NCBI GenBank assembly: GCA_947448725.1 | Contig: CANFOM010000006.1 | Location: 62,001-126,000, forward strand | From: Bacteroidota bacterium | GTDB taxonomy: Bacteria > Bacteroidota > Bacteroidia > Chitinophagales > Chitinophagaceae | DNA length: 64,000 bases | Direction: 5' to 3' | Shown: positions 1 to 64,000 of the stretch, one piece after another | How positions within the stretch are numbered: position 1 is the first letter of the stretch | Layout of the letters: each line of letters starts with the position of its first letter | Made by a program: the position numbers and the translations under genes | The notes under the pieces: generated by a model | What the model was told of the DNA's origin: nothing | The model's input: the letters and a program-made list of their open reading frames with translations, nothing else | Databases searched by the model: none

Positions 1-2073
1 AAAAAAGTTTCGTTGTGCCAATATTTTAGTGGAGAAATAACTCAAATTGATATTATTCGTATAACTTCTTTTTAAATCGGGATTACCAATGGTTTGATTG
101 TTAATATTACTTTGGTCCAACACTGGTTGTAATTGTGTTAAAGAGGGTTGATTGGTGGAAGTGCGGTAGTTAAATCTAAAATTTTGGGTTTGTGAAAAAT
201 TGTAAACAAAATTGGCAGATGGTAAGATGTCTTTAAAATCATGTTGAATTTTAGAATTGACACTGGTATTGATGCCATTTAACATGGCGTCTTGCAAAGA
301 AAATCCGGTTGAAAAATTATACTTTTTTTGATTATAACGAAAATTCATTCCGCCACCTGCGTAGGTATATTCGCTACTGTATTCGTTGGTTAGTCTTGTG
401 TTTAAAGCGTCATACAAATTATTAATGCCATTTTTATCATACACTTTTTTACTAGTAGACCCAATATTTTTATTGATGAAAGTATTAAACTCAAGTAAAG
501 ATTTTTTACCCAATGGTTCTGTATACACCAAATTGGCCGAATAGGATTCGGTTAGCCCTTTTCTACTGCTTTTTTGATCTAAAATTGAATCTTTTATAAC
601 ACCATAAGAATAAAATAACTGATCTGTGTATTGATTACTATTAGCACTTGAATTATTATACCCTTGTGTTATTGTGGAGGAAATGGTTCTGCCTTTTTTC
701 GTAAACTTTTTTCTAAGTAAGAGTGTGTTGCTAATATTCACCGCATCAGTAACACTAGCAGAATTGGTACTACTCGAATTGGTTAAAGTACCATCAGGCA
801 ATAAGGTACTACTCGAGGAAGCCCCTAAAGAAGTATTTTGTTGATTGGTGATACTTGGCGTGTACTTATAAGAAAAAGTTTCGGACACTTTATTGTCAAT
901 CGTAAATCCTATTTTTTGTTGTTGATTTCTATTGGTGTTATTGGATTCATTGCTGCGATTGAATAAATTACCCGGCGTTAAATTTTGAGTAAAGGAATTA
1001 GTTATGGTATTCCTCTCCACATCACTACTATTCGCATTGGCATTGAAATCCATTTTTTTATCATTCAATACATTGGAATAATTTCCACCCAATGAATAAG
1101 TATTGGCCACTCCCTGCGAGTTGGCATCCGTTCCGCCGCCACCCCCATTAAAATTAAGCATCATGCCTCCACCACCTCTTCCACCACCGCCCCCAGAAAA
1201 ATTAGCCATATCTCCATTAGAAAAAGCTTGACGATTGGTATTATTGGCAGTACCAATTAAGGAAAATTGTTCGTCATTATTAATCCGATTAATATTTCCT
1301 TGTGCATCAAATCGGCCTGGAGAACCTGCACTACCATTTATTTTTCCAAAAGTGGATTGTTTGCGGTCTTTTTTTGTTTTGATATTAATTGCAGTTTCTT
1401 CATTGCCATCATCAATGCCTGTAAACATCGCTTGATCTGATTTGCGATCATACACTTGAATTTTATCAACGGCATCTGCTGGTAAATTTTTAGTAGCCAT
1501 TTTAGGATCTCCTGTAAAAAATTCTTTTCCATTAACAAATACCTTGGTTACTGATTTCCCATTAACGGTAATAGCTCCAGCCTTATCTACTTCTACCCCT
1601 GGCATTTTTTTTAACATATCCTCCACTACTGCATTGGGTACTGTTTTAAAATTTTCAGAGTTAAATTCAATAGAGTCTCCATTAATCACCACTGGAGGCC
1701 TACGGGCCGTGACCGTTACCGTACTTACTTTGTTGGCATCTTCTAAATAAATATTATTTAAGTTAAGTGTAGGATTGGCGCCTGTTTTAAAAGCCACCCA
1801 TTGTTGTTGATAGCCTACATAGGAAATAGATAGCAAATATTTTCCGGCAGCTATGTTCTTTAGTACAAATCCGCCTTCCTCATTGCTTCTTGCAAAACTT
1901 ACCAAAGAAGAGTCTTTGGCACGAACCAGTGAAATGGTTGCATAGGGCAGCGTTCTTTTAGCTGAACTATCTAGGATAATGCCCTGCACTTGAAAATTTT
2001 GAGCAAAACCCACATAACTCATTAATAAGAAGCTAGTTATTGAGAATAATTTTTTGATACTTGTTTTTTTCAT
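1..2073 (-). CDS. Outer membrane beta-barrel receptor with carboxypeptidase-regulatory-like domain (partial)
   Basis: This gene is absent from the ORF track because it runs off the left edge; it reads open from an ATG at 2073 to base 1, giving 691 codons without a stop. It begins with a signal peptide (MKKTSIKKLFSITSFLLMS...GFAQ), then a CarboxypepD_reg-like domain (about residues 25-100), then a plug-like segment containing the PGVEVDKAGAITVNGK stretch, then Asn/Ser/Thr-rich barrel sequence. This is the layout of the outer membrane beta-barrel family related to TonB receptors (PF14905 type). The protein is inferred to sit in the outer membrane; substrate is unknown. An unusual glycine-rich loop lies near residues 290-315. 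It is transcribed away from the gene at 2245. The C-terminus is outside the window. Confidence 0.85.
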   Translation of the reverse strand, partial: MKKTSIKKLFSITSFLLMSYVGFAQNFQVQGIILDSSAKRTLPYATISLVRAKDSSLVSFARSNEEGGFVLKNIAAGKYLLSISYVGYQQQWVAFKTGANPTLNLNNIYLEDANKVSTVTVTARRPPVVINGDSIEFNSENFKTVPNAVVEDMLKKMPGVEVDKAGAITVNGKSVTKVFVNGKEFFTGDPKMATKNLPADAVDKIQVYDRKSDQAMFTGIDDGNEETAINIKTKKDRKQSTFGKINGSAGSPGRFDAQGNINRINNDEQFSLIGTANNTNRQAFSNGDMANFSGGGGGRGGGGMMLNFNGGGGGTDANSQGVANTYSLGGNYSNVLNDKKMDFNANANSSDVERNTITNSFTQNLTPGNLFNRSNESNNTNRNQQQKIGFTIDNKVSETFSYKYTPSITNQQNTSLGASSSSTLLPDGTLTNSSSTNSASVTDAVNISNTLLLRKKFTKKGRTISSTITQGYNNSSANSNQYTDQLFYSYGVIKDSILDQKSSRKGLTESYSANLVYTEPLGKKSLLEFNTFINKNIGSTSKKVYDKNGINNLYDALNTRLTNEYSSEYTYAGGGMNFRYNQKKYNFSTGFSLQDAMLNGINTSVNSKIQHDFKDILPSANFVYNFSQTQNFRFNYRTSTNQPSLTQLQPVLDQSNINNQTIGNPDLKRSYTNNINLSYFSTKILAQRNFF

Positions 2074-2244
2074 GTTATTAAAAATACAACTCATTTACTA
2101 AGCAGGCATTTATCGTGTATGAAAATACACCTTTTATGATGTTTTTTGTATAAATGTAAATAGTTGATGATGAATGGCAATATGGCTATTAAAAGGTTAA
2201 AAAAATTTGATTGAATTAAGTACCTTCCATAAAATTTTACAAAT

Positions 2245-5200
2245 ATGAGAGTTATTATTCTGATGCTTTTTATGGCCCTTGGTTTAACGCAGGCAAATGC
2301 ACAAATTAAAGCCACTCCTCAAAAAGACAGCACCCAATTTTCTAGTTTCAAAGGATTGCCTTTAAAAGCAACTAGGGCTATCCCTATTAAAACCAGCGAA
2401 GGTACCTGGACTTCACTTAGTATTAGTCCAGATGGTAAAACCATTTTATTTGATTTAATGGGAGATATTTATAGTCTTCCTATGGAAGGCGGTAAAGCCA
2501 CTGCTGTTACAAAGGGTATTGCCTATGACAATCATCCAAGTTTTAGCCCTGATGGTAAAAGAATTTTATTTATCTCCGATAGAGGTGGTGCTGAAAACTT
2601 ATGGTATATAGATATTGCCAAAAAAGATACCGTCGCATTAACCGAAGAAAATAATCAAAATTTTCCAGGTGCTATTTATACACCAGATGGTAACTATATA
2701 GTTTATACCAAAGGTAGAAGAAATACAAAATTGTATTTGATGCATAAAAATGGCGGAGCAGGCACACAACTAATTGCTACTCCCGCTAGTTTAAAAACTA
2801 TTGACCCTGCTGTAAGTGCAGATGGTCGTTATATTTATTACTCTGCAAGAACAAGTGCTTGGAATTACAATGCCATGTTACCACAATATAGCATTGGTAT
2901 GTATGATAGAGAAAAAGGAATAACTCGTGTGATTGCATCAAGATATGGTTCTGCTTTTACACCCGTACTTTCTAAAGATGGTAAATGGATGGTTTATGGT
3001 ACAAGATTTGAAGACAAAACTGGATTGGTAAAACGTAATTTAGCAACAGGAGAAGAAAACTGGTTGGCTTATCCAGTGCAAAGAGACGATCAGGAATCGA
3101 TTGCAGTATTAGGTGTATTACCTACGATGGCTTTTACGCCTGATAGTAAATCTTTATTGGCCTCTTATGGTGGAAAAATACACAGTATTAATATTGAAAC
3201 GGCAGAACAAAAAGAAATTAATTACACGGTAGATGCCACCATTGAAATGGGGCCTGAGGTATTATTTAAATACCCTGTAAAAGATACCAGTGCGGCACAA
3301 GCCACACAAATAAGAGATGCAGTGCCTTCTCCCGATGGAAAAAAATTAGCCTTTACCGTATTAAATAAATTATACGTGATGGACTATCCCAATGGTACTC
3401 CTAAAAAAATAACCAATAATAATTTTACAGAAGCACAGCCTTGTTGGAGTATGGACGGCAACCTTATTTACTTTGCCACCTGGAATGAGGATGGCGGTAG
3501 CATTAGACTCATTGACTTAGCTAGCAACAAAGAAACTACACTAACCAAAGAAAATGCATTATACCAAGGATTGGCAATGGATCCTACAGGTAAAAAATTA
3601 GTTTTTAATAGAACTGCAACTCAAAAATTTAAAGATTCCAAAGATCCTACTTACAATGATGATGAAGATGAATTGTGTTGGTTAGATGTAAGTAATGGCA
3701 GCGTTCATGTTATTGACAAAGCCAATGGAAGAAACAATGCTCATTTTGTAAATGGAGAGAATCGCATTTACTTAAATAATAATGGAAAATTAATTTCTAT
3801 TCAATGGGATGGTGGAGATGAAAAAGAAATTGTAAAAATTACGGGTATTACTACATTTGGTAGCATTGCACAACACAAAGGAAAACCTGTGGCGGATGTC
3901 CTTGATATGGTGGATGAAGACGAGGATGCAGCTAAAGAAAATAATCCTGCATCAAGCGCGAATACCATTTTAATGTCTCCTTTAGGCAAAGTGGCAATTG
4001 CACAAGTAAATAATAATATTTATTATATCACTATTCCACAAGCTGGCAAAATAGTTGATATTTCTGTAGCAGATGCAAAAAATGCAGCCTTCCCAAGTAA
4101 ATTATTAACAGAGATGGGTGGAGAATTTCCAAGTTGGGAAGCCAATGGAAAAATTATTCACTACAGCTTAGGCGCCGCACATTTTACTTATGATGTTGAT
4201 GCCTCTTATGCCTTTGACGATAGCTTAGCAACTGCAAAAAAAGCCGAAGCTGCTATGAAAAAAGAAGTGGTTATCAAAGACAGCAGTATGAAAGACAGTA
4301 CTAAAAAAGAAATTGTTGCGAAGAAAGCCGAAAAGAAAGAAGATCCAAAATACAAAGCCGCTGAAAACTGGGTAAAAGTATTTTATGAAAAAGATATGCC
4401 TACCACACACCTCCTTTTAACCAATGCAAGAATCATCACCATGAAAGGCGATGAAGTAATTACTAGAGGTGATATTTATATAGTGAACAATCGTATCAAA
4501 GCCATTGGAAAATCGGGAAGTTTAAAAGTGGCTGCAGAAACTCAAAAAGTAAATGTAGCAGGCAAAACTATTATTCCTGGTTTTGTAGATACCCATTCAC
4601 ATATGTGGCCAAGCTGGGGCATTCATAAAACCCAAGCTTGGGTATATGCCGCTAATTTAGCTTATGGTGTTACCACTACACGTGATCCTCAAACCGCTAC
4701 TACAGATGTACTTACTTATAGCGACATGGTGGATGCCGGTATGATGGTTGGACCAAGAGTTTATTCAACAGGACCTGGTGTTGGCTATTGGGCCTACAAC
4801 TTAAAAGATTCTGCACAAGCAGAGTCGGTATTAAGTCAATACAGCAAATACTACAATACAAAATATATTAAAATGTATTTAGTAGGTAATCGTAAACATA
4901 GACAATGGGTTATTCAAGCTGCTAAAAATCAGCAATTGATGCCTACTACCGAAGGTGGTCTTGATTTTAAATTAAACATGACTAATTTATTAGATGGCTA
5001 TCCTGGACACGAACATTCTATTCCAATTTATCCATTATACAATGATGTTATCAAAACTATTTCGGCATCTAAAATGATCGTAACGCCAACTTTACTAGTT
5101 TCTTATGGTGGACCATGGGCAGAAAATTATTACTACGAAAATGAAAATCCATACAGCAATGAGAAGATGCAATTTTTTACACCTTATGAAGAATTAGCTG

Positions 5201-5661
5201 CTAAATCTCGTCGTCGTGCTACTTGGTTTTTACCGGAAGAACATGTATTCCAAAAGCATGCAAAAAGTATGAAAAAGTTAGTAGAAGATGGTGGCTTGGC
5301 TGGTATTGGTAGTCATGGACAATTACAAGGCTTAGGTTATCATTGGGAACTATGGTCTATGCAAAGTGGTGGTATGCGCAATATTGACGCCTTAAAAACC
5401 GCCACTATTTTAGGCGCTACTGGTTTGGGATTAGATAAAGACTTAGGCAGTTTGGAAGCGGGTAAATTGGCCGACTTAATTATATTGGATAAAAATCCTT
5501 TGGATAATATACGCAATACCAACACAATTGATTTTGTGATGAAAAATGGTCGTTTGTACAATGGCAATACCTTGGATGAAGTAAAAACCGGCAATCATAA
5601 ATTAGATCGTAAAGAATGGATTGAAAAAAAGCCAAAGAAAAATACTCAAGTAGAAGATTAA
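2245..5661 (+). CDS. TolB-like propeller fused to amidohydrolase, secreted
   Basis: A 1138-residue protein with an N-terminal signal peptide (ending near QANA). The N-terminal two thirds holds about nine PD40/TolB-type repeats, seen as SPDGKTILF, SPDGKRILF, SADGRYIYY, SPDGKKLAF and similar. A Lys/Asp-rich linker follows (around residues 660-710). The C-terminal third is an amidohydrolase of the imidazolonepropionase-like group, with the metal-binding HxH motif in GFVDTHSHMW and the closing GSLEAGKLADLIILD motif. The architecture is known in Bacteroidota and is usually annotated as amidohydrolase family; it may act on peptides or other cyclic amides, but substrate cannot be read. It is followed by the next gene after 19 bases, so the two are probably one operon. 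Confidence 0.88.
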   Translation: MRVIILMLFMALGLTQANAQIKATPQKDSTQFSSFKGLPLKATRAIPIKTSEGTWTSLSISPDGKTILFDLMGDIYSLPMEGGKATAVTKGIAYDNHPSFSPDGKRILFISDRGGAENLWYIDIAKKDTVALTEENNQNFPGAIYTPDGNYIVYTKGRRNTKLYLMHKNGGAGTQLIATPASLKTIDPAVSADGRYIYYSARTSAWNYNAMLPQYSIGMYDREKGITRVIASRYGSAFTPVLSKDGKWMVYGTRFEDKTGLVKRNLATGEENWLAYPVQRDDQESIAVLGVLPTMAFTPDSKSLLASYGGKIHSINIETAEQKEINYTVDATIEMGPEVLFKYPVKDTSAAQATQIRDAVPSPDGKKLAFTVLNKLYVMDYPNGTPKKITNNNFTEAQPCWSMDGNLIYFATWNEDGGSIRLIDLASNKETTLTKENALYQGLAMDPTGKKLVFNRTATQKFKDSKDPTYNDDEDELCWLDVSNGSVHVIDKANGRNNAHFVNGENRIYLNNNGKLISIQWDGGDEKEIVKITGITTFGSIAQHKGKPVADVLDMVDEDEDAAKENNPASSANTILMSPLGKVAIAQVNNNIYYITIPQAGKIVDISVADAKNAAFPSKLLTEMGGEFPSWEANGKIIHYSLGAAHFTYDVDASYAFDDSLATAKKAEAAMKKEVVIKDSSMKDSTKKEIVAKKAEKKEDPKYKAAENWVKVFYEKDMPTTHLLLTNARIITMKGDEVITRGDIYIVNNRIKAIGKSGSLKVAAETQKVNVAGKTIIPGFVDTHSHMWPSWGIHKTQAWVYAANLAYGVTTTRDPQTATTDVLTYSDMVDAGMMVGPRVYSTGPGVGYWAYNLKDSAQAESVLSQYSKYYNTKYIKMYLVGNRKHRQWVIQAAKNQQLMPTTEGGLDFKLNMTNLLDGYPGHEHSIPIYPLYNDVIKTISASKMIVTPTLLVSYGGPWAENYYYENENPYSNEKMQFFTPYEELAAKSRRRATWFLPEEHVFQKHAKSMKKLVEDGGLAGIGSHGQLQGLGYHWELWSMQSGGMRNIDALKTATILGATGLGLDKDLGSLEAGKLADLIILDKNPLDNIRNTNTIDFVMKNGRLYNGNTLDEVKTGNHKLDRKEWIEKKPKKNTQVED

Positions 5662-5680
5662 ATTTTAAAAAATATTAGAT

Positions 5681-6607
5681 ATGCAAAATTCAAGAAGAAA
5701 ATTTATTCAAAACGCATCCCTTGCCATTGTAGGAGCAAGTTTAAAGCCTAGCTACTTATGGTCAAACACAAACCTAACGGCAGATGTAAAAAAATTAATT
5801 GGTATTCAATTGTATTCGGTTCGTGATGATATGGGAAAAAATCCATTGAGCACTTTAACCGCTTTGTCAAAAATGGGTTACCAATATGTCGAACACGCCA
5901 ATTATATTAATCGAAAGTTTTATGGTTGGACCGCAACCGAATTTAAAAAAATATTAAATGATCTAGGATTAAAAATGCCAAGCGGACATACCGTGATGAC
6001 CTCAAAGCATTGGGATAATACCCTTAAAGATTTTACGAAGGAATGGAAATATACCGTAGAAGATGCTGCCGTTTTAGGACAGACCTATGTAATTAGTCCT
6101 TCTATCGATGATAAATTAAGAAGCACTTATGATGGCTTAATGTTGCAACTAGATGTATTTAATAAATCCGGAGAATTGTGTAAAGCAAGTGGTATGAAAT
6201 TTGGTTACCACAATCATGATTTCGAATTCAAAGAAAAAATGAATGGCAGTTTACTGTATGATATTATACTACAACATACCGATCCAAATTTAGTGATACA
6301 TCAATTAGACTTTGGTAATATGTATGGGGCTGGTGGCAGGGCAGCGCAATGGATTAGTAAATATCCAGGTCGCTTTAAATCTTTGCATATTAAAGATGAA
6401 ATTAAAGCAGAAAAAGGTGAAATGAACGATGGATACGAAAGCACCATTTTAGGCACCGGTGTTGTAGATCCTAAAGCAATCGCTTTATTGGCTAAAAAAA
6501 TAGGAGGCTCTATTCACTTTATCATTGAACAAGAGTCTTACCAAGGCCTTACTCCATTGGAATGTGCTAAAAAAGATTTAGAAATTATAAAAACCTGGGG
6601 TATATAA
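5681..6607 (+). CDS. Tat-exported sugar phosphate isomerase/epimerase-like TIM barrel protein
   Basis: A 308-residue protein with a twin-arginine signal (SRRKFIQNASLAIVGAS), so it is expected to be exported folded. The remainder matches the AP endonuclease 2/xylose-isomerase-like TIM barrel family: IGIQLYSVRDDM at the start, GYHNHDFEF in the middle and LDFGNMYGAG...SLHIKDE for the metal-binding carboxylates and histidines near residues 210-250. Family members are usually annotated as sugar phosphate isomerases or inosose-type epimerases, but exported Bacteroidota forms rarely have known substrates. It lies 19 bases after the amidohydrolase gene and is closed by a clear terminator. Confidence 0.85.
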   Translation: MQNSRRKFIQNASLAIVGASLKPSYLWSNTNLTADVKKLIGIQLYSVRDDMGKNPLSTLTALSKMGYQYVEHANYINRKFYGWTATEFKKILNDLGLKMPSGHTVMTSKHWDNTLKDFTKEWKYTVEDAAVLGQTYVISPSIDDKLRSTYDGLMLQLDVFNKSGELCKASGMKFGYHNHDFEFKEKMNGSLLYDIILQHTDPNLVIHQLDFGNMYGAGGRAAQWISKYPGRFKSLHIKDEIKAEKGEMNDGYESTILGTGVVDPKAIALLAKKIGGSIHFIIEQESYQGLTPLECAKKDLEIIKTWGI

Positions 6608-6626
6608 TACACCACTTAAATGGTAT

Positions 6627-6657
6627 AAAAGCACAAACCTAAAACGTTTGTGCTTTT
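6627..6657 (+). terminator. Rho-independent terminator after the sugar isomerase gene
   Basis: A 12-bp perfect stem (AAAAGCACAAAC / GTTTGTGCTTTT) with a 7-base loop ends in a T-run. It lies 20 bases after the stop of the isomerase gene and ends the amidohydrolase-isomerase unit. Confidence 0.9.
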
Positions 6658-6708
6658 TTTATGCTTAACTTTAAATAAGCAATTTGCGCTTCATTCAATT
6701 CATCTTCT

Positions 6709-8901
6709 ATGAAAAATATTTTAATGGGTTTGCTTAGTTTACTAGTATTGACCTGCATTAATGATGTTGCGCAAGCTCAACAAATTAATGCAGTAGATTT
6801 AGCCAGATGGAATAAGCATGCCAATCAAGTTAAAATTATTAGAGACGAATGGGATATCCCTCATATTTATGGCAAGACAGATGCCGATGCCATTTTTGGT
6901 TTAATGTATGCCCAATGCGAAGAGAATTTTGATCAAATAGAATTGAACTACTTAGAAATGCTAGGACGTACTGCCGAAGTTAAAGGGGATAAAGCTATCT
7001 ATGAGGATTTAATGATGCGTCTGATTCAAGATAGTGCCGAAGCGATTAAAGATTTTAACAATAGCCCTATTTGGTTTAAAAATTTACTACAAGCACATGC
7101 CGATGGTTTAAATTATTATTTATACAAACATCCCAAAGTGCATCCTAAAGCGATTGCCTATTTTAAGCCCTGGTATCATTTAATGTGGACCGATGGAAGT
7201 GTCTCTCCAACAAGAACAGGTGGTATCACCACAGAAGATGTTGCTGGTTTTTATGGAGAAAAAAATAAGCTAGCCATTCATTCCAGCCCAAATTTTGAAG
7301 AAAAAGTAAGTACAGGTTCCAATGGCTTTGCGATTGCACCCATGCATAGTAAAAATGGAAATGCATTATTGTACATTAACCCACATGTACCTTTTTATTT
7401 TAGAACTGAAATGCATATGAATAGCGAAGAGGGTTTAAATGTTTATGGTGCAGTTACCTGGGGTCAAATGTTTATTTACCAAGGTTTCAATGAAAAATGT
7501 GGATGGATGCATACCAGCAGCTATGCAGATGTAGCCGATGTCTATGAAGAAAAAATTAAACAAAATAAAAAAGGCTGGGTATCTATCTATGAAAAAGAAG
7601 AAAAAGAAATTACCCAAAGAACCATACATATAAAATATAGCGAAGCAGGCCTGATGCAATCAAAATCATTTAATACTTATAAAACAATTCATGGCCCGGT
7701 GATGGGCAGTAAAAATGGCAATTGGTTAAGCCTTCAAGAAAACAATCGTTCTTTAAATGCTTTAATGGAGTGTTGGATTAGAACCAAAGCAAGCAATTTA
7801 AAATCCTATCAAAAAGCATTGTCCTTACTAGCCAATAATAGCAACAACACAGTTTTTGCAGATGGAGAAGGCAATATTGCTTATTGGCATGGAAATTATA
7901 TGCCTAAAAGAAATACCAATTACGATTATAGCTTGCCCTTAGATGGATCTATTGCAAGCACCAACTGGAAAGGCATTCATTCCTTAAATGAAATCGTACA
8001 AAGCATCAATCCACCCAATGGATGGTTGCAAAATTGCAATGCCACTCCTTTTACAGTAGCCGGAATCAATAGTCCCAAGGCCAATCAGTATCCCGCTTAC
8101 ATGGCCCCAGAGGGTGAAAATGGCCGAGGCATTACTGCTGTAAAGCTGTTAGAAAAAATTGATAAAATAAGTTTGGAGGAATTAATCCATCTTGGATACA
8201 ATAAACACATGTCGGCCTTTGACGTTTTATTGCCTTCTTTTTTAGACTTTGTAAAAACTATTTCGCTCAATGAAAAAGAAAAGAAAGCCATTCAATATTT
8301 AAGCAATTGGAATCATGATGGTGATACGGCTTCCATTGCAACCACCATTGCAATTGAATGGGCTACCGAATGGGTCAAAGAATTACCTCCAGCACCTACC
8401 GAAGAAACAAGCACCCATATTTGGAAAAAATATGAACGAATGGTTACTGCCATATCCAATGAAAAAAAATTAGAACTTTTAAATAAAACATTGGCGCAAT
8501 TAGAAAAAATATATGGTACCTGGGAAATAAGTTGGGGTAGCATTAATAGATATCAAAGAGTTGATCCAGGAGAAAAGTTTGATGATCAATTGCCTAGTTT
8601 AGCAGTTGCTCAAGCTTCTTCCAAATGGGGTACCCTTCCAGCTTTTGAGAGTAAAAGACAAGAGTATACCCATAAAAGATATGGTTATTCGGGAAGTAGT
8701 TTTATTGCAGCTATTAGTTTTGGGAAAAAACTAGAAGCTAAAACAATCATCACTGGAGGACAAAGTCGTTTTGCTAAGTCAAGTCATTTCACGGATCAAG
8801 CTCAAAAATACCTGGAAGGTGATTTTAAAACCATTCACTTTTATAAAGAAGATGTTTTAGCACATGAAGTAATATCATATAAACCTGGATTCACAAGGTA
8901 A
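6709..8901 (+). CDS. Penicillin acylase family Ntn hydrolase (copy 1)
   Basis: A 730-residue secreted protein with a signal peptide ending at AQAQ. The order is that of the penicillin amidase/AHL acylase/PvdQ family: an alpha-chain start (VKIIRDEWDIPHIYGKTDADAIFG), a spacer, and the autocatalytic cleavage site STGSNGFAIAP in which Ser204 would become the N-terminal nucleophile of the beta chain. Downstream, INPHVPFYFRTEMH and the GWMHTSSYADVADVYEE segment match the expected beta-chain features. The family hydrolyses amide bonds of acylated amines (beta-lactams, N-acyl homoserine lactones, acyl peptides); substrate is not predictable here. Its 3' end overlaps the convergent regulator gene by 61 bases. 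A second acylase lies at 13673. Confidence 0.88.
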   Translation: MKNILMGLLSLLVLTCINDVAQAQQINAVDLARWNKHANQVKIIRDEWDIPHIYGKTDADAIFGLMYAQCEENFDQIELNYLEMLGRTAEVKGDKAIYEDLMMRLIQDSAEAIKDFNNSPIWFKNLLQAHADGLNYYLYKHPKVHPKAIAYFKPWYHLMWTDGSVSPTRTGGITTEDVAGFYGEKNKLAIHSSPNFEEKVSTGSNGFAIAPMHSKNGNALLYINPHVPFYFRTEMHMNSEEGLNVYGAVTWGQMFIYQGFNEKCGWMHTSSYADVADVYEEKIKQNKKGWVSIYEKEEKEITQRTIHIKYSEAGLMQSKSFNTYKTIHGPVMGSKNGNWLSLQENNRSLNALMECWIRTKASNLKSYQKALSLLANNSNNTVFADGEGNIAYWHGNYMPKRNTNYDYSLPLDGSIASTNWKGIHSLNEIVQSINPPNGWLQNCNATPFTVAGINSPKANQYPAYMAPEGENGRGITAVKLLEKIDKISLEELIHLGYNKHMSAFDVLLPSFLDFVKTISLNEKEKKAIQYLSNWNHDGDTASIATTIAIEWATEWVKELPPAPTEETSTHIWKKYERMVTAISNEKKLELLNKTLAQLEKIYGTWEISWGSINRYQRVDPGEKFDDQLPSLAVAQASSKWGTLPAFESKRQEYTHKRYGYSGSSFIAAISFGKKLEAKTIITGGQSRFAKSSHFTDQAQKYLEGDFKTIHFYKEDVLAHEVISYKPGFTR

Positions 8902-9560
8902 TGATCATACAACTTAGATATAAATGCCACTTTAACCAATCCTGCTAAATTTTTTACTTCTAACTTTTGCATCATTTTAGTTCGATGCCCTTCAACGGTT
9001 CTTTTACTATGCCCTACTTCATAAGCAATTTGCTTACTAGAAGCTTCTTCACAAATACGAACCAGGATGTATTTATCATAGGTATGCAATTGATGTACTT
9101 TTTGGGTTAATTTAATTTTTTCCATATGATGAGCCATGGAAAATAGCTTGTCTGCAATGATAGGACAGAAATATATTTTATTAAGTCGGGTCATTTCTAA
9201 GGCCTTGGACCATTCCTGCTTCGTAACATTTCGGGAGATGACCACCGAGATGCCATTGTCAATGAGTTGATACAAATGAGCGTCATCTTGCTCATTAAAG
9301 ATCACCATAATAGACATTTTTTTCCTTAACGCATTTATTTGGGCCATGGCATCAGAATGACCATAATCAAATAAGGAGCTATCCACTACTAAAAGCAAGG
9401 GTAAAGCTTGTTGGTTTTTATCTTTGGCCATAAAACCATCCAACTCTTTTAAGCTTTTAATGATATGATAGCCCATTAACATTGGATTGTCTTTAATAAG
9501 TAAGCCACAACCCATAGCATACACATTTTGTTGATCGCATAATATAACTTGACTTTGCAT
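8841..9560 (-). CDS. LuxR/NarL-type response regulator with an atypical receiver
   Basis: A 239-residue protein. The C-terminal part is a LuxR-type helix-turn-helix (SKQIAYEVGHSKRTVEGHRTK). The N-terminal part resembles a receiver domain, with a possible phosphoacceptor Asp60 in LLLVVDSSLF. Only one acidic residue is seen at the end of strand 1 (Asp9), Asn89 sits where Thr/Ser is expected, and Arg110 sits where the conserved Lys is expected. This suggests a degenerate receiver that may not be controlled by ordinary phosphorylation; that is inference. No histidine kinase is adjacent. Its 3' end overlaps the acylase gene by 61 bases on the other strand. Confidence 0.8.
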   Translation of the reverse strand: MQSQVILCDQQNVYAMGCGLLIKDNPMLMGYHIIKSLKELDGFMAKDKNQQALPLLLVVDSSLFDYGHSDAMAQINALRKKMSIMVIFNEQDDAHLYQLIDNGISVVISRNVTKQEWSKALEMTRLNKIYFCPIIADKLFSMAHHMEKIKLTQKVHQLHTYDKYILVRICEEASSKQIAYEVGHSKRTVEGHRTKMMQKLEVKNLAGLVKVAFISKLYDHYLVNPGLYDITSCAKTSSL

Positions 9561-9760
9561 AAATTATTGATTGGATGATTGATACTGCAATAAAACAATA
9601 TTTTTATAACCTATTGATATACAAAGTACTATCTTTTATAAATGGCTTTTAAAACCATTGTAATTGGCCCCATTCATGTATTTTCTAATTTAGAATTGGG
9701 TTGCATATAAAAAAAGAAAATTAATAGAAACAAGTAGTTATTAAATAAACCCTATAATTA

Positions 9761-9790
9761 TTTGTCAGTATTATATATTTTATAACTTCA
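9761..9790 (+). promoter_or_regulatory. Candidate Bacteroidota-type promoter of the ATP-grasp operon
   Basis: TTTG at 9761-9764 is followed after 18 bases by TAACTTCA at 9783-9790, close to the Bacteroidota pattern TTTG-N17-20-TAnnTTTG. It lies about 30 bases upstream of the predicted TTG start at 9822. An imperfectly related site, the palindrome TTCTAA-T-TTAGAA at 9683-9695, lies between the two divergent genes and could be an operator. Confidence 0.35.
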
Positions 9791-9821
9791 TTGTATATTA
9801 TACTAACCCCTTTGCATAGCG

Positions 9822-10940
9822 TTGACATCAATTCGTAACTTATTTTACCCTTTTGTTCCAGTAGGACATTTGAAAGTGTGGGTCTTAGCCCCAGCCTTGG
9901 ATAATCCAGATCCCAATTTGGCCTACTATTATGACTTTAGTCAAAGTATTGAAGAATATACACGCGTATTTGAACAATTAGATTTGCCCTGGAAATGGCA
10001 ACCCGTTTCTTTAGAAACTTATAAAACCGTTGTTCAAGAAATTGCACATGAAAGAGAAAAAGGAATTTACTTTCCTGTTGTTTTAAATTTATGTGATGGA
10101 GATGAAATTAATGGCGCTCCTGGGGTATCTGTCATTAAAGCATTAGATGCAAAGCAATTGGTGTACACTGGAGCCAATGATTATTTTTACGATATCACTA
10201 CTTCTAAAATTCCAATGAAAGAGGCTTTTGATATAGCTGGTGTAGCTACTCCAAAATGGGAAGCCATTAGAACCAATGATGTAAATGTGCACGATGTGCT
10301 TGAAAATTTAGGCAGCCCTGTGATTGTGAAGCCTGCTGTTTCTGGAGGAAGTTTAGGTGTAGGTGTAAAAAATGTAGTAGAAACACCCAAAGAATTAAAA
10401 GTGCAATTAGCAAAAATGTTCGAAGGCTATCGAGGCTGGAACCTAGCATCAGATGGAATCTTAGCAGAATCCTTTATCGAAGGGCCAGAGTATACCGTGA
10501 TGATTGTAGGTAGCCATACCCATCCAGAATACGCAAAAATTTATCCGCCCATTGAAAGAGTATTTCATGCATCTCTTCCTGAAAAAGAAAAGTTTTTATC
10601 TTTTGATCGTTTATGGGAAATATATGAAGAAGAAACCCCTATGCCTGAGGAAGAAAATTTTTATCAATATCAATTAGGGGATGAATCCATTCAAATGGCG
10701 GTTCAAAAAATTTCTTGGGATGCTTATGTGGCTGTAAATGGCACTGGCTATACCAGGGTAGATGTTCGTATTTGTAATAAAACAGGCATCCCCTATGTTT
10801 TAGAAGTGAATGCACAATGCGGTATCAGTGAAGATGAAAATTTTACTTCTATTGGTGCTATTTTAAGATATGCCAATCAAAGTTTCACAGAATTAGTAGT
10901 ACATATTATTAATGACGCATTTGTAAGAAGAAAAAATTAA
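9822..10940 (+). CDS. D-Ala-D-Ala ligase-like ATP-grasp protein
   Basis: A 372-residue ATP-grasp protein. Recognisable parts are the N-terminal Rossmann-like strand LKVWVLAP, the nucleotide-binding segment VIVKPAVSGGSLGVGV, and the metal/ATP site TRVDVRICN...YVLEVNAQCG with the ExN triad. It is related to D-Ala-D-Ala ligase but lacks close Ddl specificity motifs, and a role in carboxylate-amine ligation of another substrate is more likely. The start is TTG at 9822: an in-frame TAA lies just upstream and no ATG occurs before the conserved core. The next gene begins 4 bases after the stop and codes for a second ATP-grasp protein fused to SET, so the two products probably act together. Confidence 0.83.
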   Translation: MTSIRNLFYPFVPVGHLKVWVLAPALDNPDPNLAYYYDFSQSIEEYTRVFEQLDLPWKWQPVSLETYKTVVQEIAHEREKGIYFPVVLNLCDGDEINGAPGVSVIKALDAKQLVYTGANDYFYDITTSKIPMKEAFDIAGVATPKWEAIRTNDVNVHDVLENLGSPVIVKPAVSGGSLGVGVKNVVETPKELKVQLAKMFEGYRGWNLASDGILAESFIEGPEYTVMIVGSHTHPEYAKIYPPIERVFHASLPEKEKFLSFDRLWEIYEEETPMPEEENFYQYQLGDESIQMAVQKISWDAYVAVNGTGYTRVDVRICNKTGIPYVLEVNAQCGISEDENFTSIGAILRYANQSFTELVVHIINDAFVRRKN

Positions 10941-10944
10941 AATT

Positions 10945-12390
10945 ATGCGTGCCCTTCCCATATTGAATCAAACAGAAAGTTTTAAAGATTTAAAAATTTG
11001 CGTTCTTCAACCCGACTATTCTACATCTGGTGTCGATTATCAATATTACGATCCCAAGAGAGACTTGTCGGCTATTATGCCAGAAGCACATATCGATCAT
11101 ATTTATTTAAATAAGTTAACCACCTACCAGCAGTTAAAAGAATTAAAGGATAAAAACTATGATATCTATATTAATCTATGTGAAGGTTATTTAGAATGGA
11201 AAGTGCCTTCTATTGATGTTATTATAAGCATGGATTTATTAGGATTGCCTTATACTGGGCCCAATGCGAACTTATATGACCCGCCAAAAACCATTATGAA
11301 GTATTTGGCTTTTTGTGAAGATGTGGTTACCCCAGCGCATGTGCTTATTGAATCTTTGGAAGATTTAGATCAATTGCCTGGTAATTTAAAATTTCCATTA
11401 TTTGTAAAACCTGCTAAAGCGGGAGATAGCTTAGGAGTGGATGACGCTTCTAAAGCAAACAATATCGAGGACTTAGTAGTAAAGGTAAAGAACATAGTGT
11501 CCGAATTTGGTTCGGCCTTGGTGGAAGAATACATTGATGGACGAGAATTTACCGTATTGGTTTGTGGCAATGCAGATGGAAAAACTTGTACCAGTTTTGT
11601 TCCGGTTGAATATATTTTCCCTGAAGGTTTTAGTTTTAAAACCTACGCTTTAAAAACATCCGAATTACATCCTACAGCCAATATCCCTGTTACGGAAACG
11701 GCCTTAGCCAATCAATTAAAAAGTATTGCAGAGCAAGTTTTTATGTCTTTTAATGGAGTGGGTTACGGAAGAATGGATTTTAGAATGAATGACAAAGGCG
11801 AAATTTTCTTCTTAGAAATAAATTTTACCTGCTCCGTTTTTTATGCGAAAGGTTATGAAGGATCGGCCGATTATATTTTACTACATGATGGTATTGGACA
11901 AAGAGGCTTCTTAGAAAGAATTATTATTGAGGGCATGTCAAGGTATAGTAGAAAAGAAAAATTATTTACGATTAAAGGAAATGCCATTGCTGGTTATGGT
12001 ATGTATGCAAAATGGGATTTGCCTAAAAATACTTTATTGTTTAAAGGGGAAGAAAAATCACAACGCATTGTAAGTAAAAAATTCGTTGATGAAAATTGGG
12101 ACGAAAGAGAAAAATTAAATTTCAGAAGATACGCCTACCCTATTAGTTCAGAAGTATATATTTTATGGGATTTGCAACCCGAAGAGTGGTCGCCACAAAA
12201 TCATCACTGCGATGCTAATTGTACATACAAAGGATTGAACTTATATGTCAATAGAGACATTAAAAAAGGAGAAGAACTTACTTTGGATTATGGTAGTTTC
12301 TTAGATGAAACCATGGAGCCTTTTAATTGCCATTGTGGTGCTCCTAATTGCCGTGGGCTTATTAAGGGTACGGCTAAAATAAAAGGATAG
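10945..12390 (+). CDS. ATP-grasp ligase fused to SET-domain methyltransferase
   Basis: A 481-residue fusion. Residues 1 to about 325 are a Ddl-like ATP-grasp domain (LFVKPAKAGDSLGVDDAS; GRMDFRMN...FFLEINFTCS). Residues about 345-470 form a complete SET domain: GNAIAGYGMYA (SAM site), NHHCDANC at 419-426, EELTLDYG with Tyr449, and post-SET CHCGAPNCRG with Cys462, Cys464 and Cys469. Together with Cys422 these make the canonical post-SET zinc cluster. SET domains methylate lysine side chains with S-adenosylmethionine; ATP-grasp ligases form amide bonds. A peptide or protein made or tagged by the ligase pair and methylated by SET is a reasonable hypothesis, unproven. It is translated 4 bases after the upstream ATP-grasp gene. 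Confidence 0.88.
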   Translation: MRALPILNQTESFKDLKICVLQPDYSTSGVDYQYYDPKRDLSAIMPEAHIDHIYLNKLTTYQQLKELKDKNYDIYINLCEGYLEWKVPSIDVIISMDLLGLPYTGPNANLYDPPKTIMKYLAFCEDVVTPAHVLIESLEDLDQLPGNLKFPLFVKPAKAGDSLGVDDASKANNIEDLVVKVKNIVSEFGSALVEEYIDGREFTVLVCGNADGKTCTSFVPVEYIFPEGFSFKTYALKTSELHPTANIPVTETALANQLKSIAEQVFMSFNGVGYGRMDFRMNDKGEIFFLEINFTCSVFYAKGYEGSADYILLHDGIGQRGFLERIIIEGMSRYSRKEKLFTIKGNAIAGYGMYAKWDLPKNTLLFKGEEKSQRIVSKKFVDENWDEREKLNFRRYAYPISSEVYILWDLQPEEWSPQNHHCDANCTYKGLNLYVNRDIKKGEELTLDYGSFLDETMEPFNCHCGAPNCRGLIKGTAKIKG

Positions 12391-12483
12391 TGCGCTCTGT
12401 TTAAGCTACTTATTTTTTAAAAATATATTGCGTTTTATTTATTGTGCATTTTCACGTAACTTAATAGTAACGATTGCTTGCTT

Positions 12484-13191
12484 ATGGGTAAATATCAACC
12501 ACCTGCTTTTATTGAACCCTTCTCTCCTTTTTGGTGGGAATGTATGCTGGTGGTTACCTTAATTATTGTTTTGGTAGTAAGGCTTCCTCTGCATTTTAAA
12601 AAATTACAGCATAAAAATTACGCTACCTTTTTAGCCATTTTTTTTATGATTAGTTTTATTATCGAAAACTATTATAATTTGATACATGGTTTTTGGAATC
12701 TTAAACAACATTTGCCAGTTCACTTATGTTGCATTAGTTATTTTATGTGTGTTGCTTTACTACTAAATTACAAACAGTGGCTAGCAGAATGTCTTTATTA
12801 TTGGGGATTGGCTGGGGGCATTCATGCTATGCTTACACCAGAATTTACTGTGGGGATGGAGGGGTATAATTTTTATGCTTATTTTATTGACCATGGAGGC
12901 CTCTTACTCGTGGTTGCCTATATGATTGTTCATTTAAATTTTAGGCCAAGGCCAAGATCTTGGATTTGGGTATTGGGCTATACCCAATTAGTAGCCATTG
13001 GTGTAAGTGTTGTCAATTATAGTGTTGGGGCCAATTATATGTATTTATCTGCAAAGCCCGCAGTCAACAATCCATTTGTAATTGGCGAATGGCCCTATTA
13101 TATTCTTATACTTGAGGCTGTTGCAGTACTTCATTTTTTGGCTTTCTATTGGCCCTTTCATAAAAAGAATAAAGCCCTAATAAAGGCTTAA
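12484..13191 (+). CDS. TIGR02206-family integral membrane protein
   Basis: A 235-residue membrane protein with six to seven hydrophobic segments. The pattern HLPVHLCCISYF, YYWGLAGGIHAMLTPEF and the paired WPYYILILE near the C-terminus match the TIGR02206 (YwaF-like) membrane family, whose function is unknown. The ORF track starts at a TTG (12478); the ATG six bases later at 12484 (MGKYQPPAF) is the more likely start. It follows the SET fusion gene by 93 bases on the same strand and may belong to that unit. Its TAA stop abuts the stop codon of the convergent HAD gene with no base between them. Confidence 0.82.
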   Translation: MGKYQPPAFIEPFSPFWWECMLVVTLIIVLVVRLPLHFKKLQHKNYATFLAIFFMISFIIENYYNLIHGFWNLKQHLPVHLCCISYFMCVALLLNYKQWLAECLYYWGLAGGIHAMLTPEFTVGMEGYNFYAYFIDHGGLLLVVAYMIVHLNFRPRPRSWIWVLGYTQLVAIGVSVVNYSVGANYMYLSAKPAVNNPFVIGEWPYYILILEAVAVLHFLAFYWPFHKKNKALIKA

Positions 13192-13533
13192 TTAAATTTC
13201 TTCAATCCTTTTGGCTTTATCATCTATCACTAAATCAAAATTAGGTTTGGTAGGACTTCCATTGGGGCAATAGCCAGTAATTAATTCATTAAATTTACAC
13301 CCCCATTGATTTAATTGACTAAGTGTTAATGCTCTTAAATCTCTTTTGGAGCTTTCCCCACGTCCCGTCCAATAAGTAATATGCCAGCCTTCCTCAAACA
13401 ACTTATTAATTTTAGCAATATGTTCAAAATTGGGCTCGGCTAATTCATAGACCCGCTTATCCGAGTAAAAGCAGATAGTTTCATCAATATCAACTAAAGC
13501 TTTCTTAGAACCAAACCTTTTAGACTCGATCAT
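13192..13533 (-). CDS. Small HAD-superfamily phosphatase
   Basis: A 113-residue protein with the HAD nucleophile motif in ALVDIDETICFYSD (DxDxT), motif II-like YWTGRGESSKRD and a C-terminal DLVIDDKAKRI acidic motif. The length and motif order match small capsule-biosynthesis/LNS2-like HAD phosphatases without a cap domain. Substrate is not evident. It is convergent with the TIGR02206 gene, with stop codons directly abutting, and divergent from the second acylase gene. Confidence 0.75.
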   Translation of the reverse strand: MIESKRFGSKKALVDIDETICFYSDKRVYELAEPNFEHIAKINKLFEEGWHITYWTGRGESSKRDLRALTLSQLNQWGCKFNELITGYCPNGSPTKPNFDLVIDDKAKRIEEI

Positions 13534-13672
13534 TGTTATGTATTTTAAATGTATTAAACTGAGGCAAATTTAGATAGTTTCTATAAATTACAGCTTGCAT
13601 TTTATTGCCCACTAAAATCATATATAAAAAACTAGCCCTTTTCAAATTTTGAACAAAATTAACCCTTCCATT

Positions 13673-15748
13673 ATGAGATTATTTTTTTTATCACTTTTTG
13701 TAGGTCTACTACAATTAGCCTCTGCTCAAAACACTAGCAATCCTACTATAAGAACTGATAAAATCACCATTGCACGGGATGCCTATGGCGTCCCTCATAT
13801 TTTTGCACCCACCGACCCAGAAGTAGCGTATGGATTGGCTTGGGCGCATGCCGAAGATGATTTTACCACCATTCAAACCCTGATGCTTACTGGTAAAGGA
13901 AAGTTGGCCACCTATCTTGGAAAAAAAGGAGCACCTATTGATTATGTAGTAGGCTTACTTAATACCAAGGCTACTGTGATGGCACAAATAGATCAAATGG
14001 ATCCCGCTTTTTTACAATTGGTTCGTGGGTATTTATTGGGTTTAGAGGCTTATGCAAAAGCACACCCAAAGGATATACTCAATAAGAATGTATTTCCTAT
14101 TAGCATAGAAGAATATTTATCAGCCACTGTTTTTTCAGTAGCTGTATTTTGTGGTGTAGATAAAGCCTTGCCAAAAATCTTAAATGGTACCATCCCAGCT
14201 TTACCTGGTTTTACAGGAGAAGGAAGCAATTCCATTGCAGTGCATTCCAGCAAATCCGCTTCTGGTGAAAATATGTTACTCATTAATGCGCATCAACCCA
14301 TTGAAGGCGCTACTGCTTTTTATGAAGCACATCTTCAAAGTGAAGAAGGATGGAATATTTTAGGAGGATTGTTTCCAGGTGCGCCCTTAATATTTCATGG
14401 TGTTACCCCAAATTTAGCATGGGCGCATACAGTGAACTTGCAAGATAAAATTGATGTCTATCAATTGCAAACCGATAAACAACATCCAGGACAATACAAA
14501 GTGGATGGAGAATGGCTGAAGCTTGAAAAAAGAAAAATAAAATTAAGTATCAAGGGTATTCCATTTCCAATTTATAAAACAGCCTATACTTCTATCTATG
14601 GGCCAACTGCAGCCACACCTAGTGGTGAATATTTTTCGATGCGCTTACCTTCTTTAATGGATGCGGGTGCTTTGCAACAATGGTATGGGATGAATAAGGC
14701 ACAAAATTTTACGCAATTCAAAGCTGCCTTAACACAGAACCATTTACCTATGTTTAATATTGTATACGCCGACAAAAGCGATACTATCTTTTATATTTCC
14801 AATGGGAAAATGCCCTATCGTAATGCAGATACCAGCTACCATTGGAATTCCACTTTGCCGGGTAATACTCGAGCAACACTTTGGACTAAGTTTAAACCTT
14901 TAAGTGCATTGCCTCAATACTTAAATCCAAAAAGTGGTTACTTATTTAATACCAATCATTCGCCTTTTTTAGCCACTGCCGAAAATGAAAATTTAAACCC
15001 TGCCAATTTTGACGCTTACGATGGATATGAATTGGTCCATAACAACCGCAGTCGACGTGCCAAAGATTTAATTGACCAATTAGATAAGTTTAGTTACGCC
15101 GATTTAAAACGCATCAAATTTGATCGTCAACTTCCTGCTACAATTTTATACCCTTATGGATATACAGCAGATACTTTATTTATGCTGGATGAAAATAAGT
15201 ATCCGCAGTTAGCACCCCTTATTGCAAGTTTAAAAAAATGGGACCATCAAGCCATTGCCGAAAGCAATGGTGCACTCATTTATAATCTAGCCTATTATTA
15301 TGTACCTAAATTAATGAAAGACCATAAGAATGATAAATTGACTACCGAAGAAGCGGTGGCTACTTTTGAGTACATCTATCAATTCTTAATGAAAAATTAC
15401 CAACGCTTAGATGTTACCCTTGGAGAAGTACAACGCTTGGTAAGAGGAGAGGAGAACTGGCCACAAAGCGGCATGCCCGATGTTTTGGCTGCTGTACAAA
15501 CTGAACCTTTTGGTGAAGCACAACGTAAAATGAATAGCGGAGATGCTTATATTGGATTTGTTCGCTTTCCCAAAGATGGCAGCTTGCCTTTAATTGAAAC
15601 AGTGAATACTTTTGGTGCAAGCTCCGTAAAAGGTAGTCCACATTATGCCGATCAAAGAGCCATGTACCAAGCACAACAAGTAAAAAAAATGACTTTGGAT
15701 AAAGAGGAAGTACTCAAAAAGGCAGAACGGACTTATCATCCTCAATAA
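13673..15748 (+). CDS. Penicillin acylase family Ntn hydrolase (copy 2)
   Basis: A secreted acylase of 691 residues from the ATG at 13673, which begins the signal peptide MRLFFLSLFVGLLQLASAQ; the ORF-track start at 13649 is a TTG and only adds eight polar residues. The alpha-chain start (ITIARDAYGVPHIFAPTD) and the cleavage site GEGSNSIAVHSSKSASGE are present, with Ser185 (193 in the track numbering) as predicted nucleophile. The beta chain shows LLINAHQPIEG and APLIFHGVTPNLAWAHT, and a C-terminal Asn motif in LFNTNHSPF. The family is that of AHL acylases and penicillin/cephalosporin acylases. It is clearly diverged from copy 1 and not a recent duplication. Confidence 0.88.
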   Translation: MRLFFLSLFVGLLQLASAQNTSNPTIRTDKITIARDAYGVPHIFAPTDPEVAYGLAWAHAEDDFTTIQTLMLTGKGKLATYLGKKGAPIDYVVGLLNTKATVMAQIDQMDPAFLQLVRGYLLGLEAYAKAHPKDILNKNVFPISIEEYLSATVFSVAVFCGVDKALPKILNGTIPALPGFTGEGSNSIAVHSSKSASGENMLLINAHQPIEGATAFYEAHLQSEEGWNILGGLFPGAPLIFHGVTPNLAWAHTVNLQDKIDVYQLQTDKQHPGQYKVDGEWLKLEKRKIKLSIKGIPFPIYKTAYTSIYGPTAATPSGEYFSMRLPSLMDAGALQQWYGMNKAQNFTQFKAALTQNHLPMFNIVYADKSDTIFYISNGKMPYRNADTSYHWNSTLPGNTRATLWTKFKPLSALPQYLNPKSGYLFNTNHSPFLATAENENLNPANFDAYDGYELVHNNRSRRAKDLIDQLDKFSYADLKRIKFDRQLPATILYPYGYTADTLFMLDENKYPQLAPLIASLKKWDHQAIAESNGALIYNLAYYYVPKLMKDHKNDKLTTEEAVATFEYIYQFLMKNYQRLDVTLGEVQRLVRGEENWPQSGMPDVLAAVQTEPFGEAQRKMNSGDAYIGFVRFPKDGSLPLIETVNTFGASSVKGSPHYADQRAMYQAQQVKKMTLDKEEVLKKAERTYHPQ

Positions 15749-15802
15749 ATTAAATTAACTTTTAAATAAATTGCTTCTTTGTAATTAGAGCCGAGTTGGT
15801 CA

Positions 15803-17074
15803 TTAGAGCCTTGCGGTAATAATGCTTTTGTCTAAAAAAGCCTTCGTATCATAGATAACCGTATCCTTGGAATTTTTCAAACTTGGATAATTCAATGATT
15901 TAAAAAAGTCGTGCGCTACGGTTAATACAATAGCATCATAAGTACTTAATTCATGAATTAATTTTATTTGATGCTTTTCAAGTACTTCATTCGCATTAGC
16001 AAAAGGATCAAAAGCAAATACTTGTAGTCCTTGCTTTTCTAATAATTCATAAATTTCAAAAACTTTAGAGTTTCTGATGTCTGGGCAATTCTCTTTAAAA
16101 GTAACACCCAGCAATAAAACCTTCGCTCCTTTTATGGCAACTTTTTTGGCTATTAAAAGTTGTATAATTTTATTAGTAACAAAAGAGCTCATTTGATCAT
16201 TTACATGACGCCCCGATAAAATAACTTGAGGATGATAGCCTAAGCTGGTGGCTTTATGCGCTAAATAATAAGGATCCACGCCAATGCAATGACCGCCTAC
16301 TAAGCCCGGCTTAAAAGATAAAAAATTCCACTTCGTTGCAGCAGCAGCTAAAACATCCTGTGTATCAATATTCATTTTATCAAAAATGAGTGCCAATTCA
16401 TTGACAAAGGAAATATTAATATCTCTCTGTGCATTTTCAATAGATTTGGCTGCTTCTGCTACTTTTATATTGGGTGCTTTATGCGTACCCGCAATAATGA
16501 TGCTTGCATACAAGGCATCCACCTTATTGGCTATTTCGGGCGTAGAGCCCGAAGTAACTTTTATAATTTTAGTAAGGGTATTAATTTTATCTCCTGGATT
16601 AATTCTTTCGGGAGAATAGCCACAAAAAAAATCTTGATTAAATTGTAAATTACTTGCTTTTTCTAAAACCGGTACGCAATCTTCCTCAGTACAACCTGGA
16701 TAAACAGTACTCTCATAAATAACTAAATCTCCTTTTTTTAAAACAGCGCCTACCATCTCAGAGGCTTTTAACAAAGGACTTAGGTCTGGTTGTTTTAATG
16801 CATCTACAGGTGTAGGCACGGTGACAATAAAAACAGTACAGTTTTTTATTTCGTTTAATGTATTGCTAAAAATTAATTGATTAGCGGCTTTAATTTCTTC
16901 AGTAGTGCATTGTAAGGTAGTATCCACTCCTTTTGTTAATGCATCAATTCTACGCACATCAATATCAAATCCAATGACTTTGTATTTTTTACCCAATTCC
17001 ACGGCTAATGGCAAGCCCACATAACCTAACCCTATAACGGCAATAGCATCGAATGTAAATTGTTGATTGTCCAT
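15803..17074 (-). CDS. tviB: Nucleotide sugar dehydrogenase (TviB/WbpO-like UDP-GlcNAc/GalNAc 6-dehydrogenase)
   Basis: A 423-residue UDP-sugar dehydrogenase. The N-terminal NAD fold reads IAVIGLGYVGLPLAVELGKK. The conserved middle segment is YESTVYPGCTEE and GYSPERINPGDK, typical of the TviB/WbpO class that oxidises the C6 hydroxyl of UDP-N-acetylhexosamines. The catalytic cysteine is in GLVGGHCIGVDPYY near residue 264. The C-terminal domain has LGVTFKENCPDIRNSK. These enzymes feed capsule or O-antigen synthesis, but no glycosyltransferases or partner epimerase lie nearby, so it is a stand-alone copy here. It reads toward the second acylase. Confidence 0.87.
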   Translation of the reverse strand: MDNQQFTFDAIAVIGLGYVGLPLAVELGKKYKVIGFDIDVRRIDALTKGVDTTLQCTTEEIKAANQLIFSNTLNEIKNCTVFIVTVPTPVDALKQPDLSPLLKASEMVGAVLKKGDLVIYESTVYPGCTEEDCVPVLEKASNLQFNQDFFCGYSPERINPGDKINTLTKIIKVTSGSTPEIANKVDALYASIIIAGTHKAPNIKVAEAAKSIENAQRDINISFVNELALIFDKMNIDTQDVLAAAATKWNFLSFKPGLVGGHCIGVDPYYLAHKATSLGYHPQVILSGRHVNDQMSSFVTNKIIQLLIAKKVAIKGAKVLLLGVTFKENCPDIRNSKVFEIYELLEKQGLQVFAFDPFANANEVLEKHQIKLIHELSTYDAIVLTVAHDFFKSLNYPSLKNSKDTVIYDTKAFLDKSIITARL

Positions 17075-17098
17075 TTCAAACCAAAGTTAATGGTCTAC

Positions 17099-17989
17099 TT
17101 AGTGATGACCATAATTTTTTTCTCCAGCAGTAATACTCACTTTTAATCTATTTTGAGCAGGAGGTAAAGGACAAGTAGCAAATGCTGTAAATGCACAAGG
17201 AGGATTGTAGGCTTTGTTAAAATCTATTTCTGTATTACCACTAGCATCTGGCCTAGGAATATCAATAAAACGGCCTGCTCCGTAAGTAGTTTTACCTGCG
17301 GTTTCATCACCAAATACTATAAATAAGTTTGGTCCGCCTTCGTCGATAACATCTAAAGTATATTCTTTATTATTAATAGTAAACAATAATCGACCCGCAC
17401 TTTTTTGTGCCGTAGTTTGGCCTAATACATTGGTGATCATTAATAAACTTTGAGCAGGTTGAACCAATACTGCTTTTAGGCGCCAATTAGAATCAACAGG
17501 AAAACGATTGATCCCTTTAAATTCTTTCAATGTTGCTGCTTGTAAATTTCTAAATCTGATGCCTACTTTATCTTCTCGCTTGATCACTGCCCATCTAAAG
17601 TGAGACCAATCCATCGTTTTGGCAGGCGCTTCATTTTTAAATACAAGATTAGCTGCTGTCCCTTTTATTTCTTTATTATCAATTTTTACAATATTATTAT
17701 TCTTATTCACCCAGGTAACAGAATCGCCCTCGTAGATAAAATCACCTAAATAATCAGGGAACTCATTGTTATTGTATTTACTATCATTCCCTTCTCCTTT
17801 ACCAAATGTATTGACCCCCTTATGCAGCCAAAAAAGGCCCTCTAAATTTAGCCAGCCATTGGGTTGTTTTAAATCATTTTCTCTTTTGGCATGCCAATCA
17901 TTAATGGATTGGGTATATTGTTTACTTCCCTGGCCAAAAAGGTTAGTTAGGAATAAAGTACAGATAATAAGTAATATATTTTTTTTCAT
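17099..17989 (-). CDS. DUF1684 domain protein, exported
   Basis: A 296-residue protein with a signal peptide (MKKNILLIICTLFLTNLFGQ). The motif run NGWLNLEGLFWLHKG, the central GIRFR and the C-terminal ETTYGAGRF-like block followed by DFNKAYNPPCAFTAFATCPLPP are characteristic of DUF1684, a widespread family of unknown function. The conserved NPPC...CPLPP segment suggests a metal or disulfide site, which is inference. It is transcribed toward the nucleotide-sugar dehydrogenase gene with a 24-base gap and may be co-transcribed. Confidence 0.82.
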   Translation of the reverse strand: MKKNILLIICTLFLTNLFGQGSKQYTQSINDWHAKRENDLKQPNGWLNLEGLFWLHKGVNTFGKGEGNDSKYNNNEFPDYLGDFIYEGDSVTWVNKNNNIVKIDNKEIKGTAANLVFKNEAPAKTMDWSHFRWAVIKREDKVGIRFRNLQAATLKEFKGINRFPVDSNWRLKAVLVQPAQSLLMITNVLGQTTAQKSAGRLLFTINNKEYTLDVIDEGGPNLFIVFGDETAGKTTYGAGRFIDIPRPDASGNTEIDFNKAYNPPCAFTAFATCPLPPAQNRLKVSITAGEKNYGHH

Positions 17990-18140
17990 ATCGTTCAGTT
18001 AAGGTGACGGATGGTAATTAAAGTAGGCAAAATTAAGCTTTTAAACTGGCCTTTCAAAAAGACAAGCTTTAAATAAGCTTAAAATATTAAAAATGAAATC
18101 AAACATAGTTTTTATTAAATTTATGGTAAGATTAATGACC

Positions 18141-19553
18141 ATGAATTTTAAAAAAATATTTTTCGCTTTTTTAGTTTCGCTAATTCTGTTTTCTTGTAAA
18201 AAAGATCTAACAGTAAACGCTACTGCTACTCCCACTACCGTTACCAGCGCCACGGTCAATAATTGGATATATCAAACCATGAGTAACTATTATTTATGGT
18301 CTACCAATATGCCCACTTTGGCTAAGACCAATGTAAACTTAGACCCCATGAATTATTTTACTTCCATTTTATATGATCATGGTAATACAGATCGATTTTC
18401 ATGGATTGATAGCAGTTCCAGTAATTTAATCAATCAACTTAATGGAGTGAATAAAATTTTAGGAGTAAAAATTAATGCATTCCTTATTGACAATTCTAAA
18501 CCCGATGGCGACATTGCTTTGGTGATTGCTTATGTTTTAAAGGGAAGCCCTGCAGAAAAAGGCGGAATAAAAAGAGGAGATATTATTTTGAAAGTAGATG
18601 GTCAAACAGTTACTGCAAAAAATTACAGCACTATTTTACAAAATGAAATTTTGACTTTAAGCTTTGGAGCCTTTGCCAACAATACATTTAGTGCCATAGA
18701 TAAAACTTTAAAACTTACTAAGGTCGAATTACAAACCAATCCTATTTTAATAGATACGGTCATTAACTGGTCTGGTAAAAAAGTAGGTTACTTTTCCTAT
18801 ACTCAGTTTTTAACAAGTTTTGATGATAGCTTAAGAGCCATCTTTGGACGTTTTAAATCTAAAGGCGTAAATGAATTGATTGTTGATTTGCGCTACAATG
18901 GTGGTGGCTATGTTACCTCCTCCAATATTCTTACCGAATTAATGGTGAAAGATTTGGGTGTAAGACTAAATACGGTGATGAACAAAAAAGTTTATAACGC
19001 AATCTATACGGAGTATCTAACAAAACAAAACGACAATACCGCCTTTGTAACAAAATTTCAGAACGAGTCTAACAATATTGGTAATTTAAATAGAGTGTTT
19101 ATTCTTACTTCCAATAATACTGCCTCTGCAAGCGAGTTGATCATCAATAATTTAAAACCCTTTATGGATGTCATACTGGTGGGAGAACATACTTATGGAA
19201 AAAATGTAGGCTCCTTTACCATTACAGATGATAAAAATAGATGGAACTATGGCCTGCAACCAATAACCTTTAAAATTGCTAACTCCTTAGACCAATCTGA
19301 ATATGGAACCGTCAATGGATTTATACCTAATTATCAAGTTGTAGACAATGTATTGCCTTATAAATTATTAGGCGACCCTACCGAAACGCTATTGAATGCT
19401 GCTTTAAACGTAATTGGACCAGTAGCCTATAAAGCTAATAGTACATTGCAAAATTCAAAAATTACTAGAAAGCTAATACAACCAGAAGCGCTCTCCGACA
19501 ATCGAAACCTGGATAGACATGATATGTTTGATCGTCCTCATAAGCAACCATAA
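18141..19553 (+). CDS. S41 family C-terminal processing peptidase with PDZ domain, lipoprotein
   Basis: The track ORF starts at 18093, but the ATG at 18141 begins a lipoprotein signal (MNFKKIFFAFLVSLILFSC) with a lipobox ending at Cys, so that start is preferred. A PDZ domain follows (VLKGSPAEKGGIKRGDIILKVDG). The S41 catalytic core is present: ELIVDLRYNGGGYV, the nucleophile region SNNTASASELIINN and the general base Lys in EHTYGKNVG. Tail-specific proteases of this family cut periplasmic proteins from their C-termini; Bacteroidota lipoprotein versions have few known targets. It is a single gene divergent from the DUF1684 gene. Confidence 0.87.
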   Translation: MNFKKIFFAFLVSLILFSCKKDLTVNATATPTTVTSATVNNWIYQTMSNYYLWSTNMPTLAKTNVNLDPMNYFTSILYDHGNTDRFSWIDSSSSNLINQLNGVNKILGVKINAFLIDNSKPDGDIALVIAYVLKGSPAEKGGIKRGDIILKVDGQTVTAKNYSTILQNEILTLSFGAFANNTFSAIDKTLKLTKVELQTNPILIDTVINWSGKKVGYFSYTQFLTSFDDSLRAIFGRFKSKGVNELIVDLRYNGGGYVTSSNILTELMVKDLGVRLNTVMNKKVYNAIYTEYLTKQNDNTAFVTKFQNESNNIGNLNRVFILTSNNTASASELIINNLKPFMDVILVGEHTYGKNVGSFTITDDKNRWNYGLQPITFKIANSLDQSEYGTVNGFIPNYQVVDNVLPYKLLGDPTETLLNAALNVIGPVAYKANSTLQNSKITRKLIQPEALSDNRNLDRHDMFDRPHKQP

Positions 19554-19613
19554 AATAATTTAATCGCAACAATTTGTTTGTAGTATCTTAGGATTATAAA
19601 AATAAAACCTTCT

Positions 19614-20063
19614 ATGAAAATTATTTCTTCCTTCCTATTCTTATTTATGGCGCTCCACTTAAATGCACAACAAAAAAACACAAAAGCACATATTAACCAT
19701 ACGGCTATTTATGTCATTGATATAGAAAAGACAGGAAATTTTTATAGCAAAATAATTGGGATTGATTCTATCGCTGAACCATTTCACGATGGAAAGCATA
19801 TATGGTATAAAACTGCGGATCACATTATGCTACATGTGATTCAAGGGGCCAATGAAAAAAAGGAATATTATAAAAATCAACACACCTGCTTTACAGAACC
19901 CGACTTTAATGGCTTTATTACTAAATTAAAGGGAATCAATTGGCCTTATGAAGATGTCAATGGAAATAAAAATGCCATTACCACCAGAATTGATGGCGTT
20001 CATCAAATATGGTTACAAGATCCAGATGGTTATTGGATTGAAATTAATGACGACAATTATTAA
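19614..20063 (+). CDS. Exported VOC (glyoxalase/bleomycin resistance) family protein
   Basis: A 149-residue protein with a signal peptide (ending NAQQ) and one vicinal-oxygen-chelate domain: INHTAIYVIDIEKTGNFYSKIIG at the start and DPDGYWIEIND at the end, holding the usual His and Glu metal positions. Export of a VOC protein is less usual than the cytoplasmic form. Function is unresolved (glyoxalase, dioxygenase or binding protein). It starts a short unit with the asparaginase-domain gene 11 bases downstream. Confidence 0.82.
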   Translation: MKIISSFLFLFMALHLNAQQKNTKAHINHTAIYVIDIEKTGNFYSKIIGIDSIAEPFHDGKHIWYKTADHIMLHVIQGANEKKEYYKNQHTCFTEPDFNGFITKLKGINWPYEDVNGNKNAITTRIDGVHQIWLQDPDGYWIEINDDNY

Positions 20064-20074
20064 AATTAAATTGC

Positions 20075-20566
20075 ATGCAATCGGAAATAAAAGTTTTTAT
20101 AACTGGTGGCACTTTTGATAAAGAGTACAATGAATTAAATGGAACCCTGTATTTTAATGAAACCCATTTATTTGAAATGCTCACCTTGGGTAGAAGTCGT
20201 TTAGATTTATCTATTCATACTTTAATGTTAAAAGACAGTCTTGACTTTGAAGAATCCGACAGACAATTAATTGCAACTGCTTGCAATGAAGCCAAAGAGC
20301 ATAAGCTATTAATCACCCATGGTACCGACACCATGGCCATTACAGCTTCTTATTTAGCCAAACACTGTCCTTATAAAACGATTGTTTTGACTGGCGCTAT
20401 GGTACCTTATAAATTTGGCAGCTCTGATGGATTGTTTAATTTAGGCAGCGCCCTTGCCTTTGTGCAAGTATTGCCCATAGGCGTTTTCATTGCCATGAAT
20501 GGTAAAATATTTGAAGCAGATAAAGTGAAAAAAAATACAAATAGGGGCGAATTTGAAAGTATTTAA
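20075..20566 (+). CDS. Half-size asparaginase-domain protein
   Basis: A 163-residue protein that covers only the N-terminal domain of type I/II asparaginases, which are normally about 330 residues. Both catalytic threonine motifs are present: VFITGGTFDKEYNE and LLITHGTDTMAITASYL, followed by VLTGAMVPYKFGSSDG. The C-terminal dimer-forming domain is missing, and the protein ends with its own stop rather than at a frameshift I can see. Short asparaginase-domain proteins are a known group; whether they hydrolyse asparagine is uncertain. It lacks a signal peptide, so it would act in the cytoplasm. Confidence 0.82.
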   Translation: MQSEIKVFITGGTFDKEYNELNGTLYFNETHLFEMLTLGRSRLDLSIHTLMLKDSLDFEESDRQLIATACNEAKEHKLLITHGTDTMAITASYLAKHCPYKTIVLTGAMVPYKFGSSDGLFNLGSALAFVQVLPIGVFIAMNGKIFEADKVKKNTNRGEFESI

Positions 20567-20599
20567 AAAAAATTTATTAATATTATAAAAAAAATATTA

Positions 20600-20971
20600 A
20601 TGAAAAGTACAAAAATTATTTATTGGGTTACCACCAGCATTATTTGCTTATTTGCTTCCACCGCTATTTTTATGAATACTAAAATGGCCATTGATGGAGC
20701 CACTCATTTAGGTATCCCCCATTACCTTGGACTAGAAGTAAGTATTGGACAATTAATTGGATTGGTTTTATTAATTATTCCTGCCGTGCCAGCTCGCTTT
20801 AAAGAATGGGCCTATGTTGGTTTTGGTATCATGTATTTAACCGCATTAAATGCGCATCTTTCTGTTAGCGACCCCATCGCTAATAGTATTATGGCTATTG
20901 TGTTTTTTATTCTATTACTTGTTTCTTATACAAGTTATCATAAAATACTAGCTGCTAAAAAAGCATCATAA
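20600..20971 (+). CDS. DoxX-like membrane protein
   Basis: A 123-residue protein with four predicted transmembrane segments. The pattern IDGATHLGIPHYLGLEVSIGQLIGLVLLIIP and the WAYVGFGIMYLTALNAHLS segment match the DoxX-like family of small membrane proteins found across Bacteroidota. Function is unknown. It lies 33 bases after the asparaginase-domain gene and ends before a strong terminator. Confidence 0.8.
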   Translation: MKSTKIIYWVTTSIICLFASTAIFMNTKMAIDGATHLGIPHYLGLEVSIGQLIGLVLLIIPAVPARFKEWAYVGFGIMYLTALNAHLSVSDPIANSIMAIVFFILLLVSYTSYHKILAAKKAS

Positions 20972-20976
20972 ATATT

Positions 20977-21020
20977 AAAACAAAAAAGCCATCCTAAATT
21001 AGTGATGGCTTTTTTGTTTT
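20977..21020. terminator. Bidirectional terminator between DoxX and serine hydrolase genes
   Basis: A 17-bp perfect inverted repeat (AAAACAAAAAAGCCATC / GATGGCTTTTTTGTTTT) with a 10-base loop. An A-run on one side and a T-run on the other make it usable from both strands. It sits between convergent genes ending at 20971 and 21030. Confidence 0.92.
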
Positions 21021-21029
21021 TGGACCTTA

Positions 21030-22244
21030 TTATTTTTTAGGTAAAGCGCTAAGCATTTTTTTCAAAAACTCATCCGAAGCTTTATCTTCTATCCATCTTA
21101 CTACTGCAACTATATCATTCTCGCCATCTACATAAATCATATTGGTCCCATTGCCTATATGTGCATAGGCCGTTTCGGGCGCTGATGGATATAATTTTTT
21201 ATTGGTATTTAAAAAATAATTCATAAAGCCATACCCTTCATTGGCAGCAGTGGGTGTGGTAGCTTTTTTAAACCAATCTTCCGCAATCAATTGCTTGCCA
21301 TTCCAGTTTCCTTTCCGTAAGGTTAATAATCCAAACCTTGCCATATCATAAGCATTAATAAATAGTCCACCACCAAAATGACCGCCCCCACTTACCGATT
21401 GAATCAATTTACCATCTAATACAATCCATGAATTCTTATACCCTGTCCACAACCAAGTAGTAGAGGCTCCAATAGGGTTCATAATATTATCTCTAAGTAC
21501 CTGCGGTAATGGTTGATGCCAGACAGTTGTTGCTGCTAAAGCCAATGCATTAACCCTAGTATCATTGTATTTATAGCTAGTACCTGGTTCGTTACGTTTT
21601 CTGGTTAACCACTCCTCCGATTTATCGGAAGGTCTATCTGCCCAATCTGGCTTGCCCCACAAAGTACCTTCCCAATCGCTTGTTTGTCTTAACATATTAT
21701 CCCAACTAATTTTTCTATTATGCTCGGTTTCAAATGGATAAATAAAAGAACTTTGATGGATTGGATTTTGAACAATCTTTTCCTCATTACTCCAAACTTC
21801 AATGGGTGGCAAATAAGTATACACTTTGTCGTTTAAGGAAGCAATTAAACCTTTTTGATAAGCTAAGCCTACCACGGTTGATAAAAAACTCTTCGTAACA
21901 CTATTGGACATTTCGACGCTATTGGGATTTCCCCATTCTGCTATGATATACCCTTTGTAGATAATGATCCCGGCCGCAGGACCTCGGCTGGCCATGGGTC
22001 CAACTGGATCAGAAAAGGGTTCTTTACCAAATTGCATCGCTTGAGAAAGCCACAAATTTTTAGGCAATTTTGTTTCATTGTTTATAGCAAATTGAATAGC
22101 CTCTTGCAACTTAATGGTATCAATATGATAATAGGCTGGAGATTTTTTTTCCCAATTAGACGCTGTTGGAAAGTAGAGATTACTTTGCGCCCTCAAGAAA
22201 AATAAGGACAATAAAAGACCAGTGGTTATTAATAGTTTTTTCAT
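21030..22244 (-). CDS. Serine hydrolase (class C beta-lactamase/esterase family), exported
   Basis: A 404-residue protein with a signal peptide (MKKLLITTGLLLSLFFLRAQ). The SxxK nucleophile motif is in NSVTKSFLSTVVG and the second YxN motif is in YKYNDTRVN; the region HIGNGTNMIYV may correspond to the third motif. These match the beta-lactamase class C/EstB/6-aminohexanoate hydrolase-like family. Such proteins are usually esterases or peptidases rather than true beta-lactamases. It is a single gene, convergent with DoxX and divergent from the ECF sigma operon. Confidence 0.85.
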   Translation of the reverse strand: MKKLLITTGLLLSLFFLRAQSNLYFPTASNWEKKSPAYYHIDTIKLQEAIQFAINNETKLPKNLWLSQAMQFGKEPFSDPVGPMASRGPAAGIIIYKGYIIAEWGNPNSVEMSNSVTKSFLSTVVGLAYQKGLIASLNDKVYTYLPPIEVWSNEEKIVQNPIHQSSFIYPFETEHNRKISWDNMLRQTSDWEGTLWGKPDWADRPSDKSEEWLTRKRNEPGTSYKYNDTRVNALALAATTVWHQPLPQVLRDNIMNPIGASTTWLWTGYKNSWIVLDGKLIQSVSGGGHFGGGLFINAYDMARFGLLTLRKGNWNGKQLIAEDWFKKATTPTAANEGYGFMNYFLNTNKKLYPSAPETAYAHIGNGTNMIYVDGENDIVAVVRWIEDKASDEFLKKMLSALPKK

Positions 22245-22314
22245 TTTTATATAATAAGTTATTAATTTATATTTTGCCCCTTAAAGATAAAGCCTAATTG
22301 AATGCCAATAAGGG

Positions 22315-22344
22315 TGGTTAGTAAAAATGTACGATTTCTAACCA
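22315..22344. promoter_or_regulatory. Inverted repeat upstream of the ECF sigma operon
   Basis: TGGTTAG (22315-22321) and CTAACCA (22338-22344) are perfectly complementary arms separated by 16 bases, ending 23 bases before the sigma factor ATG. It may be an operator or a leader hairpin. A near-consensus -7 element TAAATTAG follows at 22354. Confidence 0.4.
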
Positions 22345-22367
22345 ACAATTGTCTAAATTAGCGTTGT

Positions 22368-22910
22368 ATGCCAAGTGACCAAGAACTTATTATTCAATTC
22401 CAACAATCCATCAATAAAGAAGCTGTGTTTACCCAATTATTGCGTAAGCATCAGCAAAAAGTTTATTACCAAATTAAAAGAATGGTTTTGGAACATGCAG
22501 ATGCTGATGACATTGCCCAATTGGTATGGATTAAAGTTTGGAATAAGTTAGATGGGTTTAAAATGGAAAGCGAATTTAGTACTTGGATATTCAGAATCGC
22601 TTACAATGAAACCTTAAACTACCTACAGAAACAAAAAAAGCAAAGCACCCGATTGTCGAATGATGATTTATTTACTTATGAAAACGCTTCTGGGAGCTCC
22701 GATGAACCAAAAACTACCGAAATTCAAATTGCTTTAGAAAGCGCTATTAAACAACTCCCTGAAAAACAAAGGATTGTATTTATGTTAAGGTACTTTGACG
22801 GTTACGAATATGAAAAAATTGCCGGAATAATGGGCACTACTGTGGGTGGGGCCAAAGCCAATTTTCATCAAGCAGTAAAAAAAATTGAGAAATTTGTAAA
22901 AAAGCTTTAA
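22368..22910 (+). CDS. ECF RNA polymerase sigma factor
   Basis: A 180-residue sigma-70 family protein of the extracytoplasmic function type. Region 2 reads ADADDIAQLVWIKVWNKLDGF and FSTWIFRIAYNETLNYL; region 4 reads LPEKQRIVFMLRYFDGYEYEKIAGIMGTTVGGAKANFHQAVKKI. A short linker separates them. The following gene, 33 bases downstream, looks like its anti-sigma factor and the third gene like a periplasmic sensor, so this is probably an envelope stress or metal stress module. The target regulon is unknown. Confidence 0.92.
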   Translation: MPSDQELIIQFQQSINKEAVFTQLLRKHQQKVYYQIKRMVLEHADADDIAQLVWIKVWNKLDGFKMESEFSTWIFRIAYNETLNYLQKQKKQSTRLSNDDLFTYENASGSSDEPKTTEIQIALESAIKQLPEKQRIVFMLRYFDGYEYEKIAGIMGTTVGGAKANFHQAVKKIEKFVKKL

Positions 22911-22943
22911 ACTTAAACACCTATTGACTATCAAATTAAAACT

Positions 22944-23414
22944 ATGGAATTATTAAAGGAAAAGGAATCACTACTTCAAGACCAAGCATGGGTAGAATCT
23001 ATTGTAAAAAAAGATCATTTAAACCGATTTAATTTAACCAATACAGATGCGCCTTTTAATTATTTTGAATCCTTCCCCGATCAAATATTGACACGCATAC
23101 AATTAGAAAATAATAATAGGACAAATAAATCTGGTGTTAAAACATTTTTTATTAACCATTATGCTAAAATCGCAGTTGCTGCAAGTTTTATTTTGTTAGT
23201 TGCTGGCGCTTATTTGTATAATAACACTAATATAAAAAAGAATACTGTAGTTTCGATTCAAGAAATTCCAAATGAAGAAATGACCAATTACGTCAATACC
23301 TATGAAGCAATTGCCGAACTAGATTTTGATCTTATTATTAAAAAAGAGAATGCCTCTCTTGAAAATTTAGAAGAAACAGAAATTCAGAAAATACAAAAAG
23401 CCATAACTCATTAA
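22944..23414 (+). CDS. Probable anti-sigma factor, single-pass membrane protein
   Basis: A 156-residue protein with a charged cytoplasmic N-terminus, one membrane segment near residues 72-91 (AKIAVAASFILLVAGAYLY) and an acidic outer domain ending in EETEIQKIQK. I recognise no named domain; the call rests on position directly after the ECF sigma gene and on topology, which matches anti-sigma factors of other Bacteroidota sigma/anti-sigma pairs. No HxxxCxxC zinc motif of the ZAS type is seen. Confidence 0.7.
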   Translation: MELLKEKESLLQDQAWVESIVKKDHLNRFNLTNTDAPFNYFESFPDQILTRIQLENNNRTNKSGVKTFFINHYAKIAVAASFILLVAGAYLYNNTNIKKNTVVSIQEIPNEEMTNYVNTYEAIAELDFDLIIKKENASLENLEETEIQKIQKAITH

Positions 23415-23437
23415 TTCAGCTATTAGATAACTATATT

Positions 23438-23911
23438 ATGAAAAAAATAATTTTTAGCACTTTATTTACTTTATTACTATTTAGTGGCTACGCCCAACCC
23501 AATCCTCCAAGAAGACCACCACCACCTCCTCCACCAAGAGAAGATCAAGAAATGGATGAAAGAAGAGGGCCTCGAATGAGGGGGGAAGACAGGCAAGAGC
23601 ATAAAGAACGTATTGAATTATTCAAGGTTCAGTTTATTACCGAAAAATTAGCTTTGACTACCCCTGAAGCAGAAGCTTTTTGGCCCGTTTATGAAGAATA
23701 TAAAAAAGTGGTTAAAGACATTGTAAAAACAAAATCAGAGGATGAGATATTGTTTCAAGAAGCGATGCTCAACGCAAGAAAAAAATACAAAACAGATTTA
23801 AAGCCAGTATTAAAGTCAGATGAAAGAGTGAATGATGCTTTAAAAATAGAAAGGGAATTTTTAAACAAAATTCGTTTTGAAATGAATAGAAGAAGAGGGT
23901 TTAAGGACTAA
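23438..23911 (+). CDS. Spy/CpxP-like periplasmic protein with proline-rich N-terminus
   Basis: A 157-residue exported protein (signal MKKIIFSTLFTLLLFSGYAQ) with a proline run RRPPPPPPPRED, then an alpha-helical charged region. FITEKLALTTPEAEAFWPVYEEYKK resembles the LTxxQ-type helix of Spy/CpxP/CnrX-like proteins. In CnrX-type systems such a protein senses the periplasm and works with an anti-sigma factor; that role is inferred here from operon position. It is 23 bases after the anti-sigma gene and the last gene before a strong terminator. Confidence 0.72.
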   Translation: MKKIIFSTLFTLLLFSGYAQPNPPRRPPPPPPPREDQEMDERRGPRMRGEDRQEHKERIELFKVQFITEKLALTTPEAEAFWPVYEEYKKVVKDIVKTKSEDEILFQEAMLNARKKYKTDLKPVLKSDERVNDALKIEREFLNKIRFEMNRRRGFKD

Positions 23912-23934
23912 AAACAACTCATTAATAAGCATTT

Positions 23935-23966
23935 GCGCCCCAGGTTAACTACCTGGGGCGCTTTTA
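23935..23966 (+). terminator. Rho-independent terminator of the ECF operon
   Basis: An 11-bp GC-rich perfect stem (GCGCCCCAGGT / ACCTGGGGCGC) with a 5-base loop is followed by TTTTATTTTAT. It lies 24 bases after the Spy-like gene. Confidence 0.93.
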
Positions 23967-24017
23967 TTTTATAGCGTAGTTTTCGTATATTACAGTTCAT
24001 AATTAAATGCCTCTTCT

Positions 24018-25460
24018 ATGAAAAAAATTGCTTTATTAATAGCTGCTGTTGTTTTAATCCTTGCCATTATTGTAGTAAGTAAAACAATAACTAATTCACC
24101 AGGTGCCCATCAAAAAAGCACTACATTAGAAATATTGCCAACAGAGGCAATCGCCCATATGAGTCAGGCGATTCAAATTAAAACAGAAACGCCCAATGAC
24201 GCCTATGAATTTGACACCGCTACTTTTTTTGCTTACCGAAAATTTATAGAAAAAGCTTACCCTTTGGTACATAAAAATTTACCCCGTACTGTAATAGATA
24301 GTTTTAATTATGTATACGAATGGAAAGGTACCGATACCAGCATACTGCCCATGGTTTTAATGGCACATTATGATGTTGTTCCCGTAGAAGCTTCTGCAGT
24401 TAAATTATGGCATGCAGTACCTTATGGTGGCGAAGTGAAAGATGGGTATATATGGGGAAGAGGCGTATTAGATGATAAATCTAGTATGATCAGTATTTTA
24501 GAAGCAGCGGAATTACAATTAGCGAAAGGGTTTCAACCTAAGCAAACTATTTTATTATGTTTTGGAGCCGATGAAGAATCAAGTGGAAATGGCGCTACAG
24601 CTGTGGTAAAATATTTTAAATCTAAAAATAAAAGATTTGATTTAGTAGTAGATGAAGGTGGCGAAATTTCTACGGAAGACATGAAAGACATTAAAAGACC
24701 CATCGCTTCTATAGGCGTTGGAGAAAAAGGATATGTGACTTTAATTCTTACTGCTCAAAAAGCAGGTGGTCATTCCTCTATTCCTGGAAAAACCACTGTT
24801 ATAGATATTCTAAGTAAAGGCTTGTATCAATTAAGAGAAAAGCAAATGCCTGCAAAATTAATTCCTCCTATCAAAGCATATTTAGAAAGAGTAAGTGGCT
24901 ACACAGAAAATTTTGGTAAAAAAATGGCTTTATCCAACCTGTGGCTTTTTGAAAAGCAAGTACTCAATAACTTATCAGAATCTCCTTCAAGCAATGCATT
25001 GATTAGAACCACCATTGTACCAACTATTATAAACAGCGGTGTAAGAGACAATGTTATTCCAACCTTTGCTACTGCTTATGTAAATAGTCGTATTCTGCCA
25101 GGAGAATCACAAAAAGATGTATACAATTTTGTTGAAAAAACAATCAATGATACCAATATAAAAATTACCTATTACCACAATTACAGTACCATGCCTTCGC
25201 CAACCACTGATATCAATAGTAAGGCCTTCCAAAGAGTGGAAACAGTAATTAATGCCATTGTGGATGATGTAATTGTAGCCCCTATGTTAATGGTGGGGGC
25301 CACCGATTCTAGAAACTATAGAGAAATTAGCGATGGTGTTGTTAATTTTACACCCATTACAAATGCCAAGGGTTATCATGGTATTGACGAACGTTTGATG
25401 GTTTCTGATTTTCAAAAATGTATCAACTTTTACAGCTTATTAATTCAAGGATCAAAATAA
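24018..25460 (+). CDS. M20 family metallopeptidase (carboxypeptidase S/PM20D1-like)
   Basis: A 480-residue protein with an N-terminal hydrophobic anchor (residues 3-21), so probably membrane-attached and facing the periplasm. The dizinc site is visible: VLMAHYDVVPV (His117, Asp119), WGRGVLDDKSS (Asp152) and GADEESSGNG (Glu186/187), then VVDEGGE. The dimerisation-domain part starts at GEKGYVTLILTAQKAGGHSS. Length and motifs match carboxypeptidase S/PM20D1, which release or condense N-acyl amino acids or small peptides. It is followed after 6 bases by an esterase gene. Confidence 0.9.
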   Translation: MKKIALLIAAVVLILAIIVVSKTITNSPGAHQKSTTLEILPTEAIAHMSQAIQIKTETPNDAYEFDTATFFAYRKFIEKAYPLVHKNLPRTVIDSFNYVYEWKGTDTSILPMVLMAHYDVVPVEASAVKLWHAVPYGGEVKDGYIWGRGVLDDKSSMISILEAAELQLAKGFQPKQTILLCFGADEESSGNGATAVVKYFKSKNKRFDLVVDEGGEISTEDMKDIKRPIASIGVGEKGYVTLILTAQKAGGHSSIPGKTTVIDILSKGLYQLREKQMPAKLIPPIKAYLERVSGYTENFGKKMALSNLWLFEKQVLNNLSESPSSNALIRTTIVPTIINSGVRDNVIPTFATAYVNSRILPGESQKDVYNFVEKTINDTNIKITYYHNYSTMPSPTTDINSKAFQRVETVINAIVDDVIVAPMLMVGATDSRNYREISDGVVNFTPITNAKGYHGIDERLMVSDFQKCINFYSLLIQGSK

Positions 25461-25466
25461 TTTTTT

Positions 25467-26387
25467 ATGAAAACAAAAAACAGTTGCCGCTTCTTTTTTT
25501 TAATTTTATTTACTTTTTTAAAACTGAACATTACTATGGCACAATTTCAGCCTTTATACAAGGTTACACCCAATTATATCCAACAGGAAAATAAAGAGGC
25601 TTCCAGTAGTGCAACAGGAATTTTAATTATTGAAAAAGTTTCGGAGCCTGCCTATCAATATTATAGAGCAGCCAATGACAATGAAAAAAGACCCTGTGTA
25701 ATTGTTTGCCCAGGTGGCGGCTATGGTATTTTAGCTGCTAGCCATGAAGGTTCCGACTTAGCTAAATTTTTTAACAGCATTGGCGTTAATGCCTTAGTTT
25801 TAAAATACCGTATTCCCAATAAGGCCAATCAAATTGATAAATCCATTGCTCCTTTACAAGATGCTCAACAAGCCATGTATTTATGTAGATTACACGCAGC
25901 AGATTGGGGTATAGATGCTAAAAAAATTGGCGTCATGGGCTTTTCTGCAGGGGGACATTTGGCTGCGAGTTTAGCAACACATTACGATGATGTTAAAATC
26001 AATAATCCAGAAAATATTTCATTAAGACCCGACTTTCAATTGCTTATATACCCAGTGATCACTTTCAATGACTTCGGCCATGGTGGTTCTAGAAACAATC
26101 TTATAGGCCCAGTGATGACCGAAGAAGCCATTCATTATTTTAGTAACGAAGAACACGTTAATCAGGATTCTCCTCCTGCATTTTTAGTGCACGCGAAAGA
26201 TGATGGTGCAGTACCTGTATCCAATTCTACCACTTATTTTAAAGAACTACAATTAAATAAAGTGCCTGCCGAAATTTATTTATATGAAAAAGGAGGCCAC
26301 GGCTTTGGAATGAAAAACCCAACCAGCGAAGTGTATTGGCCGAATTTATTAAAACAGTGGATGCAAAAACAACAACTAATTCAATAA
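25467..26387 (+). CDS. Alpha/beta hydrolase (BD-FAE/acetyl esterase-like), exported
   Basis: A 306-residue protein with a signal peptide ending near ITMAQ. The oxyanion segment is CPGGGYGILA, the nucleophile elbow is MGFSAGGHLAAS, and the acid and histidine are in HAKDDGAVPVSNS and EKGGHGFGM. This is the pattern of acetylxylan esterase/feruloyl-type alpha/beta hydrolases (BD-FAE). Secretion suggests action on polysaccharide esters. It starts 6 bases after the M20 peptidase gene. Confidence 0.88.
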   Translation: MKTKNSCRFFFLILFTFLKLNITMAQFQPLYKVTPNYIQQENKEASSSATGILIIEKVSEPAYQYYRAANDNEKRPCVIVCPGGGYGILAASHEGSDLAKFFNSIGVNALVLKYRIPNKANQIDKSIAPLQDAQQAMYLCRLHAADWGIDAKKIGVMGFSAGGHLAASLATHYDDVKINNPENISLRPDFQLLIYPVITFNDFGHGGSRNNLIGPVMTEEAIHYFSNEEHVNQDSPPAFLVHAKDDGAVPVSNSTTYFKELQLNKVPAEIYLYEKGGHGFGMKNPTSEVYWPNLLKQWMQKQQLIQ

Positions 26388-26452
26388 AACTTTTGGTATA
26401 GTAAGCTTGTCTCAGACTCGATTCATTCTAATTAAAAATAAATCTAAAATAA

Positions 26453-27730
26453 ATGTATATGCGTTTTTTAACTCTTGGCTTGTCCTTATTTTTTTGTATT
26501 ACCCTATCAGCACAAAAAACAATTTTAATAAAGTGTGGTAAATTATTGGATAGTAAAACGGGTGTCGTTTCAGAAAAGCAAAATATTTTTATTAAGGGCA
26601 ATCAAGTGGTTTCCATTAGTACCACTACCTTACAAGCCGACTCTATCATAGATTTAAGTAATTATTTTGTAATGCCTGGTATGATAGATTGTCATACGCA
26701 TGTGTTATTGCAAGGAGACATCACTTCGGAAGATTATGATGTACAAGTTTTAAAAGAATCTATTCCTTATAGAACCATACGAGCTACCAAAAGTGCCGAA
26801 AAAGCTTTAATGAATGGATTTACTACCCTACGTGACTTAGGCACGGAAGGCGCTGGCTACGCAGATGTGGATGTAAAAAAAGCAATCAATAAAGGTGTAA
26901 TTAATGGACCAAGAATGTTCGTTTCTACCCTTGCTATGAATACCACCGGGCATTATCCTTTAAAAGCTGCTGATTACTCATGGGAATTGCATCTACCAAA
27001 AGGCGTTATAGAAATTACGGGTGCAGATGAAGCCCGAAGAGCCGTAAGACAACAATTAGAGCAAGGATCAGATTGGATTAAAATTTATGCCGACCGTGGT
27101 TATTATCGTTTAGCTGATGGTTCTTTCAGATCTGTTCCTAATTTTACCAATGAAGAAATTAAAGCCATTGGAGATGAAACTATACTTAGTAGAAAAAAAC
27201 TAGCTGCGCATGCTATGACCAGAGATGGTATCATTGCTGCTATTAATGCTGGTGCAAGTACTATTGAACATGGTAGTGGAATGGATGAAGAGTGTATGCG
27301 CTTAATGGTAGAGAAAGGCGTTTATTGGTGCCCTACTTTATTTGTAAATGAATATGTGGCAGAAGGTCGTGCAAAATTAGGAAGTCCTATTAATCAATAC
27401 TTTCAACAATCCATTCAAGCCACTTTTAAAAAAGCAATGAAGATGGGTGTTAAACTAGCTTATGGAACTGATATTGGAGGTTATGATTGGAATTTAGCAG
27501 AAGCCAAAGACTTTACTTATTTTGTAGATTGGGGATTAAGTCCCATTCAAGCCATACAAACAGCTACTACCACTGCTGCAGAATTATTAGGCATGCAAGG
27601 TAAAATTGGTGAAATAAAAGAAGGCAGCTTTGCTGATATTATCGCATTGAAAAAAGATCCTACGAAAGATATAAGTGCTTTACAAAATATTGATTGGGTA
27701 ATGAAAGACGGAAAAGTGTACAAACATTAA
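26453..27730 (+). CDS. Exported amidohydrolase (imidazolonepropionase-like)
   Basis: A 425-residue secreted protein (signal ending TLSAQ). The metal site is complete: MPGMIDCHTHVLLQG (HxH), DWIKIYADRGYYR with a possible carboxylated Lys, AAHAMTRDG (His), IEHGSGMD (His) and AYGTDIGGYDW (catalytic Asp), closing with IGEIKEGSFADIIAL. The family includes imidazolonepropionase-related and Xaa-Pro dipeptidase-like enzymes that hydrolyse cyclic amides or dipeptides. Two adjacent ATG codons (26453 and 26459) could start it. It resembles the C-terminal domain of the 2245 gene but lacks the propeller. Confidence 0.88.
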   Translation: MYMRFLTLGLSLFFCITLSAQKTILIKCGKLLDSKTGVVSEKQNIFIKGNQVVSISTTTLQADSIIDLSNYFVMPGMIDCHTHVLLQGDITSEDYDVQVLKESIPYRTIRATKSAEKALMNGFTTLRDLGTEGAGYADVDVKKAINKGVINGPRMFVSTLAMNTTGHYPLKAADYSWELHLPKGVIEITGADEARRAVRQQLEQGSDWIKIYADRGYYRLADGSFRSVPNFTNEEIKAIGDETILSRKKLAAHAMTRDGIIAAINAGASTIEHGSGMDEECMRLMVEKGVYWCPTLFVNEYVAEGRAKLGSPINQYFQQSIQATFKKAMKMGVKLAYGTDIGGYDWNLAEAKDFTYFVDWGLSPIQAIQTATTTAAELLGMQGKIGEIKEGSFADIIALKKDPTKDISALQNIDWVMKDGKVYKH

Positions 27731-27737
27731 TAAAAAA

Positions 27738-28976
27738 TTATTCTTTTACTACACTTCCCTTCCATCCAAAATAAGCGACCACCAAAAAAGCAATAAGCGG
27801 TACAATATAGCCCATTTGAATATTGCCTGTAGCATCACTTATTAAACCAAAGATGCGCGGTAAAACAGCGCCGCCTGCAATAGCCATAATAATCAAGCTG
27901 CTGCCCATTTCCGTATCTGTGCCTAATTGCTTGATACCTAATGAAAAAATTGTCGGGAACATAATAGACATGAAAAAGCAAATTCCAATTAACGAATATA
28001 TGGTAAGCATACCATGAGTAGCAATCGCCACTGAACAAAGTAAAGCAGCCATGATACCATAAGCCGTTAATAATTTATTAGGGGCAATATAATTCATTAA
28101 AAAAGTACCCGTAAATCGGCCAATCAAAAAAGCCAGGGTTCCAAAACTTAAAAATTGAGCTGCTTGAAACTGATTGATGCCCGCAGATTCAGTTGCAAAT
28201 AAAATAAATAAACTTAGTACACATACTTGTGCACCCACATAAAAAAATTGAGCAATAACAGCCCATCTTAAATGGGAATGACTAAAAGTTGCAGCCACAG
28301 TGGCCTTACTAGACTGTGTATTTTTGGCCCTTATATCTGGGAGTTTCACTAAATAAAATAATACGGCAATGATTAATAAAACAATACCTAAAATAGTATA
28401 AGGCATTTTTACTGTGGAGGCTTCTGAGGCCAACGCCGCTTGTCTTACCGAAGCAGACATCGCATTTAATGTTTCAGGAGAATTACCTTGCGTAAAAATA
28501 ACCTTAGCGCCAATAAGTGGTGCTACAAAAGCAGCCAAACCATTAAAAGATTGAGCTAAGTTTAAACGTTGTGTAGAAGAAGCAGGGTCCCCTAAAGCAG
28601 ATGCATAAGGATTGGCAGCTGTCTCTAGAATAGTAAGGCCGCAAGCAATGACAAAGGAAGCAAACAAAAAATAGATATATGATTGGTTATTGGCTGCAGG
28701 TATAAACAAAAATGCCCCCATCGCAAATAATAATAAACCAATGATGATGCCCATTTTATACCCAAATCTTTTCATGATGAGCCCCGCTGGTAAAGCCATA
28801 AAAAAGTATGCAATATAAACAGCCGAATCCACTAAGGTAGATTGAGTGGTGGTGAGCGTAAATGATTTTTTCAGATGGGGAATCAAAATAGGGACTAAAT
28901 TATTCGCAAAGCCCCATAAAAAAAACAAACAAGTAATTAATACAAAAGGGATTAGGTCAGATTTGGTTTTTTGCAT
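27738..28976 (-). CDS. FucP-like sugar MFS transporter
   Basis: A 412-residue protein with about twelve membrane segments. The start FVLITCLFFLWGFANNLVPILIPHLKKSF and the ETAANPYASALGDP motif are typical of the L-fucose:proton symporter/glucose-galactose MFS group. It imports a sugar across the inner membrane; the sugar cannot be told. It is convergent with the amidohydrolase gene, with only 7 bases between stops, and no terminator is seen there. Confidence 0.88.
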   Translation of the reverse strand: MQKTKSDLIPFVLITCLFFLWGFANNLVPILIPHLKKSFTLTTTQSTLVDSAVYIAYFFMALPAGLIMKRFGYKMGIIIGLLLFAMGAFLFIPAANNQSYIYFLFASFVIACGLTILETAANPYASALGDPASSTQRLNLAQSFNGLAAFVAPLIGAKVIFTQGNSPETLNAMSASVRQAALASEASTVKMPYTILGIVLLIIAVLFYLVKLPDIRAKNTQSSKATVAATFSHSHLRWAVIAQFFYVGAQVCVLSLFILFATESAGINQFQAAQFLSFGTLAFLIGRFTGTFLMNYIAPNKLLTAYGIMAALLCSVAIATHGMLTIYSLIGICFFMSIMFPTIFSLGIKQLGTDTEMGSSLIIMAIAGGAVLPRIFGLISDATGNIQMGYIVPLIAFLVVAYFGWKGSVVKE

Positions 28977-29065
28977 GGTTGTTTAAATTATATTTAAATA
29001 TAATCCATCCATTACATTTTAGCAAAAAATACCCATAAAGCACAGTTTTTAGAAAGTTAAATACT

Positions 29066-29073
29066 TAAATTTG
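29066..29073 (+). promoter_or_regulatory. Promoter -7 element TAAATTTG of the NIPSNAP gene
   Basis: A perfect TAnnTTTG element lies 33 bases upstream of the ATG at 29107. The -33 TTTG is not exact (a T-run at 29046). The ORF-track TTG start at 29071 falls inside this element, which supports the ATG at 29107 as the real start. Confidence 0.5.
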
Positions 29074-29106
29074 GTAACATTTAAATTCTCAAAACCACCA
29101 AACAAC

Positions 29107-29889
29107 ATGAAAAAATTATTGCTGTTGATTACTTTTTCCTTTCTTGTGCTTGTAAATTTTGCAGCCGCACCAAAAAATTTACCTCGCGATTACTATTTAA
29201 TTCAAGTATTCCATTGTTCTAAAACAACTCAGATTGAAAACATTGATGCCTATTTAAAAAGTACCTTGCTCCCTTATTTGCATCAAAACGGTATCTCAAA
29301 AGTGGGCGTATTTGCACCCATTGATAATGATACTGCAGTGGACAAACGTTTATTTGTTTGGATCCCTTTGAAATCAATTAATGAAGTAGAGGTATTAGAT
29401 CAAAAAATTGAAAAATTAAACCCAATGGGGCAAGACGCTGTAATTCATTTAGAAAATGCAGATAGTAGTTTGCCTTACAATAGAATTGAAAAAATCTTAA
29501 CCAAAGCTTTTAAGTTTCAACCTCAATATGCGACTAAGACAAGTTTAACTAAATCTAGTAGCCGTATTTACGAATTTAGAAGTTACGAAAGTGCCACCGA
29601 GGATATGCATTTGAGAAAAGTACATATGTTTAACGAAGGAGGAGAAGTAACCTTATTTGCTAAGCTTAATTTTAATGCCATATTTTATTCAAAAGTAATT
29701 GCTGGAAGCAGAATGCCTAATTTGATTTATATGACCAGCTTTAACAACATGGATGATCGCAATGAACATTGGAAAGCTTTTTCGGCAGATCCACTTTGGA
29801 AAAAAATATCTGCAGCTCCTGAATATTTAAAAACAGTGAATAGAAATGAAACTATATTAATGAGTGCACGTGATTATGCCGATTTTTAA
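29107..29889 (+). CDS. Exported NIPSNAP family protein
   Basis: A 260-residue protein from the ATG at 29107 (MKKLLLLITFSFLVLVNFAAA signal). Two ferredoxin-like NIPSNAP repeats are visible: YYLIQVFHCSKTTQIENIDAYL in the first half and RIYEFRSYESATEDMHLRKVHMF, then LIYMTSFNNMDDRNEHWKAF in the second. NIPSNAP proteins often bind small ligands or act in monooxygenase-like folds; exported Bacteroidota members have no fixed function. Its stop overlaps the convergent TolC stop by 4 bases. Confidence 0.85.
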   Translation: MKKLLLLITFSFLVLVNFAAAPKNLPRDYYLIQVFHCSKTTQIENIDAYLKSTLLPYLHQNGISKVGVFAPIDNDTAVDKRLFVWIPLKSINEVEVLDQKIEKLNPMGQDAVIHLENADSSLPYNRIEKILTKAFKFQPQYATKTSLTKSSSRIYEFRSYESATEDMHLRKVHMFNEGGEVTLFAKLNFNAIFYSKVIAGSRMPNLIYMTSFNNMDDRNEHWKAFSADPLWKKISAAPEYLKTVNRNETILMSARDYADF

Positions 29890-31169
29890 TCGAATAATTC
29901 AACACCCATTAATTTAATTAACTCTAATTGCGCATTACAAAGTTGATATTGATATTGTAATTGATTCAATAATGCCCTTTGATAATCGGAATTAGTAGAA
30001 GTAATTTCAATAGGAGTAGTAGTACCATTCTTTAATTTACTTACACTTAATTTTTGTGCCAATGCAGCTTGCTCAATTTGAGAAGCTGCATTTTTTATTC
30101 TGCTATTATTGCTATTGATATCTATAATAGCTGCTTGAATGTCTTTTTCAAAATCATGCAATTGAGAAACAACATTGGTTTCATTTAAAGCAACACTTCT
30201 TTCATGAATCTTAACTTGTTGCTTTGTTTTACCGCCATTAAATAAAGGCACCGAAAACCCAATACCTGCATTGTAATTGAATCTTGGGTCTTGTATGTTG
30301 GGCAAATAACCATTTCTTGAACCCACGCTTGCTTTTAAGCCAACATAAGGAAGCTCATTTAACTTGGTGATAGCCACTTCTGCCTTGGCTACACTTACTT
30401 TGTCTTTGGCAATGGCTAAACTAGGATTGTGTAGTATGGCCATTTGCATCGCTTCGTCAAGCGTATAATTTTTAAGCGTAATAGCCAATTGACCTTCTTG
30501 AATAGTACCAACACCAGTGGCATACTTTAATAAGTTAAGCAGTTTTTGCAAATTGGTTTCTACATCTATCTTGCGATTGATTTCATTGTCTATTTTAGAT
30601 TGAATCGTAAGCAGATCCAATTGTATGGCATTGCCATTTTTTAGTTGCACTTCTACTACCGATTTATTTTCGGCAAGCAATTGAATTACTTGATTTTGAA
30701 TCTCGATGGCTTTTTTTGCATAAATAATTTGATAATACAATTGACTTATTTGAAAAAACAAACTGTGTTTTAATTGCTCTGCTACATGTTTAGAAGTTTG
30801 TAATTCTAATTTTGCTTTTTCAATACTCGATTGTAATCGACCAAAATCAAATAAAGTATAAGATCCGTTTAATGCACCTGAAACATTGTGTTCTGGTGAA
30901 AATTGAAAAGTTTTTTCTCCAAAAGCTACTTCAATTTTAGGTTGCACATAGGCATAACTTGCATCGATGGTTACATCTGGATATTTATTTAGCTCTGTTA
31001 AAGCCAATTTATCTTCGGCCAATTGCACAGACTGTTGCACTTCTTTCACTTTTGGAAAATAAATCAAAGATTGATTTAATAAATTTTTAAGCTCGCCATT
31101 AATTAAATTTTGCGAAAAAGTATTGTTGTAAACAACAACAGCTAATAACAATAAGATTATTTTTTTCAT
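29886..31169 (-). CDS. TolC family outer membrane channel of an EmrAB-type pump
   Basis: A 427-residue outer membrane efflux protein with signal peptide (ending TFS) and two OEP repeats rich in alanine, leucine and glutamine coiled-coil heptads (NKYPDVTIDASYAYVQP in the first, NELPYVGLKASVGSRNG in the second). It is the last gene of the EmrA-EmrB-TolC unit and would form the exit duct through the outer membrane. Confidence 0.88.
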   Translation of the reverse strand: MKKIILLLLAVVVYNNTFSQNLINGELKNLLNQSLIYFPKVKEVQQSVQLAEDKLALTELNKYPDVTIDASYAYVQPKIEVAFGEKTFQFSPEHNVSGALNGSYTLFDFGRLQSSIEKAKLELQTSKHVAEQLKHSLFFQISQLYYQIIYAKKAIEIQNQVIQLLAENKSVVEVQLKNGNAIQLDLLTIQSKIDNEINRKIDVETNLQKLLNLLKYATGVGTIQEGQLAITLKNYTLDEAMQMAILHNPSLAIAKDKVSVAKAEVAITKLNELPYVGLKASVGSRNGYLPNIQDPRFNYNAGIGFSVPLFNGGKTKQQVKIHERSVALNETNVVSQLHDFEKDIQAAIIDINSNNSRIKNAASQIEQAALAQKLSVSKLKNGTTTPIEITSTNSDYQRALLNQLQYQYQLCNAQLELIKLMGVELFD

Positions 31170-31206
31170 AACTCGTTTACTTTAAAGTGTAACAACTCTA
31201 TATATT

Positions 31207-32781
31207 TTAATGCGCTTCGGAAGCAGCTTCTGCTGCAGCCTTGTCCATTTTTTTACTGGTTCTAAGAAAAAACACAAGTGGAATAACTACTAAAAAGAAA
31301 ATACCCACTAACCTAAACGTATCCAAATAAGATAAATAATAGGCCTGCCTATCCACCGACATATCAATCATTTTAAGAGCGGTTTGTTTAGCTCCAGGTA
31401 AATCACCTGTTTTGGAAGCAATGCCTTGTGTTACCGCTGTAACCCTTTCCTGCCAAGCTGCCCCGTCAGAAGGCATATGTGCGATTAAGTTGGTACGGTG
31501 CTGAAAATATTGCTTCGCAACATAGTTGTTGGCCATGGCAATTCCAAATGCACCCCCCAATTGACGAATCATATTATTTAAGGAAATACCTGCTGCATAA
31601 TCTTTTGGCGCTAACCCTACCACTGCTTGGTTAATCAATGGTAATTGACTCAATGAAATTCCAAAAGCTCTAATTAATAAAGGCCAAAAGAAATCCCATT
31701 TGCCAGCATCCAAAGGCATGGCCGCACTATAAAAAGCATAGACGGCAAATAAGCTAAATCCTACAATCACAAAGGGTATAGGGGATACCCCCTTGCTCAT
31801 TAATTTACCTATAATAGGCATCATAATGACCCCTGCCAAAGTAGGAGGCAATAAGGAAATGCCTGTTTCGAAGGCAGTATACCCCATAATTCTTTGGGCC
31901 AATACGGGATAGACAAATACAGAAGTAAATAAACCAAAACCTGCTACAAAAGTAAAGATGGTAGTAAAGGCTAAATTTCTATTTTTTAATACCCGCAAAT
32001 TCACCGCAGGTTGCTTGATATTCAATTCATACAATACAAAAGAAATAAGCCCAATTATCGCTATTCCAGAGCAATAACGAATGGTTTCACTATTAAACCA
32101 CTCCTCCGATTCTCCTCTTTCTAATACGTACTGCAAACAACCAATCCCTGCCATGAGCAGCATGATACCAGTATAATCAATCTTAATGGCATCCTTGCCT
32201 TTACCCTCCCCAACTTTTTTATCAATGAAAGTGAAGGATAAAAATGTAGCTATAATTCCAATAGGAATATTGATCATAAAAATTAAAGGCCAGCTATTGT
32301 GTTCGATAATCCAACCGCCTAAGGTAGGACCTAAGGTTGGACCTAAAACGATTCCCATCCCAAACATACCGGCTGCAATAGGTCGATCCTTGGGTTCAAA
32401 AGCATCAAATAATATGGCTTGCGAAGTAGATAATAAAGCACCGCCGCCAATACCTTGGACAAACCTCCAAATAATTAATTCAATTAAACTATCTGATTGC
32501 CCGCATAAATAAGAGGCCGCTGTAAAAATAATCATCGACACGATGTAATAATTTTTACGGCCAAAGTATTCTGCTAAGAATCCAGTAAGTGGAATGATAA
32601 TCACATTAGCAATCGCATAGGAAGTAATCACCCAACTTACATCTTCAATACTCACGCCCAAACTTCCAGAAATATCGTTTAAGGCGACATTGACAATAGA
32701 AGTATCTATCAACTCCATAATGGCAGCTGATACAGTGGTAATTACAATGATGGTTCTTGCTAAGCCCTTAAGCGCTGCCAT
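31207..32781 (-). CDS. emrB: DHA2 family MFS drug exporter (EmrB-like)
   Basis: A 524-residue inner membrane protein with about fourteen membrane segments. DTSIVNVALNDISGSLG at the start (motif D1), LTGFLAEYFGRKNYY (motif A) and GIVLGPTLGPTLGGWI (motif C, proton antiport) are the DHA2/EmrB signature. It exports hydrophobic drugs, bile acids or similar compounds with EmrA and TolC. It lies 5 bases after the EmrA gene. Confidence 0.9.
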   Translation of the reverse strand: MAALKGLARTIIVITTVSAAIMELIDTSIVNVALNDISGSLGVSIEDVSWVITSYAIANVIIIPLTGFLAEYFGRKNYYIVSMIIFTAASYLCGQSDSLIELIIWRFVQGIGGGALLSTSQAILFDAFEPKDRPIAAGMFGMGIVLGPTLGPTLGGWIIEHNSWPLIFMINIPIGIIATFLSFTFIDKKVGEGKGKDAIKIDYTGIMLLMAGIGCLQYVLERGESEEWFNSETIRYCSGIAIIGLISFVLYELNIKQPAVNLRVLKNRNLAFTTIFTFVAGFGLFTSVFVYPVLAQRIMGYTAFETGISLLPPTLAGVIMMPIIGKLMSKGVSPIPFVIVGFSLFAVYAFYSAAMPLDAGKWDFFWPLLIRAFGISLSQLPLINQAVVGLAPKDYAAGISLNNMIRQLGGAFGIAMANNYVAKQYFQHRTNLIAHMPSDGAAWQERVTAVTQGIASKTGDLPGAKQTALKMIDMSVDRQAYYLSYLDTFRLVGIFFLVVIPLVFFLRTSKKMDKAAAEAASEAH

Positions 32782-32786
32782 GCAAA

Positions 32787-33824
32787 CTATTTGTCAACGG
32801 TGATAAATACACTCATTCCTGCTCTCAATTTATTTTTGAAGGCAGCTTGATTGTTAATGGCAATTTTTACAGGAATTCTTTGGGTTACTTTAATAAAGTT
32901 TCCACTTGAATTGTCTGGAGGCAATAATGAAAATTTTGCTCCAGTGGCATCACTTAAACTAAGTATGGTTCCTTCTACAACAAGGTCTGGATAAGCATCT
33001 ATACGAATAGTTGCTTTTTTACCTTCTTGTAAACTTTCTAATTGGCTTTCTTTAAAATTAGCGACAATCCAATAACTGCTATCATTTACAATGGAGAATA
33101 AAGGAGTTCCTGCTTGAACAAATTGTCCAATATTAATATTCTTTTTCCCAATTTTACCAGCACTTGGCGTGATTATTTTAGTATAAGATAATTTTAATTC
33201 CGTCTCTTTAATTTTAGTTTTTTTCATGTCAATAAGCGCTAAAGCTCTATTTACATTTTCTTTTAAAACGGCAATTCTATTATTCGCTGTGGCCAATTCA
33301 GTTTGCGCATTACTTAATTCTTGATTAGAAGATGACAATTGAAATTCAGTTTCTTCTAATTGTTTTCTAGTAATGGCTTGTTCTTTAAATAAATTTTGAT
33401 CGCGTGCTAGATCCGTAGTAGTCTTTTTTTGTTTGATTGTTTTTAAATCAATGACTCCTTTATTATTTTTTAAAGATAAAATAGCATTTTCTAATTGTGC
33501 TTTAGCATTAGATACTTCGGCAAATGATTGTTGTAAATCTGCTTTTTGTTCTTCCAATTGCATTTGTAATTCTGCATCATCAATTTCAGCTACCAATTGA
33601 TTTTGTCCCACAGAATCATAATCTTTGATGGCTATTGTTTTCACATAACCCCCAATTCTGGTTAATACCGGCACAATAGAAGTCTCGATTTGCGCATTAT
33701 CGGTGGTTTCGTGTGTGATAGAAAAAACCACTTTTTTGCCCCCAAAATAAAGGGCAACGACCAAAAGTACGCTGATGACTACTTTACGAATATTGGCTTG
33801 TTTTTTAAGTTTTTGTTCCTCCAT
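32787..33824 (-). CDS. emrA: HlyD family membrane fusion protein (EmrA-like)
   Basis: A 345-residue periplasmic adaptor with one N-terminal membrane anchor (VVISVLLVVALYFGGKK). NAQIETSIVPVLTRIGGYVKTI and AEIDDAELQMQLEEQKADL form the first lipoyl half and the coiled-coil hairpin; KIITPSAGKIGKKNINIGQFVQ is the second lipoyl half. It links EmrB to TolC. First gene of the pump unit. Confidence 0.88.
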   Translation of the reverse strand: MEEQKLKKQANIRKVVISVLLVVALYFGGKKVVFSITHETTDNAQIETSIVPVLTRIGGYVKTIAIKDYDSVGQNQLVAEIDDAELQMQLEEQKADLQQSFAEVSNAKAQLENAILSLKNNKGVIDLKTIKQKKTTTDLARDQNLFKEQAITRKQLEETEFQLSSSNQELSNAQTELATANNRIAVLKENVNRALALIDMKKTKIKETELKLSYTKIITPSAGKIGKKNINIGQFVQAGTPLFSIVNDSSYWIVANFKESQLESLQEGKKATIRIDAYPDLVVEGTILSLSDATGAKFSLLPPDNSSGNFIKVTQRIPVKIAINNQAAFKNKLRAGMSVFITVDK

Positions 33825-33905
33825 ATAGGTATATTAATTAAGGTGCTAAATTAGGCTGCAAATTAATTGATTTAAGTTGAAAAGTCATATTAATTTGATC
33901 TACGT

Positions 33906-35168
33906 CTATAGGGCAAAGTGAAGCCTCATTGAATAGATACACAATGGGCCTTTTCTGTCAGCATTAAAGCCAGGATTGAGTATGGTTTGATAATCCAAAG
34001 TCCCAAATAATTGATCTTTAATGATACTTTTTAAAACATACAACTCAAAAACATTTTCTGCAGCATAGTTGAGTTTACCATCACCTAATGTAAATCCCAA
34101 ACCCCCTTTTGATAAATAATTTTGATGTTCCTTAGATAACCCTGCGTTAATATAGGCCAATCCAATTTTGTCTAATTTATTCCCCCAGGTTCGTCCGTTT
34201 AATTCTACACCCATACTTAAACTTTTATCAATTTCCGTAAAAGCCCATGTTTCATTCTTACCATCATTCCAGCTAGTTTTAAAAAAGCCGCCCAAATGAT
34301 CATTGAATTGCTGTTCTAGATTTATTCCAAAGCCAAATTTTTGATTATGATAGCTCCTAGTTACTTCAATCGCAGTGTCAAGTGCCCTAGTATAATTACC
34401 CATAAACGCTCTATTTAGAAATACCAGTAATCGAATTGCCCCTGGATTACCAATTAAATTATATTTATTTACCCACTCACCGCTAAAGCCCCCACTTTTT
34501 GAAATATTCCAGTCCATCATAGACCCATTGGGCAGGGTGGGCATTAATGAATAGGCCAACCTAAACTCTTGATGCTTGTTAAAGTATTCAACCAATAGCG
34601 AAGGGGTATAGCCTTTAGTGTCTGCTGGATAATCCCATGCCCCATTACTCATCAAACCCCAATTTAAAAATTGAGTTCTTGGGTCATGACTGAATTTATT
34701 GTTATCAAAAAAATCGGCCAATGAAATCTTGCCAACAATCAAATCAAAATAATTATTTATATTTTTTTGATTTGAAAATATTTTTTTAAAATAAACTCTA
34801 GCAATATACAATCTCGGTTCGGTAGTGGTCACTCTAAAGGTTTCGCCATTAGGGGCGTCCCCAAGCCCAAGAACTTTACTTAATCCAGCACCAGCAGCAA
34901 TTTCAGGAGTCGCATATATAAATGTAGTTTTATTCAATTTTGCACCTAGGTATACGGTGCTTGTAAATGAAGTTGCATTTTCTTCTTGGTTAGTGAAACT
35001 ATTGGTCCCTGAATAAGGAACTGAAAAAGAAGGTTTGTATTGATTCACGATAGTCCCTTGTACATGAAAAAAATACTTCTTATTTTTTAAGACAGTATCT
35101 ATTTCTTGAGCCAATAGGGCGGCCGTCGAAAAAGAAATTAAAAGTATAGATAAAATATATTTTTTCAA
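33906..35168 (-). CDS. OprB-like carbohydrate porin
   Basis: A 420-residue outer membrane protein with signal peptide (MKKYILSILLISFSTAALLAQ). The segment ENVFELYVLKSIIKDQLFGTLDYQTILNPGFNADRKGP and the terminal YSMRLHFAL match OprB-type porins. The start is TTG; no in-frame ATG is found before the signal peptide. It lies 48 bases downstream of the CzcA-type gene on the same strand, so it may be read with the metal operon. Whether it carries carbohydrates or another small solute is unknown. Confidence 0.78.
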   Translation of the reverse strand: MKKYILSILLISFSTAALLAQEIDTVLKNKKYFFHVQGTIVNQYKPSFSVPYSGTNSFTNQEENATSFTSTVYLGAKLNKTTFIYATPEIAAGAGLSKVLGLGDAPNGETFRVTTTEPRLYIARVYFKKIFSNQKNINNYFDLIVGKISLADFFDNNKFSHDPRTQFLNWGLMSNGAWDYPADTKGYTPSLLVEYFNKHQEFRLAYSLMPTLPNGSMMDWNISKSGGFSGEWVNKYNLIGNPGAIRLLVFLNRAFMGNYTRALDTAIEVTRSYHNQKFGFGINLEQQFNDHLGGFFKTSWNDGKNETWAFTEIDKSLSMGVELNGRTWGNKLDKIGLAYINAGLSKEHQNYLSKGGLGFTLGDGKLNYAAENVFELYVLKSIIKDQLFGTLDYQTILNPGFNADRKGPLCIYSMRLHFAL

Positions 35169-35216
35169 AAGAGGGCAAAAATAAAATAAATATATGATTA
35201 ACTATTTTAAAGTAAA

Positions 35217-38200
35217 TTAATTTAGTGTTGCCTTATGTTTATTTCTATTAAAGACCCAAAAGATGATAGGGAATACTAGCAAGGTCATCACCGTAGCTGT
35301 TACCAACCCGCCAATAATAACAATGGCCAAAGGCTTTTGTGATTCCGAGCCTATACCAGTGCTTATGGCAGCAGGCATCAGCCCAATAGAAGCCATTAAA
35401 GCGGTCATCACTACTGGTCTTGTTCTAACGATTACCGCATTTAATATAGAATCATTCAAAGAAAATTTCAGTTTTAAGTTATTGTGAAATTCCGAAATTA
35501 AAATAACTCCATTTTGAATGCATATACCAAATAGGGCTATAAATCCAACACCTGCAGATATTCCAAAATTCATACCAGTAAGGTGCAAAGCAATAATGCC
35601 CCCGATGATGGCAAAAGGTACATTGGTTAAAACCAATAAGGAGTCTTTTATATTACCAAACAATATAAATAATAAAACAAAAATGCCTATTAAGCTAATA
35701 GGAACCATTTGTCCTAGACGGCCAGTAGCTCTTACTTGGTTTTCAAACTCACCCGTCCAGCCAATAGAATAACCATCTGGTAATTTGATATTGTTTTCTA
35801 CATTTTTTTGTGATTCAGCAATGGTACCCCCTAAGTCTCTATCTCTTACTGAAAATTTAACGCCTATAAAACGTTTGGTATTATCACGATAAATAAAAGC
35901 AGGTCCGGTTACTTTTTTAATTTCTGCAATTTGTTTTAAAGGAATTTTAGCCCCTTGCATGGTAGGTACTTTTAACTCTGCAATATCTTTTTCATTTTTT
36001 CTAAATTCTTCTTGATAACGAACTCTTACTGCAAATTTCTTTTCTCCTTCAAATTTTTCAGTAGCTGTTTTACCGCCCACTGCCATTTCTAACACTGCTT
36101 GCGCATCGGCCACTTTTACGCCAAATGCAGCCATTTTTTCTCGATCTAAAATAACGGACAATTCTGGTTGTCCTAAATTTCTTAATATACCTACATCTTT
36201 GATACCACGTACATGTTCAATTTGTTTAATTACCTGATTGGCTATTTCGTCTAATTTATCTAAATCATCTCCATAAATTTTTACTGCATTTGATGCATTA
36301 ATGCCCGCTACTGCTTCAGCAACATTATCGATAATGGGTTGTGAATAATTATACCCGATTCCCTGATATTTACTTAAAGAATCATCCATTTCTCGTACTA
36401 AATCATCCATGGATATTTTTCTTCCCCATTTTTCTTTGGGCTTTAAATTTACTTGCATTTGTACATAATAAAAACCGCTAGGATCAGTTCCATCATTGCT
36501 TCTTCCTACCTGAGAAAGTACCCCATTTACTTCTGGAAATTGTTGTAGCTCTTTCCTTAATGAAGTAGTTTTAGCTACCGTTTCGGTTAAACTTTGACTC
36601 ATTGGAAATTTAGCTTCTACCCAAAGGGCCCCTTCATTTAATTGAGGTAAAAATTCAGTGCCTAATAAGGAAGCTGAGAAAAAAGTAATAAGCATAAAAG
36701 CCAATGAAGCCAATAGGGTTAATCGTTTATTTTTAAACGTCCACTGAAAGCCTTTTTTTACAGCATTGTTCCAAAAATTTACAAATCGATTATTTTTTTC
36801 TTTTACGTTTTTATTCAACAGTAGGTGGCATAAAACTGGGACTAAAGTAAGTGTAAATAATAAGGCCCCTAATAAAGCAAAACCTAGAGTATAGGCCAAT
36901 GGAGAAAACATTTTTCCCTCCACTTTTTGAAAAGAAAAAATGGGAAGTAAAGCCGTGATGATAATTAGCTTTGAAAAGAATATAGCTTTCCCTAAGCCTG
37001 TGCCTGTTTTTTTAATCACACTTCCAATGGCCAACTTATTAAATACGGCCATTCCTTTTTTATGAGCAATATGATCCAATGTCACAAAAATACCTTCCAC
37101 CATCACTACCGCACCGTCTATGATAATTCCAAAGTCCACCGCTCCTAATGACAATAAATTAGCCGACATCCCTTTTAATCTTAAGCATAAAAATGCAAAC
37201 AAAAGCGACAATGGAATGATGATGGATACCGTTACGGTTGTTCTCCAATCGGCCATGAATAGAAATACGATTACTGTTACAAATAAAATTCCTTCAAACA
37301 TATTATGCATCACCGTATCCGTAGTGTAATCCATTAAATTATCTCTGTCATAAAAAGTTTCCATTTTTACATCCTTAGGCAAAACATGCTCGTTTAAGTT
37401 TTTAATTTTTTCTTTAACTCGAGCTAAAACTTCTTTAGGATTTTCCCCTTTTCTCATCACCACAATGCCCTCTACCACATCATCATTACTATTCAAACCA
37501 ACCTGGCCTACTCTAGGCATGGCACTTTCCTTAACCACTGCTACATTCTTCACTAAAATTGGATTGCCATTGGCTTGATCTACAATAATATTTTCTATAT
37601 CCTTTATGGACTTTAATAAACCTACTCCTCTTACTACGTAGGCTTGCTTATTTTTTTCGATAACATCCCCTCCAACATTCACATTACTTTGTGTAACTGC
37701 TTCATACACTTTCGTAGGCGTAATGTCATATTTGGCTAACTTATTAGGATCTACACTTACCTCGTAAGTTTTTTCTTGTCCGCCAAAGGCTACCAAATCT
37801 GCTACCCCTGGAACAGCCCTTAATTGCCTATCAATGACCCAGGTTTGTAGCGTTAGCAAGTCTCTGGTGTCTCTTTTATCTGATTTTAAAACATATCTAA
37901 AAATTTCGCCAGTAGGCCCATAAGGAGGCTGTACGTCAGGCTCCACATTATCGGGTAGAGATACATTTCTTAATTGATTGTTTACCTGCTGTCTCGCAAA
38001 AAAATCGTCAACCTCGTCCTCAAAAATTATTTTAATTACAGAAAGGCCAAACATGGTAATACTTCTTACGCTTGTTTTTTTCTGCACTGAGTTCATGGAG
38101 ATTTCAATAGGCGTAGTTACAAACCTTTCTATTTCTTCGGCACTTCGTCCATTCCACTGAGTAACAATAATAATTTGCGTATTGGTCACATCAGGAAAGG

Positions 38201-38321
38201 CTTCAATAGGCATGTTTTTAAAGGCAACAAAACCCGCTATCACCAAAATTCCCACCCAGAAGAAAGTAAATGCTTTATTCTTAATGGAAAAAGCAATAAT
38301 ATTTTTAATAAATTTATTCAT
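35217..38321 (-). CDS. czcA: CusA/CzcA family heavy-metal RND efflux pump
   Basis: A 1034-residue RND transporter with twelve membrane segments and two large periplasmic loops. The HME-RND proton-relay signature is present near residue 400 as GAVDFGIIIDGAVVMVEG, and the N-terminus has NMPIEAFPDVTNTQIIIVTQW, typical of CzcA/CusA. The methionine triad of Cu/Ag-specific CusA was not verified, so zinc/cobalt/cadmium versus copper/silver is open. It works with the CzcB and CzcC-like products encoded upstream. Confidence 0.92.
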   Translation of the reverse strand: MNKFIKNIIAFSIKNKAFTFFWVGILVIAGFVAFKNMPIEAFPDVTNTQIIIVTQWNGRSAEEIERFVTTPIEISMNSVQKKTSVRSITMFGLSVIKIIFEDEVDDFFARQQVNNQLRNVSLPDNVEPDVQPPYGPTGEIFRYVLKSDKRDTRDLLTLQTWVIDRQLRAVPGVADLVAFGGQEKTYEVSVDPNKLAKYDITPTKVYEAVTQSNVNVGGDVIEKNKQAYVVRGVGLLKSIKDIENIIVDQANGNPILVKNVAVVKESAMPRVGQVGLNSNDDVVEGIVVMRKGENPKEVLARVKEKIKNLNEHVLPKDVKMETFYDRDNLMDYTTDTVMHNMFEGILFVTVIVFLFMADWRTTVTVSIIIPLSLLFAFLCLRLKGMSANLLSLGAVDFGIIIDGAVVMVEGIFVTLDHIAHKKGMAVFNKLAIGSVIKKTGTGLGKAIFFSKLIIITALLPIFSFQKVEGKMFSPLAYTLGFALLGALLFTLTLVPVLCHLLLNKNVKEKNNRFVNFWNNAVKKGFQWTFKNKRLTLLASLAFMLITFFSASLLGTEFLPQLNEGALWVEAKFPMSQSLTETVAKTTSLRKELQQFPEVNGVLSQVGRSNDGTDPSGFYYVQMQVNLKPKEKWGRKISMDDLVREMDDSLSKYQGIGYNYSQPIIDNVAEAVAGINASNAVKIYGDDLDKLDEIANQVIKQIEHVRGIKDVGILRNLGQPELSVILDREKMAAFGVKVADAQAVLEMAVGGKTATEKFEGEKKFAVRVRYQEEFRKNEKDIAELKVPTMQGAKIPLKQIAEIKKVTGPAFIYRDNTKRFIGVKFSVRDRDLGGTIAESQKNVENNIKLPDGYSIGWTGEFENQVRATGRLGQMVPISLIGIFVLLFILFGNIKDSLLVLTNVPFAIIGGIIALHLTGMNFGISAGVGFIALFGICIQNGVILISEFHNNLKLKFSLNDSILNAVIVRTRPVVMTALMASIGLMPAAISTGIGSESQKPLAIVIIGGLVTATVMTLLVFPIIFWVFNRNKHKATLN

Positions 38322-38353
38322 TAATGTGCTTGTGTAAGATTTAAAAAAAGGAA

Positions 38354-39439
38354 TTAATCATTTAAGGCATCATACACCAACAATTGATTATTAGTCATGA
38401 TTTTTTCGCCATTTTTTAAACCGCTAGTGATATAGGCTATACCACCTACTTGTCTAAAAACCTCAACCTGTCTTGTTTCAATATTACTTCTATCTTTAAA
38501 AATCATTACATAGTTTTTACTTTTATCAAAAATAATTGCGGCAGAAGGAATGGCAATCATTTGTTTTGATTCATTGTAAGAAAGCTTAATACTTGCACTC
38601 ATTTCTGGTTTTAAAATAAAGTCAGGATTATTCAATTTAATAATTGCTTTCATTGCCTTAGTTTCAGGATCAATGATATTAAATATTTTATCTAACTTTC
38701 CTTTGAATACTTTATCTGGGTAACTTAAAGTGGTCACTTCCGCATCCACACCAACTTTAATATTATTGATATCACTTTCATTGATGTTGGCCACAGCCCA
38801 TACTTCATTGATTTCTGCTATGTCAAAAATATTGTCAGTTCGATCATTTCTTAACAACATGTCCTGATTAATTTTCTTTTCGATGATAAAACCATTCATA
38901 GGGGCTCTTACCTCGTAGATAGCGCCCTTGTTCATATGATAAATTTGATAAGTTTCTTGAATTCTATTTAACTGTGATAAGGCTTTCTCATATTCACTTT
39001 TAGCTTCTACCACATCTCTTTCGGCGTTTAACTTCCCTTCAAAAAGTTCCTGAATCACTTTATAATTGTTCTTTTTAACAATAACATCATTTTTCGCGTC
39101 TTCTAAATCTTTTTCATACCCTGCTACTTCAGTACTACGAATTGACGCTAGTAATTGTCCTTTTTTAACATAGTCGCCTAGTTCTACATATACCTTAGTA
39201 ACGTTTCCGCCTACAACAGGAAACACTTCAATTAATTTCTTATTGTCCGCAGTAATTTTACCAAAAAAACTTAGCTCATTTTTTAATTGCTGCGTAGAAA
39301 CTGTATCAAAGCTACTTGTTGAAAGCATTTTATTGCTCATGACATAGCCTTCTTTGATTTGTTTATTTTCAGTATCCGATTTACAACTAGTTATTAAAAA
39401 AAGATTTATTAATAATATAGTGGTTAAAATATTTTTCAT
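38354..39439 (-). CDS. RND periplasmic adaptor of the metal pump (CzcB/CusB-like), lipoprotein
   Basis: A 361-residue membrane fusion protein with a lipobox (LINLFLITSC). VFPVVGGNVTKVYVELGDYVKKGQLLASI and YEVRAPMNGFIIEKKI are the two lipoyl half motifs, and the coiled-coil hairpin lies between them. It lacks the CusB N-terminal Met-rich metal-binding tail that I could recognise. It lies 32 bases before CzcA in the direction of transcription. Confidence 0.88.
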   Translation of the reverse strand: MKNILTTILLINLFLITSCKSDTENKQIKEGYVMSNKMLSTSSFDTVSTQQLKNELSFFGKITADNKKLIEVFPVVGGNVTKVYVELGDYVKKGQLLASIRSTEVAGYEKDLEDAKNDVIVKKNNYKVIQELFEGKLNAERDVVEAKSEYEKALSQLNRIQETYQIYHMNKGAIYEVRAPMNGFIIEKKINQDMLLRNDRTDNIFDIAEINEVWAVANINESDINNIKVGVDAEVTTLSYPDKVFKGKLDKIFNIIDPETKAMKAIIKLNNPDFILKPEMSASIKLSYNESKQMIAIPSAAIIFDKSKNYVMIFKDRSNIETRQVEVFRQVGGIAYITSGLKNGEKIMTNNQLLVYDALND

Positions 39440-39477
39440 TAATTGGTATTTATAGTTATTGATGATGATAGTAAAAA

Positions 39478-40725
39478 TTAAAATAAATCTTTATTGACAA
39501 CACTATTGAGGGCTTCACTGGATAGAACCATTGTTTTCTTAATTTCATTGAAGTGCGCCCTCATTTGATTGTAACTTTCTAAAAAATCAGTAAAATCAAG
39601 AATCCCGATATTCCCTTTTTTGAAATTATTTAGTACGCCTTGGTAAACAGATTCATAATTATCGATATTGGATTCTAATAATTGCTTATAATTGGTGTTG
39701 GCATCTAACCATTTTTTGTAGGTACTTACTACTTCCGCTTTTAATTTTAATTCCTCAGATTGACGATCTGTTTTAGCGACCGAAGTCATAGACTCTGCAA
39801 ATTTAATATTGCCTTGATTTTTATTCCATAATATTAGAGGTAAGCCTAAGGTTAAATTAATTTGATTATTAAAAGCGCCTCCATGTTGATCCCAAGAAGA
39901 ACCTAGGGTAATATCTGGAACCCTCATTGCTTTTTGAAGATTTATATTAATTTCATTGGTTCGTACATTTTGAATAGAAACACTATAATCTGGTCTGAGC
40001 AATAAGGCTTGTTGCTCGAGATCAAATAAATTCAACGGTAATGAAACTATATATTTATTAAAAAGTTTTTCATTGACAGAGGGTTTCAACTGAATACTAT
40101 CAGCTAGTAAAATATTTAAAGTGGCTTCTTCTTCTATATTACTTTTGATGGTTTCCATTCTTTCATTTTTTAAATCAAAAAGAAGCGATTGTAAACGTAC
40201 ATAATCTTTTATAGGAACATTCCCTTTGGCTGACTGGATTCCATAAGCTTTAACCAATGTATCTAAATTGTTGATTTGCTGTGTTGTTACATCCAGTTTT
40301 TTATTATTAAAATAGAGTGTATAAAAAGATCGCCTTAATTCAAATTTTAAATTTCTTAGTAAATCTTGAAATTCCAAAGTGGCAATCAGTTGGTTATTTT
40401 TTGCTAATTCAATTTGTGCTTTCTTTTTTCCGCCTAAGTAAATAAGTTGTTGGATGGAAGCTGCCTTTTGACCAGATTTTCCAATATCAAAATATTTTCC
40501 ATTATCCGGATTTCTGGCATTAAATTCAGAAGACAAATAAGGGTTATCCCACAATTTTGCCTGTATGGTTAAGGCTTTGGATCCTTCAATATTAAATTGT
40601 GCAGCTAATAAACTAAGGTTATTTTTTAAAAATATACTTTCACAATCACTTAGACTAGTTACTGTTTGTGCATTCGAATGATAACTTATTAATAATGAAT
40701 TGAATAAGAATAAATATTTGAACAT
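39478..40725 (-). CDS. TolC family outer membrane protein of the metal pump (CzcC-like)
   Basis: A 415-residue outer membrane efflux protein. The ATG at 40725 starts the signal peptide MFKYLFLFNSLLISYHSNAQ; the ORF-track start at 40752 is a TTG. NLSLLAAQFNIEGSKALTIQAKLWDNPYLSSEF and MRVPDITLGSSWDQHGG mark the two repeats typical of CzcC. First gene of the czcCBA unit, preceded by three TTAAGG boxes. Confidence 0.88.
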   Translation of the reverse strand: MFKYLFLFNSLLISYHSNAQTVTSLSDCESIFLKNNLSLLAAQFNIEGSKALTIQAKLWDNPYLSSEFNARNPDNGKYFDIGKSGQKAASIQQLIYLGGKKKAQIELAKNNQLIATLEFQDLLRNLKFELRRSFYTLYFNNKKLDVTTQQINNLDTLVKAYGIQSAKGNVPIKDYVRLQSLLFDLKNERMETIKSNIEEEATLNILLADSIQLKPSVNEKLFNKYIVSLPLNLFDLEQQALLLRPDYSVSIQNVRTNEININLQKAMRVPDITLGSSWDQHGGAFNNQINLTLGLPLILWNKNQGNIKFAESMTSVAKTDRQSEELKLKAEVVSTYKKWLDANTNYKQLLESNIDNYESVYQGVLNNFKKGNIGILDFTDFLESYNQMRAHFNEIKKTMVLSSEALNSVVNKDLF

Positions 40726-40777
40726 GTAAAGCAAGCTTGATTTAAGTTGCAAAGGTTAGTATTCTTCCTTTAGTAAC

Positions 40778-40806
40778 CCTTAAATATTACCTTAAATATG
40801 CCTTAA
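40778..40806 (-). promoter_or_regulatory. Triple TTAAGG direct repeat upstream of czcC (probable response regulator site)
   Basis: On the minus strand TTAAGG occurs at 40801-40806, 40790-40795 and 40778-40783, spaced 11 and 12 bases. This is the spacing of OmpR-family dimer sites. It lies just before a near-consensus -7 TAACCTTTG (40750-40758). The same repeat occurs upstream of the regulator gene. Confidence 0.6.
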
Positions 40807-40821
40807 TTTTTGAATTTTTAG

Positions 40822-42183
40822 CTAAATGTAAAACGTTAGTTTAAATTGATTGATGGAATCATCAACAATTGAATAAGTAATTTTAGCATGATGGATAGCT
40901 AAAATTCGCTCTACAATTCTTAAGCCTAAACCAAAACCAGCTGTACCCAATGCGTTTTGACCTCTCATAAAGGGTTCAAATAAGCGCTTTTGATCCGATT
41001 CACTTATTACCATCCCATTATTTGAGATCGTACAATGTATTTGATCTTGTTCTTGATCAATGCGAATTTTAACTTCTTTATTACTACTATAATTATAGGC
41101 ATTTTTTAATAAGTTCATAAAAACAATTTCAAGCATTATTTTATTCCCCCTAACTTCTCTTATATCATCTGATTCATTTTCAATATGAATATCAAAATAA
41201 ATCTTACCATCGGAATGTTGTTGGTTAATTTTTTCAATACAATTATACAATATTTCATCTAGTCTTTGCATTTCTTCCAGATCGGAAATTGATTTTTGAT
41301 TCTTAGATAAAATCAACAATGAATGTATCAATTCGGAAATTTGATTGGTATCTGATAAAATTTTATTTAAAAAGTCTTTTGTATCTAAGGAAATAGTAGG
41401 ATCAATTATTTTATTTTCTATTTGCGCCATCATTCTTGAAATAGGCGTTCTTAACTCATGGGAAGCATTGGCGGTAAACTCTAATTGATCTTTTAAAGAG
41501 TCATCAATACGCTTAAGCATTAGGTTAAACTCATTCGCTAATAAATCAATTTCATTTTTTTCAGATTTTATTTCTATACGTTCACCTAAATTATTTTCAT
41601 TGATAGATTTTATTTTCTTATGAAAAAAATGCAGAGGTATCAGTAGTCTATCTATGGTAATTCTGGTTAAAAATAAAGCGAGCAATGTAAAAATGACAAA
41701 GGAAAAAGATAAAACATAAATCAAATATTGTAATTTTCTGAGGCCTGACGTGTCTTTTGCAGAAATTAAAATATAGTAGGGTTCATTTTTTAAATTATAA
41801 TAGCTGCCAAAAATTTCTGTATCATTTACTCTTTTAAAAAATTGCTTCTGCTTACCTAATGCTAGCAGATCGCGTTTTTCCCAGGTGAATAAGGAATCAT
41901 ATAGGCTACTATAGATTAATTTGAAATCTTTGTTAAAAACCAATGTTTTTTCATCAAAAAGATTGTCTACTTTTTGCCTATCTAAATTTTTAATTAATTC
42001 CTGATCAGTTTCTTTCAATTCAATTAATAGTTCAACAGTAGACAAGGCCTTTTGCCTTAGTCTATCTTGAAATTCTTCAGATCTAAAATCAGAAAAAAGT
42101 AAGACTACCGTGATACCTATGATAGCATAGAGTACAGAAAATAGTATGGTTACGAATAATGAAATTCTTGACTTTAATGTCAT
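40822..42183 (-). CDS. Sensor histidine kinase of the metal-efflux two-component system
   Basis: A 453-residue membrane kinase: membrane segments near 8-30 and 152-173 flank a periplasmic sensor domain, then HAMP, the HisKA box FTANASHELRTPISRMM (His242) and the HATPase motifs NLLKNAYNYSSN and GFGLGLRIVERIL. It overlaps the regulator gene by 4 bases (ATGA), a mark of translational coupling. Its position beside czcCBA makes metal sensing likely, as in CusS/CzcS. Confidence 0.92.
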   Translation of the reverse strand: MTLKSRISLFVTILFSVLYAIIGITVVLLFSDFRSEEFQDRLRQKALSTVELLIELKETDQELIKNLDRQKVDNLFDEKTLVFNKDFKLIYSSLYDSLFTWEKRDLLALGKQKQFFKRVNDTEIFGSYYNLKNEPYYILISAKDTSGLRKLQYLIYVLSFSFVIFTLLALFLTRITIDRLLIPLHFFHKKIKSINENNLGERIEIKSEKNEIDLLANEFNLMLKRIDDSLKDQLEFTANASHELRTPISRMMAQIENKIIDPTISLDTKDFLNKILSDTNQISELIHSLLILSKNQKSISDLEEMQRLDEILYNCIEKINQQHSDGKIYFDIHIENESDDIREVRGNKIMLEIVFMNLLKNAYNYSSNKEVKIRIDQEQDQIHCTISNNGMVISESDQKRLFEPFMRGQNALGTAGFGLGLRIVERILAIHHAKITYSIVDDSINQFKLTFYI

Positions 42184-42857
42184 ATATCATTCTTTAAAAA
42201 ATAGCCAAATCCAACTTTGGTATGGATTAATTTTATTGCTGAATTTTTATCAATTTTCTTTCTAAGTGAATTGATGTAGACTTCGATAGTATTTTGATTG
42301 GTGATGACTTGATAATCCCATAGTTTTTCGCTAATGGTTGTTTTGGAAACCACTTTGCCATTGGCCGATGCTAAAATATTCAACAATTTAAACTCTTTGG
42401 GGGTTAATTGTATTTCAATTCCTGAACGTTTTACACTCATTTCAGAATTAGATATGATCAAATCTTCAACTACTAAATCCACTTCTTGCTGTGGAACATC
42501 TTTGCGTTTTAACAAGGAATTTATTCTTGCAAAAAGTTCTTCAAAATGAAATGGCTTTAATAAATAATCATCCGCCCCATTATGGAATGCTTTTAATTTA
42601 TCTTCAATTTCTCCAAAAGCGGTAAGCATTAAAATAGGCACTTTTTTATCCTTAGCTCTAATGGCCATGCAAACTTCTAATCCATTTTGACCCGGTACAT
42701 TAATGTCTAATATGACCAAATCATACAACTCATTATTAAATTGATGTATCGCCATAGTTCCGTCCAATACTGCGGAGCAATCGAAACCTTTGGTTTTAAG
42801 AAATTTTTCAATTTCTTTAGAAAGTGTATGGTCGTCCTCCAATAAAAGTATTTTCAT
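42180..42857 (-). CDS. OmpR family response regulator of the metal-efflux system (CusR/CzcR-like)
   Basis: A 225-residue regulator with a complete receiver (Asp8/Asp9, phosphoacceptor Asp51 in LVILDINVPG, Lys in DYLLKPF) and a winged-helix DNA-binding domain (LTPKEFKLLNILASANGKVVS; NTIEVYINSLRKKI). It probably activates czcCBA through TTAAGG repeats and its own promoter too, since the same repeats lie upstream of it. Confidence 0.92.
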   Translation of the reverse strand: MKILLLEDDHTLSKEIEKFLKTKGFDCSAVLDGTMAIHQFNNELYDLVILDINVPGQNGLEVCMAIRAKDKKVPILMLTAFGEIEDKLKAFHNGADDYLLKPFHFEELFARINSLLKRKDVPQQEVDLVVEDLIISNSEMSVKRSGIEIQLTPKEFKLLNILASANGKVVSKTTISEKLWDYQVITNQNTIEVYINSLRKKIDKNSAIKLIHTKVGFGYFLKNDI

Positions 42858-42873
42858 AATATTAATCTTAAAA

Positions 42874-42902
42874 CGAAGTTACAACATATCAATTTAGTCA
42901 AA
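42874..42902 (-). promoter_or_regulatory. Promoter of the two-component operon
   Basis: On the minus strand TTTG (42902-42899) is followed after 17 bases by TAACTTCG (42881-42874), a good Bacteroidota-type promoter, 17 bases before the ATG at 42857. Confidence 0.5.
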
Positions 42903-42940
42903 TACGTCCATTTCTATATTTAACATTCTACTATAATCTT

Positions 42941-42957
42941 CCTTAAAAATTCCTTAA
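42941..42957 (-). promoter_or_regulatory. TTAAGG direct repeat upstream of the response regulator gene
   Basis: TTAAGG-N5-TTAAGG on the minus strand (42957-42952 and 42946-42941), 11 bases apart, about 40 bases upstream of the -33 element of the two-component promoter. The sequence and spacing repeat the array before czcC, which suggests autoregulation. Confidence 0.55.
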
Positions 42958-43035
42958 TTTGACTAGGATGGGCATTGGTTTACAATTCTTAGCAGGTTTA
43001 CCGAGTAGGACTGTGGTCAAAATAGGAACTAAATC

Positions 43036-43944
43036 CTATTTCCAACAAGCCAATAAGATTCCAACAATTGCTTTTACTACCATAAGTCCATCTATGAGTA
43101 ATATATTCTCATCAATGGCTTTTCGTTTTTGAATAAGATATGTCACTAATAAAATTAGAATAGAAATTAAAAAAGGAATTACTAAATAAATAAAAGATTG
43201 TTGTAATCTAAAAAATAACGATAGCGCTAAATATAAAAATAATAACGGGAAAACTAATTTATACATAGTGGGTTTGATGCCATATTTTACTATAAGCGTT
43301 TTCACTTTTTCATCGCTGTCTCTGTTTAAATCTTTTATATCAAATAAAATAGCTAGTATTAAAATGAATAAAAATAATTGTAGCAAATACATAAATATAT
43401 AATTACGAAAAGAATTTAAAATAATTGGCCCATTAGCCTTCAATAGCAAGGGCGTAAGTCCACACATTACTACCCATACCCATGCAATACTTAAAGATTT
43501 TAGCAAGCCTTTATGTCTAATTTGTAGTCTTTTAAATAGCAAATGAGCATATTGATAAAAAAATGAAATAAGTAATGTTAGGATTAAAATACACTTTAGC
43601 AGGGGCGTTAAAGAAAAAAATACTTCAATTACTTTCAGTTTAATAAAGGCAATATATAAACCTACCCCTATTAAAACAAACTGTCTTAATTTTAGATAGC
43701 GCTTATTTTGTATATACCATTGCGACCTTTCATTATAGATACCTATTTCTATTTCATCAAAATATGCATAAGTATAATAAACTACTGTACTAGTATAAAT
43801 AAATACAACTAAATATAAGGAAGGTGCTGTTTTAAAAATAGCTAAGTGGGTTTCCACACTTAATAATGCTGCGGCAATTCCATAAAAGTGATTGCTCCAC
43901 AATAACAAACCCTTCCAGTTAAAAAATGTTTTTCCTTTCAACAC
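43036..43944 (-). CDS. UbiA-like polytopic membrane protein
   Basis: A 302-residue protein with about eight to nine membrane segments. The acidic motifs YAYFDEIEIGIYNERSQW and LFDIKDLNRDSDEKVKT resemble the two aspartate-rich motifs of UbiA prenyltransferases, but the first is displaced and degenerate, so enzymatic prenyl transfer is not certain. The start is GTG at 43944; no in-frame ATG is available. It follows the PQQ dehydrogenase gene by 68 bases on the same strand. Confidence 0.6.
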   Translation of the reverse strand: MLKGKTFFNWKGLLLWSNHFYGIAAALLSVETHLAIFKTAPSLYLVVFIYTSTVVYYTYAYFDEIEIGIYNERSQWYIQNKRYLKLRQFVLIGVGLYIAFIKLKVIEVFFSLTPLLKCILILTLLISFFYQYAHLLFKRLQIRHKGLLKSLSIAWVWVVMCGLTPLLLKANGPIILNSFRNYIFMYLLQLFLFILILAILFDIKDLNRDSDEKVKTLIVKYGIKPTMYKLVFPLLFLYLALSLFFRLQQSFIYLVIPFLISILILLVTYLIQKRKAIDENILLIDGLMVVKAIVGILLACWK

Positions 43945-44012
43945 AATAAAATTAGGCCATCCCAGTCATGATAAGATAAGTGATGCATAAAAATAAAATA
44001 GATTTAAATTGA

Positions 44013-46169
44013 TTACTCTAAAGCATAAGCAACATAAGCATCCCCCGATTTAGTGCCTAATTTACCGCCTCCACAGGCTATAACTACATATTGTTTGCCC
44101 TTATAACTATACACAGTGGGTGTTGCAAAGCCTGGTGCTGGTAAAGTGGTTTCCCAAAGTAACTTGCCATTATTTTTATTAAACGCTCTAAACTTACCAT
44201 CTCTAGTAGCCGCTATAAACAAAACCCCACCTGCGGTAACTACTGGTCCACCATAATTTTCGGTTCCTGAATGAATGCCTTTAGCAAGTAATTCAGGATA
44301 ATCCCCTAAAGTATCTTTCCATATAATTTTTCCTGTATTTAAATTAATAGCATTCAATGTTCCCCAAGGGGGTGTTACGGCAGGATAGCCTTCTTTGGTT
44401 AAAAATTTATTATACCCTGTTGAAGTATAAGGCATTTTCCAATAAGGGTCTTCCATTTTAATCGGAGGTGTATAAACCAATTTTTGCTTTTCTTTAATAT
44501 CCAGTACATAAGTAGAAAGCGCATCTACTTCTTCTTTTTTTAAGCGCTTAAAAGAGGGCATCATTCTTCTTCCACTTGCCAACAATTCACTAAAACTTGT
44601 TGTGGTATATTTTTTTTCTGCGCCAATAATTGTAGGATAATTACCCGAACCTTTTCTTTCTAATCCATGGCAGGCAGCACAATTATTCATGTAAATTCTT
44701 TTACCTGCCAATTCATTGGTCTCTTTTTTAGGTGCTTCATTTTTGTTTTCAATCATTGTTAATATCCAAGGCATTTCATTGGCATTGACATACAATACAC
44801 CAGTGGTCGGATCATATGCAGGCCCGCCCCATTCCGCACCGCCATCAAATCCTGGAAAAATAACAGTCCCTTTTTTGGAAGTAGGATTAAATATAAAACC
44901 AGAATTTACTTTTGATAATCTTACTTTGATATCTGCATATGAACTATCAGGTATAAAATGATTCAAATCTTTTTCCGTTAAAGATTGTCTCGCAAAGGGT
45001 TCTATAAAAGTAGGCCATGGTTGGGTGGGTGATAATTTTTCCCCTACCAATTCAGACTCATGTGGCACTGGCCTTTCTTCCACAGGATAAATGGGCTTAC
45101 CCGTAAGTCTATCTAATAAAAATATAAAACCCGACTTAGTAGGTTGCGCAACAGCTTCAATTTTTTTACCATCCTTAGTAATTGTAACTAAAGCCGGAGG
45201 CGTTGGTAAATCTCGGTCCCACACATCATGGTGTACCGTTTGAAAATGCCAGATTCTTTTTCCTGTAGCAGCATCCAAAGCCAATAAACTATTAGCAAAT
45301 AAATCATTCCCTAAACGCTTGCCTCCATAAAAATCATAAGAGGCAGACCCAATGGGTGCATAAACAATTCCCTTGGCTTCATCCATGCTAAACCCTGACC
45401 AGGCATTGGCTCCACCAATATGTTTCCATGCTTCTTTATCTTCCCAGCTTTCATATCCTACTTCACCAGGCTGTGGAATGGTATGAAATATCCAACGCAA
45501 TTTACCAGTGTGTACATCATAAGCTCTAATAAAACCAGGCGCTGCTGCTGCAATTTCATCTACTCTTGTGCTAAGAATAATTAAATCTTTATAAATAATT
45601 CCAGGACTAGTCATAGCAAGATATAAGTCTTGTACTCCTCGGCCTAAATCATTATGTAAATCCAATTTACCTGCATTGCCAAATTCTTTAATAGGCTTTC
45701 CTGTGATGGCATCTATACAATATAAATTAGACCCTACGCCATAAAACAATCTCTTTGTTTTATCATCTGCATAATAGGTAACTCCTCTACAAACATTCAT
45801 TGAAAAATAGCCAGCACCTTTATAATCATTGTTATTAATATCAAATGGATCAAAAATCCAATTTTGAATTCCTGAAGCTGCATTCAATGCAATTAATTTT
45901 AAAGTGGGGGACACAGCATACAATAAATCATTTACAACAATTGAATTAACCTGCATCTGGGTATGCTCACTTGTATCTCCTGTATGAAATTCCCAGGCTT
46001 TGGTTAAATGCATTACATTATTGGTATCAATTTCGGTCAGTCCCGAATACCTCCTATTTTCTTTACTTCCTCCATACACCTCCCATTTGCCTAATGAGGT
46101 GTTTTTTGTAGTACAAGAAATCATTAAAAAAATAAATAAAACAAAATGGAAGTAGTCAATTTTTTTCAT
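44013..46169 (-). CDS. PQQ-dependent dehydrogenase with heme c, lipoprotein
   Basis: A 718-residue quinoprotein: lipobox (LFIFLMISC), WEVYGGSKENRRYSGLTEI at the start, and repeated propeller blades such as GKLRWIFHTIPQPGEVGYESW and ALDAATGKRIWHFQTVHHDVWDRDLP, the signature of the membrane or periplasmic quinoprotein dehydrogenases. A CxxCH heme site (MNNCAACHGLERKG) lies near residue 495, inserted between blades. It oxidises a sugar or alcohol and passes electrons to the respiratory chain. No pqq biosynthesis genes are in the window, so PQQ may be taken up. Confidence 0.88.
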   Translation of the reverse strand: MKKIDYFHFVLFIFLMISCTTKNTSLGKWEVYGGSKENRRYSGLTEIDTNNVMHLTKAWEFHTGDTSEHTQMQVNSIVVNDLLYAVSPTLKLIALNAASGIQNWIFDPFDINNNDYKGAGYFSMNVCRGVTYYADDKTKRLFYGVGSNLYCIDAITGKPIKEFGNAGKLDLHNDLGRGVQDLYLAMTSPGIIYKDLIILSTRVDEIAAAAPGFIRAYDVHTGKLRWIFHTIPQPGEVGYESWEDKEAWKHIGGANAWSGFSMDEAKGIVYAPIGSASYDFYGGKRLGNDLFANSLLALDAATGKRIWHFQTVHHDVWDRDLPTPPALVTITKDGKKIEAVAQPTKSGFIFLLDRLTGKPIYPVEERPVPHESELVGEKLSPTQPWPTFIEPFARQSLTEKDLNHFIPDSSYADIKVRLSKVNSGFIFNPTSKKGTVIFPGFDGGAEWGGPAYDPTTGVLYVNANEMPWILTMIENKNEAPKKETNELAGKRIYMNNCAACHGLERKGSGNYPTIIGAEKKYTTTSFSELLASGRRMMPSFKRLKKEEVDALSTYVLDIKEKQKLVYTPPIKMEDPYWKMPYTSTGYNKFLTKEGYPAVTPPWGTLNAINLNTGKIIWKDTLGDYPELLAKGIHSGTENYGGPVVTAGGVLFIAATRDGKFRAFNKNNGKLLWETTLPAPGFATPTVYSYKGKQYVVIACGGGKLGTKSGDAYVAYALE

Positions 46170-46221
46170 AGGACGTTTATATAAGATATTTCAAATGTAA
46201 TTATTTTAATGCTTTACAGGG

Positions 46222-46238
46222 ATTCACTTAACGTGAAT
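46222..46238. promoter_or_regulatory. Short inverted repeat upstream of the PQQ dehydrogenase
   Basis: ATTCAC-TTAAC-GTGAAT lies 53 bases upstream of the dehydrogenase ATG and could be an operator or a hairpin. No promoter element is certain here. Confidence 0.3.
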
Positions 46239-46264
46239 TAAATACTCATAAGGCTACCTTAAAT

Positions 46265-46304
46265 TAATAAAAAATAGCCACCCGATGCACCCAGGATGGC
46301 TATT
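46265..46304 (-). terminator. Terminator after the persulfide dioxygenase gene
   Basis: On the minus strand an 11-bp stem with one mismatch (AATAGCCATCC / GGGTGGCTATT) is followed by TTTTTTATT. It lies 39 bases after the stop of the MBL-rhodanese gene. Confidence 0.8.
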
Positions 46305-46342
46305 ATACAAGTATATTTTATAATTAGGGCTAACTACTTGAT

Positions 46343-47767
46343 TTATAGTAGTAAACTAGTAGGTAGGGAGTAGTCTGTTAACTTAAATTGTTTAGACTCT
46401 TTTAATTCTTTAAACCCGCCTTTGATGTCTATTAAGTTTTTAAAGCCGCGGGCTTTTAAAATAGAGATAAAAATCATGGAACGATAGCCACCTGCACAAT
46501 GAACATAGTAGGTTTTATCTTTATCGATGGAAGCCATACTTTCATTGATAAAATCAAGTGGCGCATTTTGTGCTCCAATAATATGTTCGCTTTTAAATTC
46601 AGAAGCTTTTCTTACATCTAAAATTGTCATTGCAGCATCATTGGATTTAATAGCAACCAATGCTTGCGTATCTATAGAACTAATATGATCTATTTCTTTG
46701 CCTGCTTTTACCCAAGCTTCAAATCCGCCTTCTAAAAAGCCGATGGTATAATCATAACCTACGCGCGCTAATCTGGTAATAATTTCCATTGCTCTTCCTT
46801 CTTCAGCGACCAATAATATTTTTTGTTTGATGTCTGGTATCATGGCCCCTACCCATGGCGCAAAACTTCCATCTATGCCAATATTAATAGAATTGGGAAT
46901 AAATCCTTTTGCAAATGTTTGTGCATCGCGCGTATCTAAAATTAAGGCGCTGGTTTCATTGGCTGCTACTTCAAAAGCTGCAGCACTTAGTGCCTGCTGT
47001 CCTCTTTCCAACACCTGGTCAATACTTTCATAGCCTTGAATATTCATCATTACATTTAATGGGAAATAGCCAGGAGGCGCTACCAGCCCATCTAATACTG
47101 CCGTAATAAATTCTTCTTTACTTAATTTTGGATCCAATGCATAATTGGTTTGTTTTTGATGCCCTAAGGTATCTTGGGTTTCTGTACTCATTTTTTTTCC
47201 GCAAGCACTTCCCGCACCATGCGCTGGATAAATAACAATCGAATCTGACAATGGCATTATTTTATTTTGCAAGGAATCAAATAAATAACCTGCTAAAATT
47301 TCTTGTGTAAGTTCTGATTTTATTTTTTGTGCTAAGTCCGGGCGACCCACATCTCCAATAAATAAAGTATCGCCACTAAATAAGGCTGTTTCTTTCCCTT
47401 GCTCATCTATCAATAAATAACAAGTGCTTTCCATCGTATGGCCTGGTGTATGCAACACTTTTATTTTAACTTTTCCTAGTGTGATTTCTTCCCCATCTTT
47501 GGCGGCATAAAATTCAAAAGCTGGCGCAGCATTCGGACCATAAACAATTTTAGCCCCCGTTTTTTTAGCGAGGTCGATATGCCCCGAAACAAAATCAGCA
47601 TGGAAATGTGTCTCTAAAACATATTTAATTTTTGCTTTGTCCAAAGCCGCTTTATGGATATAAGGTTGCACTTCTCTTAGTGGGTCAATTATGGCCACTT
47701 CGCCATCACTCATAATATAATAGGCCCCTTGTGCCAAACATCCCGTATAAATTTGTTCTACTTTCAT
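46343..47767 (-). CDS. Persulfide dioxygenase fused to two rhodanese domains (CstB-like)
   Basis: A 474-residue protein. The N-terminal metallo-beta-lactamase fold has THFHADFVSGH, HTPGHTMES and SGDTLFIGDVGRPDL, the ETHE1/persulfide dioxygenase pattern. Two rhodanese-like domains follow: the first (LILDTRDAQTFAKG) lacks an active-site Cys (AEEGRA), the second has it (YVHCAGGYRS). The family oxidises or moves sulfane sulfur from persulfides. The ORF-track start is a TTG; the ATG at 47767 (MKVEQIYTG) is preferred. Divergent from the TauE/YeeE genes. Confidence 0.9.
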   Translation of the reverse strand: MKVEQIYTGCLAQGAYYIMSDGEVAIIDPLREVQPYIHKAALDKAKIKYVLETHFHADFVSGHIDLAKKTGAKIVYGPNAAPAFEFYAAKDGEEITLGKVKIKVLHTPGHTMESTCYLLIDEQGKETALFSGDTLFIGDVGRPDLAQKIKSELTQEILAGYLFDSLQNKIMPLSDSIVIYPAHGAGSACGKKMSTETQDTLGHQKQTNYALDPKLSKEEFITAVLDGLVAPPGYFPLNVMMNIQGYESIDQVLERGQQALSAAAFEVAANETSALILDTRDAQTFAKGFIPNSINIGIDGSFAPWVGAMIPDIKQKILLVAEEGRAMEIITRLARVGYDYTIGFLEGGFEAWVKAGKEIDHISSIDTQALVAIKSNDAAMTILDVRKASEFKSEHIIGAQNAPLDFINESMASIDKDKTYYVHCAGGYRSMIFISILKARGFKNLIDIKGGFKELKESKQFKLTDYSLPTSLLL

Positions 47768-47815
47768 AATTATCAATTAACCTTTCAAAGTTGCCTTATA
47801 AAATTAGCAAATACC

Positions 47816-47829
47816 GTGACAAAAATCAC
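47816..47829. promoter_or_regulatory. Crp/Fnr-like palindrome in the sulfur-module promoter
   Basis: GTGA-N6-TCAC (cgtgacaaaaatcact) matches the core spacing of Crp/Fnr-family operators. It lies between the divergent persulfide dioxygenase and TauE genes, about 50 bases upstream of the dioxygenase ATG. Confidence 0.4.
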
Positions 47830-47876
47830 TTTTAATAGAAAAATATAAATTTCTAATTGGATCCCTTAATAAAAAG

Positions 47877-47906
47877 CACTTAAGTGACAATTAGTACTTA
47901 AATTGT
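47877..47906. promoter_or_regulatory. Two adjoining palindromes upstream of the TauE gene
   Basis: CACTTAAGTG (47877-47886) is a perfect 10-base palindrome. It is followed by ACAATT-N8-AATTGT (47887-47906). They lie 36-66 bases before the TauE ATG and may be operator sites for a sulfur-responsive regulator, which is not encoded nearby. Confidence 0.4.
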
Positions 47907-47942
47907 AACTCGGTTTTCGGAGATTTGTTAAAAATTAATTAA

Positions 47943-48746
47943 ATGCATTTTCTAGGCTATCTCGCTTCAATACTTATCGGCATTTCTTTAGGGCTTATTG
48001 GGAGCGGAGGTTCCATTTTAACAGTTCCCGTATTGGTATATCTTTTTCAGGTTGAACCCTTACTAGCCACCACATATTCATTGTGTATTGTTGGCTTAAG
48101 TAGCATTGCTGGAGTTATTTCTCGATTAAAACAAAATTTAGTTGATTTTAAAACACTTTTTGTTTTTGGTATTCCTTCCATTGTTGGTGTCTTTTTAGCT
48201 AGAAAATTTTTACTGCCTAATATTCCAGAAGCTATGCATCTCACCAACAATATCCTGCTTACTAAAAGCCATTTTATTATGTTGTTTTTTGCTACCCTCA
48301 TGTTGGTATCTGCCTTGTCCATGATTATTGGAAAAAATAAAAAAGATCAAGAAGGGGTTATACCTATTTACGGATTTAGCTTGATGATTGTAGGATTCGG
48401 AGAAGGCTTATTAACCGGCATTGTTGGTGCAGGTGGTGGTTTTTTGATTATTCCAGCCCTAGTCATTTTAGCAAAATTGCCTATGAAAAAAGCAATCGCC
48501 TCCTCTTTGGTTATTATTAGTATTAAATCATTGGTTGGCTTTACAGGTGACTTATTCCATACGACTGTAGATTGGGCATTTTTATATAAAATTATTGTTT
48601 TAGCCACCCTCGGCATCATTACTGGCAATTACTTAAATAAGAAAATGGATGGGGCTAAGTTAAAAAAAGGATTTGGCGTATTTGTGCTTGGCATGTCCTT
48701 GTTCATTCTTATTGAACAATTTTTCTTTTCTAATTTAATCAAATAG
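47943..48746 (+). CDS. TauE/SafE family sulfite or sulfoacetate exporter
   Basis: A 267-residue membrane protein with eight or so membrane segments and the paired glycine-rich repeats of TauE/SafE: IGISLGLIGSGGSILTVPVL and EGLLTGIVGAGGGFLIIPALV. The family moves sulfite, sulfoacetate or other organosulfur anions. Its place beside the persulfide dioxygenase and YeeE genes suggests sulfite or thiosulfate handling. Confidence 0.88.
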   Translation: MHFLGYLASILIGISLGLIGSGGSILTVPVLVYLFQVEPLLATTYSLCIVGLSSIAGVISRLKQNLVDFKTLFVFGIPSIVGVFLARKFLLPNIPEAMHLTNNILLTKSHFIMLFFATLMLVSALSMIIGKNKKDQEGVIPIYGFSLMIVGFGEGLLTGIVGAGGGFLIIPALVILAKLPMKKAIASSLVIISIKSLVGFTGDLFHTTVDWAFLYKIIVLATLGIITGNYLNKKMDGAKLKKGFGVFVLGMSLFILIEQFFFSNLIK

Positions 48747-48752
48747 AACTTA

Positions 48753-48783
48753 TTGGGGAAATGATAGTAATCTACTATATTTG
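48753..48783 (+). promoter_or_regulatory. Promoter upstream of the YeeE/YedE pair
   Basis: A perfect -7 element TATATTTG at 48776-48783 has TTGG 19 bases upstream. The ATG at 48808 follows after 24 bases, so the YeeE pair may be transcribed from its own promoter as well as from the TauE unit. Confidence 0.5.
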
Positions 48784-48807
48784 TAGACTTATAAATATAG
48801 TTTTACT

Positions 48808-49383
48808 ATGAACGAACTCATCCAAACAATTTCTGCACCTTGGCCCTGGTATGTAGCTGGAACCCTAATAGGGCTTACAGTTCCCACTTTATTGATTATT
48901 GGGAATAAAACTTTTGGAATATCCTCCAATTTGCGTCATTTATGTGCCGCTTGTTTTCCTGCCAATATTACTTTTTTTAAATACGATTGGAAAAAGGAAA
49001 CTTGGAATCTATTTTTTGTTGTTGGTGTTATCATAGGTGCTTTTATTGCAACTCATTATTTATCCAACCCAACATTAATAAAAATCAATCCTGTCTTACA
49101 ACAAGAATTAGCCAAAGAGGGCATCACCGATTTTAAAAATTTATTACCTAAGGATCTTTTTAGTTTTGAAGCCCTTTTTACTTTAAGAGGTTTTATATTA
49201 ATGGTAGTAGGTGGATTTTTAGTAGGGTTTGGCACTAGATATGCCAATGGATGTACTTCGGGTCACTCTATCATGGGCTTAAGTAATTTACAATGGCCTT
49301 CCTTAGTAGCCACCATTTGTTTCATGATAGGAGGTTTTGTAATGACCAATTTTATATTGCCTTATATTTTACAATTAAAATAA
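48808..49383 (+). CDS. YeeE/YedE family sulfur-compound transporter, first subunit
   Basis: A 191-residue membrane protein with the characteristic [17 protein letters not shown] motif, in which the Cys is known in YeeE-type thiosulfate transporters to contact substrate. It is half the length of the full YeeE, the second half being encoded by the next gene 7 bases downstream. The pair probably imports thiosulfate or a related sulfur anion. Confidence 0.88.
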
Positions 49384-49390
49384 AATTATT

Positions 49391-49876
49391 ATGTCAGAGA
49401 ATAAAGAAATAACTAATTCAGATAAATCAATAGCACACAACAATTCTGCAAAAAAAGAAAATGGTAGAAGCTTAATTAAATACAGCTTGGTGGGCATTGT
49501 ATTTGGAATCGTTTTTGTAAAAGCAGAAATTATTTCTTGGTTTAGAATTCAAGAAATGTTTAAACTTCAAAGCTTTCATATGTATGGGGTCATTGGAACT
49601 GCGGTAGTAGTAGGTGCCCTATCTGTTGCACTCATCAAAAAATTTAAAATAAAAACTTTACAAAAAGAAGCCATCGTTATTACTAATAAACCCTTTACGA
49701 AAGGAAATATTTACGGAGGATTAGTTTTTGGTTTAGGTTGGGCTATGACAGGCGCCTGCCCTGGGCCATTGTTTGCTCAAATAGGCGCGGGTATTGGTTC
49801 TATAAGCATTGTGATAGTAAGTGCACTATTAGGCACTTGGACCTATGGCTATTTTAAAGAAAAGCTCCCACACTAA
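49391..49876 (+). CDS. YeeE/YedE family (DUF6691-type) second subunit
   Basis: A 161-residue protein with four membrane segments and the second Cys motif of the family, GLGWAMTGACPGPLFAQIGAG. With the preceding gene it forms the two-part YeeE/YedE transporter seen in many Bacteroidota next to MBL-rhodanese genes. The N-terminal 20 residues are polar and not a signal peptide. Confidence 0.87.
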   Translation: MSENKEITNSDKSIAHNNSAKKENGRSLIKYSLVGIVFGIVFVKAEIISWFRIQEMFKLQSFHMYGVIGTAVVVGALSVALIKKFKIKTLQKEAIVITNKPFTKGNIYGGLVFGLGWAMTGACPGPLFAQIGAGIGSISIVIVSALLGTWTYGYFKEKLPH

Positions 49877-49878
49877 TT

Positions 49879-50208
49879 TTATAGTGAAAATATCTGTTGC
49901 ATCAGCACCCACTTCTCTCCTGGTTTTGCTGTAGGCAATGCTTGTTGGTAATCCCATAACATTTGCTCCCATTGTACTACAATTTCATTATTGGCATCCA
50001 TAGCTGCTTTTTTCTCAAAACTAAAATCATTTCCCACTTCCATAATCATAAATAAACGATTGGCGACTCTGTAAATATCCATGACTTTAATATCAGCATC
50101 TTTAATAGATTTAATAATTTCTGGCCATACCACTTGATGGTACTGCTCATAAGCTGCAATTACTTGCGGATCGTCTTTCAAGTCTACTGCAAAACAATAT
50201 CTAATCAT
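49879..50208 (-). CDS. rhaM: L-rhamnose mutarotase
   Basis: A 109-residue protein matching RhaM: MIRYCFAVDLKDDPQVIAAYEQYHQVVWPEI, LFMIMEVGNDFSFEKKAAMDANN and VVQWEQMLWDYQQALP. The enzyme interconverts alpha and beta anomers of L-rhamnose (or L-fucose in relatives). No other rhamnose catabolic gene is in the window. It is 19 bases after the Gfo/Idh gene on the same strand and convergent with the YeeE pair. Confidence 0.87.
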   Translation of the reverse strand: MIRYCFAVDLKDDPQVIAAYEQYHQVVWPEIIKSIKDADIKVMDIYRVANRLFMIMEVGNDFSFEKKAAMDANNEIVVQWEQMLWDYQQALPTAKPGEKWVLMQQIFSL

Positions 50209-50227
50209 AGATTTTTATTTAACGTAA

Positions 50228-51205
50228 TTATTTATTATTGGCATATACAAAACTTTCCATTACCCGCATGGATTGTAAAGCATCCTCTGCACTACAAGGA
50301 TTTGGTCCTTGTCCCAAAAAATAAGGAACTATTTGGCTAATTAAATTTTGTTGATTGTGCATGGGTGGATCAAAATGAATGATTTTAGTTATGCCATCCT
50401 GCTCAAGGGTAATATCGTGCCCAAATACCGGAAATGAAATTTTTCCGCCGGTTCCTACAATTTCAAATACATCTTTAGCTTCCTCTTCGGCTGCACAAAA
50501 ACACCAATCCCCTTTAAATGGTATATCATGCTCTAAAAGCATGGTGCCTGTAACGGTATCTTCTGCTTCGTACAAACCAGCTTGATTGCTTGCCTTTCCT
50601 TGATAGGAAATGGCGCTGCCAAAAAAATAAAAAACTAAGTCCAATTGATGTGGCGCTAAATCATAAAAATAGCCAGCCCCCGCAACCTTAGGATCTATTC
50701 TCCAATTTTCATTTGGATTTAAATTGCCTCCTGCTTGTTTTAACATTTCAATGCGAACTCCAGTAATTTTTCCTATGGCTTTAGATTCAAGTAATTTTTT
50801 TACTTCTATAAATAAAGGCAATGCGCGACGATAATGCGCTATCACCATTTTAACTCCGCTTTGTTTCGAGAATGCTTCCATGCGCATACATGCAGCAACA
50901 TCCAATGCCATTGGCTTTTCTACATACACTGGCTTCCCTGCTTGCATGGCCGCTATAGCATACGCTTCATGAAATTTTGGTGGTGTAGCAATATAGACAG
51001 CATCTACTGCTGGGTGCTGAATTAATTCATTGGCATCCGTAAAATAATAAGGTACCTGATGTCTGTTTGCATAGTCTTTTACTTTTTGAGCATCTCTTCG
51101 CATCACAGCCACTAGCTTAGATCCTGGAACCTTATTAAAGGCAGGGCCACTTTTTACTTCAGTGACACTGCCGCATCCTATCATCCCCCAACGAATTGTA
51201 TTCAT
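50228..51205 (-). CDS. Gfo/Idh/MocA family oxidoreductase
   Basis: A 325-residue NAD(P)-dependent dehydrogenase. The Rossmann motif is IRWGMIGCGSVTEVKSGPAF, and the family EKP motif is in KPVYVEKPMALD. The C-terminal domain shows AGAGYFYDLAPHQLDLVFYFFG. The enzymes oxidise or reduce sugars or sugar acids; substrate not known. It may act with the mutarotase in sugar use. Confidence 0.88.
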   Translation of the reverse strand: MNTIRWGMIGCGSVTEVKSGPAFNKVPGSKLVAVMRRDAQKVKDYANRHQVPYYFTDANELIQHPAVDAVYIATPPKFHEAYAIAAMQAGKPVYVEKPMALDVAACMRMEAFSKQSGVKMVIAHYRRALPLFIEVKKLLESKAIGKITGVRIEMLKQAGGNLNPNENWRIDPKVAGAGYFYDLAPHQLDLVFYFFGSAISYQGKASNQAGLYEAEDTVTGTMLLEHDIPFKGDWCFCAAEEEAKDVFEIVGTGGKISFPVFGHDITLEQDGITKIIHFDPPMHNQQNLISQIVPYFLGQGPNPCSAEDALQSMRVMESFVYANNK

Positions 51206-51223
51206 TACCTATTTCATAAAAAA

Positions 51224-54200
51224 TTAATTTTCAACCCCTACAAAATTCCAATTGGCTTTTCTACAAGCTTCATTGAAATTTTTTATTTCATTCGCTAACA
51301 AATCTTGTTTTTGCTTTTCCAATAATATCCACTCTGCATGTAGCTCATCATAACGCTTTAATTGTCCTTCTGTTACATAAGGGATACTTGCACTTCCTTC
51401 TATTTCTCCTTTTAAGAATATAAAATTAGCGCTTAACTTATTGATAAAATTAATCACATCATCATTGCTTTGCGACTTGGGTTGAATTAAATTATCTTCC
51501 CAAGCTTTGATGATTTTATTAATTTCTTTAGCTTTTGCCGATAAGGAATCTAGCGCTTTATTTCCCTCTGCTCTTTTCGTAAATTGATTCAATTGATCCT
51601 GCACTTTACGCATTTGAACCACCGATACATGAATAGCTGAAACATCGTCTGATGCTAATTTTGATAAATGATCTTGTGCTTCAAATTCTGCCGCAGTGGC
51701 ATTAAATCTAGGATCGGCCAATACTTTGAATTTAGTAGTTTGTTCCTCTTCATTTATTTTTAGTCGAATGGTGTATTCGCCTGGAACTACTTTTCTTCCC
51801 GCATTACTTCCCTCTATGTATACGTTTTCTATAGAAGGTAAATTGGAATGGCGTAAATCCCATACAAATCTATTTAAACCATTTCTAAGTTCTACTTTTG
51901 GATCTCCGTCTTTGCTATTATTACTGGTTACTAAAGTTGGTTTTTCATTGTAAAAACTACGAATAACATTATTAGCTGCATCTACTATTTCAATGGTTAA
52001 TTTTTTAACTGAGTCTTTGTTTTGAATGTGATAATAAATAACCGCGCCGCTTGCAGGATTCACCATGGTAGTGTTTATCTTAATAGGATCTTCTTCTTCC
52101 TTAAACTGTCTGTCTAATGGACTTCCCATATTTAATCTGTATACATTGGTTACTGGCAATAAGGTAAATGCATTTTTTAAATTAGCGGCTGCTTTTCTTA
52201 GCGGAGCTAAATCATCTAAAATCCAAAAAGCTCTACCTTGTGTGGATGCCAATAATTTATCATGATGTAACTTTAAATCGGTGATGGCCACAATAGGTAA
52301 ATTTAATTGTACTTGTTTCCAATTAACACCACCATTGTAAGAGATATAAAATCCTGTTTCAGTTCCTGCATACAATAAATCTTTGATGGTATTATCTTCT
52401 CGCACTACTCTTACGAAAGCACCATAAGGAATTCCATCTACCAATTTGGTCCAAGTTTTACCATAATCGGTTGTCTTATACATCAATGGTGTGAAGTCAT
52501 TAAATTTATATTTTGTTACTGCGATATAGGCTGTTCCTTTATCAAATGGAGAAACTTCAATTGAATTCACTAATGCACCTTTCACCCCATCAGGAGTGAT
52601 ATTGGTCCAAGTAACCCCTCCATCTTTAGTGATGTTTACCAATCCATCATCACTTCCTGTATAGATAACGCCCTTCTCCTGTGGAGACTCTATCACATAA
52701 GCGATGGTGCAATAATTTTCTCCGCCTGCGCCTTCATTGGTATAAGGTGTTCCGCTCATACCCATTTTGGAAGTATCATGTGTAGTTAAATCTGGAGAAA
52801 TTGCTTTCCAAGATTTACCCATATCAGTTGTTTTGAATAAAATATTTCCTGCATGGTAATAAGCATCTTCATGCATGGATCTAACAATGGGTGCATTCCA
52901 ATTAAAACGATACTTCATGTCCTTGGGTTGCAAGGATTGATATTGTATGGGTGCTACCATCACACTTACTTCTTCATTTGTTTTGGTATCTAATACGCCA
53001 ATAGTCCCTTGATAAGATCCACCTAAAACATATCTTGGATTGTTGGGATCAAAGGCTATAAAAGCAGATTCACCTCCTGCACTTGCACTCCAATCACGAT
53101 CGGTAATACCCCATGAGGTAGTCTGGCTGGCAATTTTTACGCTACTATTGTCTTGTTGTCCACCATAAATATTAAATGGAAATAAATTGTCTGCGTTGAC
53201 TCTGTAAAATTGAGCGGTAGGTTGATTGTTTTGAGTACTCCATGTTTCCCCGCCATTAAAAGAAATTGCAGCCCCACCGTCATTGGAAACAATCATATTT
53301 TTATTATTCTTTGGATTGATCCACAATTGATGATAGTCGCCATGAGGTGCTCTAAAACTTTGCCAAGTCTTTCCACCATCTGTACTTTTCACAGCAGGAG
53401 AACTTAAAACATACACTGTATTTTCATCCACCGGATCTGCAATAGCTTCAATATAATACCAAGCACGTTGAACCAATCTGTGGTCTTTGCTAATTCTGTT
53501 CCATGATTTTCCTGCATCTTCAGAAACAAATAAACCACCTTGTTCTTTTTCTGAATCACTCTCTACCACTAAATAAATTTTATCTGAATTAGCTTGCGAA
53601 ACAGACACACTCATTTTACCTAATTCCTTAGGCAAGCCGTTTTGAATTTTTTCCCAAGTATCTCCACCATCTGTACTTTTATACAAACCACTTCCCTTAC
53701 CTCCACTTCTAACTTCCCATGGCAAACGACGATAGTCCCACATGGCAGCATATAAAATTCTAGGATTATTCATATCCATACTCAAATCCACACAACCTGA
53801 ATTATCATCCACAAATAAAGTTTTAGTCCAAGTTTTTCCACCATCCACCGATTTGTAAACGCCTCTTTCAGGACTTGCACCATGTATTGCACCTTGTGCA
53901 GCCACATAAACAATATCTGGATTGGTTGGATGTATTCGGATATTGGCTGTCTGTCTGGTTAATTCTAAACCTAAATGTTTCCAAGTTTTTCCTGCATCTG
54001 TACTTTTATAAATACCATCACCATAACTTGAGGTTACTCCTCTTGGAGGATGTTCTCCCATGCCCACATAAACTATATTAGGATCTGATGCAGCAACTGC
54101 AACAGCCCCTACTGATCCAGTTTTAAAATAACCATCAGAAACATTATTCCATGTTTGGCCTGCATCTTCTGTTTTCCAAATTCCACCGCCTGTAGTACCC

Positions 54201-54418
54201 ATATAATAAGTATACATATTTCCAGCAACCCCAATGGAAGTAACGGAACGACCTCCTCTCATGGGTCCCACATTTCTCCATAACAATGGTTTATAGTATT
54301 CGGTTTCATTAACTGTGTTCACTGTGCTTACTGGTTTCGAAGTTTCTTTTTTCTTTTGTGCAAAAACAATGGTAGGCAATAAAAAGAAAAATAAACTGCG
54401 TAAAATGATCTGTTTCAT
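51224..54418 (-). CDS. Exported BNR/sortilin-like beta-propeller protein
   Basis: A 1064-residue protein with a signal peptide ([13 protein letters not shown]). About eleven Asp-box motifs are visible: [62 protein letters not shown] and similar, the pattern of WD40/YVTN/BNR and VPS10 (sortilin-like) propellers. The C-terminal 250 residues form an Ig-like and helical end. These proteins are often annotated as glycosyl hydrolases, but no catalytic residues are certain here. It lies 18 bases before the Gfo/Idh gene in the same direction. Confidence 0.85.
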
Positions 54419-54470
54419 AATAGCTATTTTAAAAGTTGATATACTGATTGGAAGGATCTAATTTAATACA

Positions 54471-54505
54471 AATAGGCGAACCCGTCAAAGACTAGTTCGC
54501 CTATT
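54471..54505 (-). terminator. Hairpin between the DUF3570 and BNR genes
   Basis: An 11-bp perfect stem (AATAGGCGAAC / GTTCGCCTATT) with a 13-base loop. The T-run after it on the minus strand is weak, so it is a probable but not strong terminator of the DUF3570 operon. Confidence 0.6.
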
Positions 54506-54538
54506 CAATATAAAAACTTATAACTGGCTAGATTCTAC

Positions 54539-55849
54539 TTATTTAAGCGTAAAATGCAATGAAATAACATTGGAATTTAGGTCGGTACTTTGAGCATAAT
54601 GACCATATCTTAACTCTAAAGCAGACAAAAAAGAATTTGAAAACCCTCCAGGAGGTGCCGATCTCAATCCAAGCCCAAAATAATTGCTATTAAAAGCGGC
54701 CGAAGAATAATTACTTGTAAAATATGTATCCGTAACTGTATGCATGCCTAAGGGTGCAAAATACTTGGTTGCTGTTTGAGTATAAAACCTATAAAAAGGA
54801 GAAATAGAGAAAAAAGGCGTAAACTTATAAGGTAATTCGATACTAGCCGTATGAGAAACCAATCCCCAATCATCTGTGTAAAAACGATAATAGGTTCTTA
54901 CGATAATATCATCACCAATAAAATAATTAAAACGCGCTCCTATAGGAATTTTTAATCTAGAATGGGGTAGATTTTCAATTTTTTCAGTGCCATTGTTAAA
55001 AAATACTCTATGAAAAGGTAAGCCTAACCAACCATCTTGTTTTACAATATCTAACAACAAAGAAAATTGTGTGCTTTTATTAATTACTTGAGAATAGGTT
55101 AAAGAACCAGTATAAGTATTCCTTGGTGAACTGGGAATAGATGGTGTACTAGCTTCTCCTGAACCATAATATCCACCCCCGCCTGCACTTCCACCTCTAC
55201 TAGCATTTGATTTAATAATGTTTACATCGTAAGGAGTCACACCTGCAGTAGCAGTAGTTGGAATTAATTCTGATGGATAAATTAATTTTACTTGATCAAA
55301 ATAGGCAGACACTTTTCCGCTAAACTCACCGCCTGTTTTATTTTTAAAACCATAATGACCATCTAATGCAAATGAATTGTAATTGTATTCATGGGAATAA
55401 TAAGAACCAAATCCAAATTCCGTTCCTTTGGCTTCATTTTCTGCTGTCCAATTTAAAGAAGGATAAACTCTTGTACCTTCTGGAGAAGAGGCCCCCGTAT
55501 TTGAAATCCATCTTTGAGATGCTGCAGTATGATGGTCTACCCCCAAACCTGCAAGAATAGTATGTTTTATACCAGTTTCACTATAGCCTACTAATTTTAA
55601 TTCCAACATGTTGGCAAAATCGGTTAATTGTTCAGAACCATTTAAAGTTTGAGCGCCCATCACTAAAGTGCCGCCACCAGTTACTGCCGAATGGCTACCG
55701 TTTTGAGAATAGTAACTTGTCACTAAATTAATCTCTTCCAATTTTAATGGCTTCGATTTAAATATTTGAGTATAATGTTCCGTTACCTGAGAAAACCCAT
55801 GTAGAAATAATAAATAAAGACCAATAAGTGTGAGCGATATTTTTTTCAT
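54539..55849 (-). CDS. DUF3570 outer membrane protein
   Basis: A 436-residue exported protein (signal ending HGFSQ) with alternating hydrophobic beta-strand pattern and a C-terminal SLHFTLK, suggesting an outer membrane beta-barrel. It matches DUF3570 (LNGSEQLTDFANMLELKLVGYSETGIKHTI; SNASRGGSAGGGGYYGSGEAST loop). It is the last gene of a unit with thioredoxin, ApbE and DUF4266. A role as an outer membrane part of an electron-transfer or metal-handling complex is inferred from neighbours only. Confidence 0.82.
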   Translation of the reverse strand: MKKISLTLIGLYLLFLHGFSQVTEHYTQIFKSKPLKLEEINLVTSYYSQNGSHSAVTGGGTLVMGAQTLNGSEQLTDFANMLELKLVGYSETGIKHTILAGLGVDHHTAASQRWISNTGASSPEGTRVYPSLNWTAENEAKGTEFGFGSYYSHEYNYNSFALDGHYGFKNKTGGEFSGKVSAYFDQVKLIYPSELIPTTATAGVTPYDVNIIKSNASRGGSAGGGGYYGSGEASTPSIPSSPRNTYTGSLTYSQVINKSTQFSLLLDIVKQDGWLGLPFHRVFFNNGTEKIENLPHSRLKIPIGARFNYFIGDDIIVRTYYRFYTDDWGLVSHTASIELPYKFTPFFSISPFYRFYTQTATKYFAPLGMHTVTDTYFTSNYSSAAFNSNYFGLGLRSAPPGGFSNSFLSALELRYGHYAQSTDLNSNVISLHFTLK

Positions 55850-55875
55850 TAAGAACTAAATAATATTAAATAAAA

Positions 55876-56094
55876 TTAATTGCAACCACAACCGCCGCCT
55901 GTTTTTCCACCATTCGCGCCGGATGCTCCTTCTTTATAGGATTGAAAATTAAGTTCGTTCTTTTCAACCTTTCTTGCATTTAATGCCATTTCGGAATCGT
56001 TCAATCTATTTTTTTGATACTCTTTTACTGCTTCACAAGAACTAGCAAAAATTAGCATCAATACTGTTGAAATAAATAACTGCGTTTTTTTCAT
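55876..56094 (-). CDS. DUF4266 small lipoprotein with Gly/Cys C-terminus
   Basis: A 72-residue protein with a lipobox (LIFASSC), a charged middle and a tail GGKTGGGCGCN. This matches DUF4266, a small lipoprotein family that accompanies DUF3570. The C-terminal CxC could bind metal or carry a modification; that is inference. It does not contain the usual DGxTxAT-type flavinylation motif of ApbE substrates. It lies 26 bases before DUF3570 in the direction of transcription. Confidence 0.8.
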   Translation of the reverse strand: MKKTQLFISTVLMLIFASSCEAVKEYQKNRLNDSEMALNARKVEKNELNFQSYKEGASGANGGKTGGGCGCN

Positions 56095-56119
56095 TTTATT
56101 TTTTTAACTATTTAATTTA

Positions 56120-57055
56120 TTATTTCGTCAACTTAATATTATGAGAAGTATACAATCGATTGTCATCGTCTATAACAATAGCTTCAATGTCTTTTATTTG
56201 ATTGATCATATCTAAACCTGCATTAATACCCATAATCATTACTGGAGTAGCCATCGCATCTGCAATTTCCGCATTGGTAGACACGATGGTAACACTTTTA
56301 ATGCCTTTGACAGGCAAACCGGTTCTAGGATTAATGGTATGTGAATATTTTTCGCCATCAATCATAATAAATTTTTCATAATTGCCCGAAGTAGCAACAG
56401 ACAATTCACTGATGTTCATGTAAGAAAAAATGGCAGAAGACAATTCGGGATGAACAATTCCAATATTCCATTTTTCGCCATTGGCTTGTTTACCCCAGGT
56501 AGTCAGATCACCCGAAGCATTCACCACACCACTTTTAACACCAGCTGCTTGCATGATTCTTTTAGCATTTTCGGCAGCATATCCTTTGCCAATGCCTCCA
56601 AATCCAATGCGCATTCCTTTCTCTTTTAAAAATACTGTCGATTTTTCAGTATCAATAATGATATGTTTATAATTAATCAACCGAACGCTTTTTTTGGCAA
56701 GCTCTTTGCTTGGTAAAGAAGTCATAGTGGTATCAAAATTCCAAAGAGTTTTGTCTACAGACCCATAAGAAAGATCAAATGCCCCTTGAGTAACGGAGGA
56801 GATTTTTAAAGCTCTTTGTATAAGCTCAATTATTTCAGTACTCACTTTCACCGCAGCTATGCCTGCGCTGTTATTAATTAAATTGGTTTCGCTATTTTCT
56901 GAAAACGTAGTAAGTAATTGTTCGATTCTTTGTATTTCTTTTACCCCTTTGTCTATTTGTACATAGGCCCATCCTTCGTCTTCAGCCACCACTGTTATTT
57001 CAAAGTGATTGCCCATCAACTTCATCTCCTTTTTATACATTGACAAATTAGCCAT
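56120..57055 (-). CDS. apbE: FAD:protein FMN transferase (ApbE)
   Basis: A 311-residue ApbE protein. GGIGKGYAAENAKRIM, GVVNASGDLTTWG and HTINPRTGLPVKGI are the FAD-binding and catalytic motifs; the metal-binding Asp/Thr region NAEIADAMATPVM is present. ApbE transfers FMN to a threonine of extracytosolic proteins. Unusually, the N-terminus MANLSMYKKEMKLMG shows no signal peptide or lipobox. It starts 2 bases after the thioredoxin gene stop and is translationally coupled. Confidence 0.9.
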   Translation of the reverse strand: MANLSMYKKEMKLMGNHFEITVVAEDEGWAYVQIDKGVKEIQRIEQLLTTFSENSETNLINNSAGIAAVKVSTEIIELIQRALKISSVTQGAFDLSYGSVDKTLWNFDTTMTSLPSKELAKKSVRLINYKHIIIDTEKSTVFLKEKGMRIGFGGIGKGYAAENAKRIMQAAGVKSGVVNASGDLTTWGKQANGEKWNIGIVHPELSSAIFSYMNISELSVATSGNYEKFIMIDGEKYSHTINPRTGLPVKGIKSVTIVSTNAEIADAMATPVMIMGINAGLDMINQIKDIEAIVIDDDNRLYTSHNIKLTK

Positions 57056-57057
57056 GC

Positions 57058-57504
57058 TTATTGATTGTCTTGAATGGTTTGTAGTAAATCTTCATTGAAT
57101 GCATCAATGGAAGAAGGAAATCCATCCCAACTTTTTATAACCTTACCTTCGGATGAAACTAATACGGTTAATGGAAAAATACCTTTATTATTAAATTGAT
57201 CCGCCAAGGATTCATTTATTTTTTGCTGTGCTATTGGTAACTGATTTTTTTTCAATCTTGGAAAATCGGCATTCAACAAGACTAGTTTTTCATTGGCCAC
57301 TTTTATAAATACATCTGTTGTAAAAACTTCTTTATGTAACCTAATACAAGGACCACACCAATCTGATCCAGAAAAATTGACTAAAATAAGTTTATGTTCT
57401 TTTAGTGCAGTAGCGGTGGCTTGGGTATAATTATGACTCCAGTCCTGAGCAAATGAAGTAATGGTAATCCACAAGGTTAAAAAAGCAACTAATAAAGTTT
57501 TCAT
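57058..57504 (-). CDS. Periplasmic thioredoxin-family protein
   Basis: A 148-residue exported thioredoxin-fold protein (signal MKTLLVAFLTLWITITSFAQ) with active site SGSDWCGPCIRLHKE. The GIFPLTVLVSSEGKVIKSWDG segment contains the cis-proline. It heads the ApbE-DUF4266-DUF3570 operon and is divergent from the membrane cytochrome gene, suggesting supply of reducing power. Confidence 0.88.
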   Translation of the reverse strand: MKTLLVAFLTLWITITSFAQDWSHNYTQATATALKEHKLILVNFSGSDWCGPCIRLHKEVFTTDVFIKVANEKLVLLNADFPRLKKNQLPIAQQKINESLADQFNNKGIFPLTVLVSSEGKVIKSWDGFPSSIDAFNEDLLQTIQDNQ

Positions 57505-57728
57505 CGAATAAATTTGAAAGTTAAACTTGCTTCAAATATCGTTTAATTTAAATGTTAAAACATCAATTAGTAATTTATTAACTAATCTATACAATAATTA
57601 AGCCCTTTTTAAGCTTAGTTAATATATTTAATTAATATAATATATTATTTTGACCTTGGTAGGTAAAAAGTATTGATAATAGAGTTCAGTATCTTTAGGT
57701 GGAAATATTCAATCACATACTATAATTT

Positions 57729-58301
57729 ATGGAAACAATAGATATTGCCGGAAGCATTGGTTTAATAGCCATGTTGCTTTTAACTGTAAACATTATCATG
57801 GGTATAGGGATTAGTACTTCCTATAAAAAAACTTCGATTTGGCAAAAATTGCCTCCAAAAGTAAAAGCCATTAAATTAATTGACCTACACAACTACACTG
57901 CCTATATAGCATTGGGCTTGGTCTTGGTCCACTTTCTAATCATTCCATTGGACCCCAGCTCAAAATTTTCCTATACGCATTTAATTCAACCATGGACAGC
58001 CCCTCATCAAGCCTTATTTGTAACGATTGGGGTTATTTCATTTTTAGCTTTATTAGTGGTTATTATTACCACACAGAAAGTCATTAAAAAGAAAATAGGA
58101 ACGCGTACTTGGAAAAATATACATGTCATTTCCTATGGTACAGGGCTTTTATTTATTGTGCATGGACTCGTAATGGATCCCTTATTAAAAGATAGGCCCA
58201 TAGATTTTATCGATCCTGAAAAAATATTAGTTGAAATTTGTGCCCTACTTTTAATAATGGCCTTTGTATATAGATATCAATACAAAAAAAATAGTAAATA
58301 A
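57729..58301 (+). CDS. Ferric-reductase-like membrane heme protein
   Basis: A 190-residue protein with five membrane segments and two histidine pairs: DLHNYTAYIALGLVLVHFLI and NIHVISYGTGLLFIVHGLV. The His-x13-His and His-x12-His spacing is that of b-type heme ligands in ferric reductase-like transmembrane domains. No flavin or NAD domain is attached. Its position divergent from ApbE/thioredoxin suggests electron transfer from the quinone pool to a flavinylated protein, which is inference. Confidence 0.75.
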   Translation: METIDIAGSIGLIAMLLLTVNIIMGIGISTSYKKTSIWQKLPPKVKAIKLIDLHNYTAYIALGLVLVHFLIIPLDPSSKFSYTHLIQPWTAPHQALFVTIGVISFLALLVVIITTQKVIKKKIGTRTWKNIHVISYGTGLLFIVHGLVMDPLLKDRPIDFIDPEKILVEICALLLIMAFVYRYQYKKNSK

Positions 58302-58329
58302 AAAAAAGGGCAGTGTAGAAACACCGCCC
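58300..58329 (-). terminator. Rho-independent terminator of the tRNA-Cys transcript
   Basis: On the minus strand GGGCGGTGT-TTCT-ACACTGCCC (9-bp stem with one G-T pair, 4-base loop) is followed by a run of seven T. It lies 26 bases after the tRNA 3' end and shows that the tRNA is a real transcription unit. Confidence 0.9.
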
Positions 58330-58354
58330 CGTATAACGATTGCCTGCATAGGAG

Positions 58355-58425
58355 CTGTCATAGATGGATTTGAACCATCGTTAAGGGTTTTGCTGACCCT
58401 TGCCTCGCCACTCGGCCACATGACA
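58355..58425 (-). tRNA. tRNA-Cys (anticodon GCA) with A at position 33
   Basis: A 71-base cloverleaf on the minus strand folds without gaps: acceptor TGTCATG/TATGACA, D-arm GCCGAGTGGCGAGGC, anticodon arm AGGGT-CAGCAAA-ACCCT, variable loop TAAC, T-arm GATGG-TTCAAAT-CCATC. U8, A14, G18G19, U54U55C56 and A58 are all present. The loop CAGCAAA gives anticodon GCA but has A33 where nearly all tRNAs have U33, and the discriminator base is G rather than the U73 typical of tRNA-Cys. CCA is not encoded. It has its own promoter and terminator. Confidence 0.8.
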
Positions 58426-58459
58426 ATATTTTTATAATAAAGGATGCTTGTTGATAAAA

Positions 58460-58467
58460 CAAAGATA
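58460..58467 (-). promoter_or_regulatory. Promoter -7 element of the tRNA gene
   Basis: TATCTTTG on the minus strand is a perfect TAnnTTTG element, with the tRNA 5' end 35 bases downstream. No exact TTTG is at -33; that position lies within the inverted repeat 58472-58514. Confidence 0.5.
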
Positions 58468-58471
58468 AGGT

Positions 58472-58514
58472 ATTAAAATATAAGTCTACTAATTTTATAG
58501 ACTTATATTTTAAT
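58472..58514. repeat. 17-bp perfect inverted repeat upstream of the tRNA gene
   Basis: ATTAAAATATAAGTCTA (58472-58488) and TAGACTTATATTTTAAT (58498-58514) are perfectly complementary with a 9-base spacer. The repeat covers the -33 region of the tRNA promoter and sits between divergent transcription units (tRNA and outer membrane protein). It could be an operator, a cruciform or a relic of a mobile element. The rest of the gap 58515-58653 shows nothing I can name. Confidence 0.75.
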
Positions 58515-58653
58515 TAGTTCTTATTAGCACGCTAACTATCTGTATTACAGTCATTTATAAAGATATTGGTTATAAGTGATTAAAGGGACTCCATGGCTTC
58601 CTTCCCATTGGATTGTAAAAAAACATGTAGTTTCATTGTGGAATTTAATTTTT

Positions 58654-59460
58654 ATGCTAAGCTTTATCTACTTGAAAAAAATTATTGCAATATTTTTTGT
58701 TTGCTTTTTTACAACAAGCTTAACTGCTCAAATATTAAATACGGATAAAACTGTCGCAATGGATTCTACAAAAAAAATTCAAAGTTTGGTTTCTATATCT
58801 ATTGCAACAGATCAACAAAAAAAGAGTTTAGTAGATTTTTTTTATACTGGTGATTTTACATTTATTAAAAAAAATAATAGCACTACTTTTTATTCTAAAA
58901 TAGATAAAGTAACCAATGGAGGTCAGTCCATCCAAGATATTGGAACTTTTCAATTAAAAAATAATAGTACTTTAAATAAAAAATTGCACCTTGAAAGTTT
59001 TGTTCAATATCAATGGGATGGTGCATTGGGATTAGAATATAGAAACTTAGCTGGATTCAATTTGGTGCATTATTTTAAAAATACACAAACAGAAGATTTC
59101 TTTTGGGGTGCTGGTGTGTTTTTAGAAAATGAAAGATGGAATTGGTCAGCAGTGAATAATACTACCCTTATTGGCGGTACACCAATCAATGTGACCCATC
59201 CTAAATTAAATATTACAGCAAAATATTCGGTAATCAACCCTGTAAATAATTTCGAATTTATTATTCGTGTTTTTAATCAATCTGGTACCTACCAAAATAA
59301 TTTTAGTAATAGAACTTCTGTATTTAATCAAGTGCAATTACCCATAAGTAAAAAATTAATGACTTCGTTTAATTTTGACTTCTTATATGATACTTCGCCC
59401 CTTGTTCCAATAGATCATTTTCATTACAATTATTATCAAACACTTTCTTTTAGTTTTTAA
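58654..59460 (+). CDS. Exported outer membrane beta-barrel protein (DUF481-like)
   Basis: A 268-residue protein from the ATG at 58654; the track start at 58576 is GTG and adds 26 residues without conserved features. The signal is MLSFIYLKKIIAIFFVCFFTTSLTAQ. The rest alternates polar and hydrophobic residues with aromatic girdles and ends in YYQTLSFSF, a C-terminal Phe typical of outer membrane barrels. GLEYRNLAGFNLVHYF and LENERWNWSAV resemble DUF481 proteins. No function can be given. It precedes the antiporter gene by 49 bases. Confidence 0.65.
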   Translation: MLSFIYLKKIIAIFFVCFFTTSLTAQILNTDKTVAMDSTKKIQSLVSISIATDQQKKSLVDFFYTGDFTFIKKNNSTTFYSKIDKVTNGGQSIQDIGTFQLKNNSTLNKKLHLESFVQYQWDGALGLEYRNLAGFNLVHYFKNTQTEDFFWGAGVFLENERWNWSAVNNTTLIGGTPINVTHPKLNITAKYSVINPVNNFEFIIRVFNQSGTYQNNFSNRTSVFNQVQLPISKKLMTSFNFDFLYDTSPLVPIDHFHYNYYQTLSFSF

Positions 59461-59509
59461 AGTGCTCCTATTTATTGGTAACTTTATAGAAGTCTAAAAA
59501 GACAGCCTT

Positions 59510-60544
59510 ATGGATTTCAACAATTGGCCCAGTTTACTTCTTCTAATTATTTTTTTAATCGCAACCATTTCTATTTGGGTAAGTGGTATTAAACTTACAA
59601 AGGCCATTGATGCAATAACTACGCACTATGGGCTAGGCGAAGCTTTTGGCGGGATGGTATTTTTAGCCATTGTTACCAACTTACCTGAAATTGCTATTAC
59701 TGGAGTGGCTGCTTATCATAGAGATTATGATATTGCCATTAGTAATATTTTAGGAGGCATTGCCATACAAACGGTGGTATTATCCTTGATAGATGTTTTT
59801 GGAGTGGGGAGATCGGCACCATTAACACAAAAAGGACATTCCAAAATTTTAATCTTAGAAGGCGTTGCCTTAATTTTTATTCTTTCAATAGTAATTATAG
59901 CCAAGCAGTTTCCTAGTTCATTTATTTATTATAGAACAACTCCTTTTGAATGGTTAATATTATTCATTTGGTTGGGGACCATTTTTTTAATTTCAAAAAT
60001 GGTTGACCCTAAGAAAAAAGCAAGTCCTGAAAATTTAATGCATCAATTAAAATTTCCAAAATCTACTTTCAAGGGTAGCATTAAGGGTGCCATTATTGTT
60101 CTTGTTGTGGGCGCCATCATTACTTTATTTGCTGGCTGGGCATTAGAAATTACTGGCGAAACCTTAGCCAATCGTTGGGGTATTAGTGGTGTATTATTTG
60201 GAGGAACCATTTTAGCTTTGTGTACTGCCCTTCCTGAAATCTCTACTGGTATTGCCTCTGCAAAAATTCGTGATTACAATATGGCGGTGAGCGACATCTT
60301 TGGTGGAAATGCTTTTTTACCTGTATTGTTTTTAATGGCATCTGCCATTGGAGGAGATGCTATTTTACCCAACCTTAAGCCTTCTGATATCTATTTGACC
60401 GTATTGGGTATAATATTAACTGGCATCTACATGGCCGGTATGGTGATTCATTCAAAAAAGCAAATTTTTAGAATGGGGATTGATTCCTTGATAGTGGTAA
60501 TCGTTTACCTAGTGGGGCTTTGGGGTTTATTGAAGCTGATATAG
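59510..60544 (+). CDS. Sodium/calcium exchanger family antiporter (YrbG-like)
   Basis: A 344-residue membrane protein with ten segments and the two alpha-repeats of the CaCA superfamily: VFLAIVTNLPEIAITGVAAY with SNILGGIAIQ, and LALCTALPEISTGIASAK with SDIFGGNAFLP. The ion-binding glutamates are in TNLPE and TALPE; the Asn-rich GN/GG loops fit cation binding. It exports calcium or another cation in exchange for sodium or protons. Its neighbours do not indicate the ion. Confidence 0.88.
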   Translation: MDFNNWPSLLLLIIFLIATISIWVSGIKLTKAIDAITTHYGLGEAFGGMVFLAIVTNLPEIAITGVAAYHRDYDIAISNILGGIAIQTVVLSLIDVFGVGRSAPLTQKGHSKILILEGVALIFILSIVIIAKQFPSSFIYYRTTPFEWLILFIWLGTIFLISKMVDPKKKASPENLMHQLKFPKSTFKGSIKGAIIVLVVGAIITLFAGWALEITGETLANRWGISGVLFGGTILALCTALPEISTGIASAKIRDYNMAVSDIFGGNAFLPVLFLMASAIGGDAILPNLKPSDIYLTVLGIILTGIYMAGMVIHSKKQIFRMGIDSLIVVIVYLVGLWGLLKLI

Positions 60545-60670
60545 CTTAAACCTTTTTTTCAATGGTATGTCCTATACTATTGAGTAACCCTATTATCTAA
60601 AAATTACCTTTTATATAAATCATCACCAAAGTAGACTCAATTAATTACTTTTACAATTCAAATTAATAAA

Positions 60671-61684
60671 ATGAAAGCCAATTTTCAAACTACATTCCTA
60701 ATCCTTTTGATAAGCATTTGTGCTACTTCAACTATGGCCCAAAATAAAAACTTCAGAGTAAAGCAGGAGTTCTCCATTAAGAGTACTGGAGGATGGGATT
60801 ATTTAAGTGTCAACGAAGATAAATTATATGTTTCCCATGGTTCTCAAGTAAACATACTTAATAAAACAACGGGAGATTCCATAAGTTTTATACCTAATAC
60901 TACGGGTATTCATGGAATCGCATTTGATCCAATTCATAAATTAGGTTTCACAAGTAATGGCCGATTAAATAATGTGTTTGCTTTTGACATTCATACAAAT
61001 GAAGTGAAAGCAACCATCGCTACAGGAGAGAATCCTGATGCAATTATGTATGATCCTTTTTCTAAAACCATTATCACTTGTAATGGAAGAAGTAAAGATT
61101 TAACATTTATTGATGCTACTACTTTGCAAGTAATTGCAACAGTGGCAGTGGGTGGCAAACCCGAAACAGCCGTTTCCAATGAAGCTGGTAAAATATTTGT
61201 AAACGTTGAAGATAAAAATGAAATTGTAGTAATTAATGCTAAAACATTTTTAGTAGAAGCACACTGGAGCATTGCACCTATCGAATCTCCTACAGGCTTG
61301 GCCATTGACATAGCTACCAAAAGACTTTTTGCTGGTGGTGAAAAATTATTGGGTGTGATTAATGCAGAAACAGGCAAAATGGTTACTACGATTGCTATTG
61401 GTAATGGGTGTGATGGAGTTGCATTTAATAATAAAACCAAGTTACTATTTACTTCAAATGGCGAAGGCACGATGAGTATTATTAAAGAAGAAGATGCAAA
61501 CCATTTTAATTTAATTGAAAATATCCCCACTTTAAAAAGTGCAAGAACCATTGCTTTAGATGAATCTACGAATAAAATATATTTACCCGCTGCAAATTTC
61601 GAACCTTTACCTGCAGATGCAAAACCAAATACGAGAGCTAAAATGATTCCGGGTAGTTTTAAAATTTTAGTAGTAAATAAATAA
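60671..61684 (+). CDS. YncE-like YVTN beta-propeller protein, exported
   Basis: A 337-residue protein with signal peptide (CATSTMAQ) and about seven propeller repeats of the YVTN/YncE type (NILNKTTGDSISFIPNTTG, AFDIHTNEVKATIATGENPDAI, FIDATTLQVIATVAVGGKPE, VINAKTFLVEAHW, VINAETGKMVTTIAIGNGCDG). In E. coli the related yncE is adjacent to the TonB receptor gene yncD. Here a TonB receptor gene begins 18 bases downstream, and the pair is probably co-transcribed. Confidence 0.85.
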   Translation: MKANFQTTFLILLISICATSTMAQNKNFRVKQEFSIKSTGGWDYLSVNEDKLYVSHGSQVNILNKTTGDSISFIPNTTGIHGIAFDPIHKLGFTSNGRLNNVFAFDIHTNEVKATIATGENPDAIMYDPFSKTIITCNGRSKDLTFIDATTLQVIATVAVGGKPETAVSNEAGKIFVNVEDKNEIVVINAKTFLVEAHWSIAPIESPTGLAIDIATKRLFAGGEKLLGVINAETGKMVTTIAIGNGCDGVAFNNKTKLLFTSNGEGTMSIIKEEDANHFNLIENIPTLKSARTIALDESTNKIYLPAANFEPLPADAKPNTRAKMIPGSFKILVVNK

Positions 61685-61702
61685 TTCTAGAAAATATTTT
61701 AA

Positions 61703-63919
61703 ATGTTTAGCAAAATAAATAGCGTTTTACTCCTAGTCTTATTTACTTTATTTGCTATTCAAGTAAACGCGCAGGAATTACATGGCACCATCATTGACAA
61801 AATAGAAGGCACCCCCCTAACAGGCGTTTCTATTAAATTGGCAGGCACCAATAAAGGAGTAGTTAGTAATGAAAAAGGTGTTTTTGTTATTCAAAATGTA
61901 CACTACGGCAATATACATTTAATTATAAGTCATACTGGATTTGAGTTAATGGACACTAGCTTTGAATTTACAGAAAAAAATAGTAGCCCCATATTGATTA
62001 GTTTAATCGCAGCAAAAGAAGAATTAGAAGAAGTGATTATCGTATCCTCCTCCAGAACTAATTCAAGAATTGAAGACATGCCTACGAAAGTAGAAGTATT
62101 AGGTGCGGAAGAAGTAAAAGAAGAAAATGGAATTAAACCTGGTAACATAGCAAGTTTATTGGGCGATATTGCTGGCATTCAAATTCAACAAACCAATGCC
62201 GCCACAGGCAATGCCGATATGCGTATTCAAGGTTTGCAAGGAAAATATACACAGATTTTAAGAGATGGTATGCCTTTATTTGGAGGCTATGCAGGTAGCT
62301 TTAGTATTTTACAGATACCCCCTTTAGACTTACAACAAATCGAGTTGGTCAAAGGCGCTAGCTCTACTTTATATGGAGGAGGCGCCATTGCTGGTATGTT
62401 AAATTTAATTTCAAAAAAACCTAAACTGGGCAAACCTGAAAAAAGCTTAACACTTAATTACTCTAGTTTAAAAGAAACCAATTTTAATACTTTCTTTTCT
62501 GGAAGAAATGAAAAAACTGGTTATTCAATTTATGCAGGGACCACCCAACAAAAAGAAGTAGATGTTGATAAGGATGGATTTTCGGATGTACCTGCAGTAA
62601 AAAGTGTTTTTATACATCCTAGATTTTTTATTTATGGGAAAAATAATAGCAATATAACATTGGGTTATACTTTAAATTATGAAGATAGAAATGGAGGGGA
62701 TATGACTGTATTAAATGGAACACCCTCTGCAACGCATCAATTTTTTAATCAAAACAAAACATTACGTAATACCGTTGATGGGGTTTGGGAAAAAAAATTA
62801 GCTAACGGTGGCACACTAACCACCAAAGCCAATTATAGTATGATGAATAGAGCTATCATCACCAATGTATTTGGCATGTCTGGAAAACAAGCAAGCTGGT
62901 ATTCGGAAATGGCTTATGCAAAAAAATATACAGCACATAATTTAGTATTGGGTATTAATTTCAATGGAGAAAATTTTACGAAACAATTACCTGATAGTAG
63001 TCTATTACCCAATGATGCTTTCACCACCCTGGGTGCCTTTGTACAGGACGATTGGAAATTAAATGACTTACTAACCCTGCAATCTGGTATAAGATTAGAC
63101 CATAATAATACCTATGGTAATTTTTTATTGCCTAGAATGTCTCTAATGTATAAGGTGAATAGTCAGGTAACCATGCGAATGGGCGGTGGTGCTGGTTATA
63201 AAACACCAAGCTTATTCAATTCCGAAATGGACGAAAGAGATTATCATTATTTGCAAGGATTTTTACCGGGAATTCAATCTGAAAAATCGGTGGGATATAA
63301 TTATGATATAAATTATAAAACAAGATTAAATAGTTGGGAACTTACCTTAAACCAAACTGTTTTTTATAACGAAGTAAATCATCCTATAATTTACAACTCT
63401 AACAGGTATTATCTTCCGCTTTATCCTGGCTATATTCCTACTTCCCCTATTTATCAATATACCAATGAATCTAATGCTATTAGCTCTAAAGGCATGGAGA
63501 GTTATATTCAAGCAATGAAAGCACCCTATGAAATATATTTTGGATACGTATATACCGATGCAAGAAGAAATTACAATGCTACAAGCCCTCATTTACCCTT
63601 AATAGCCAAGCATAAATTCGCCACTGTTATTGCTTACGAGTTGAGCGAAAATTTTAAAATAGGCATAGAATCATCTTTTACAGGTAAGCAATACTTAGAC
63701 AATGGCAGCAGCACCGACCCTTATTTATTCATGGCAGCGATGATGAGGTATAATATAGGGAAAGCTAGTTTTGTATTGAATTGCGAAAACTTATTTGATC
63801 AACGCCAGAACAAAAATGGCTCGCTAGTGATCCCGCCATATACCAACCCTAGTTTTCCAGAAATTTGGGCTCCTTTAGATGGCAGGGTAGTTAATCTGTC
63901 TATGCATTTAAAATGGTAG
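61703..63919 (+). CDS. TonB-dependent receptor with CarboxypepD_reg-like domain
   Basis: A 738-residue outer membrane receptor with signal peptide (QVNAQ), an N-terminal carboxypeptidase-regulatory-like domain (LHGTIIDKIEGTPLTGVSIKLAGTNKG), a plug (RIEDMPTKVEVLGAEEVKEENG; MRIQGLQGKYTQILRDGMPLFGG; IELVKGASSTLYGGGAIAGMLNLISKKP) and a barrel ending in NLSMHLKW. Substrate unknown; siderophores, metal complexes or cofactors are typical. The layout with YncE is that of the E. coli PQQ receptor locus; this is suggestive only. Confidence 0.9.
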   Translation: MFSKINSVLLLVLFTLFAIQVNAQELHGTIIDKIEGTPLTGVSIKLAGTNKGVVSNEKGVFVIQNVHYGNIHLIISHTGFELMDTSFEFTEKNSSPILISLIAAKEELEEVIIVSSSRTNSRIEDMPTKVEVLGAEEVKEENGIKPGNIASLLGDIAGIQIQQTNAATGNADMRIQGLQGKYTQILRDGMPLFGGYAGSFSILQIPPLDLQQIELVKGASSTLYGGGAIAGMLNLISKKPKLGKPEKSLTLNYSSLKETNFNTFFSGRNEKTGYSIYAGTTQQKEVDVDKDGFSDVPAVKSVFIHPRFFIYGKNNSNITLGYTLNYEDRNGGDMTVLNGTPSATHQFFNQNKTLRNTVDGVWEKKLANGGTLTTKANYSMMNRAIITNVFGMSGKQASWYSEMAYAKKYTAHNLVLGINFNGENFTKQLPDSSLLPNDAFTTLGAFVQDDWKLNDLLTLQSGIRLDHNNTYGNFLLPRMSLMYKVNSQVTMRMGGGAGYKTPSLFNSEMDERDYHYLQGFLPGIQSEKSVGYNYDINYKTRLNSWELTLNQTVFYNEVNHPIIYNSNRYYLPLYPGYIPTSPIYQYTNESNAISSKGMESYIQAMKAPYEIYFGYVYTDARRNYNATSPHLPLIAKHKFATVIAYELSENFKIGIESSFTGKQYLDNGSSTDPYLFMAAMMRYNIGKASFVLNCENLFDQRQNKNGSLVIPPYTNPSFPEIWAPLDGRVVNLSMHLKW

Positions 63920-64000
63920 AAAATGCATCCTAAATGTAGGATAATCATTAAAAGTAAATTTTAAATTAAAAGCTAGATTTGTTATATTTAACATAGCTTA

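Follow-up and report, generated by a model that had tools for sequence, protein, structure and literature searches.

A tRNA-Cys-like gene beside a normal one

The window, i.e. the entire 64,000-nucleotide stretch of DNA analyzed here, encodes on its minus strand a tRNA-Cys-like RNA domain with a cloverleaf fold (58355-58425), recovered by reading of the sequence, ARAGORN (tRNA-Cys gca, 58354-58425), Rfam (RF00005, 58355-58425, 52 bits against a cut-off of 29) and RNA folding (-23.3 kcal/mol, z -3.0 relative to shuffled sequences). Every stem is paired, U8, A14, G18G19 and TTC are intact, and a GCA anticodon occupies 58393-58391. In fold, anticodon and the sequences of the D- and T-arms the gene is comparable to canonical bacterial tRNA-Cys (GCA), and RNA-gene annotation software labels it as an ordinary tRNA-Cys. 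Unlike a decoding tRNA-Cys, it has A33 (58394, T on the plus strand; C32 at 58395) in place of U33, G73 (58355) in place of U73, and U1-A72 (58425 and 58356) as the pair 1-72. The preliminary description, which had read a non-canonical tRNA-Cys(GCA) with A33 and an atypical discriminator base at this position, is thereby borne out.

On the same strand, the gene is preceded by a predicted -7 promoter element, TATCTTTG (58467-58460), which we take to conform to the Bacteroidota-type -7 consensus, and by a putative palindromic operator, AGTCTATAAAATTAGTAGACT (58483-58503), which overlaps the -33 region. A 5' leader (58426-58459) follows the promoter. Downstream of the tRNA lies a conserved trailer, GCAAGCAATCG, represented in the window by GCAGGCAATCGTTA (58334-58347; clade consensus GCAAGCAATCGTTAA), and then an intrinsic terminator (58300-58330) comprising a 10-bp hairpin with a UUCU loop and a U-run. 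The terminator folds with a z of -4.5 relative to shuffled sequences and its stem covaries between species, with two-sided changes in 5 of the 9 pairs around the UUCU-type loop.

The genome of origin (G000; 2.32 Mb in 38 contigs, about 95% complete), which belongs to a freshwater bacterium, additionally encodes a normal tRNA-Cys(GCA) with U33, G1-C72 and U73 (L018, G000:C10:28494-28564), i.e. the further copy for which the preliminary description had proposed to look. There is one CysRS gene, and a search of this genome for a second CysRS as a partner of the altered tRNA recovered none beyond it. At least two tRNA-Cys-like genes are present in each of 14 genomes examined, and all 12 Chitinophagaceae among these have a copy with the normal set of bases; two loci of G705 were read off-register in this survey, leaving that genome unchecked there. 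As the label "normal" is defined by U33, U73 and G1-C72 themselves, the invariance of these bases among normal copies is a matter of definition, while the per-genome result is meaningful. Judged by sequence, the canonical tRNA-Cys is clearly the parent of the second copy. In a single genome (G393, g27; L216, L251), tRNA-Cys-like genes number as many as five, and G33 is found in two of these.

Second tRNA-Cys copies across Chitinophagaceae

A 71-mer identical to the window tRNA is found in another species (L028, G020), and A33 copies with 87-94% identity occur in 14 further genomes of the same genus, a recurrence that chance does not explain. When 84,980 species genomes were scanned with the A33 pattern, 62 matches were returned, of which 41 are orthologues of the window gene in Sediminibacterium-type contigs (the genus being Sediminibacterium in the sense of GTDB, within Chitinophagaceae, with many records being MAGs and the counts including related species), one, in 'Flavobacteriia bacterium 40-80' (L104), is an A33/G73 copy distinct from these, and 20 are unrelated sequences devoid of a cloverleaf. 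All 21 distinct aligned tRNA sequences of the A33 clade share the loop CAGCAAA. In this clade, 97% of the stem cells are paired, with pair 1-72, one of 20, explaining most of the failures.

These observations bear on the idea that the gene is a decaying duplicate or a product of misassembly. Decay would be expected to remove U33 and U73, and one member of the wider family (L190) indeed looks decayed. Nevertheless, the same base is seen in 41 contigs from independent assemblies, a single pair accounts for most unpaired cells, and promoter, operator and terminator are conserved and covary, which leaves this explanation scarcely credible. The assembly error entertained in the preliminary description is thus excluded, while its view that a gene with its own promoter and terminator is not a decaying copy finds support in the conservation of the A33 form. 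Its caveat that A33 might be ordinary in all relatives applies only partially: A33 characterizes the second paralog within a clade and never occurs in the normal copy that accompanies it. Three further possibilities were rejected, namely a phage origin (the A33 pattern has no match among viral contigs), a shifted anticodon frame with U31 serving as U33 (L031 has C31 and an identical loop), and a conserved genomic neighborhood (the locus varies between subclades). The L104 copy (858-928, minus strand), which has neither terminator nor trailer, follows a ThiS/MoeB-like gene and immediately precedes a peroxiredoxin-like gene.

Other Sediminibacterium have orthologues with U33 or G33 (L043-L050, L141-L160), and a model of the tRNA plus trailer recovers the second copy in other genera of Chitinophagaceae. 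Apart from U33 forms, the anticodon loops of these copies include types with A33 (CAGCAAA, TAGCAAA), G33 (CGGCAAA, TGGCAAA, TGGCAAG) and C33 (CCGCAAA, TCGCAAA, ACGCAAG). A pattern admitting any base except U at position 33 matched in 12 of 396 genomes from the order, every one a member of this family (8 genera), and in 4 of 395 from the class, including two that belong to another family (f44). The latter two (L304, L305; g241) are C33 tRNA-Cys genes with a shortened D-loop, in tandem with a normal gene.

In a set of 84 distinct second copies, 25 have A at position 33, 41 have U, 8 have G and 10 have C; at position 73, 39 have G, 35 have U, 8 have A and 2 have C, while U8, A14, G18G19, T54, T55, C56 and A58 are invariant. 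The pair 1-72 is often broken, and the contacts of the L-shape stay. The family spans a series of forms. Several members (L152-L154, L203, L210, L222) still have U33, U73 and G1-C72 and could still be working in translation; an early type retains U73 along with A1.G72. At the other extreme, the anticodon is deleted in L274 (g99) and the anticodon arm is missing in L190 (G060), both of which retain the trailer and hairpin. The near-universal GCA anticodon is to be read with the proviso that GCA was required in most scans, so that its retention is overstated.

Two explanations would keep these RNAs in contact with cysteine. In the first, the second copy is a spare decoding tRNA-Cys, induced upon shortage of sulfur amino acids and tolerating A33 and G73. 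The intact cloverleaf and GCA, and the full normal determinant set of L152-L154 and L210, are in keeping with it, but positions 33 and 73 each drift through all four bases, which ordinary decoding and charging forbid, and a normal copy is always there in the genomes surveyed; we consider it quite unlikely. The main rival is a non-translational cysteine donor, which would be charged, kept off EF-Tu and the ribosome, and pass its cysteine to a tRNA-dependent transferase, e.g. for lipid or cell-wall work. A weak or broken 1-72 pair and the lack of U33 would suit such an RNA, as would the retention of GCA, the early type with U73 and A1.G72, the operonic linkage to a fatty-acid-hydroxylase-like (PF04116) gene in g25, g32, g52, g94 and other genera, and sulfur regulation, which would fit cysteine supply. 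Together with GCA, U73 is a major determinant for CysRS (PMC9976931), and in many genera, as well as in the clade of the window gene, this main determinant has given way to G or A. In addition, the anticodon is deleted in L274 and L190 and G000 has a single CysRS. The donor explanation fits the early A1.G72/U73 type and not the type seen in the window, and is on the whole unlikely.

Putative sulfur-linked control and the shared 3' module

The putative operator has the form AGTCTA-N9-TAGACT. When up to 2 mismatches are allowed in its 12 positions, 63 of 107 second copies have it no more than 300 nt away, as against none of 42 normal copies; since the copies are related, these figures are to be taken as a contrast rather than as a test on independent samples. 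In several genera there is no palindrome close to the second tRNA-Cys. Where the tRNA lies behind another ORF, the palindrome often precedes that ORF, either in its exact form (L206, L208, L218, L221) or with one to two mismatches before the co-transcribed ORF (L207, L211, L212, L214, L329).

Elsewhere the palindrome is linked to genes of sulfur metabolism. The pattern is a rare one: G000 has two exact sites, one at the window tRNA and the other upstream of metY (identified by TIGR01326), the latter accompanied by a partner site with one mismatch. In the window itself, a copy with one mismatch (48769-48789, plus strand) lies 19 nt before a YeeE/YedE-type sulfur-transport gene (Sulf_transp, PF04143; 48808-49383, plus strand) and is kept before the orthologue in L117; a second Sulf_transp gene follows at 49391-49876. 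In L221, a gene for O-succinylhomoserine sulfhydrylase begins 179 nt downstream of the second copy. The sulfur cluster of the window (46499-49876) comprises a rhodanese/MBL-fold protein, a TauE-type exporter and the two Sulf_transp genes along with the palindrome at 48769-48789.

Six sister loci (L028, L035, L042, L065, L120, L123) have a SAM-I/IV riboswitch (RF01725) above the Rfam gathering cut-off in their leaders. It shares the strand of the tRNA, lies 24-85 nt ahead of it and is itself preceded by the same operator and promoter. The core motif of this riboswitch is found at 13 second copies and at no normal copy. This class of riboswitch usually stands before protein-coding genes, whereas in these loci it is followed by a tRNA-like RNA as the next conserved element. 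The leader of the window gene has no Rfam match to it; alignment with L028 places its first half on the 5' end of that sister leader, more precisely on the first ~20 nt of the aptamer, and it further aligns with the end of the L028 spacer. It therefore looks like the remnant of a SAM-I/IV riboswitch with a deleted aptamer core. In L028, L035, L040, L065, L072, L120 and L123, short ORFs of about 6-24 codons extend from just after the aptamer to before the tRNA. Their sequences are not conserved, and they are possibly part of the switch mechanism.

At the 3' end, the trailer/terminator module is not present behind normal tRNA-Cys genes. It is equally not a private feature of this tRNA gene, as the module also ends other transcripts: a model of GCAAGCAATCG plus the UUCU-loop terminator finds it several times per genome (L192-L200, L231-L250), with sites downstream of amt genes and of a gene for a PLP aminotransferase, as well as in an intergenic RNA that precedes a prephenate dehydratase gene (names not given by Pfam being read from the sequence). 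Thus, GCAAGCAATCG and the terminator are a shared 3' module. Some Sediminibacterium (L142-L150) keep the tRNA and are missing the trailer; from this and the presence of the module behind unrelated genes, it follows that the trailer need not be a seed region. Base-pairing between the trailer and the T-arm (TTAACGAT with ATCGTTA) was considered and rejected, the pairing being lost in L039, L063 and the U33 members.

The same data speak to the explanation that the trailer RNA, i.e. GCAAGCAATCG and the terminator, is the sole functional part, with the tRNA as a drifting leader for processing or stability. It would account for L190 and L274, which have lost the anticodon part and kept trailer and hairpin, and for the recurrence of the module at the end of other transcripts. 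Yet conservation of the tRNA's stems and tertiary contacts is strong in the A33 clade and there are clades with the tRNA and no trailer, making this explanation improbable to a high degree.

A candidate regulatory RNA, its precedents and its neighbors

By the sequence evidence, the constraints on U33 and U73 have been lifted many times in the second copies while the fold, trailer, terminator and putative control elements are kept, for which a regulatory RNA offers the most economical reading. As two independent cis elements, the operator and the riboswitch would tie its expression to methionine/SAM and sulfur. Hence, the window gene probably specifies a non-coding regulatory RNA that arose from a duplicated tRNA-Cys and belongs to a methionine/SAM (sulfur amino acid) regulon. 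The preliminary description had rightly counted a regulatory tRNA among its options, and a regulatory role for a pseudo-tRNA is the one that the comparative evidence favors. It had overlooked the 3' trailer module, the palindrome in common with metY and a sulfur transporter, and the SAM riboswitch of the sister species. The broader proposition, that Chitinophagaceae as a family possess tRNA-Cys-derived regulatory RNAs under the control of a methionine/sulfur operator, joined in some species by a SAM riboswitch in cis, with the pseudo-tRNA tuning the sulfur amino acid economy free of decoding and charging, is one that we hold to be evenly balanced. Against the regulatory reading is the almost constant retention of GCA, which is needless for a pure scaffold and is in part a search bias. 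The members with U33, U73 and G1-C72, the missing trailer of L142-L150, the occurrence of the 3' module behind unrelated genes and the genera with no palindrome nearby likewise count against it.

Mechanistically, transcription would start from the promoter overlapped by the palindromic operator, with the SAM-I/IV riboswitch acting in the leader in some sister species, and the predicted transcript would comprise the tRNA-like domain and the conserved trailer and stop at the terminator. Going by the usual behavior of such switches, the RNA would be made at low SAM, with operator and riboswitch raising its level when SAM or methionine is scarce. The tRNA fold may then serve as a stable body, processed by RNase P and RNase Z, that is neither a decoder nor a cysteine acceptor. 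The RNA, probably via its trailer, might regulate genes or titrate a factor that binds tRNA-Cys, such that the use of sulfur amino acids is adjusted. If this is true, tRNA genes can be repeatedly remade into metabolite-controlled regulatory RNAs, and the lost U33 and discriminator base would be a legible mark by which any genome could be screened for such genes. The natural series from normal-looking to anticodon-less members offers a means of testing which parts of a tRNA work in translation and which have other uses, and a conserved, putatively sulfur-linked operator is brought to light in a poorly studied phylum.

A literature search, with most subscription journals outside its scope, found no paper on this tRNA-Cys-derived RNA family. 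The nearest precedent, comparable but unrelated, is tRNA-Other of Bacillus cereus, an iron-responsive pseudo-tRNA within a larger RNA with putative Fur sites, known only in the B. cereus group (PMC3399842). tRNA-Other is a tRNA-like, non-translational element in a longer RNA with expression tied to a metabolic regulator, and the same is predicted for the present RNA. They differ in that the parent here is tRNA-Cys and a methionine/SAM-type operator and riboswitch would exert the control instead of iron and Fur, as well as in phylum, origin and the spread of the present RNAs over a whole family. From canonical tRNA-Cys these RNAs are likewise set apart by more than the loss of U33, U73 and often G1-C72, namely by the extra 3' module and the sulfur-type control. 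Riboswitch-gated small RNAs are exemplified by the B12-controlled Rli55/EutX, where a metabolite switch similarly precedes a non-coding RNA; ligand and organisms differ and no shared sequence is known. The 3'ETS-leuZ of E. coli is a functional RNA cut from the trailer of a tRNA transcript, whereas here the tRNA itself is altered; again, the organisms differ and no shared sequence is known. The non-proteinogenic tRNA-Gly of staphylococci is a duplicated tRNA that was diverted from translation and is still chargeable by GlyRS, in contrast to the window clade, which has lost the main CysRS determinant.

Two types of genes recur at the 5' side of the second tRNA-Cys. In several genera, a fatty-acid-hydroxylase (PF04116) gene lies co-oriented directly upstream (the gene being recorded at L207, L212, L213, L228, L229, L293, L295, L297, L303 and L340). 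The version in L228 has a weak OlsE-like NCBIfam match, and in G398 (L340) the gene stands behind the palindrome without the tRNA. In several other genera the equivalent position, just upstream on the same strand, is occupied by a small gene for a CarboxypepD_reg-like protein of about 100 aa (L206, L208, L214, L216, L218, L221, L329).
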